32,237 nucleotides of DNA from assembly GCF_015482765.1 (NCBI RefSeq), contig NZ_JADMLB010000010.1:1-32237 (forward strand). Direction: 5' to 3'. Below the pieces are notes generated by a model. That model saw only the letters and a list, made by a program, of their open reading frames with translations. It had not been told where the DNA came from and searched no databases. This stretch comes from Halodesulfovibrio sp. GTDB lineage: Bacteria; Desulfobacterota; Desulfovibrionia; Desulfovibrionales; Desulfovibrionaceae. Shown piece after piece: positions 1 through 32,237 of this stretch (position 1 is its first letter; the number at the start of each line of letters is the position of its first letter). The position numbers were made by a program, and so were the translations under genes.

Positions 1-1
1 A

Positions 2-868
2 GAAACTAAAGCTGGTGCAGTTGTTTGTACTGCCGATCAGGCAGAGAATGTTCAGCGCGCGCTTATTAGTGAAAACCCGTATTTTGACTTTGCTCGTTGT
101 GTTGCCGTTTTTGCCAAACCGCAAGGTGAAATGAAGGGTATTTCTGAACTCGCGTTCATTGATCCTACAGCAACAGTTGCTGATGATGTGACCGTGTACC
201 CGCATGCCTTTATCGGCCCGCGTGCTACTATCGGTTCCGGCACTGTGATCTTCCCGGGTTGCTATATCGGGGAAGATTCTGTTGTTGGTTCGGACTGCAT
301 TCTTTACCCGAATGTTGTTCTCATGGCAGAAACTACCCTTGGTGATGACTGCATTTTACATGCAGGCGTTGTGCTGGGTGCTGATGGATTCGGCTTTGCT
401 CCTACTGAATACGGAGTACAGAAAATCCCTCAGATCGGCACTGTAACTATCGGTAGCGATGTTGAAATTGGTGCGAATTCCACCATCGACCGCGCTGTTC
501 TCGGATCTACTTCCGTGGGCGACGCAACCAAAATTGATAATCTTGTTATGCTCGGGCATAATGTTGAAATGGGCAGCAACTGCCTTATTGTGTCACAGGT
601 AGGTATTTCCGGTTCAACCAAAGTAGGTAACGGAGTTGTCATGGCAGGGCAGGCTGGTATTGCCGGTCACCTGAATATTGGCGACGGTGCTACTGTCGGT
701 CCGAAAACCGGAGTCGGGAAAGATATACCAGCCGGAGTAACAATGGCTGGTATGCCGGCGATGGAAAAGGGGATATTCATGCGTCATACCACTCTTTCTC
801 CGAAAATTCCTGACCTGTTTAAACGAGTAAAACAGCTTGAAAAAGAAATCGAAGCGTTGAAAAAATAG
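2..868 (+). CDS. lpxD: UDP-3-O-acyl-glucosamine N-acyltransferase LpxD (5' partial)
   Basis: The gene is cut by the window start. The reading frame is open from base 2, so 288 residues are visible of a family that is usually about 340, and roughly 50 N-terminal residues are missing. An ATG at 131 is internal and not the start, because the 43 residues before it read as good LpxD sequence. Most of the protein is left-handed beta-helix hexapeptide repeats (for example [16 protein letters not shown]). The likely catalytic His lies in [12 protein letters not shown]. The C-terminus is a short charged helix, as expected. The enzyme adds the N-linked hydroxyacyl chain in lipid A synthesis, using acyl-ACP, in the cytoplasm. 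It is followed 13 nt later by fabZ and then lpxA, the usual lipid A order. Identification is firm. Confidence 0.95.
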
Positions 869-881
869 AGGTACACAAATA

Positions 882-1346
882 ATGACCGCCACCGAACAGA
901 ACATATTGGATATTCGTCAGATTCTTGAAATGCTTCCGCACAGATATCCGTTTTTGCTTGTTGACCGCGTAGAAAACTACGTTCCGTTTAAATCTATTGA
1001 TGCGTACAAAAACGTGACCATGAACGAGCCGTTTTTCCAAGGGCACTTCCCAGGCGTTCCGGTAATGCCGGGTGTTCTTATTATGGAAGCACTCGCTCAA
1101 GCTGGTGGACTGCTTGTAATGAAAAGTACTGATATGCCACTTGAAAACAAGCTGTTCCTCTTTACCGGTATGGAAAAAGTTCGTTTTCGTAGACCGGTAT
1201 ATCCTGGTGACAAGCTCGAGCTGAAGTGTCTTCTGCTTCGCCACAAGTTGAAGTTGTGGAAAATGGAAGGCAAAGCATATGTTAATGGTGTGCTTGCTGC
1301 AGAAGCAGAAATGACAGCTGCTATCATGGATAAGGAGGATATGTAG
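882..1346 (+). CDS. fabZ: 3-hydroxyacyl-ACP dehydratase FabZ
   Basis: The protein has 154 residues, the normal FabZ length. The hot-dog-fold signature is complete: HRYPFLLVDR carries the catalytic His, and GHFPGVPVMPGVLIMEALAQ carries the catalytic Glu and the central helix. FabZ dehydrates 3-hydroxyacyl-ACP in fatty acid elongation. It competes with LpxA and LpxD for the same hydroxyacyl-ACP pool, which is the usual explanation for its place between lpxD and lpxA. A GAGG-type ribosome binding site sits 8-9 nt before the ATG. The downstream lpxA start is 1 nt past the fabZ stop, so the two are probably translationally coupled. Confidence 0.96.
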   Translation: MTATEQNILDIRQILEMLPHRYPFLLVDRVENYVPFKSIDAYKNVTMNEPFFQGHFPGVPVMPGVLIMEALAQAGGLLVMKSTDMPLENKLFLFTGMEKVRFRRPVYPGDKLELKCLLLRHKLKLWKMEGKAYVNGVLAAEAEMTAAIMDKEDM

Positions 1347-1347
1347 C

Positions 1348-2139
1348 GTGGCTACTGAAGTTCATCCTTCCGCCTTTGTTTCGCCTAAAGCGGAGCTGGG
1401 TGAAGGAGTTGTCGTAGGTCCGTGTGCTGTTGTTGAAGATGATGTTATCATCGGCGACGGTACCAGAATCGACGCATTTGCATCTGTTAAGCAGCATACT
1501 CATATGGGGAAGAACAACCATGTTCACTCATATGCAGCTGTTGGTGGTGTGCCTCAGGACCTCAAATTTCATGGTGAAGTAAGCTGGTTGAAAATCGGCG
1601 ATAACAACAGCATCCGTGAATTTGCGACCCTGCATCGTGGTACTGAAGAGGGCGGTTTTGAAACCGTAGTCGGCAGTAACAACCTTTTTATGGCGTATAC
1701 ACACGTTGCTCATGACTGCATGCTTGGTGACAACATCATTATGTCTAACAACGCAACTCTTGCGGGACATGTTGAAGTTGCTGACAATGCTATTCTTGCA
1801 GGCCTGTCTGCTGTGCATCAGTTTGTCCGTATTGGACAGCACGCTTTTGTTGGCGGCATGTCCGGAATTGGACAGGATTTGCCTCCATACATGCTTGCAA
1901 CAGGTAACCGTGCGGGTGTGTTTGGTCCTAACCTTGTAGGACTGCGCCGTTTGAAAGCTTCCCGCGACGTTATCCGTGCGCTTAAAAATGCGTATAAACT
2001 TATCTGGCATTCATCCACACCTCGTAAAGAGGCGTTGGAGCAGCTTGAATATGAATTCGGCAACTTTGCTGAAGTTCTCGAATTTGTTGATTTTGTACGT
2101 AAAAGCGAGCGTGGTATTCTTCAGGCGCATAGCGATTAG
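1348..2139 (+). CDS. lpxA: acyl-ACP--UDP-N-acetylglucosamine O-acyltransferase LpxA
   Basis: LpxA catalyses the first step of lipid A synthesis, O-acylation of UDP-GlcNAc. The protein has 263 residues, close to the family norm. The N-terminal two thirds is hexapeptide-repeat beta-helix, with the catalytic His in YTHVAHDCMLGDN. The C-terminal part is the helical LpxA domain with the LVGLRRLKAS segment. The start is a GTG at 1348, supported by a strong AAGGAGG at 1332-1338 that lies inside the end of fabZ. An intrinsic terminator follows at 2164-2196, before lpxI. Confidence 0.96.
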   Translation: MATEVHPSAFVSPKAELGEGVVVGPCAVVEDDVIIGDGTRIDAFASVKQHTHMGKNNHVHSYAAVGGVPQDLKFHGEVSWLKIGDNNSIREFATLHRGTEEGGFETVVGSNNLFMAYTHVAHDCMLGDNIIMSNNATLAGHVEVADNAILAGLSAVHQFVRIGQHAFVGGMSGIGQDLPPYMLATGNRAGVFGPNLVGLRRLKASRDVIRALKNAYKLIWHSSTPRKEALEQLEYEFGNFAEVLEFVDFVRKSERGILQAHSD

Positions 2140-2163
2140 CTTGCACTGTTGAACTAAAAGATA

Positions 2164-2196
2164 AAGAAGGGAGGTGTAGTGCCTTCCTTCTTTTTT
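2164..2196 (+). terminator. Intrinsic terminator between lpxA and lpxI
   Basis: An 11-bp stem (AAGAAGGGAGG with CCTTCCTTCTT, one G-U pair) has a 7-nt loop and runs into six T. It lies inside an otherwise continuous operon, 25 nt after the lpxA stop and just before the lpxI start. Partial read-through would set lpxI expression below that of lpxDA-fabZ. Confidence 0.75.
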
Positions 2197-2216
2197 AGTA
2201 TATGGAGCAAAACAAT

Positions 2217-3053
2217 ATGGCAGCATTACAGGAACGAATTGGGATTATTGCTGGTGCAGGACAATTTCCTGAGCTTGTAGCCCAAGGCGCCCGTAACGAT
2301 GGGCTTGGTGTTGTTATGTGTGGATTTGTGGGACATACAGATCCTGCAATTGAAAAGTATGCGGATGAATTCGAAATGCTTCATCTTGGTGCTCTTTCAA
2401 AATTGATTCAATATTTTAAGAAGAACGGCGTGCAGCGCGTATGTTTTGCCGGTGCAATCAACAAGCCGAAAGCGCTTGATGTGCGACCTGATTTACGCGC
2501 GGCTAAAGTACTGTTTAAAGTTCGCTCCAAAGGGGATGATGTTCTTCTGCGCGGTGTGCTTGACGAGCTTGAGTCTGAAGGGCTGCAAATAGTGCAGGCA
2601 GCAGAGCTGGTTCCCAACCTCCGTGGGCCTGCCGGGGTTCTGACGAAGAAGAAACTCACCGACAAGCAGCGCGAGACGTTGGCATACGGTATTCCTATCG
2701 GAGAAAAAGTCGGTAGTATGGATATCGGACAGTGCATTGTTGTGCGTGAGCATATGGTTATTGCAGTTGAGTGTCTGGAAGGAACGGATGCAACAATTAA
2801 ACGCGGTGCTGAGCTTGGTGGTAAGGGCTGTATTGCGATTAAATTACTGAAACCAAATCAGGACGAACGCATTGACCTTCCGGCTCTTGGGTTGAATACT
2901 ATTCAAAATTTGGTAGATGGCGGATATTCCTGCCTTGCTTACTACGCTGGTAAGACACTCTTTTTTGATAGAGAAGAGGCTATTGCTCTTGCTAATGAGC
3001 ACAATATCGCAATCGTCGGTGTTGATGAGGCTTTTGTTACAAGTTTGCAGTAG
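2217..3053 (+). CDS. lpxI: UDP-2,3-diacylglucosamine pyrophosphatase LpxI (DUF1009)
   Basis: LpxI hydrolyses UDP-2,3-diacylglucosamine to lipid X, replacing LpxH in organisms that lack it. Family features seen are IGIIAGAGQFPELVA at the N-terminus, FAGAINKPKALD, and VGSMDIGQCIVVRE with a conserved C-terminal domain. An ATG at 2202 is also in frame, but nothing resembling a ribosome binding site precedes it, and it abuts the T-tract of the terminator. The ATG at 2217 has GGAG at 2204-2207 with 9-nt spacing, so I take it as the start (278 residues). The gene follows lpxA, the common arrangement in sulfate reducers. No lpxB follows; the next gene is thiM after a strong terminator. Confidence 0.93.
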   Translation: MAALQERIGIIAGAGQFPELVAQGARNDGLGVVMCGFVGHTDPAIEKYADEFEMLHLGALSKLIQYFKKNGVQRVCFAGAINKPKALDVRPDLRAAKVLFKVRSKGDDVLLRGVLDELESEGLQIVQAAELVPNLRGPAGVLTKKKLTDKQRETLAYGIPIGEKVGSMDIGQCIVVREHMVIAVECLEGTDATIKRGAELGGKGCIAIKLLKPNQDERIDLPALGLNTIQNLVDGGYSCLAYYAGKTLFFDREEAIALANEHNIAIVGVDEAFVTSLQ

Positions 3054-3079
3054 ATAATGTCTACTTTTACAGTTCCTTG

Positions 3080-3137
3080 ACGGAACAGGGAGTGTACTAT
3101 GTCATTCTGATAGTGTACACTGTCTGTTCCGTTTTTT
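3080..3137 (+). terminator. Intrinsic terminator after lpxI
   Basis: A long imperfect hairpin: ACGGAACAG and AGTGTACTAT on the left pair with ATAGTGTACACT and CTGTTCCGT on the right, followed by TTTTTT at 3132-3137. It closes the lipid A operon. Confidence 0.85.
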
Positions 3138-3156
3138 ATTTGCAATATAGTATCTT

Positions 3157-3185
3157 ACGCGTAGAGTATGACTTATTCTACACGT
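3157..3185. promoter_or_regulatory. Imperfect dyad upstream of thiM
   Basis: ACGCGTAGA and TCTACACGT form an imperfect inverted repeat separated by 11 nt, ending 34 nt before the thiM start. It could be an operator or a leader hairpin. No TPP riboswitch core is visible in the 80 nt between the lpxI terminator and thiM. Confidence 0.3.
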
Positions 3186-3219
3186 GTGAGACACATAACG
3201 TCATTGAGGAAGGTGCACT

Positions 3220-4023
3220 ATGATTTCACGTAATACAGTTTGGGATAATATAGATAAAGTGCGTGGCAGCGGACCGGTCGTCCATAGCATTACGAACTAT
3301 GTTGTCATGAATTCTACCGCTAATGCTCTTTTAAGTGCGGGCGCCTCACCAATAATGGCTCATGCAAAAGAGGAACTGGAAGAGCTGGTAATTTTATCCG
3401 GTGCTCTTGTTTTAAATATCGGGACGTTAAGCCCTGCATGGATTGAGAGTATGCGCTTAGGTGCTTCTATTGCTGCTGCAAACTACAAGCCTGTGGTTCT
3501 TGATCCTGTTGGTGCCGGTGCTTCCAAATTACGCACAAGCACCTCTCTTTCCTTATTGGAAGAGGGCGGAATTTCACTTGTTCGTGGCAATGCCTCTGAG
3601 ATTATGGCACTTGCAGGTACCGGTGCCGCAACTCGCGGTGTTGATTCCTGTAATGATACAAGTGAAGCAGAGAAGAGCGCTAAAACTCTCGCAAAAAAAT
3701 ACAGATGTATTGTTGCTGTTTCCGGGTGTATTGATGTTGTAACAGATGGCGATACCGTCTACCATATTACAGGCGGTAGTGAATACATGCCGCTGGTAAC
3801 AGGTATGGGATGTATCGCGACCGCTATCTGCGGTGCACATCTTGCGATTTGTGAAGATAGATTTGCTGCGGCAGTTTCTGCAATGGGCTGTATGGCTGCT
3901 GCAGGTGGAGTTGCGGAACTTGCATCCAATGGTCCCGGCTCATTTGCCGTGCAGTTTATTGATGCACTTCATAATGTTACTGAAAACGACATAAACAGAC
4001 TTGTCGAAGTGAGGGTTGTGTAA
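3220..4023 (+). CDS. thiM: hydroxyethylthiazole kinase ThiM
   Basis: ThiM phosphorylates 4-methyl-5-(2-hydroxyethyl)thiazole, a salvage step of thiamine synthesis. The protein has 267 residues, the usual length. Ribokinase-like features are VVLDPVGAGAS, the substrate-side VRGNASEIMALAG, and the anion-hole region GMGCIATAICGAH. The family usually has GTGC where this protein has GMGC. A GAGGAAGG ribosome binding site precedes the ATG. The stop TAA overlaps the thiE ATG by one base, so the pair is translationally coupled. Confidence 0.95.
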   Translation: MISRNTVWDNIDKVRGSGPVVHSITNYVVMNSTANALLSAGASPIMAHAKEELEELVILSGALVLNIGTLSPAWIESMRLGASIAAANYKPVVLDPVGAGASKLRTSTSLSLLEEGGISLVRGNASEIMALAGTGAATRGVDSCNDTSEAEKSAKTLAKKYRCIVAVSGCIDVVTDGDTVYHITGGSEYMPLVTGMGCIATAICGAHLAICEDRFAAAVSAMGCMAAAGGVAELASNGPGSFAVQFIDALHNVTENDINRLVEVRVV

Positions 4024-4652
4024 TGAGGCAACGTGCAGATTTCTCACTTTATCTGGTAACAGATAGTAGCCGTTGTACAATGATGCCGCTTGAAGAAACT
4101 GTTGCCGCTGCTGTTCGTGGCGGCGTGACAATGGTTCAGCTGCGTGAAAAGACAATGGAAACCCGTAAATTTGTTGAATGCGCCCGTCAATTGCGTGCGT
4201 TACTTTCTCCGTTGGATATTCCTCTTATTATCAATGACCGTGTGGACATTGCGTTAGCTGTTCGAGCTGACGGTGTGCATGTTGGACAGACTGATATGCG
4301 TGTACAGGATGTGCGTGCGTTGATTGGCGGAGAAGCTATTGTCGGAATTACTGTTGAAACTCCGGAGCAGATCGAAGAAGCCAATGCGCTGGATATTGAT
4401 TACATTGGGATTTCGCCTGTGTTTTCTACTCCTTCTGTACCTCGTGATGTTAAACCATGGCAGATTCCCGGAGTGCAAAAAGCAAGAAGCCTGACCAGTC
4501 TTCCGATTGTCGGTTTTGAAGGAATTACTACTGCAAATGCAGCAGAGGTTATAGCTGCAGGAGCAGATGGAGTTGCCGTTGTGTCTGCCATTTGCGGTGC
4601 ATTGTCACCAAAGGATGCCGCAGAAGAATTGCGCAACGCAGCCTTTGTGTAA
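4023..4652 (+). CDS. thiE: thiamine-phosphate synthase ThiE
   Basis: ThiE joins hydroxymethylpyrimidine diphosphate to thiazole phosphate to give thiamine monophosphate. The 209-residue TIM barrel shows the expected motifs: MVQLREKTM, IINDRVDIALAV, DGVHVGQTD, GISPVFSTPS (phosphate binding) and VVSAI near the end. It takes the product of ThiM directly, so thiM-thiE form a compact salvage pair. No thiC, thiG or thiD is present in the window. Confidence 0.96.
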   Translation: MRQRADFSLYLVTDSSRCTMMPLEETVAAAVRGGVTMVQLREKTMETRKFVECARQLRALLSPLDIPLIINDRVDIALAVRADGVHVGQTDMRVQDVRALIGGEAIVGITVETPEQIEEANALDIDYIGISPVFSTPSVPRDVKPWQIPGVQKARSLTSLPIVGFEGITTANAAEVIAAGADGVAVVSAICGALSPKDAAEELRNAAFV

Positions 4653-4697
4653 ACAACGGGGCAGTTGAAGAACTACCTAGAGTTTTGTGAGGGGTAT

Positions 4698-5012
4698 ATG
4701 AAGATTGCTGTGGCAGCGAGAAAAAGAAACGATATGTATGTAGTAGAGCCGGTGTTTGGTCGTGCCGACATGTTTGTTATCGTTGAAAAAGGCGGTGATG
4801 CACGTGTTGTTCAGGAAAATCCTTACAGGGATGATCCAGAGGCGGCAGGGCGAAAGGTGGCTCAGTGGCTTATTAAAGAAGGCGTAAACACTGTGCTTTG
4901 TGGTGACGTGGGCGCTAAAACTCGTTTGTACCTGAGTGAAGGCGGTATTTTTTCCGGCATCGGGTATGACGGGACAGTGGATGATGCATTGAAAAGGTAC
5001 TTTGCGTCATAG
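4698..5012 (+). CDS. NifX/NifB-type dinitrogenase iron-molybdenum cofactor domain protein
   Basis: This small protein (104 residues) starts MKIAVAARKR and continues through VVEPVFGRADMFVIVE, then WLIKEGVNTVLCGDVGAKTRLYL. That is the RNase H-like fold of the NifX/NafY/NifB C-terminal family, which binds iron-molybdenum cofactor precursors or other metal clusters. A TTG 33 nt upstream is in frame, but the ATG at 4698 is preceded by TGAGGGG, so I use it. It lies 45 nt after thiE and may be cotranscribed. Standalone members are common in sulfate reducers, and many have no known partner. Its target here cannot be told from sequence. Confidence 0.82.
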   Translation: MKIAVAARKRNDMYVVEPVFGRADMFVIVEKGGDARVVQENPYRDDPEAAGRKVAQWLIKEGVNTVLCGDVGAKTRLYLSEGGIFSGIGYDGTVDDALKRYFAS

Positions 5013-5049
5013 TGAGCCAAGCATACATTTTTTAGAGAACAAAAGTAGA

Positions 5050-5082
5050 GCGACACACCGGTAACGATGTGTCGCTTTTTTT
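5050..5082 (+). terminator. Intrinsic terminator after the thiM operon
   Basis: Perfect 8-bp stem GCGACACA/TGTGTCGC with a 10-nt loop, then seven T. It lies between convergent transcription units and touches the stop codon of the minus-strand regulator. Confidence 0.9.
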
Positions 5083-6943
5083 ATTGTTTTTCAATTTTCA
5101 GCTTCTGCATGCGCGATCGGAGTGTAGTTGGTTTGATTCCTAACAACTCGGCTGCGCCTCCATTTCCTTGAACCCGCCAGTTTGTTGCTTCAAGTGCCTG
5201 AACAATATTTTCCCGTTGCATTGCACTCCATTCGGCCTCGGTAATAATATCCTGAGGGCGTGGCGGTGCTGCGGGAGGCTGAGCTGGTGACTGTGCAGAG
5301 GAGTAGGCATGTACATTCATCTCCTGCGGTGGCGTAGCATGGCTGTTATCTTGAATGTAAAATTCCATGCTGCCGCTATGGGACATAATGACTGCACGTT
5401 CGACGACGTTTTGCAGTTCCCTCACGTTTCCCGGCCAGTCGTATGCTTGCAGCTTTTCAACGTGATGCGGCTTGAGCCGAGGAGGAGTGATCTTCATGCG
5501 TTCCGCTGCAAGGCTTATAAAGTGCCTTGCAAGCAGTGGAATATCGTTACGGCGCTCTCGAAGGGGTGGAACGTTGATTGGAAAGACTGAAAGTCTAAAG
5601 TATAAATCCTGTCGGAATCGTCCGGCGGCGACTTCTTTAGTAAGGTCTTTGTTGGTTGCTGCGATAATTCGTACGTTCACTTTTCTGGAGCGTTCATCAC
5701 CTACAGGTTCAAAGGTGCCTTCCTGTAATACCCGTAGCAGTTTTCCCTGAAGTTCTAGTGGGATTTCTCCAACTTCATCAAGGAAGAGAGTGCCGCCGTC
5801 TGCCATTTGGAAACGACCGACCCTGTCGCGGATTGCTCCGGTGAATGATCCTTTTACATGACCGAAGAATTCACTTTCAAAAAGTTCATGCGGAATGGCA
5901 GAACAGTTAACGCGCACAAATGCATTTTGGTTTCGTGGCGAACGGTTGTGAATTGCTCCCGCGAGGAGCTCTTTACCGGTACCGGATTCACCGAGAAGAA
6001 GTACGCTGGCATCTGTTGGAGAAACAACTTCAATTTGCTCCATCACATGGACAAGTGTGTCAGAATCTCCAATCAGGTTGTCATCAAGACGTTTCTCTTG
6101 AACCGCACGACGCAGTAATTCGTTTTCCAACTCCAATTCACCACGTAGCTTTTGAATTTCTTCAAAGGCAACCGCGTTGACCAGTGCTCGAGCTACGGTG
6201 TCTGCAAAAATTTTATGCATTTTTTGATGCATGGAATGGAGCTGCGCAAAAGGACCAACCATAGGGCGGTCATAAAACGTTGATAAGATGCCAAGGAATT
6301 CGTCGTTGTACATGACTGGAAAAGAGGAATACGCATAATATCCTTCGTCAATTGCCCAGCTGGGGCGGCTCCAGTCTTCAGGTGAAGAGCCTATGGATGG
6401 AATTCCTTTACGGCATGAATCGAAAATTGGTTCTGTAACGGGCACGAGATCATATGTCCCCAGAGCGTGTGTCCAATCAGAAGGAGAACGGTCATTAACA
6501 CCAGAGAAGGCTACGAGTTTTAACATTGATTCGGCAGAAGGGTGCGGTGTTACAATATCTGCCATTTTTTGTGTTGGACGTAACCAAAAAGCCCCCATTG
6601 TTACATGGGTTCCCTTGTAGCCAGTGCTTGCCCGCTCGATGATTTTAGAAGGGTCACGTTCATGGGCAACAGAAAGCATGAGGTCTAGAAATGGTGTGAT
6701 GTCCAGAGAGTTAAGCTTGGTCTGCAGGCGCTTATAGCTTTTAGGATGCTTTTGTACCGGTTCCTGATGCTCTATAGGCTCAGAGGGCAGAGGGAAAGGT
6801 TCCTGCTTTGAATCTTCAGGAAGTGGATAATCGCTGATGGTCACATCTCGACCTGAAAAGGTAGTGCAAAAGACACGCTCTGTTCTTTTTGAAGTCTTTT
6901 GCGTATCGCTTTTGCTATGTAACTTGTTGTCAGATGGTGCCAT
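5081..6943 (-). CDS. FhlA/NorR-like sigma-54-dependent activator (GAF-AAA+-Fis HTH)
   Basis: The protein has 620 residues. After a low-complexity N-terminus, about residues 80-250 look like a GAF-type sensor domain. A short coiled linker follows (FEEIQKLRGELELENELL), then the AAA+ sigma-54 interaction domain: Walker A GESGTGKE near 318-325, GSFTGA near 365-370, Walker B GGTLFLDE near 383-390. After a Pro-rich linker, the final 36 residues are a Fis-type helix-turn-helix with GAAELLGIKPTTLRSRM, most like FhlA-family activators. The frame extends 63 nt further upstream, but the chosen ATG has GAGGGGA 5-6 nt before it. Palindromic sites lie 21-59 bp upstream of the start, and a divergent sigma-54 promoter lies beyond them. 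No phosphoreceiver is present, so a small ligand sensed by the GAF domain is the likely input. Confidence 0.92.
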   Translation of the reverse strand: MAPSDNKLHSKSDTQKTSKRTERVFCTTFSGRDVTISDYPLPEDSKQEPFPLPSEPIEHQEPVQKHPKSYKRLQTKLNSLDITPFLDLMLSVAHERDPSKIIERASTGYKGTHVTMGAFWLRPTQKMADIVTPHPSAESMLKLVAFSGVNDRSPSDWTHALGTYDLVPVTEPIFDSCRKGIPSIGSSPEDWSRPSWAIDEGYYAYSSFPVMYNDEFLGILSTFYDRPMVGPFAQLHSMHQKMHKIFADTVARALVNAVAFEEIQKLRGELELENELLRRAVQEKRLDDNLIGDSDTLVHVMEQIEVVSPTDASVLLLGESGTGKELLAGAIHNRSPRNQNAFVRVNCSAIPHELFESEFFGHVKGSFTGAIRDRVGRFQMADGGTLFLDEVGEIPLELQGKLLRVLQEGTFEPVGDERSRKVNVRIIAATNKDLTKEVAAGRFRQDLYFRLSVFPINVPPLRERRNDIPLLARHFISLAAERMKITPPRLKPHHVEKLQAYDWPGNVRELQNVVERAVIMSHSGSMEFYIQDNSHATPPQEMNVHAYSSAQSPAQPPAAPPRPQDIITEAEWSAMQRENIVQALEATNWRVQGNGGAAELLGIKPTTLRSRMQKLKIEKQ

Positions 6944-6963
6944 TATTTCCCCTCGCTCCATTA

Positions 6964-7002
6964 TTTCGTTACGAAAAATCGTAATCAACGAAATTTCGTA
7001 AC
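6964..7002. promoter_or_regulatory. Paired palindromes, candidate FhlA-like upstream activating sites
   Basis: Four half-sites of TTTCGT/ACGAAA occur. TTTCGTTACGAAA at 6964-6976 is a palindrome with a 1-nt centre, and ACGAAATTTCGT at 6988-6999 is a perfect 12-mer. An outer repeat GTTACGAAA...TTTCGTAAC spans 6968-7002. They resemble the FhlA box as I recall it (CATTTCGTACGAAATG). They lie about -130 to -95 from the predicted sigma-54 start at 7094, a normal enhancer distance. They also lie just upstream of the divergent activator gene, so autoregulation is possible. Confidence 0.65.
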
Positions 7003-7066
7003 CCACTCAAGAGTGAGCGTCAACGGAAAAGTGTTGGTATTCGCCGGATTGCCCTGAACACCGTTT

Positions 7067-7083
7067 TTGGCACAGGTTGTGCT
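7067..7083 (+). promoter_or_regulatory. Sigma-54 (-24/-12) promoter
   Basis: TTGGCACAGGTTGTGCT has the invariant GG and GC separated by exactly 10 nt and a perfect TTGGCAC -24 element. The -12 element is GTGC instead of TTGC. It reads away from the minus-strand sigma-54 activator. The predicted start is about 7094, with no credible protein gene before the terminator at 7179. Confidence 0.7.
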
Positions 7084-7093
7084 ACTATGAAAA

Positions 7094-7216
7094 CAAAAGA
7101 ACGGTATATACCGCTCTTTTCGGTGTCAAGTCCGTGTGGTCCCTCGCTTCACGGAAATGATTCAGTCGCTTCATTTTTGACAAAAACCCAGTGTTCCCCT
7201 CACTGGGTTTTTGTCG
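7094..7216 (+). ncRNA. Candidate sigma-54-dependent small RNA, about 120 nt
   Basis: Not a known family to me; predicted from promoter, structure and terminator. From the inferred start, hairpin 1 (7095-7120) pairs AAAAGA/TCTTTT and CGGT/ACCG. Hairpin 2 (7131-7155) pairs TCCGTG/CACGGA around a pyrimidine-rich loop. A U-rich single-stranded stretch (7156-7178) follows, and hairpin 3 is the terminator (7179-7215). An ATG at 7087 opens a frame of 97 codons, but it lies upstream of the predicted start, crosses the terminator and overlaps the aminotransferase. The loops CCCTCGCT (7141-7148) and TTCCCCT (7194-7200) are complementary to the ribosome binding site region of the divergent activator. 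Expression has not been shown. Confidence 0.55.
7179..7215. terminator. Bidirectional intrinsic terminator
   Basis: Perfect 15-bp inverted repeat GACAAAAACCCAGTG/CACTGGGTTTTTGTC with the loop TTCCCCT. The GC core with flanking A/T tracts works on both strands: plus for the candidate small RNA, minus for the aminotransferase that ends at 7242. Confidence 0.85.
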
Positions 7217-7241
7217 TTCTATGTACTGATTTTTACAGCTT

Positions 7242-8369
7242 TTACGTGAGGGCTTTTTGCCACTCGTGCAGAGCTGAGATCAGCCCTTTCCATTCGTCAG
7301 GTGATTTTACCTGCATTCGTATAAATCCTTTTTCAGTGCCCGGTATATTGTCACAGAGTCGTACAAGAATCTGGCGTTGAAGCAGAAAGTCGTAGAGCTT
7401 TGCTCCGAGTTCCTTTTTTTTTAACTGACAAAATACGAAGTTTACTCCGGAGAAAATTGCGTTTGGTGCAAAGACATTTGTAGCGTGGAGTTCATCCGTG
7501 AATATTTTTCGGTAGATGCGCATTTTCGGGAGTCTTTCACGGTATCGGTGGATATTGGTAAGAAACTCAAGTCCGGCTTTTTGTGCGGAGGCTGTAACAG
7601 ACCACGGCATTTTTCCCTGTTTCAGCAGGGTGATGGTTTCGGCGTCACTTGCTGCGTAGCCTAGACGCACACCGGTGCAGTAAAAAAATTTAGTGAAGCT
7701 ATGCATGGTGACGATACGGGTAGCGGGTTTGCACCATGACTTGTACAGCTGTGTTGTTGTCTGCTCGTACTCCGGTTCGCCAAACATAAATTCCCTATAG
7801 GTTGAGTCTATCAATATATAAGGGCTTGAGATGGCTTGGAGGAGTTCTTTCATATTCGGATAGGTGACTGTGGCCGGATTATTAGGAGAGCACAACACCA
7901 CAAGGTCGTACATATCGGAATTTTTCATGTCCTCTGTTGTAGGAATAAACCCGGATGTTACCGGACATGTGAGAACATCGTATGACTCCGCGAATATTTC
8001 GCAGGCTTTTGCATATTCTGAAAACATGGGGCCTACGAGCAGGACTTTTTTAGGCTTTATCTGTTGGAATGTCAGAAAAATTGTTTCTGTTGAGCCGTGT
8101 CCAACAAGGATATTTTCAGGTTGCATCTGCTCATGCGCGGCAATAGCGGCAGTGAGGTCTGAAGCCCATGTGTCGGGGTAATGATTGTAGTCGCTGTACG
8201 CACCCTGCTTGTTGGAAAAAAGAATATTTTCTGTTATGTCACGGCACAGGGAGTTGGCATTGCTGGAAAAATCCGCAATGTCATTCAATAATGTTCCTGT
8301 TTCCCGGGCGATGCGGAACACTTCACCCCCGTGGGCGCCTTGTTGTTTGGGTGTGTTGGAATTTGTCAT
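7242..8369 (-). CDS. PLP-dependent class I/II aminotransferase (HisC/CobD-like)
   Basis: The protein has 375 residues and shows the fold type I aminotransferase pattern: GSTETIFL, CSPNNPATV with the conserved Asn, ILIDSTYREF with the cofactor-binding Asp, and HSFTKFF with the PLP lysine near residue 227, then GVRLGYAAS. The overall layout resembles histidinol-phosphate aminotransferase and L-threonine-O-3-phosphate decarboxylase (CobD). I cannot choose between them, and there is no his or cob neighbour here. A GTG 57 nt upstream is in frame but lacks a ribosome binding site; the ATG at 8369 has GGAG about 14 nt before it, a slightly long spacing. It is divergent from the regulator at 8573. 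Confidence 0.85.
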   Translation of the reverse strand: MTNSNTPKQQGAHGGEVFRIARETGTLLNDIADFSSNANSLCRDITENILFSNKQGAYSDYNHYPDTWASDLTAAIAAHEQMQPENILVGHGSTETIFLTFQQIKPKKVLLVGPMFSEYAKACEIFAESYDVLTCPVTSGFIPTTEDMKNSDMYDLVVLCSPNNPATVTYPNMKELLQAISSPYILIDSTYREFMFGEPEYEQTTTQLYKSWCKPATRIVTMHSFTKFFYCTGVRLGYAASDAETITLLKQGKMPWSVTASAQKAGLEFLTNIHRYRERLPKMRIYRKIFTDELHATNVFAPNAIFSGVNFVFCQLKKKELGAKLYDFLLQRQILVRLCDNIPGTEKGFIRMQVKSPDEWKGLISALHEWQKALT

Positions 8370-8572
8370 AATGATAAAAATTGCTCCATGAATGCAAAGT
8401 GCAGTGTGGCAGGGAGTGCAGCACACGGATGAGGGTATACGTGAAGTGCATAGTATTTAAAAGAGGCGCTTCGAGTCTGCCAGTATAACAAGACTTTGCC
8501 AATCAGATGAATTTATGGCAGAGTTGATCGCTCTTTAACTTCTGTTTTTTTGATGTCACCATAGAGGATTGC

Positions 8573-10006
8573 ATGTCATCAAGACGTATACTTTTTCTTG
8601 CACCGGCTACTTCGATTACTCGTATTTTCCCCCAGCTTAAAGACGCAGGTTTTGAAGTAGGGCTTGCGGAGAATTATAAAGGCGCACTCGCATTTATTGC
8701 GAAGTCCCGTCCTGATGTAATTTTTTCCCGTCCTTCTCTGTCCGGTTACTCTGTGGAAGAACTGCTTACTGCTGCTGAAGCAGACGCGGATTTTCCCTCT
8801 ATTGTTGTGTTTTCTGATAAAGGAAACGCTAGCGAAGCTGAAAAATTTCTTCAAATGGGTGCCCACGACTATTGGCTTGAACCGCTGCTTTTTGAAAAAA
8901 TTTGCGCGGCTATTCCAGAATCTGGAAAGAAGCCTAAAGCCGTTCCGCCCACCTCTACCCTTGGCGGAAATAAAGCCGCTGTTCCAGTAACGGAAAAAGG
9001 ACCGACAATTATCGGTTCCAACCGTGCTATGCAGCGCGTTCTTGCGCTTGCACGGCAGGTTGCACCGTCTAAAGCGACGGTTTTGATCTCCGGTGAATCC
9101 GGTACTGGTAAAGAAATGTTCTCACGGTATCTGCATGCGCATTCTGACCGTGCGAATAATCCTTTTATTGCAGTGAACTGCGCGGCATTACCGGAACACT
9201 TGCTAGAAAGCGAACTTTTCGGGCATGAAAAGGGTTCGTTTACCGGTGCTATTTCCCGTAAGCTCGGTAAATTTGAACTGGCGCATTCCGGTACAATTCT
9301 GCTTGATGAGATTTCAGAAATGGATCTTGCATTGCAGGCCAAGTTATTGCGTGTTCTTCAGGAAGGTGAACTTGATCGTGTAGGCGGGACTGAAACTATT
9401 AAGGTTGATGTCCGTGTACTTGCTACAACAAACCGTCATCTTGAGGAATGGGTAAAGGAAGGACAGTTCCGTCAGGACTTATACTTCCGCCTGAATGTTA
9501 TTCCGTTAAAATTACCGGCACTTGCAGAGCGCGGAGATGACGTTATAGAGCTCGCTCGTTTCTTCATCGATATGTATACGAAAGAGTATGCGCTGCCGCC
9601 TGCACAAATTTCTTCTGAAGCTGTTTCATGGCTGACGACCTATAATTGGCCCGGTAACGTTCGTGAATTGCAGAACCTTATGGAACGCGCCGTGTTGCTG
9701 GCTGCCGGAAGTGTGATTGAACCATGTCACTTCCTGCTTGATCCGGACAACTGGCCGCTGTTTGAAGAAGACAGCGCTGAAGAGTGTTCCGCAACCGGCA
9801 CTGATGCTGAATGCCTCAACAACGATTGCAGCAACTTCAGCGGCAGTGTTATCCCAATTCACGAAATGGAACGTATACTTATTTTAAAAGGCTTGGAACA
9901 GACATCGGGCAACCGTACGCAGGCAGCTGACCTGCTCGGGATTTCTGTTCGAACCTTGCGAAACAAACTGAATGAGTACCGTAGTCAAGGATTGGAAATT
10001 CCTTAG
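8573..10006 (+). CDS. Sigma-54-dependent regulator with degenerate receiver domain
   Basis: The protein has 477 residues. Residues 1-115 have the size and secondary pattern of a response-regulator receiver, but the chemistry is gone. The phosphoacceptor position reads Arg (DVIFSRPSLSG, residue 53), the acidic pair after strand 1 is Ala-Pro (ILFLAPAT), and the strand 5 Lys is Glu (DYWLEPL). Residues about 145-380 are the AAA+ domain, with GESGTGKE, GSFTGA and a normal Walker B. The C-terminus (about 435-475) is a Fis-type helix-turn-helix, QAADLLGISVRTLRNKL. A GAGG ribosome binding site precedes the ATG. It lies 167 nt upstream of aconitase in the same direction, so regulation of the aconitase-PpiD unit is plausible, though I saw no -24/-12 promoter there. 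Confidence 0.92.
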   Translation: MSSRRILFLAPATSITRIFPQLKDAGFEVGLAENYKGALAFIAKSRPDVIFSRPSLSGYSVEELLTAAEADADFPSIVVFSDKGNASEAEKFLQMGAHDYWLEPLLFEKICAAIPESGKKPKAVPPTSTLGGNKAAVPVTEKGPTIIGSNRAMQRVLALARQVAPSKATVLISGESGTGKEMFSRYLHAHSDRANNPFIAVNCAALPEHLLESELFGHEKGSFTGAISRKLGKFELAHSGTILLDEISEMDLALQAKLLRVLQEGELDRVGGTETIKVDVRVLATTNRHLEEWVKEGQFRQDLYFRLNVIPLKLPALAERGDDVIELARFFIDMYTKEYALPPAQISSEAVSWLTTYNWPGNVRELQNLMERAVLLAAGSVIEPCHFLLDPDNWPLFEEDSAEECSATGTDAECLNNDCSNFSGSVIPIHEMERILILKGLEQTSGNRTQAADLLGISVRTLRNKLNEYRSQGLEIP

Positions 10007-10074
10007 ACAAGAGAGCGCACACTCAACGTACTGACAGGGGATGGATTCGTTGTTCTTCGCAGATAGGTGTGCAC

Positions 10075-10152
10075 GTACACCGGATGCCGGTGTACTGCGG
10101 CATATCGTATGTGACCAACAATATCGTTTGAACAATGGGTAGACGGCTACCC
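10075..10152 (+). promoter_or_regulatory. Two hairpins in the aconitase leader
   Basis: GTACACCGG/CCGGTGTAC (10075-10095, 3-nt loop) is a perfect dyad. GGGTAG/CTACCC (10137-10152, 4-nt loop) lies 8 nt upstream of the AGAGGGA ribosome binding site of the aconitase gene. Neither has a T-tract, so they are not simple terminators. They may be an operator or a translation-control element. Confidence 0.35.
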
Positions 10153-10173
10153 GTAGCGAAAGAGGGACAAAGG

Positions 10174-12105
10174 ATGCCACAGAACGTAACACAAAAGATT
10201 ATTGCCGGACATCTGGTCTCCGGAACAATGAGTGCGGGCAGCGAAATTGAGCTGCGAATTGACCAGACTCTGACGCAGGATGCTACTGGAACAATGGCAT
10301 GTCTGCAGTTTGAAGCATTAGGTGTAGACCGTGTTAAGACAGACCTTTCTGTAAGTTATGTTGACCATAACACGTTGCAGATGGGCTTTAGAAACCCCGA
10401 TGATCACCGCTATCTTAAAACTGTTGCAGAAAAATACGGTATTGTATTTTCTCCTGCCGGTACCGGTATCTGTCACCAGCTTCATCTTGAAAATTTCGGT
10501 AAACCGGGTGCAACTCTGGTTGGCTCTGACAGCCATACACCAACTGCCGGCGGCTTAGGTTCCCTTGCAATGGGAGCTGGAGGCTTGTCTGTTGCGTTGG
10601 CAATGGCTGGTGAACCATACACCATTACCATGCCAAAAGTTGTTCGTGTCTATCTTGAAGGCGAACTGACTGGCTGGGCATCTGCAAAAGATGTTATTTT
10701 GCACTTACTGGGCAAGCTCACTGTAAAAGGCGGCGTTGGTAAAGTCTTTGAATTTGCCGGCCCCGGTGTTGCTTCCCTCTCTGTCCCTGAACGTGCAGTT
10801 ATCACGAATATGGGGGCTGAACTCGGCGCTACTACTTCTATCTTCCCGAGTGATGAAAATACACGTGAATTCCTTACCCGCATGGGACGTCCTGAAGACT
10901 GGACTAAACTTATTGCGGATGAAGGTGCTGAGTACGACGAAGAAATTCGCATTACACTGAACGATCTTGAGCCGCTTGTTGCTAAACCGCACATGCCGGA
11001 TCAGGTTGTTACTGTAGCCAGCCTTGCTGGTACCAAAGTCAGTCAGGTAGCTATCGGCTCCTGTACGAACTCTTCCTATGCAGACCTTGCTTCTGTTGCC
11101 AAGTTGTTTGCAGGGAAGCATGTTAAATTTGAAACTGATACGCTGATCAGCCCCGGCTCCAAGCAGGTGTTGAAAATGCTGACTCGCGAGGGCCTGCTCG
11201 AGAATATTATCGATTCCGGCGCGCGCCTTTTAGAGTGTTCATGCGGCCCTTGTATCGGAATGGGCGGTTCCCCTGTTTCAGAAGGTGTGTCTGTACGTAC
11301 CTTTAATAGAAACTTTGAAGGACGTTCCGGCACAAAGGATGCGCAGGTGTTCCTTGTGAGCCCATTGACTGCGGCAATGGCTGCATTACATGGTGAGTTC
11401 ACAGATCCTGCGACTTGGGGCGAAGCTCCGGAGATTCCTGAACTGCCTAAATCTATCCCGTCTATTAGGGACTTGTTTATCTTCCCGCCTGAAGATGGTT
11501 CGAATGTTGAAGTTGTGCGCGGGCCGAATATTGTGCCGCTTGAACAATTCGCAGCTGTTGAAGCAGACATTGATGCCAATGTTCTGATTGTAGCGGATGA
11601 TAATATTACCACTGACCATATTATGCCTGCCGGTGCTGTGATTACAGCTTTGCGTTCTAATGTACCGGCGATCAGTGAACATGTATTTGAACGAATGGAT
11701 GCTTCATTTGCCAGCCGTGCACGCGGCACCGAAAACGGTGTTATTGTTGCCGGCGAAAACTATGGTCAGGGTTCTTCTCGAGAACATGCAGCACTTGCAC
11801 CGCGCCATTTAGGTGTTCGTGCTGTTGTAGCTAAATCTTTTGCGCGCATTCACCGTGCAAACCTTGTTAACTTCGGCATCCTTCCGCTTATGCTGGTGGA
11901 TAAAGAAGCGTACGCAGAGTTTGTACAGGAAGAGGCCATTACGATTCCTGCACTTGCCCTTGCAGCGGGTGAGCCGGTTGAACTGGTGCTTTCTTCCGGA
12001 AAGCGTGTAGCTGTTACAAACGATTTGACGCAAAAAGAACTGGATATAATTAGAGCAGGGGGTCTGCTCAATTACATCCGATTCTCTAAAAGGCGTGAAG
12101 CCTAG
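10174..12105 (+). CDS. Aconitate hydratase, Aquifex-type
   Basis: Aconitase isomerises citrate and isocitrate with a [4Fe-4S] cluster in the cytoplasm. The 643-residue length fits the short aconitase subfamily often called Aquifex-type; AcnA and AcnB are longer. Motifs in order are VGSDSHTPTAGG, GSCTNSSYADL (first cluster Cys, near residue 297), CSCGPCIGMGG (other two cluster cysteines, near 355-360), then the swivel domain with GENYGQGSSREHAA and KSFARIHRANLVNFGILPL. An in-frame ATG 39 nt upstream lacks a good ribosome binding site, while the ATG at 10174 has GAGGGA about 8 nt before it. The ppiD-like gene follows 41 nt downstream. Confidence 0.95.
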   Translation: MPQNVTQKIIAGHLVSGTMSAGSEIELRIDQTLTQDATGTMACLQFEALGVDRVKTDLSVSYVDHNTLQMGFRNPDDHRYLKTVAEKYGIVFSPAGTGICHQLHLENFGKPGATLVGSDSHTPTAGGLGSLAMGAGGLSVALAMAGEPYTITMPKVVRVYLEGELTGWASAKDVILHLLGKLTVKGGVGKVFEFAGPGVASLSVPERAVITNMGAELGATTSIFPSDENTREFLTRMGRPEDWTKLIADEGAEYDEEIRITLNDLEPLVAKPHMPDQVVTVASLAGTKVSQVAIGSCTNSSYADLASVAKLFAGKHVKFETDTLISPGSKQVLKMLTREGLLENIIDSGARLLECSCGPCIGMGGSPVSEGVSVRTFNRNFEGRSGTKDAQVFLVSPLTAAMAALHGEFTDPATWGEAPEIPELPKSIPSIRDLFIFPPEDGSNVEVVRGPNIVPLEQFAAVEADIDANVLIVADDNITTDHIMPAGAVITALRSNVPAISEHVFERMDASFASRARGTENGVIVAGENYGQGSSREHAALAPRHLGVRAVVAKSFARIHRANLVNFGILPLMLVDKEAYAEFVQEEAITIPALALAAGEPVELVLSSGKRVAVTNDLTQKELDIIRAGGLLNYIRFSKRREA

Positions 12106-12146
12106 GCGTGGGCTTTACCATATCCTCACAGAAAAGGATGTAACGT

Positions 12147-14033
12147 ATGTTGGATTCCATTCGGCAAAATTCCCAATCCTGGGGTGTTAAACTTGCCTTT
12201 GCCCTCATTGTAGTAGTTTTTGTGTTCTGGGGTGTTGGCTCCATGAACGGCCCTTCAAACTCTGCCGTGATGGCTACTGTAAATGATACAGCAATCATGA
12301 TGCCTGAGTTCAGACAAGCTTATGAACTCCAGATCAGTGCTATCAAGAACCGTTTTCCGGGTATTGACGAGTCTCAGTTTAAACAATTGGGAATTGGCCA
12401 GCAGGTATTGCAGGGGCTTATTGCCCGTACTCTCCTGCTTCAGGAAGCAGAACGACTTGGTATGACTGTGACTCCTGTTGAATTAAAAACAGAAATCGCA
12501 TCTATTCCTGTATTCCAGAATGCTCAGGGTGAGTTTGATCCTGAAGTGTACAAGCAGACGCTTGCTGCACAGGGAATGTCTGCCGGTAGCTTTGAACGTC
12601 AGTTCAAGGAAGATCTTTTAACTAAAAAAGTTCGCGAGAATGCAGTGATCTCTGCAAGTGTTTCTGATGAAGAAGCTCGTGAAGCGTTTGTATATGCCAG
12701 CGAAAAACGTTCCATGGATTACCTTATGTACTCCGCAGTGGACTATTTCAAAAAAGCGGCTGTTACTGACGAAGAGATTAAAGCATTCTACGATACAAAT
12801 ATTAGCCGTTACGCTGTTCCGGCTCAGGTATCTATCAAGTACCTTGCGCTTACTCCTGAAGGACTTGCAAGTACTGTCGCTGTTGATGAAGCAGAAGCGG
12901 AAGCATACTTCGCAGATAATAAAGAAGCCTTCCGTAAAAATGAGCAGGCTGACGCAAGTCATATTCTTATCAAACTTGATGAGAATGCATCTGCTGAAGA
13001 TGTTGCTGCTGCAACCAAGAAGATTGAAAAAGTACTGAAGCAAGCGCGAAGCGGTAAAGACTTTGCTAAACTTGCACAGAAATACTCTGAAGGCCCTACC
13101 GCACCAACCGGTGGCGCGCTTGGCGTGTTTACACGCGGCCAGATGGTAAAGCCGTTTGAAGATGTTGTTTTCTCAATGAAAGACGGTGAAATTTCTGATC
13201 CTGTACGCACAAGCTTTGGGTTGCACATCATCAAGCTGAACAAACTTGAGCAGGCTCGCGTTCCTTCTTTTGAAGAAGTGAAAGGTCAGATTATGACCAA
13301 ACTTGCTCAGGAACGAGCAGCTGATAAAGTGACTGCAACTCTTGATACTGTAATGGAGCAGATGCTTTCCGGTAAGTCTCTTGAAGATATTGCCAAAGAG
13401 CAGAAGCTTACACTTGAAACCTCTCCTGAGTTTTCTCGTGAACAGGCTCCAGTTGCGGTGGGTATTACCAAAGAAGCAGCTGAAGAGCTGTTCTCTGTTC
13501 CTTCCGGAACAACTGTGGATACCCCGCTTGAAGCAAAAGACGGCTACATTGTAGCTCGCGTAGAACGTTCTAAGCCGGAATCCAGCATGCCGCTTGAGCA
13601 GGTTTCTGCTTCTATTAAAGAGCAGCTTATTGCAGAGAAATCCATCGAGCTTGCATACGATGCAGCGAAAGCTTCTTCTGAAAAAGTTCTTGCTGACGAC
13701 CTTAAAGGTCAGCCGGAAGTTCAGACCACTCCGTTTGTTGCACGTCAGGGCTTTATCCCTGGTATCGGCGCTGCTGAAGAAGTGACTAAAGCAGTATTTG
13801 CAGCTGATGGTAAAAAGTGGTTGGGACCATACAAAACTCAGACTGGCGCTGTGTTTGTGCGCTTGAATGAAGTAGATCAGCCTTCTGAAAAAGCTTGGCT
13901 TGAAGCAAAAGATGAAGTGCATAAAGCACTTCTTCAGCGCAAAAAGCAGCAGATGGAACAGAGCTTTGTGAAATCCCTTGCGGATAAAGCAGAGATTGTT
14001 ATTAAGAACAACGAGCTTCTTGATAAGCTGTAA
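12147..14033 (+). CDS. PpiD/SurA-like membrane-anchored peptidyl-prolyl isomerase
   Basis: The protein has 628 residues, with one N-terminal membrane helix (about 13-33, LAFALIVVVFVFWGVG) anchoring it in the inner membrane facing the periplasm. A SurA-N-like chaperone region follows, then a parvulin (PPIC) domain near residues 269-363, running from ASHILIKL to TSFGLHIIKL with GGALGVFTRGQMVKPF between. The C-terminal third is a second SurA-like/PpiD extension. It is likely a folding factor for newly exported proteins. The gene is followed by a terminator at 14060 and is probably cotranscribed with aconitase, a pairing I recall from other Desulfovibrio genomes. Confidence 0.92.
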   Translation: MLDSIRQNSQSWGVKLAFALIVVVFVFWGVGSMNGPSNSAVMATVNDTAIMMPEFRQAYELQISAIKNRFPGIDESQFKQLGIGQQVLQGLIARTLLLQEAERLGMTVTPVELKTEIASIPVFQNAQGEFDPEVYKQTLAAQGMSAGSFERQFKEDLLTKKVRENAVISASVSDEEAREAFVYASEKRSMDYLMYSAVDYFKKAAVTDEEIKAFYDTNISRYAVPAQVSIKYLALTPEGLASTVAVDEAEAEAYFADNKEAFRKNEQADASHILIKLDENASAEDVAAATKKIEKVLKQARSGKDFAKLAQKYSEGPTAPTGGALGVFTRGQMVKPFEDVVFSMKDGEISDPVRTSFGLHIIKLNKLEQARVPSFEEVKGQIMTKLAQERAADKVTATLDTVMEQMLSGKSLEDIAKEQKLTLETSPEFSREQAPVAVGITKEAAEELFSVPSGTTVDTPLEAKDGYIVARVERSKPESSMPLEQVSASIKEQLIAEKSIELAYDAAKASSEKVLADDLKGQPEVQTTPFVARQGFIPGIGAAEEVTKAVFAADGKKWLGPYKTQTGAVFVRLNEVDQPSEKAWLEAKDEVHKALLQRKKQQMEQSFVKSLADKAEIVIKNNELLDKL

Positions 14034-14059
14034 TCCGTTACAGCCTTACTGATTGCAAG

Positions 14060-14087
14060 AGCCCCTCATTATGAGGGGCTTTTTTTG
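14060..14087 (+). terminator. Intrinsic terminator after the ppiD-like gene
   Basis: AGCCCCTCAT/ATGAGGGGCT is a perfect stem with almost no loop, followed by seven T. It ends the aconitase-PpiD unit. Confidence 0.92.
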
Positions 14088-14163
14088 TGTTCCGATTCCT
14101 AACTGGTGCAGTTGTATATTCCTGTGCTATGGTAAAAGTGAAAAGGAGTAGTAAGGAGATGCG

Positions 14164-14409
14164 ATGAAGCGAACAACGTTTTTTGTCCGTTCATATGGCG
14201 GCAAATGGAAAGTTAAAAAAGAAGGAAAAGAGTACTGCGTGTGTGACACAAAACAGGAGGGAATTAGCATTGCACGTAAGCTTGCGGCAGAAGCTTCACC
14301 TGCACAAATTATTATTGAAACAAAAGATGGTACATTTCAGCAGGAATGGACGCATAAAAATAGTTCCATTTTGTTTGAAAACAAGGGGCGGGGAAAGCCA
14401 TTCGATTGA
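14164..14409 (+). CDS. DUF2188-like small protein
   Basis: This is an 81-residue protein with the pattern of DUF2188 proteins: a short beta strand, GGKWKVKKEGKEYCVCDTKQ, a helix (ISIARKLAAEAS), then PAQIIIETKDGTFQQEW. The function of the family is not known. An AAGGAG ribosome binding site lies 6 nt before the ATG. It stands alone on the plus strand after a terminator, and the next 210 nt up to 14620 hold nothing I can identify. Confidence 0.7.
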   Translation: MKRTTFFVRSYGGKWKVKKEGKEYCVCDTKQEGISIARKLAAEASPAQIIIETKDGTFQQEWTHKNSSILFENKGRGKPFD

Positions 14410-14619
14410 TACGTGAGAGTGGTTGCTGTGATACAATGGGGATACCCATATGAGGGTGTGAGATCTTTTGGTGATATTATAACGGTAAAAGCATCAAGAA
14501 GGGGTATGGTGGCTACAGGCGCAGACCATATTTTTTGAGGTGCTGTTTTGCCGGTGCTGCATAGAATCTTTCAGGTGGTGTTGGTGTGAGAGGCAACATC
14601 ACGACTTAAGGAGGTATGC

Positions 14620-14832
14620 ATGGAAACCAAATATTGTATCTGTATTAAAAAAATGGCCAGTGGAGATCATGAGGTCCATGCAGAAGGGTGTGTGTGGTGC
14701 CAAGAAGATGATCAGTTGAAAACTGTTGGCGAGTTCGAAACTCCTGAAGAGGCTCTGGAGTCGGCAAAGAAAATTTTTCCAGATGCCAACGGCTGCCACT
14801 GTTGCATGCCTGAGCAATATCATCTGCCATAA
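14620..14832 (+). CDS. Small Cys-rich conserved hypothetical protein
   Basis: The 70-residue protein is preceded by a very strong AAGGAGG. It contains GDHEVHAEGCVWC near the N-terminus, then GEFETPEEALESAKKIFPDA and GCHCCMPEQ at the end. The CxxC and CxCC pairs plus two His could form a small metal site, but this is inference. The general pattern (GDHEVH, a Cys, a helix, then a Cys-rich tail) is one I associate with short bacterial hypotheticals of unknown function. It ends just before a bidirectional terminator. Confidence 0.72.
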   Translation: METKYCICIKKMASGDHEVHAEGCVWCQEDDQLKTVGEFETPEEALESAKKIFPDANGCHCCMPEQYHLP

Positions 14833-14876
14833 AAAAGTATGCTCCCCTTACCGGATGGATAAGGGGAGCATTTTGT
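14831..14876. terminator. Bidirectional terminator between convergent genes
   Basis: ATGCTCCCCTTA/TAAGGGGAGCAT is a perfect 12-bp stem with a 9-nt loop. It has TTTTGTTT on the plus side and TTTTTT on the minus side, and serves the small Cys-rich gene and the FAD oxidoreductase. Confidence 0.9.
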
Positions 14877-15989
14877 TTACTTGTCGTATTCCGGTTTGAA
14901 TACGTCGATGAATTTTGAGTCGATGTAGTCCTTGATGGCAAAGGCTGTGCGTCCGTTAAAGCTGAAGCCGAACTTATGCAGCACGCCTGTGTTTTTACCG
15001 GTATTGAATATGAGTAAGTAGTCTCCGCCTGGGTTGAATTCATGAAGCGGTTCGTTGCTCATGCGCGCCATAACATTTTCATAGAGTACTAGGTTTTGGC
15101 GAACAGCGTAAACTCCCACTTTATCCAATGGTTGCGGTTCGTACCAGATGCAGTCGCCACCGCCGAAGATATTGTCATATTTAGGGCTTTGCAGGTATTT
15201 GTTTACCAGCATCCCGCCATCGTTACCTGCCGGAATTCCGGATGGTTCAAATAAAGGACGCGGGCGGACGCCCATGGCGACAAAAATGATATCTTCGTCA
15301 TAGGTTTTGCCGTCTTTCAGGGTAATCTGACCCGTTGAAATTTTATCAACGTATTCCCCGCCGATAAATTCTACACCGTGCTTTTTGAGAACATTTTTTG
15401 AAAGGGTTCGCACCCGTTCCGGTGCCTGTTTCATAAAACTTTTTCCGTGGAACAACCGGACGGTGGCATTGGCTCCTGCTTCTTCAGCTGCTGCCAGTGC
15501 GTTTCCTGCAACTTCAACTCCCGCAGGACCGCCTCCGACGACACCGATTTGGAGTGTCTCTTGTTTTGCCAGTTCAAAAATACGGTTTCTACCCTCTAAA
15601 AGTTTTTCGATGGGTTTTACCGTGAAGATATCTTTTGCATCCGGTTCAACTGGATCATTTACTATTGAACTTCCTGTATTGAACGACGCCACATCATAAG
15701 GAATTTCTTTCCCTGATTTGAGCTTGATATACTGTTTTTCCGGATCAATCGCCACGCAGCTGTCTACGTGGAATGTTGCTCCCTGCTCTTCACACATGCG
15801 TTGAACGGGGAAGCTGATATCTTGAGGAGAGTATGTTCCCCCAAGCATACCCGGCCCCATTCCGGAATAGTAGTGGCGTTCGCCCGGACCTATGACGTCA
15901 ACAGAGTGTCCCTGATCAATAAACTTCTTGATGTTAGCCATAAGGGTCATGTGAGCGTGACCGGCGCCTACAAGTGCAAGTTTTGCCAT
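14877..15989 (-). CDS. FAD-dependent pyridine nucleotide-disulfide oxidoreductase (SQR/SelD-associated-like)
   Basis: The protein has 370 residues. An N-terminal dinucleotide-binding motif reads LALVGAGHAHMTLM, a second Rossmann motif near the middle reads IGVVGGGPAGVEVAGNAL, and a late FAD motif is NIFGGGDC. The GxGHAH start and overall length resemble the oxidoreductases sometimes fused to selenophosphate synthetase and the NDH-2/sulfide:quinone oxidoreductase group. The SQR redox cysteines are not obvious, so sulfide oxidation should not be assumed. It starts 16 nt after the rhodanese-ferritin gene, with AAGGAG before the ATG, so the two form an operon. A role in sulfur or selenium redox is inferred from this pairing. 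Confidence 0.85.
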   Translation of the reverse strand: MAKLALVGAGHAHMTLMANIKKFIDQGHSVDVIGPGERHYYSGMGPGMLGGTYSPQDISFPVQRMCEEQGATFHVDSCVAIDPEKQYIKLKSGKEIPYDVASFNTGSSIVNDPVEPDAKDIFTVKPIEKLLEGRNRIFELAKQETLQIGVVGGGPAGVEVAGNALAAAEEAGANATVRLFHGKSFMKQAPERVRTLSKNVLKKHGVEFIGGEYVDKISTGQITLKDGKTYDEDIIFVAMGVRPRPLFEPSGIPAGNDGGMLVNKYLQSPKYDNIFGGGDCIWYEPQPLDKVGVYAVRQNLVLYENVMARMSNEPLHEFNPGGDYLLIFNTGKNTGVLHKFGFSFNGRTAFAIKDYIDSKFIDVFKPEYDK

Positions 15990-16005
15990 GAGGAACTCCT
16001 TTTCT

Positions 16006-16827
16006 TTAAGAAGCGTATAGGGAGTCCATAACAGCAGCCAGACTGTTGAGATGGGCTTTTTCTTCTGAGGAAATTTGCAGCAATGCCTTTTGGGTTGCAG
16101 CGTCCGGAGCTTTTTCTGATGCCCGCATGTAAAGATCCATTGCCTGACCTTCTACAGACATTGCGAATGCGAGAATATCGAGCGGTTTTTCCATATCTGC
16201 ACCAAGGCGGGAAATGTACTCTGCGGTAGTTAAGCCGCCTTCAAAAGCACCGTCTGCCTCGATGTTGTCAGGAAAGCTGTTGCCGGTCAGTTCTTCGTAT
16301 TGAGTTATGACATGCTGCTTGTGCTTGTCTTCAATCGCAGCAAGTTTGGTAAAGAGAGACGCGGCTTCTTGGTTGGAAACACGTGTTGCCATATCTGCAT
16401 AGAATTCCCCAAGTGCCAGTTCCATGCGGTAGGCGACAAGCAGGACTTCTTCCAATGACTCAAAACCATTGAAAAGTTCGAGGCCTTGATCGTAATCGCC
16501 GATACTTTCCCAACCTTCCCAAATGTTGAATCCGCCGGTGAGATTATACACGCTGTTAAATTCTTTACCGGAAAGTAACTGTGCTGCCACACGACTGCGT
16601 CCGCCGATAGCGCAATACACCATGACAGGATTTTTTTTATCCAGCTCGTCAAGCCTATCCAAAAGTTCTCCGAGGGGAATATGTTTAGCGCCGGCAATGT
16701 GCCCTTCGTCGTATTCGGCTGGCTGTCGGACATCTACAAGCTGAATTGTATCATCAGACCCGAGCATTGAAAGCGCATCTTCTGTTGATACAGATTTTAC
16801 CGGTGTGAGAAATTGTTTCCAACGCAT
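16006..16827 (-). CDS. Rhodanese-ferritin-like (rubrerythrin-type) fusion protein
   Basis: The protein has 273 residues in two domains. Residues about 1-110 are a rhodanese: VDVRQPAEYDEGHIAGAKHIPL, then VYCAIGGRSR with the persulfide-forming Cys. The remaining residues are a ferritin-like four-helix bundle with Glu/His motifs (ELALGEFYADMA, IEDKHKQH, SVEGQAMDLYMRAS, SSEEKAHL) able to form a diiron site. The frame continues 54 nt upstream, but GGGAGG precedes the ATG at 16827. The fusion links sulfane-sulfur transfer to a possible peroxidase or iron site. It is the first gene of a two-gene minus-strand operon with the FAD oxidoreductase. Confidence 0.9.
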   Translation of the reverse strand: MRWKQFLTPVKSVSTEDALSMLGSDDTIQLVDVRQPAEYDEGHIAGAKHIPLGELLDRLDELDKKNPVMVYCAIGGRSRVAAQLLSGKEFNSVYNLTGGFNIWEGWESIGDYDQGLELFNGFESLEEVLLVAYRMELALGEFYADMATRVSNQEAASLFTKLAAIEDKHKQHVITQYEELTGNSFPDNIEADGAFEGGLTTAEYISRLGADMEKPLDILAFAMSVEGQAMDLYMRASEKAPDAATQKALLQISSEEKAHLNSLAAVMDSLYAS

Positions 16828-16896
16828 AATTAACCTCCCGTATGTTACTTGCAGTGTGCACCTGTGGGAAAAGAGTTTCAATGAATTAGATCAATA

Positions 16897-16930
16897 AAAA
16901 TAAAAAAGTGAAGCCCCCCGAAGGAGGCTT
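16897..16930 (-). terminator. Terminator after the peroxiredoxin gene
   Basis: On the minus strand, AAGCCTCC/GGGGGCTT has a TTCG loop and one G-U pair, followed by CACTTTTTTA. It separates the peroxiredoxin from the rhodanese-ferritin operon. Confidence 0.85.
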
Positions 16931-16937
16931 GTGTGGT

Positions 16938-17588
16938 TTATTTTTCTTCTTTGAGTTCTTTATGGCAGAACCACCAGTCATATCCCTCGTGTGTATCGAG
17001 CCGAATTTTTGCGTCATCAACTGTCTGAGCTGGAGGAATAATTACACGATCGCCGATAAGTTCGTTTTTAGGCCAGTTCGCAGGGATAGCGACTTTGTTT
17101 CGATCTGAAGTCTGTAGTGCTCGAAGTGTGCGCAAGACTTCATCAATGTTACGTCCGATCTCTTGAGGGTAATAGAAAATTGTGCGGACAAGACCGTCCG
17201 GATCGATAAAGAAGACTGCGCGGACTGTGTTGGTTCCTTTGCCAGGGTGAACCATACCAAGTTTTTCAGCCACGTCGCCGTAATCTGCAATTACCGGGAA
17301 GGTGATTTCAACGCCGGTTTGCTCTTTGATCCATTCAATCCACTTAATGTGTGCAAAGATTTGATCCATGGAAATACCGACAAGTTTGCAATGAAGCGCT
17401 TCAAACTCATCAATGCGCTTTTGGAAACCTACAAACTCTGTGGTGCACACAGGGGTAAAGTCAGCAGGATGGCTGAACAAAATGAACCAATTTCCTTTCA
17501 TGTCATCAGGAAGAGTCATTGTGCCTTGTGTTGTCTTTACCGTCAGCTGAGGAAGCGGATCACCTAAAAGGGGAAACAATGTTGTCAT
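16938..17588 (-). CDS. Prx6-type peroxiredoxin
   Basis: The protein has 216 residues, the length of the Prx6 subfamily. The peroxidatic Cys is in [13 protein letters not shown] (residue 48), with the supporting Arg in [12 protein letters not shown]. The long C-terminal domain is typical, with IPANWPKNE and a C-terminal Cys in DWWFCHKEL (near residue 208) that could act as resolving residue. It reduces hydrogen peroxide and organic peroxides in the cytoplasm. An AGGAG sits 7-8 nt before the ATG. Being upstream of rhodanese-ferritin and the FAD enzyme, it suggests an oxidative-stress or sulfur-redox island, though a terminator separates the units. Confidence 0.94.
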
Positions 17589-17752
17589 GACAAACTCCTA
17601 GTATAAAAGAAATAGTATGCTTATTGGTATTGCATATTATTGCCATTAAAGGCCAGTAAAAAAAGCTACAACTTCATTTTTAATATTATTTTGTTGAAAT
17701 TGTGTGTAACAGGGTACCATAATGACATAATTTCTATGAGCGGGGTTTGATT

Positions 17753-18649
17753 ATGAGTTTGTCTAAAGAGGTTTTGTTTTTCGCTGAACAGCTCTCGAGT
17801 GGTGTCATGATCTTTTCACCTGAATGCGAAGTGCTTTATACAAATCCGGTTGCACAAAATATGTGGAATCATAAAGCACATAGTGTACTTGAAGGATTTT
17901 CAACGGGAATGGGCGAGAAAAGTATTTCTCAGTATGAGCACCCTGTGATGCAGGCAATTCAATCCAATCGTTGTATTTGCCAGACACTACTGAGGAAGCG
18001 GGGAGAGGAGCAGACAATACCTCAGTGGGTAAAGATGACTGCTAACCCTATTCAGGAAGCCGGTGAGTTAAAGTATGTTGTCCTTGCCCTTGAGGATGTT
18101 ACACAAAGTAAGAGTGTTTCAGATATTTTAAATTCCCGTTCGTATATGCTTGATCAGCTAGACGTGGTCGATACCATTACTGGGTTGTATAATGCCCGCT
18201 ATGCACCAGTGCTGCTGGAACGCACCTTGGCTGAAGTTGTGGAGCGGCAGGGAGTGTTGAGCGTTTGTGTCTTTGATATTGATCATTTTACACGACTGAA
18301 TGAAGCGAAAGGGCGAAGCTGTGGTGACGACGTTCTCCGGTATCTTTCTGCGTTACTAGGGCAGCATATGCGGGAAGGGGATGTAATGGCACGTACCGGA
18401 GGCGGAGAGTTTTTAGTATTGTTGCCGGATTGTGAAGCTAAAGAGGCGCTTGCTCGCATGGAAGCCTTTGGTGAGCAGCTTCGGACGGCAGCATTGTCCT
18501 GTATTGTCCGCCCTATTACGGTAAGTGGCGGAATTGCAGAATTGGCAGACGGAGAAAAAGGAGCTCAACTTGTTGAGCGTGCTGACAGTCTGCTTTATCT
18601 TGCCAAGTTGGACGGACGCGATAAATTTTTGACAGAAGATGTTGTCTAA
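17753..18649 (+). CDS. PAS-GGDEF protein with degenerate active site
   Basis: The protein has 298 residues. Residues about 10-118 form a PAS-like sensor (SGVMIFSPECEVLYTN). A GGDEF domain begins at DTITGLYNARY (about 140), with FDIDHF at 174-179. The signature is GGGEF (216-220) instead of GGDEF or GGEEF, so the catalytic acidic residue is missing. The inhibitory I-site REGD (207-210) is intact with the standard five-residue spacing. The protein is therefore more likely a c-di-GMP receptor than a cyclase, by analogy with known degenerate GGDEF proteins. No membrane segment is seen. A TTG 6 nt upstream is in frame; the ATG at 17753 with GCGGGG before it is the better start. Confidence 0.88.
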   Translation: MSLSKEVLFFAEQLSSGVMIFSPECEVLYTNPVAQNMWNHKAHSVLEGFSTGMGEKSISQYEHPVMQAIQSNRCICQTLLRKRGEEQTIPQWVKMTANPIQEAGELKYVVLALEDVTQSKSVSDILNSRSYMLDQLDVVDTITGLYNARYAPVLLERTLAEVVERQGVLSVCVFDIDHFTRLNEAKGRSCGDDVLRYLSALLGQHMREGDVMARTGGGEFLVLLPDCEAKEALARMEAFGEQLRTAALSCIVRPITVSGGIAELADGEKGAQLVERADSLLYLAKLDGRDKFLTEDVV

Positions 18650-18710
18650 AGAGTACTTACGTACTATTTTGACTCTGTGGTAGCCGAGATCTATTACATA
18701 TGTTGAGCAG

Positions 18711-18741
18711 CGCCGTCCTTTACAGGACGGCGTTACTTTTT
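18711..18741 (+). terminator. Terminator after the PAS-GGDEF gene
   Basis: CGCCGTCCT/AGGACGGCG is a perfect 9-bp stem with the loop TTAC, followed by TTACTTTTT. A second hairpin, GGCAA-ATAAA/TTTAT-TTGCC at 18763-18788, abuts the end of the convergent minus-strand gene but lacks a T-tract. Confidence 0.85.
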
Positions 18742-18788
18742 GATTTTCTATAGAGTAGAGTCGGCAAAATAAATGCCTTTATGTTGCC

Positions 18789-20186
18789 TTACCCCGCCTT
18801 ATTTTCATCGTTCATACTTTTCATCAGACTATACGCCATTTTTCCCAACCCGCAGACGCCTAAGACCAGCACAGCCCAGAGTATCCATGACTTCCATGGA
18901 TATTCGTGTACAGAAGAAGACGTTAACTTCGGTTTTCCGCCAAAGACGGTGTAGTCCGTTAATGATGCAATTCCGATAGATTCAGAAAAGCCATTCTCTT
19001 GTAGGCTTACTGGTGCCATAGGCGCAATTTGTGAGTTTCCAAAGCCTGCAAAAAAGGGAGATGTGCCTCTAGCCAGAAAACGGAGTTTTTCTGGAGCCCA
19101 ACCGAACTTGAGTTCGGGGGCATGGCTTCCGAAAGCTTCTTTCTGTGAATTAAGTTTGAGTCGCCAATACTTAAATCTTCTTGGTGAAAAATTAAGTGTA
19201 CCTTCTTCAAGAATAGTTCCCTCTTTAGTGAGAGAATAAATGTTTTTGGTTTGGCACGGTACCCATTGGGCGTGTACGTCATTTCGTGCCTCAATGGTTA
19301 CATTCCCGAAGGTATTTGGCTGTGAGAAGCTAACTTGAACACTCGAAACAGGGTAATATCCATCCAACTCATAAAGAAACGAAGCATCATCATTAGAATC
19401 TATCGTTCCAGCAACTGCAAACCAGTTACGTGTTACTTTTCCGACCTGTGATTTTTTATCAAAATTAGCTGTCAGCTTTGCTATTTTTACAGGCTCAGTA
19501 TGATCAGCCCAGCTTAGTTTGTAGTACTTGTATTCACCATGGGGGAGACTGATGATGTTTTTAACAAGAGTTTCTTTTTGATGAACTAAGTTTGCGAGTA
19601 CTGAACTGGATGCAGCGTTGTTCCAGTGCTCTAAGTCGTTACTGCCGTTGATACTGATTTTTTTGAAGAACTGTTTGTTATTTGCAGTGTCAAACTTAAC
19701 AAGAATATTTTTGATCGGCGCTTCAAGCATAGAAGCATCTATCAAATATCCTGAGAGTTTTTCTTCTTTGGCCTTCAGGTCGTCAGCAGATGTTCCAACT
19801 TTGATAATGGTGCCCTGTGAGTTTGTCGAAATCGCGATTCCTTTTAAGGCCGTAGTACTTTCATGTTCTGAGTAAAGAGGGAAAAAGGTAAGCGGTCTGG
19901 AAGGAATTGCGATAGATGTCAGCGAGTTTTTATCTTGGGTGATTATTTCATACGGTACTATTTCAGAGTTGGAGTTGAATATTCTGATGTCACCAAGGTC
20001 ACTTCTTGTGACAGATTGGTATACGTTCTGTGGCAACAGAAATTCGTAGACACTTTTTCCATCAAGAAATTTTACCGTGAATCCGTAGCCGAAATCATTA
20101 GGTGTTATGTTTACAGCTCCCCATGCTGAGGAAGCTGTAAACATAAGCATAAGTAGCAGTGTTCGTCGTAGACTAGATATCTTCAT
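18789..20186 (-). CDS. DUF3999 family exported protein
   Basis: The protein has 465 residues. MKISSLRRTLLLMLMFTASS followed by AWGA is a signal peptide with a likely cleavage near residue 24. The body is beta-rich (FGYGFTVKFLDGKSVYEFLLPQ; YPVSSVQVSFSQP; SPRRFKYWRLKL). One membrane helix near the C-terminus (SWILWAVLVLGVCGLGKM) probably anchors it with the body in the periplasm. This matches the DUF3999 layout. The start overlaps the last 14 nt of the upstream DUF2339 gene, so the pair is translationally coupled. DUF2339 and DUF3999 are known to co-occur, but no function is established. Base composition is more AT-rich than the neighbours at 9-17 kb. Confidence 0.8.
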   Translation of the reverse strand: MKISSLRRTLLLMLMFTASSAWGAVNITPNDFGYGFTVKFLDGKSVYEFLLPQNVYQSVTRSDLGDIRIFNSNSEIVPYEIITQDKNSLTSIAIPSRPLTFFPLYSEHESTTALKGIAISTNSQGTIIKVGTSADDLKAKEEKLSGYLIDASMLEAPIKNILVKFDTANNKQFFKKISINGSNDLEHWNNAASSSVLANLVHQKETLVKNIISLPHGEYKYYKLSWADHTEPVKIAKLTANFDKKSQVGKVTRNWFAVAGTIDSNDDASFLYELDGYYPVSSVQVSFSQPNTFGNVTIEARNDVHAQWVPCQTKNIYSLTKEGTILEEGTLNFSPRRFKYWRLKLNSQKEAFGSHAPELKFGWAPEKLRFLARGTSPFFAGFGNSQIAPMAPVSLQENGFSESIGIASLTDYTVFGGKPKLTSSSVHEYPWKSWILWAVLVLGVCGLGKMAYSLMKSMNDENKAG

Positions 20187-23058
20187 TCGAAAGAGCCTCT
20201 GGAGATTGGCGTTTAGGAGGAATAGGTGAGAAGTAGCCAACGAGCAGCAAAATTATACCAACGCTGATAAATGATACAATTCTTTCAATTGTTCCAGAAT
20301 TTGAAAGATCTATGAGGAACAGTTTGATTACAACAATTCCCATCAAGGCTCCACCAGACAGCCATAACAAACGATGTATTTTTTTAGATGCTACGATCAT
20401 CAGGGCTATTCCGATGATTGACCAATACATAGATAATGACATTTGAACGAGCGGGGATGAGAACAGCGAGTTAATGTCAAACGGGACACCTGCAAATTGA
20501 TGAATTGCTCTCATAAGTACTCCGTTTAACCATAAGAAGTACGTTCCAGCTAACACGATCGCTATGTGCATTTTTTCAATATGTTTGATCTTTTTTATTT
20601 TAAAAAGCCAAATTGGAAGAAGAATCATAAAGAACGCTTGTACCGCTTCAAGTGGATTTATTATTGGGATGTAGAGGAGCGGAGTCGCGTTCCCTGTTGA
20701 ATAGAGTGTAGAAAAGAAGACCCACATCCATGTAAATGCTAAAATGGGACTTACTCCAAGGAGCAGATAGTCATCGTAATATTTTTTTATCGGCCAAGAT
20801 ATTTTATCTGACTTCAAAAGAATGAGTGCAGAAAGGCTGATAGGCACAAGAGCGTATGAGGCAGTCTCCCAGGCAGCTCCATTCAATGCAAACTGCGAAG
20901 TGATCCATCCAAGTTCTCCCGAGCCGATAGCAGCTAATAACCAAAGGGCACCTGCGTGACCATATTTGAAGAAGTTGTTTTGAATGTGGGGTAAGTCTTC
21001 GTTGTTTTTCAATATGTAGTAGTAGGAAATAAAAGCCAATGGCCACACAAGGTACCCTGCATATGCGAACGGGTGGATGTTGTCGGTAAATATTCTCAGA
21101 GCCAAGGCTGCCATGAAGGCAATGGATGCAAAACTTATTTTAGTAAGGTAATGCCAGTTAAGTTTTCGTCCCAGAATGGAGCAAAGAAAAAGTCCTGCGC
21201 AGACGTAAGCTGTCGAGAGATTTTTTGCACACATCGCGGGAAAGTCGGTTATATCGGGGCTGGAAGCGTTCCACCAAGCAGGCAGATAATATTCGATTTC
21301 AATATATCCACCAATGATCCACCAAAGGTTTCCTAAAACAAAGAATATAGGAATAAGCGGGTGTTCATCTTTTGATAATTTGTTTGAAAATTTAAATCCA
21401 AGAAAGCTAATTACCAATGAACTTGCGGCAACCATAATGCAGCCAAGGTAGAAGCTATTAAGAAACGGTGGTCCAAAACTAATAGCTTGATAATCCGTTA
21501 TGAAAATAAATCCTGATGCAAAGAGTAGTAAGGAGCTGAATATTCGAGCTAGCAGACGATCCTGCTTTAAGCTGATCCAGTATATTCCAGCAGCTTCAAC
21601 TGCCCATACGGCAGCGGTTAACTGACCATTACATGCCAGTGGGATTGTAATAGTGGCGAAAATAGTGCCCAAAGCAAAGAAAGCTTCTACAAGCAGTTTG
21701 AAGTTGCTGTTCTTTTTTTGAAAGAGGTAACGAGCCAAGCTGAGATAAAAGAGAGAGGCAATTAATGCGCTGAACGCTGATGCATATTCAAATGTGTGAA
21801 CAAGTTTTACTTGGAGTGCAAACGCCATGATTGCATTACCAAACACCAATGTTCCATCAACATAGCCTTTTAGATTTGGTTTTTGTCTTTGAGCAAATTT
21901 AATAGGGATTGCGACATAGATAAGAAAGAATATGAGCAAGAACGGTTCTACAGTCCAGAATAGATGGCTTTGATAGCTGAGGTATCCCCATGCTGCACTA
22001 ATGATGTAGGTAAAAATAAAACCAAGAAGGTTTAAAATTCTCCATGACTTAAACCATGCAATGGCGAAAATTCCGCAGTTAAGTAAAGCATAGTAACTAA
22101 GTAATACGAGATGGTTACCTTGACCTGTAGAAACCAGTATTGGGGCAGCAAAGCCTCCTATTATGCCGAACGCCGCAAGAGACTTTGAGTTTTGGATAAT
22201 TGCAAGCCATGCAGTAAAAGCAGCTAACCCGACCAAAATTATAAATGCTAATGGTGTGGGGATAAGGCTGTACAGCTTTAATGATGCAAAAGTAGTAATA
22301 AAGAGAATACCAATACCGCCACCTTGAACAGCCAGAGCGTAGTCCGGCTTTTTACGACGTAATCGCCAGCCGAGTTGAGTTAAAATAACTCCACCTAATG
22401 CTGCCGCAGCTAATCTTAATTCAACTGGCAAGTATCCTTGCTCTGCTGTAAATTTTATTAAGAAGGAAATACCGAAAAATAAAATTACAAGTCCGATTTT
22501 TACAACGGTGTTTCCTGTTTTAAAATAATTGAGAACGAGTTGGAGAAGTTTATCGATTTCGTGATCAATGCTTGGAAATTGAGATTCTTGTTGTTTCTTT
22601 TTAGGGGAGGGGTATGGTCTTGGCTTTGTTCGCGTCGTTGCAGACGCATTTTTTTTGGGCATTGTGTTAACTTTAACCAATGGAGTTTCCACGGCGAGGT
22701 CGGGTTTTGCCGTAGCTTCTATAGGTGATGGCTCGTGTTGTGGTGGCTCTGTTTGTTCATAAATGAAGTCTTCAGTGTCTTCAGAGAGCTCTGTATCTGT
22801 TTCAATAGTCTCGGGGAGCTTAGTACTTATTACATCAGATCCAGAAATTTCTATGCTGGGTTCAGTAGATTCTGAATGATTGTTTCTAATTTCAGTGTGT
22901 TTAAGAGGGATGGTGTTTTCGAGTGCATTAATTCTTTCAGTTAATGCTTGAATTTGTTGGTTAAAGTTAATTCGTAGTAATTGAAGTTTGTTGTTAATAA
23001 AAACATAAACGAGAGTAGCGATTACTCCGCAAAAAAAGGTAATTGCAGTAAATGTCAT
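20173..23058 (-). CDS. DUF2339 family polytopic membrane protein
   Basis: The protein has 961 residues. One N-terminal helix (ITFFCGVIATLVYVFI) is followed by a short coiled coil (QIQALTERINALEN). A Glu/Thr/Pro-rich acidic linker with a basic tail extends to about residue 160. From about residue 185 to the end there are roughly two dozen hydrophobic segments, including KIGLVILFFGISFLIKF, the hallmark opening of DUF2339. Function is unknown; such proteins are sometimes discussed with cell-envelope or transport roles, which I cannot confirm. The sequence before the ATG has only a weak GAG. It is the first gene of the DUF2339-DUF3999 pair. Confidence 0.85.
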   Translation of the reverse strand: MTFTAITFFCGVIATLVYVFINNKLQLLRINFNQQIQALTERINALENTIPLKHTEIRNNHSESTEPSIEISGSDVISTKLPETIETDTELSEDTEDFIYEQTEPPQHEPSPIEATAKPDLAVETPLVKVNTMPKKNASATTRTKPRPYPSPKKKQQESQFPSIDHEIDKLLQLVLNYFKTGNTVVKIGLVILFFGISFLIKFTAEQGYLPVELRLAAAALGGVILTQLGWRLRRKKPDYALAVQGGGIGILFITTFASLKLYSLIPTPLAFIILVGLAAFTAWLAIIQNSKSLAAFGIIGGFAAPILVSTGQGNHLVLLSYYALLNCGIFAIAWFKSWRILNLLGFIFTYIISAAWGYLSYQSHLFWTVEPFLLIFFLIYVAIPIKFAQRQKPNLKGYVDGTLVFGNAIMAFALQVKLVHTFEYASAFSALIASLFYLSLARYLFQKKNSNFKLLVEAFFALGTIFATITIPLACNGQLTAAVWAVEAAGIYWISLKQDRLLARIFSSLLLFASGFIFITDYQAISFGPPFLNSFYLGCIMVAASSLVISFLGFKFSNKLSKDEHPLIPIFFVLGNLWWIIGGYIEIEYYLPAWWNASSPDITDFPAMCAKNLSTAYVCAGLFLCSILGRKLNWHYLTKISFASIAFMAALALRIFTDNIHPFAYAGYLVWPLAFISYYYILKNNEDLPHIQNNFFKYGHAGALWLLAAIGSGELGWITSQFALNGAAWETASYALVPISLSALILLKSDKISWPIKKYYDDYLLLGVSPILAFTWMWVFFSTLYSTGNATPLLYIPIINPLEAVQAFFMILLPIWLFKIKKIKHIEKMHIAIVLAGTYFLWLNGVLMRAIHQFAGVPFDINSLFSSPLVQMSLSMYWSIIGIALMIVASKKIHRLLWLSGGALMGIVVIKLFLIDLSNSGTIERIVSFISVGIILLLVGYFSPIPPKRQSPEALSNEDI

Positions 23059-23619
23059 ATCAAAATTCTCATTTTGTGACTGCTCGGAATAGAAGTCTTT
23101 TGCTGTTTAAATAAATACAAAAAAGATGGTAGAGAGAACTGGGAGATTTAATACGTTAGTTAATTATCTACGCTGATGAAGATAGTTAGTAGAGTAAGCA
23201 AAACTTTAATGAATTAGGTAAGTATATTACTGTAAAGATAAAATTTGATTAGCCAGATGTATCTTCATATGAGCACTTAGGCGGGGTCTGTAGCTATTTA
23301 ATAGCTATTTATTTCCTGATTAGATGTAACAAAGACAATTTCTTTAATCTCCTGACGTTAAATGGGCGCTATGGTGTAGAAAATACTATATAAAAGTTGT
23401 TTGTTTTGCATATAGCCCTTTCTAATCTTTTGCAATATGTAATATATGCAAAAAGCTATTCTTTTTGCATGTAGTGCATGCCCACTCGTTCTTCAAGCTA
23501 CTCCCCGTCTACCCTTCGTACAACAGTACAGTACCCTGTTATCGCCCCCCTTTGACCATTCTCAGAGCGTGAGTTCTGAAAGGTGTCAGTAGTATGCTTT
23601 CTCATTGCTGGAGGAGGGC
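23059..23619. other. AT-rich intergenic region with repeated TTTTGCAT motifs
   Basis: 561 nt without a credible gene separate the membrane pair from the phage terminase. A tandem repeat of TAGCTATTTA lies at 23291-23311. TTTTGCAT-like motifs occur at 23404-23413, 23428-23438, inverted at 23444-23453, and at 23463-23470. The middle two form a dyad. No tRNA, integrase or recognisable attachment site was seen. Confidence 0.5.
23404..23470. repeat. Cluster of four TTTTGCAT-type motifs, candidate operators
   Basis: TTTTGCATAT, TTTTGCAATAT, ATATGCAAAA (inverted) and TTTTTGCATGT occur within 67 nt, 150-216 nt upstream of the terminase start. Such clustering suggests binding of a repressor or activator, but random AT-rich sequence could partly mimic it. 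Confidence 0.35.
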
Positions 23620-25149
23620 ATGATGGAGTTACATTCACGACTCAAAGCTGCGGAGGAATACGCAGCGCTTTTTGCTGAAGCACGAAAAGATTCTGAAGGT
23701 GCTGCGATTCGTTTAATGGCAGAGCTGGGGAAGCGAGATCTTTTTTTTCTTCTTACCCGTATAATGGGACGCAAGGATATGGATCACGACTGGCATTTTG
23801 CACGGTGTCGCGAGGTGCAGGAAAGTCCGGATGGGATGTTGGATCTATGGGCTAGAGAGCATTATAAATCGACTATTATTACCTTTGGGTTAACGATCCA
23901 GAATATTTTAGTTAACCCCGAAGTTACCGTTGGGATATTTTCGCATACCCGCCCGATTGCAAAAGGTTTTCTAGCGCAAATTAAATACGAATTTGAACAA
24001 AATGAAGTACTGAAGCGTTGTTATCCTGAAATTCTGTGGGAATCTCCCAAAAGAGATTCGCAACGATGGTCCGTTGACGGCGGGATTGTCGTGCGTAGAG
24101 AGAATAATCCTAAAGAAGCTACTGTAGAGGCATGGGGGCTTGTAGATGGTCAGCCAACGGGAAAACATTTTCAGATTCTTGTGTACGATGATGTTGTGAC
24201 CCGTGACTCTGTTTCAACACCTGAAATGATAAATAAGGTTACAGAGTGCTGGGCTCTTTCACTTAACCTCGGAATGCACGGCGGGGTACAGCGCTATATT
24301 GGAACTCGATATCACTTCAATGACACCTACAAAACAATTATGGATCGAAAAGGTGCGGTACCAAGAATTTATGCGGCAACACAGGATGGGAAAGCAGACG
24401 GAACGCCGGTGTTTTTATCTTCCGAAGAACTAGCAAAAAAACGCCGGCAGATGGGACCATACGTCTTTGGATGCCAGATGTTGCAAGATCCAAAGGCGGA
24501 CAGCGTGCAAGGATTTAAGGAAGAGTGGGTACGGTATTGGCAACCTTCAGAGCCTGCGCATTGGGAGGGGATGAACCGGTACATTGTTGTTGATCCGGCC
24601 GGGGAAAAGAAGGCTAACAGTGACTATACCGTAATGCTTGTAATTGGGCTTGCAGAAGACGGAAACTACTATCTCATTGGTGGGGTGCGGGACAGAATGA
24701 ACCTTACGGAACGCGCAGCCTGCCTTTTTTCTTTGCATAGGCAATACCGCCCTGTGGCTGTCGGGTATGAACGATATGGAATGCAGGCAGATATTGAGCA
24801 TTTGCGTTTTGAAATGCAGAGCCGAAATTATCGGTTTGATGTGCTGGAACTTGGGGGGAGTATTCCGAAAAAAGATCGCATCGGTAAGCTGGTTCCTTTG
24901 TTTGAGCAGGGACGAATGTATTTGCCTGTTCGTTCGCCTTTTCGCGATCAGGAAGGTACATGGCGCGATCTGACAAAGGAATTTATTGCAGACGAGTACA
25001 TGGCTTTTCCTGTTAGTACTCATGATGACATGCTCGACTGCATGGCTCGGATTCTAGATCCGGTGCTTGGGGTAGAGTTTCCTTCCTTATCTTCACAGAA
25101 TGTTGAGAGTTTTAATTTGGGAAATATGGAGTATGACCTGTATGAATAG
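23620..25149 (+). CDS. Phage terminase large subunit
   Basis: The protein has 509 residues. The ATPase domain has a variant Walker A AREHYKST (about 78-85), typical of T7/podovirus-like large terminases that read RGHYKST, and a Walker B QILVYDDV near 186-192. The C-terminal nuclease domain has YIVVDPAGE, AVGYERYGM and STHDDMLDCMA carrying the conserved acidic residues. It pumps genomic DNA into the procapsid and cuts it. GGAGGAGGG lies directly before two adjacent ATGs (23620 and 23623). No small terminase, integrase or repressor gene lies upstream; the previous gene is a host membrane protein on the other strand. Confidence 0.93.
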   Translation: MMELHSRLKAAEEYAALFAEARKDSEGAAIRLMAELGKRDLFFLLTRIMGRKDMDHDWHFARCREVQESPDGMLDLWAREHYKSTIITFGLTIQNILVNPEVTVGIFSHTRPIAKGFLAQIKYEFEQNEVLKRCYPEILWESPKRDSQRWSVDGGIVVRRENNPKEATVEAWGLVDGQPTGKHFQILVYDDVVTRDSVSTPEMINKVTECWALSLNLGMHGGVQRYIGTRYHFNDTYKTIMDRKGAVPRIYAATQDGKADGTPVFLSSEELAKKRRQMGPYVFGCQMLQDPKADSVQGFKEEWVRYWQPSEPAHWEGMNRYIVVDPAGEKKANSDYTVMLVIGLAEDGNYYLIGGVRDRMNLTERAACLFSLHRQYRPVAVGYERYGMQADIEHLRFEMQSRNYRFDVLELGGSIPKKDRIGKLVPLFEQGRMYLPVRSPFRDQEGTWRDLTKEFIADEYMAFPVSTHDDMLDCMARILDPVLGVEFPSLSSQNVESFNLGNMEYDLYE

Positions 25150-25699
25150 TGTTTACAGTGAGTTGGCTGCAAAAATAGAAATTAGAGCACACATCCCGAA
25201 TTTCGCTGATTGTTTGACCGAATCAGAGTTGGCAAACATTTGGCAATCCATATGTGAAGAGGGCAAAAAAGACATAGTTTTTTACGATGGTGAAATTGCA
25301 ACATGTGACGATTTTGTTCAATTTATGCAAGATGATACAAACTATGTGTATGTTGCCTATGAAGGGGGGGAATTACTCGCTTTAGTATGGCTTAACAACT
25401 TCATGGGGCGGTGTGCGATGATTCATTTTACAATGTTTTACAATTCAAAGGGTAGAGAGCAGGATATCGCCACGTATTTATTGAATTTTTTACTGTTTTC
25501 AAGGGATAGGGGTGATTTTTGTCTTGAAGCGCTGTTTGGCCTTACGCCACGGGTGTACAGGCATGCTTTGCGCTTCATTGAAAAGTTGGGGTTTCGATTA
25601 GTGACCGAGATGCCTTCGTCAGTTTTTTTTCAAAAAAAAGAGAAAAAATGTCTGAAAAGTGCAGTTTTTTCAATTATGAGACGTGAGTATCTTAACTAG
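25142..25699 (+). CDS. GNAT-fold-like phage protein
   Basis: The 185-residue protein resembles the acetyltransferase-fold proteins found next to terminase in podovirus-type phages. Supporting segments are YVYVAYEGGELLALVWLNNF, IHFTMFYNSKGREQDIATYL and the late ALRFIEKLGFRLVTEMP, which match the beta4-to-beta6 pattern of GNAT folds. A clear acetyl-CoA pyrophosphate loop (R/QxxGxG/A) is not visible, so enzymatic activity is uncertain. The ATG at 25142 overlaps the last 8 nt of the terminase gene, with GGAG about 10 nt upstream, so it is translationally coupled to the terminase and belongs to the same module. Confidence 0.65.
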   Translation: MNSVYSELAAKIEIRAHIPNFADCLTESELANIWQSICEEGKKDIVFYDGEIATCDDFVQFMQDDTNYVYVAYEGGELLALVWLNNFMGRCAMIHFTMFYNSKGREQDIATYLLNFLLFSRDRGDFCLEALFGLTPRVYRHALRFIEKLGFRLVTEMPSSVFFQKKEKKCLKSAVFSIMRREYLN

Positions 25700-25727
25700 T
25701 TAGAATAGCATGAAAAATAAAGAAAAA

Positions 25728-25769
25728 TCAGGAGCTTGTGAAAAACTTCATTTTTACCTAACCTCCTGA
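25728..25769. repeat. Inverted repeat after the phage GNAT-like gene
   Basis: TCAGGAG/CTCCTGA with an inner GTGAAAAA/TTTTTAC stem. It has no T-tract on the plus strand; on the minus strand it is followed by ATTTTTC. It may mark the end of the phage transcript or a boundary of the interrupting segment. Confidence 0.35.
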
Positions 25770-25894
25770 AAAAGCATGTGTTTTATTTGATTATGTGCTC
25801 AACTAGTTTCGGCCAATCATGGATATTTCAACAAAAAAGCAAAAAATGGAACCTTGCTTGAACATTCAGTGTGCGAAAGTAAAAAGTCATCATG

Positions 25895-25922
25895 TTGACG
25901 AAATGGTAAAACAGCGTAACAT
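25895..25922 (+). promoter_or_regulatory. Candidate housekeeping promoter for the AGCS gene
   Basis: TTGACG, 16 nt, TAACAT. The predicted start near 25929 would give an unusually long leader of about 225 nt before the AGCS start codon. Confidence 0.4.
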
Positions 25923-25928
25923 GGCTCA

Positions 25929-26154
25929 TGATTCGTTTTAGTCGAATGGGCTTTAGTATTTTGACTTGGTCGTGAGCTGTACTGGGACTTGCAGCTTTCT
26001 GACTGATGGCTAGACCCATATTCTCGAAGTTTTTCGGGAAGGTATTAAGTCATAGCTGCGGGTGACGGATGAAGATCTGTTGTCCCTGTGCACGTTTTTT
26101 AGCCGCTCTATATGTTGAGTGCGAAAGCGTGAAAGAAGCAACAGGAGTATGCTG
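25929..26154 (+). promoter_or_regulatory. Long structured 5' leader of the AGCS symporter gene
   Basis: Hairpins visible in order: ATTCG/CGAAT (25931-25947), AGCTG/CAGCT (25975-25996), TTCTCGAA/TTTTCGGGAA (about 26031-26040), and GGGTGACGGAT/ATCTGTTGTCCC (about 26060-26086) followed shortly by TTTTTT (26095-26100). The last part resembles an attenuator, though the T-tract is displaced by 8 nt. It does not match the glycine riboswitch core that precedes some AGCS genes. Unidentified. Confidence 0.35.
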
Positions 26155-27525
26155 ATGGAAAGCTTTATGTCATGGCTGGAAATGATCGACGGATGGGTAT
26201 GGGGCCCTGTAATGCTGACGCTGTTGGTTGGTACTGGTCTTCTGCTTACAATTATGCTGAAGGGCTTGCAGTTTAGAAAACTTGGCTATTCTTTGTATCT
26301 TGCTCTTATTAGACGTAAGGATGCAGATGCAGACGAAGGCGATATTTCTAACTTTGAAGCTCTGATGACCGCTCTTTCTGCAACAGTTGGAACCGGTAAC
26401 ATCGCCGGTGTTGCTACCGCGATCGCTGTTGGTGGTCCGGGTGCTCTTTTCTGGATGTGGATTACCGGTCTTGTAGGTATGGCTACCAAATATGGTGAAG
26501 CCGTGCTTGCTGTTAAGTATCGCGTAAAGGATGAAAACGGCGAAATGTGTGGTGGTCCTATGTACTACATCGCACGTGGTCTGGGCTGGAAAGGTCTGGG
26601 CGCTGTGTTTGCATTTTTTGCAACCATTGCTTCGTTCGGTATCGGCAACATGGTACAGTCTAACTCTGTAGCACTTGCTGTTAAAGATACCTTTGGTATT
26701 GATCCTTTCATCGTCGGTATTGTTCTTGCCGTTCTGACTGCTCTCGTAGTTCTTGGTGGTATTAAGTCTATTGGTAAAGTTACCTCTATTCTTATTCCTA
26801 TCATGATCGTATTCTACGTTGGTGGTGCTCTGTTTATTCTTCTCACAAATATTGAGAAAATTGGCCCTGCATTCGGGCTTGTTTTCGAATACGCCTTTAA
26901 CCCAGTGGCAGCTACCGGCGGCTTCGCAGGTGCAACAGTTGCAGCTGCTATTCGCTTTGGTGTTGCTCGCGGCGTATTTTCTAACGAATCCGGTCTTGGT
27001 TCTGCTCCGATTGCGGCTGCAGCTGCTCAGACCAAACACCCTGTAGATCAGGCTCTCGTTTCCATGACTCAGACCTTTATTGATACAATCGTTATTTGTA
27101 CCATGACTGGTCTTGTAATCATCATGTTTAACTGGGATTCCGGTCTCACAAGTTCATCTCTTACAACTGAAGCTTTCCGCCTTGGTTTTGAGGGTGGACA
27201 GTACATTGTAACCATCGGACTTATTCTCTTTGCTTACTCCACCATTCTTGGCTGGTGTTACTACGGTGAAAAGTCCATTGAATACCTGCTTGGTGTTGGC
27301 GCTGTTAAGCCGTACCGTATGGTATACATTGCAGCTATTCTTTTTGGTTCTGTACAGAAAGTAGGTCTGGTTTGGACTTTGGCAGATATCTTTAACGGTC
27401 TCATGGCTCTTCCGAACTTGCTTGGACTTATCTTCCTCAGCCCGGTTATTGTCCGCGAAACTCGTGAATACTTCGCAGCGAAAGAAGGTGTTGCACCTGA
27501 AGCACTGCGTCACGCTGACAAATAA
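26155..27525 (+). CDS. Alanine/glycine:cation symporter (AGCS family)
   Basis: The protein has 456 residues and about ten to eleven membrane segments. It carries the family signature in [20 protein letters not shown], preceded by [18 protein letters not shown] and followed by [24 protein letters not shown]. It imports alanine or glycine with sodium across the inner membrane. A longer open frame begins 36 nt upstream, but AGGAG 7-8 nt before the ATG at 26155 and the first membrane helix fit this start. Codon use and composition look like ordinary host genes. It is followed by a strong terminator and sits between two pieces of a phage module. Confidence 0.93.
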
Positions 27526-27548
27526 CTCCTGACCGAAACATCACTTGG

Positions 27549-27584
27549 AAAGCCCCTTTTGAGAAATCAAAAGGGGCTTTTTTT
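27549..27584 (+). terminator. Terminator after the AGCS gene
   Basis: AAAGCCCCTTTT/AAAAGGGGCTTT is a perfect 12-bp stem with an 8-nt loop and a run of seven T. Confidence 0.93.
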
Positions 27585-27775
27585 GTCACTCAAATGCTGT
27601 TTGTGGGTAACAGTCTGCATTATTATCCACCTTATTGTATTTATTTGAAATGGTAGAATGATATGGATTGAATATCTTCGAAAGGATGCAGTGCTTTGAT
27701 TATTGCGAGGTGTTGTAACATTTGATTGTCAAAGGTTGTTTTTTCAGAAAACGGACAAAAACAGGAACAGATGTA

Positions 27776-28837
27776 ATGAAAATAAGCAGTCGTCGTCATT
27801 TTCTTCAGGCAGGAGCAGCTACGATCATTGGTATGTCATTAGGCGGGACAAAAGCATTTGCTACTCCTTCTAAGGCTTCTTTCTCTCCAGTGCGTTTTGG
27901 AGTGTTGTCTGACCCGCATTTAGACATAAAGGGAAAGAACGGTATGAAGATGAGTGCAGCCAGTGTGGACTGTGTGCGTCAGGTTGTTCAGAGCTTAAAT
28001 CGGGAGCGTGATCTTTCATTTGTAGTCGTGACAGGAGATTTACTGTTAGACGGTGAAAAACAAAATGCTGAGGCCATAAAAGAGCTTTTGGATATGTTGA
28101 CGGTGCCGTACTTTGTTATTGCAGGAAATCATGATTTTGTACCCGTAAATGTTGAAAAGCACAGGGATGGTTTTGACTATTTGACGATTGAGGAGTTTGT
28201 TCATTTCTTTAAAGGGAAGGGATATGATGAATCTGGAAAACGGTATTGGGCTCATTCCGTAGTTCCGGGGCTACGTATTATTGGGCTGGATGCTAATTTA
28301 CCGTATGAAAAAAAGAAGTGGGGTGGCGTTGTTCCCCAAGAACAGCTTGATTGGCTTGATAAGCAGTTAACTGAGCATAGTGATGAAATGAATATTGTCT
28401 TCATGCATCACAACGTAATTCCATGGTCTAGCGATGAGCTTAAAGGAGGGCCAAAAGCATGGTTCTGTGTTGATAACGCAGAAGCTGTCAGGGCTGTTCT
28501 TGAAAAGCATGCGAATGCAGCGCCGTTGATGATTACCGGGCATCGTCATATTGGAATGCGTGTAGATGAGCTGGCAGGCGTCAATTACATGGTAGCCCCT
28601 TCTGCCAATACACATCCCATGCGATATTCAGTGCTGACGGTTTCTCCAGAGGCCGTGACGTGGAAGACTCCTATGGTAGGCGTTCCAGAGGCTGTTCATA
28701 TTGAAGCCCGCAATAACCTGCTGAAAGCCACATGGTGGCGGCAAACACAATATGCGCAACGAAGTGCTACGAATGATAGTGAGGTGCTGGAGTTCTACGA
28801 AAAGAATTCGCAGAGAATCGGCACTAAAATTTTATAG
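27776..28837 (+). CDS. Tat-exported calcineurin-like metallophosphoesterase
   Basis: The protein has 353 residues. The N-terminus MKISSRRHFLQAGAATIIGM is a twin-arginine signal (SRRHFLQ at about 5-11). All five phosphoesterase blocks are visible: LSDPHLD, VVTGDLLLDGE, VIAGNHDF, FMHHN and ITGHRHIG, so a dinuclear metal site is intact. The likely location is the periplasm; substrate unknown, with phosphodiesters or phosphoproteins as possibilities. The frame extends 54 nt upstream, but the Tat motif and an AGGA 10-12 nt before the ATG at 27776 favour this start. It converges with the M23 peptidase gene. Confidence 0.9.
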   Translation: MKISSRRHFLQAGAATIIGMSLGGTKAFATPSKASFSPVRFGVLSDPHLDIKGKNGMKMSAASVDCVRQVVQSLNRERDLSFVVVTGDLLLDGEKQNAEAIKELLDMLTVPYFVIAGNHDFVPVNVEKHRDGFDYLTIEEFVHFFKGKGYDESGKRYWAHSVVPGLRIIGLDANLPYEKKKWGGVVPQEQLDWLDKQLTEHSDEMNIVFMHHNVIPWSSDELKGGPKAWFCVDNAEAVRAVLEKHANAAPLMITGHRHIGMRVDELAGVNYMVAPSANTHPMRYSVLTVSPEAVTWKTPMVGVPEAVHIEARNNLLKATWWRQTQYAQRSATNDSEVLEFYEKNSQRIGTKIL

Positions 28838-28845
28838 GTGAGCAT

Positions 28846-28878
28846 TAAAAAGCCCCGCAGAATTTTTCTGCGGGGCTT
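28846..28878 (-). terminator. Terminator between convergent genes (best on the minus strand)
   Basis: AAGCCCCGCAGAA/TTCTGCGGGGCTT is a perfect 13-bp stem with a 3-nt loop. On the minus strand it runs into TTTTTAATG, which ends the M23 peptidase unit. On the plus strand the T-tract is only two bases, so it is weaker for the phosphoesterase gene. Confidence 0.85.
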
Positions 28879-28895
28879 ATGTAGCATATAAGGGG

Positions 28896-30260
28896 TTATA
28901 AGGCTGCTTTTGCAATGGCTTCAGGGGTCAGCGATGCCAGTGTTTCAGTCATAACACGCTGCTGTGCAACCTGTAAGAATAAACGTACTTGAGAAAGTTT
29001 AAACTGAGCAAGTTCGACTTTTCCAAGTTTTGAAGGGCGGGGCAGTTTCGCTGTGAGCGGGTTAACTGCTTTACCATTCTTGCGCACTTCAAAGTGCAAA
29101 TGAGACCCAGTGGAACGACCAGTGTTCCCAACATACCCGATAATATCACCAGCTTTAACTTTGCTGCCGCGTTTTAGTCCTTTTTTGAACCTACGCATAT
29201 GCGAGTAACTTGTCTGGGTGGATTTATCGTGGCGCAGGCTTAAGTGGTTACCATAACCGCCTTTGCGTCCGATAAAATCGACTGTACCGTCTGCTGCAGC
29301 ATGAATGGGAGTCCCCCTTGGTGCTGCATAGTCTACTCCAGAGTGAAACATTCTTCGCTTCAGAATAGGGTGGCGACGGTAACCGAACTTGGAACTGATT
29401 CGTGCGTTCTTAACAAGTTCGATTTTCCCTCTGCTAACTGTAGTGTTGCCTTTTGCATCGAAATACGATCCGCCGGATTGGGCTTCATAGTAAAAGAGCT
29501 GCATGGCAGGATCTTTTCCTAAACGAACGTATTTGATGTGCGGGGCAAGTCCAGCCGCTTTGGGGTAGACTTCGTAGATAACTTCAAAGTCTTTGTTAGC
29601 AATGTTTTTTCTAGTTAGTTTTTTCCGTTTTGCTAGAAGCTTGTGAGCTTCAGCTGCGACAGAAGCCGGGAGACCAAAATACTGTGCATCTTTAACAAAT
29701 GAGTTTTTGATGACACCTACTACGTACTGCAGTTTTCCCTTGTACTGAGCACGCTCGACAGCAGCTTTATAGGTACCGTTTGGTTGCAGCCTGACTGCAA
29801 AGCTCCGGTTGTTTTTTAGCTGCACACTGAGAAGAACAAGTTCTTTTTTCTTAGTCTTTGGGACTACTCTCAGTGTCAGGGTTAAAGCTAACCCTACATC
29901 GAATCGGAAAGGCTTATGCTTTAATGTTGTGGCAACGATTTGACGCTGTTGCCTTAGCGGTACGCCAGCTTTTTTCAGCACCCCATACAGGGTGTCACCT
30001 CGTTTTACCGTAATCTTTTTGGTAATGAGTTTGTCGTTGGCGAAAGTTGGAACGAGCTCCTTTGGGTGCGCGTTCTTAGGATTTTTTTGTTCCCAACCAT
30101 TCATGAGGTAGGATAGGTCGTAACGTTTTTCTAATGATGCGGTACTAGTCGCTGAAGCATTTGCAGGATCAGACAATACAAATAGTGAAGTAAATAGTAG
30201 TAACGCAATGGTAAAAAACAAATAATCCTTTTGTTGGTTTGTAAAAAAATACGTTTTCAT
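28896..30260 (-). CDS. M23 peptidoglycan endopeptidase (MepM/NlpD-like)
   Basis: The protein has 454 residues. A membrane anchor or uncleaved signal lies near 13-31 (YLFFTIALLLFTSLFVL). An OapA/LysM-like region (ITVKRGDTLYGVLKKAGVPL) and a Csd3-N-like domain follow, then the M23 domain with zinc motifs HSGVD (306-310) and HLHFE (387-391), plus GGYGNHLSLRH. It likely cleaves peptidoglycan cross-links in the periplasm during growth. Domain layout is that of cell-wall enzymes rather than phage lysins. The frame starts 21 nt further upstream with a TTG; I use the ATG at 30260, with only a weak GAGAA site. Confidence 0.9.
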   Translation of the reverse strand: MKTYFFTNQQKDYLFFTIALLLFTSLFVLSDPANASATSTASLEKRYDLSYLMNGWEQKNPKNAHPKELVPTFANDKLITKKITVKRGDTLYGVLKKAGVPLRQQRQIVATTLKHKPFRFDVGLALTLTLRVVPKTKKKELVLLSVQLKNNRSFAVRLQPNGTYKAAVERAQYKGKLQYVVGVIKNSFVKDAQYFGLPASVAAEAHKLLAKRKKLTRKNIANKDFEVIYEVYPKAAGLAPHIKYVRLGKDPAMQLFYYEAQSGGSYFDAKGNTTVSRGKIELVKNARISSKFGYRRHPILKRRMFHSGVDYAAPRGTPIHAAADGTVDFIGRKGGYGNHLSLRHDKSTQTSYSHMRRFKKGLKRGSKVKAGDIIGYVGNTGRSTGSHLHFEVRKNGKAVNPLTAKLPRPSKLGKVELAQFKLSQVRLFLQVAQQRVMTETLASLTPEAIAKAAL

Positions 30261-30336
30261 AAGTGTTTTCTCGTTTCCCAATGCTCGAAGTGCACTACTT
30301 ACTTCAATAGGGCTTGTCTACCCCCTCTTTTTTCAA

Positions 30337-30366
30337 TTGAATTATAGACGGTTGAATGAATATAAT
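30337..30366 (+). promoter_or_regulatory. Candidate sigma-70 promoter
   Basis: TTGAAT, 18 nt, TATAAT (perfect -10). It reads rightwards toward the terminator at 30534. The region is also AT-rich and near-symmetric, so it could serve the divergent M23 gene instead. Confidence 0.45.
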
Positions 30367-30372
30367 ATTGCT

Positions 30373-30562
30373 TATGGTATAATCAAAGTCATTTGTTTAC
30401 ATCTTTTTACATTTTGAAAGTGTTTACTTTATTTCGTGATTGCGTCCACCGTTGTGACGTACGTGTGGAACCACGGTAACACCCATGTATCACCCCGTTT
30501 TCAACGAATTTTAAAAAAGAGTGTTTTATCTTCGCCCTGCGTGCTGAGCGCAGGGCTTTTTT
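30373..30562 (+). ncRNA. Candidate short non-coding transcript or attenuated leader
   Basis: Between a good -10/-35 pair and a strong terminator lies about 190 nt with no protein gene. Internal pairing such as ACCGT/ACGGT and CCAC/GTGG (about 30445-30485) suggests structure. It could be a small RNA or an attenuated leader of the phage portal genes at 30699. It matches no RNA family I recognise. Confidence 0.3.
30534..30562 (+). terminator. Intrinsic terminator upstream of the portal module
   Basis: GCCCTGCG/CGCAGGGC is a perfect 8-bp stem with a 7-nt loop and six T. No plus-strand protein gene precedes it. Confidence 0.85.
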
Positions 30563-30698
30563 CATGCTTTGTGCTTGTATTTCAATATGTAGTGAGGCTG
30601 CCGGTACTGTGTTTGGTGTGATCGTACTTGGCGAAGTTGGTTATATCAGTTGATGGTTTGGACAACACTGCCGGCAGCTATTCAAAGGAGAAAACAGT

Positions 30699-30926
30699 AT
30701 GGGCGGAGGAAAAGGAAAAATAACCGTGGTGTCTCCACCACCTGCTCCGGTACCACCGGCAGCCCCCCCTGTGCGGGAAAGACAGACCGCGAATAAAGCT
30801 GAATTGTATTCAGCTGCGGCCAGAAGCCAGCGCAAGCAGGATGGCAGAAGGGCGACAATTCTTACTGGCGGCATGGGCGATGAGTCTGAAGCGCGAGTAA
30901 GAAAGAATACTCTACTGGGTAGTTAG
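30699..30926 (+). CDS. Small phage protein of the terminase-portal interval
   Basis: The 75-residue protein starts MGGGKGK, has a Pro-rich stretch (SPPPAPVPPAAPP), a basic helix, then RRATILTGGMGDE and ends KNTLLGS. This pattern (Gly/Pro-rich start, ATILTG, C-terminal LLG) is one I associate with the small proteins encoded just before the head-tail connector in podovirus-type phages. Function unknown. AAAGGAG lies 8-9 nt upstream of the ATG. It is followed 53 nt later by the portal gene. Confidence 0.7.
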   Translation: MGGGKGKITVVSPPPAPVPPAAPPVRERQTANKAELYSAAARSQRKQDGRRATILTGGMGDESEARVRKNTLLGS

Positions 30927-30979
30927 GCTATGGGGGCAAGTATGTTGCGCAATGTTCTCCAGAAGACACGGAGGAAAGA

Positions 30980-32237
30980 GTGTCACAGCCATTGTTAAAA
31001 ACTGTTCGCAATACTGCGGCATTTCTTGAAGCCCAGAAAAATGACTGGGAGCCTGCATGGCGGGACGTTGCTCAATACATCGTCCCTCACAAAGGGACAT
31101 TTTCGTATGCAGAGTCAGAAGGGGCTGGCCGTTTCAGTAAGAAGATTATTGACGGTACTGCCTCCAGATCAATCCGTATTCTTGCTGCGGGAATGCAAAG
31201 TGGTCTGACTTCTCCTGCACAGCCATGGTTTCGCTTACGACTCGTGGATAAAGATCTGATGGAGCTTTCATCGATTCGTTTGTGGCTCGATGCTGTTGAA
31301 AACCGAATCTACAATGAGCTGGCGCACGCAGGGTTTTATCAGGCTGCCCACAGCATGTATTCAGAACTGGCGGCTTTTGGCTCGGCAGATATGTACATGG
31401 CTTCAGATGTTCAACGTCCATTTAGCTTTTCTTGTCTTACTTGCGGTGAGTATGCCTGGGCATCTGACCGGTACGGAAAAATAGACACTGTGTTGCGGCG
31501 GACAAAGATGACAGTACGTCAGGTGGCAACTCAGTTTGGAGAAGAGCGGCTTTCACGCACAGCTAGGCGGATGCTGACACGTGACCCTTACAGCATGATT
31601 GAAGTGGGACATCTTGTTTGTCCACGAGAGGGGAAGAATTTTGTAGGGACAGCCCAAAGAAATATGGTTCTGGCTGGCAGTAAAAATATGCCTTGGGCTT
31701 CAATTACATTCGAAATGGGGACAGACGCTACAGGCATTTTGAGTGAAAGCGGGTTTATGGAGTTTCCACATTTATGCGGAAGGTGGGATGTCACCGGAGC
31801 AGATGTGTATGGCTATTCACCGGCTATGGATGTGTTGCCAGATGTCAAAATGCTTCAGGAGATGGCGAAGAGTCAGTTGCTGGCGGTGCATAAGGTTGTG
31901 AACCCGCCGATGCGCGTTCCTGCTGGCTATAAGCAGCGTTTAAACCTGATTCCCGGAGCGCAGAATTTTGTGAATAGCGCACAGCATGATGCTGTCTCAC
32001 CGTTGTATCAGATTAATCCTGATATTCAGGCTGTTTCATACAAAATTGATGATGTGCGTAGAGGGATACGGGAAGGGTTGTTTAATGATCTTTTCCTAAT
32101 GTTCACAGGAGAGGGGCGTAGCAATATCACCGCAACAGAAGTGCTTGAGCGCAGTCAGGAAAAAATGATCATGCTTGGTCCTGTTATCGAAAGGCATCAG
32201 ACCGAGATTTTTGATCCTCTTTTAGCCCGTATGCTCG
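30980..32237 (+). CDS. Phage head-tail connector / portal protein (3' partial)
   Basis: The frame is open to the window end; 419 codons are visible. It starts at GTG 30980 with GGAGG at 30970-30974. The protein reads like the T7-type head-to-tail connecting family: WRDVAQYIVPHKG at the N-terminus, DGTASRSIRILAAGMQSGLT, SPAQPWFRL, then YGYSPAMDVLPDVKMLQEM, VNPPMRVP and GRSNITATEVLERSQEKM near the end. It forms the dodecameric portal through which the terminase packages DNA. With the terminase and small protein it makes a standard podovirus-type packaging set. Confidence 0.9.
   Translation, partial: MSQPLLKTVRNTAAFLEAQKNDWEPAWRDVAQYIVPHKGTFSYAESEGAGRFSKKIIDGTASRSIRILAAGMQSGLTSPAQPWFRLRLVDKDLMELSSIRLWLDAVENRIYNELAHAGFYQAAHSMYSELAAFGSADMYMASDVQRPFSFSCLTCGEYAWASDRYGKIDTVLRRTKMTVRQVATQFGEERLSRTARRMLTRDPYSMIEVGHLVCPREGKNFVGTAQRNMVLAGSKNMPWASITFEMGTDATGILSESGFMEFPHLCGRWDVTGADVYGYSPAMDVLPDVKMLQEMAKSQLLAVHKVVNPPMRVPAGYKQRLNLIPGAQNFVNSAQHDAVSPLYQINPDIQAVSYKIDDVRRGIREGLFNDLFLMFTGEGRSNITATEVLERSQEKMIMLGPVIERHQTEIFDPLLARML

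Follow-up and report, generated by a model that had tools for sequence, protein, structure and literature searches.

A small RNA gene, very probably sigma-54-driven and paired with its own activator, in Halodesulfovibrio and a second genus

Here we describe a conserved locus of Halodesulfovibrio at which a small RNA (sRNA) gene, very probably transcribed from a sigma-54 promoter and provided with a dedicated activator, lies divergent from the gene of that activator. Our main reading, to which we give a probability of roughly two in three, is that the two form a dedicated regulatory module whose sRNA would act by Hfq-independent pairing of UCCC loops with ribosome-binding sites. This reading builds on the promoter, the operators, the RNA structure, their conservation, the co-occurrence of RNA and activator, and the failure to find an Hfq gene, all of which are taken from the sequence; from these we infer transcription, activation by the protein P0001, pairing, targets and feedback.

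In the proposed mechanism, a GAF-domain sigma-54 activator would sense a signal, bind two or three ACGA-N4-TCGT operators situated about 70-120 bp 5' of the promoter, and bring about transcription of a single sRNA of ~120 nt, divergent from its own gene. The UCCC loops of the RNA, one in hairpin 2 and one in the terminator, would then base-pair with ribosome-binding sites rich in G and thereby prevent translation with no need for Hfq, in the manner of the LhrC RNAs of Listeria. Within one clade of the genus, the ribosome-binding site of the activator itself would be among the targets, resulting in a negative feedback loop. The features concerned are collected in Table 1.

Table 1. Features of the sRNA locus and of its activator, with positions in the window (the whole stretch of DNA analysed, 32,237 nt).
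Feature	Position	Strand	Remarks
One-component sigma-54 activator P0001	5081-6943	-	GAF - AAA+ - Fis-type HTH, 620 aa, GSFTGA loop; divergent from the RNA
Activator ribosome-binding site, proposed feedback target	6949-6959	-	11-bp complement (two G-U) to sRNA 7140-7150
Putative activator operator 1, ACGA-N4-TCGT	6971-6982	none	centre 92 bp from GG
Putative activator operator 2, ACGA-N4-TCGT	6988-6999	none	centre 75 bp from GG
Sigma-54 promoter TTGGCACAGGTTGTGCT	7067-7083	+	GG 7069-7070 (-24), N10, GC 7081-7082 (-12)
Small RNA, ~123 nt, predicted	7094-7216	+	start placed by promoter spacing; strong covariance-model matches in 18 genomes of two genera
5' hairpin, lineage-specific	7095-7120	+	from folding; missing in 4/10 genus genomes
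Hairpin 2	7131-7155	+	UCCCUCG in loop region (loop A, putative seed); motif in 18/18 rows
Unpaired 18-nt linker UGAUUCAGUCGCUUCAUU	7158-7175	+	identical in 18/18 loci
Terminator hairpin	7179-7215	+	conserved UCCCC loop (loop C, putative second seed); perfect 15-bp stem

The interval 6941-7216 is flanked by the activator gene and by a convergent aminotransferase-like gene (7242-8426, minus strand), and the spacing of the promoter predicts a +1 at about 7094; rpoN is present in the same genome. Taken alone, the promoter match does not exceed what chance would give in 32 kb, given that the window holds one match with at most one mismatch, compared with 1.8 on average over 20 shuffles, and 16 matches with at most two mismatches, compared with 21 expected. 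What lifts it above chance is its conservation: the sigma-54 motif that had been noted in the first-pass annotation is kept, with the exact GG-N10-GC spacing, in all 18 homologous loci at 76-94% identity, in contrast to 48-63% identity over the 60 bases 3' of the RNA. In the spacer 5' of the promoter, close species are 70-83% identical and more distant loci 51-64%.

That the activator, whose binding is predicted, has the RNA promoter as its one target is best supported by the operators. The paired operator ACGAnnnnTCGT occurs exclusively at the RNA locus in each of the ten genus genomes, a uniqueness that holds for the pair and leaves room for single operators elsewhere in these genomes; read backwards as a control, the pair gave 0 matches in the same ten genomes. 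When homologous loci were scanned with the pattern ACGR-N4-TCGT, two or three operators were found in 17 of the 18, and a single one in L050, where it lies beside a run of N. Operator centres are located 75, 92 and, where a third is present, 105 bp from the GG in most loci of both genera, with displacements of 2 to 13 bp in G002, G009 and G005 and of 1 bp in L050.

A transcript of about 120 nt had been proposed from the sequence, and the RNA at 7094-7216 fits that proposal well, with a predicted fold energy of -48.5 kcal/mol (z = -7.96; 0/200 shuffles as good) and matches in 18 genomes of two genera. The perfect terminator expected near 7215 is likewise present. As for the suggested succession of three hairpins with a U-rich gap, folding reproduces all three and the U-rich linker does precede the last of them, but the 5' hairpin is lost from part of the genus (Table 1). 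In the genus alignment (MAFFT, ten genomes, 8 distinct rows), 191 of 191 cells pair, compared with 39-51% in slid controls, and 19 cells are changed on both sides, compared with a shuffled mean of 7.8 (0/500 shuffles as high). Five pairs show such a double change, a number not above that of shuffles (mean 4.1; 167/500 as high), and all five sit in the terminator stem. Support for hairpin 2 is weaker because it hardly varies within the genus, where it is almost invariant and has zero double changes. Over all 18 rows, 97% of cells pair in an alignment that is itself fitted to the covariance model. It was also observed that the terminator loop is constant within the genus although its stem changes, which is unexpected for a terminator loop.

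The distribution of the RNA was surveyed at three taxonomic levels. A 401-bp DNA search of the genus matched ten of ten genomes, that of the window included, and in an oriented alignment the operator region, promoter, hairpin 2, linker and terminator are found in all ten, which agrees with the conservation anticipated for close relatives. A covariance model built from these ten loci (R1) and searched in 247 family genomes matched the same ten genomes, a further eight that belong to a second genus (g50), and one more weakly. The G+C content of the second-genus loci is 67-70%. When a model of all 18 loci (R2) was searched in 348 order genomes, strong matches (84 bits or more) were obtained in 18, the same as with R1, and weak ones (41 bits or less; E 1e-5 to 0.01) in 10 further genomes, both searches being run with stricter filters by which some weak matches were lost. 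The covariance search that had been suggested as a check returned strong matches in 18 of 348 order genomes, that of the window included. Twelve weak R2 loci were inspected and set aside as homologs, 0/12 having the operator; among the stretches inspected, a TGGCAY-N5-TTGC promoter occurs in L100 and L103 only. As a separate observation, two C-rich-loop RNAs of like shape, not homologous by sequence, are found in genera g9 and g20.

The activator follows the RNA closely. With a profile of 16 orthologs, for which the best three candidates per genome were scored in the 348 order genomes, matches at E up to 1e-140 were obtained in 50 genomes, and their scores split into a high group of 17 genomes, none below 910 bits, and a remainder starting at 598. 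All 17 high-scoring genomes belong to the 18 that carry the RNA, the exception being a 75%-complete genome; the lower-scoring group, also found in some RNA-bearing genomes, looks like a set of paralogs. Activator and RNA are adjacent and divergent in 15 of 18 cases (9/10 in the genus, 6/8 in the second genus), and in the remaining three (G005, G162, G170) a contig end or a stretch of N is close to the RNA. The RNA core was absent from 9 kb of sequence containing an activator homolog of G023 (47% identity), where, by eye, a protein-coding frame on the opposite side stands behind a sigma-54-like site. Together with the restriction of the paired operator to this place in 10/10 genomes, this co-occurrence bears out the earlier description of the locus as self-contained.

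The activator had been called FhlA-like, an identity that was abandoned on finding that the FhlA, NorR and NifA models all score below their cut-offs. LuxO identity was likewise rejected (the LuxO model reaches 285 bits, its cut-off being 800), and a receiver domain was not found among the Pfam matches of P0001. Its description as a GAF-type activator fared better: the GAF match is weak in P0001 itself (E 0.09) and above cut-off in both orthologs tested, one from clade 2 and one from g50, and GAF structures are among the matches of an AlphaFold model of low confidence (mean pLDDT 52.6), of which the GAF-like part alone was used. The GAF assignment is supported by these orthologs and by the low-confidence model.

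Contrary to the first-pass annotation, which had seen no protein gene between activator and aminotransferase, an open frame of 97 aa (7087-7380) runs through the RNA; the substance of that claim nevertheless stands, as neither the start codon nor the length of the frame is kept in relatives, and the small-protein reading was rejected on this ground. In six close species one frame is open through the RNA, with lengths of 42-100 aa, as would be expected because near-identical sequence tends to keep a frame open. Its start is ATG at that place in the window's species only, GTG without a visible Shine-Dalgarno (SD) sequence in four, and another ATG in one. Insertions and deletions shift the frame in clade 2, in which long frames (up to 452 aa) continue into the downstream DNA. 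The linker, for its part, is kept even at wobble positions, and the would-be ATG of the linker is TTG in clade 2.

How the RNA might act is suggested by its loops. UCCC occurs in both conserved loops in 18/18 rows, as UCCCUCG in hairpin 2 and as UCCCC in the terminator; the terminator loop of the window's species reads UUCCCCUC, and that of G070 is displaced. No Hfq was found in any of 39 genomes (that of the window and 38 relatives) by a search that, as a control, gave a signal in 5 of 14 known genomes. A precedent is offered by LhrC1-5 of Listeria monocytogenes, in which the target mRNA is bound by UCCC motifs located in one hairpin loop and in the loop of the terminator, such motifs are linked to SD binding, and Hfq is dispensable (PMC4132741). 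The present RNA is of similar length (LhrC, 111-114 nt) and likewise has UCCC in hairpin and terminator loops; LhrC differs in its five copies, its control by the two-component system LisRK, and a third UCCC site in a single-stranded stretch (PMC4132741). By analogy, LhrC-like action through the loops appears the most likely mode.

Potential targets were sought by ranking four RNA segments by duplex energy, mRNA structure being ignored, against the starts of 260 of 262 called genes in 331,548 bases (window included, about 9% of the genome). For loop A, the activator start ranks 1 of the 260 sampled starts, with a duplex energy of -23.4 kcal/mol; its ranks are 4 for loop C, 10 for the linker and 53 for hairpin 1. 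Across species, where slightly longer segments were ranked against the same G000 starts and the G000 rank counts its own start, the loop A ranks of the activator start are 3, 3, 1, 3, 4 and 4 in six close species, 88, 82 and 72 in clade 2 (G005 being outside the scoring), and 118, 144, 85, 185, 133 and 142 in the second genus (6/8 scored). Since the match to the activator ribosome-binding site is confined to the six close species, this feedback target is not conserved along with the RNA, and feedback on the activator is best viewed as a lineage-limited prediction.

Other target data are to be read with the purine-rich nature of SD sequences in mind, because of which C-rich loops match many starts. 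An extended ribosome-binding pattern, GYGAGGGGA-N2-9-ATG, has one match in the window's own genome, namely the activator start, and 41 matches in ten genomes compared with 18 for a backward control, with activator starts making up 3 of the 41; it is weak evidence, having been chosen after the activator leader was seen. Comparison of 30 of its loci gave no gene recurring between genomes except for one pair of 30% identity. In several close species the starts of thiE, a nifX-like gene and aconitase are placed high in the ranking, which proves little because close relatives share starts by descent, and none of the targets turned out to be common to the two genera.

The least explained feature is the invariant linker, which stands outside the UCCC-loop model and may provide short seeds or be bound by a protein. 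Were it the main targeting or binding element, acting through short mRNA seeds or through a protein that replaces Hfq, the loops would take second place, a possibility that we rate as unlikely. In its favour, no segment but the linker agrees with the window at 100% identity in each of the 17 other loci, as measured on loci located by the linker motif itself, whereas mean identity is down to 72% for hairpin 2 in the second genus and, for the 5' segment, to 41% in clade 2 and 70% in the second genus; the loci came originally from the DNA search and covariance-model matches, and linker invariance is likewise evident in the MAFFT alignment. A 16-mer antisense to the linker (up to two mismatches) has 33 matches in ten genomes, of which ten are the RNA gene itself, and the other 23, compared with 5 for the backward control, also point to the linker. 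Yet when 20 of these 23 loci were compared, no related surroundings were found among them, so that no recurrent target emerged for the linker as one long antisense, and the loop sequences are conserved as well, while the terminator stem changes.

Still less probable is that the RNA titrates a protein, following the logic of RsmY/CsrB with another motif. Like motifs repeated in loops are typical of protein sponges, and the weak loci L100 and L103, behind sigma-54-like promoters, are even more C-rich in their loops; the repeated motif here is CCC, however, whereas CsrA sponges carry GGA, and we know of no C-binding protein partner in these bacteria. That there is no sRNA at all, the structure being a bidirectional terminator for the convergent aminotransferase gene combined with chance pairing, is very improbable. 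The stem arms do contain A and U tracts, and the hairpin ends 26 bases from the aminotransferase stop (7242), but the four clade-2 genomes, in which the aminotransferase homolog lies ~1.2-1.3 kb away, nevertheless retain the terminator, the linker, hairpin 2 and the promoter. In vibrios, Qrr represses luxO, and qrr1 is adjacent to luxO. The sigma-54 promoter and the adjacent activator resemble this arrangement, but true descent from LuxO-Qrr merits next to no credence, given that the window has no Rfam match at the gathering threshold, that none of 5 matches at E up to 10 in 6900-7300 is Qrr, that the activator lacks a recognizable receiver domain among its Pfam matches, and that Hfq was not detected in the 39 genomes searched. 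The likeness to LuxO-Qrr drawn at the outset consequently survives as a functional one and fails as a familial one.

With UCCC-loop pairing retained as the preferred reading, the RNA can be set beside known systems. Its upstream logic is like that of Qrr and its probable downstream logic like that of LhrC, and by the tests made it belongs to neither family. As in LuxO-Qrr, where an sRNA dependent on sigma-54 is driven by an enhancer-binding protein with sites 5' of the promoter (PMC10162802 and PMC2680268), an sRNA that is very probably sigma-54-driven is associated here with an activator and its putative sites; the vibrio activator differs in having a receiver domain within a phosphorelay and its system is Hfq-dependent, Qrr RNAs requiring Hfq (PMC2680268), whereas here the activator is a GAF one-component protein and no Hfq was found.

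The arrangement itself has probably been listed before, as a row in a regulome table. In D. vulgaris, DVU2367 is lpxA, which would put DVU2359 within several genes of lpxA, as is the activator here (lpxA, 1348-2139 of the window), and for this reason DVU2359 is probably the ortholog of the window's activator, whose type and arrangement agree with the published table. That D. vulgaris Hildenborough regulome comprises 36 sigma-54 regulons with four non-coding RNAs, one of which, the 'ncRNA upstream of DVU2357', is assigned to the one-component activator DVU2359, divergent from its promoter (Kazakov et al. 2015, PMC4641369). A one-component sigma-54 activator, a divergent promoter and an ncRNA are common to both, the two organisms belong to the same order of bacteria, and the available part of that entry gives neither sequence, structure, mechanism nor target, in contrast to the RNA sequence and structure given here. 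Also described in Desulfovibrio is an sRNA adjoining the gene of a sigma-54 regulator, Dv_sRNA2, which differs in lying downstream of the gene and in that its regulator, DVU0679, is a two-component response regulator (Rajeev et al. 2011, PMC3333781). The claim that such an arrangement would be new in a sulfate reducer could not be upheld in view of these two cases. On DVU2359, PMC4641369 alone was found in the literature, and among titles and abstract openings on Halodesulfovibrio or Desulfovibrio sRNAs none describes the RNA of 7094-7216. What is new here is the sequence, structure and spread of the RNA, the uniqueness of its operators, the lack of a detectable Hfq, and the loop hypothesis.

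A wider and rather doubtful proposal is that the GAF activator serves solely to make one Hfq-independent UCCC-loop sRNA that limits translation of the activator, and that several sigma-54-driven C-rich-loop sRNAs of Desulfovibrionaceae, this RNA and those of g9 and g20 among them, evolved independently and together stand in for an Hfq-type sRNA network in bacteria lacking Hfq. On the narrower ground of the locus itself, the present analysis supplies the sequence, the structure and the distribution of what had probably been a single line of a regulon table. Many sigma-54 activators of sulfate reducers have no assigned purpose, and the activator-sRNA pair would offer a compact system for Hfq-free sRNA control outside the Firmicutes.

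On sequence grounds, thiE, a nifX-like gene and the aconitase gene are candidate targets of the predicted sRNA: in the majority of the six closely related species of the genus, its loops are strongly complementary to their starts. Hfq was searched for in 39 genomes of the order (the genome analyzed here and 38 relatives), and none gave a match. Leaving the RNA gene itself aside, the 10 genomes of the genus contain 23 antisense matches to the conserved unpaired 18-nt linker of the sRNA (16-mers, at most 2 mismatches), versus 5 for a backward control, with no recurrence among the 20 of these 23 that were compared.

The spacer between the putative operators and the sigma-54 promoter contains a segment that is well conserved in the six close species, not beyond, and that is possibly a bending-protein site. 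A ten-base direct repeat flanks the ribosome-binding site of the divergent activator gene and, judged by eye, provides an alternative upstream in-frame ATG in five of these six species.

Features discussed in this section, with coordinates
Feature	Location	Sequence or property
thiE, nifX-like gene and aconitase starts	window 4023-5012 and 10135-12105	complementarity to sRNA loops
Direct repeat	window 6940-6967	CCATTATTTC
Possible bending-protein site	window 7019-7040	GTCAACGGAAAAGTGTTGGTAT
Predicted RNA, genus g9	L100:1420-1595	sigma-54-like promoter TTGGCACGCGTATTGCTAA
Predicted RNA, genus g20	L103:1380-1590	sigma-54-like promoter TTTGGCACACCCTTTGCTTA

Two predicted RNAs from other genera (loci L100 and L103) have no sequence homology to the sRNA of the window. 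Their predicted folds comprise at least four hairpins, several with C-rich loops; by eye, a sigma-54 activator frame precedes the L100 RNA and a sensor-kinase-like frame lies near that of L103. Both may belong to a wider class of sigma-54 sRNAs with C-rich loops.
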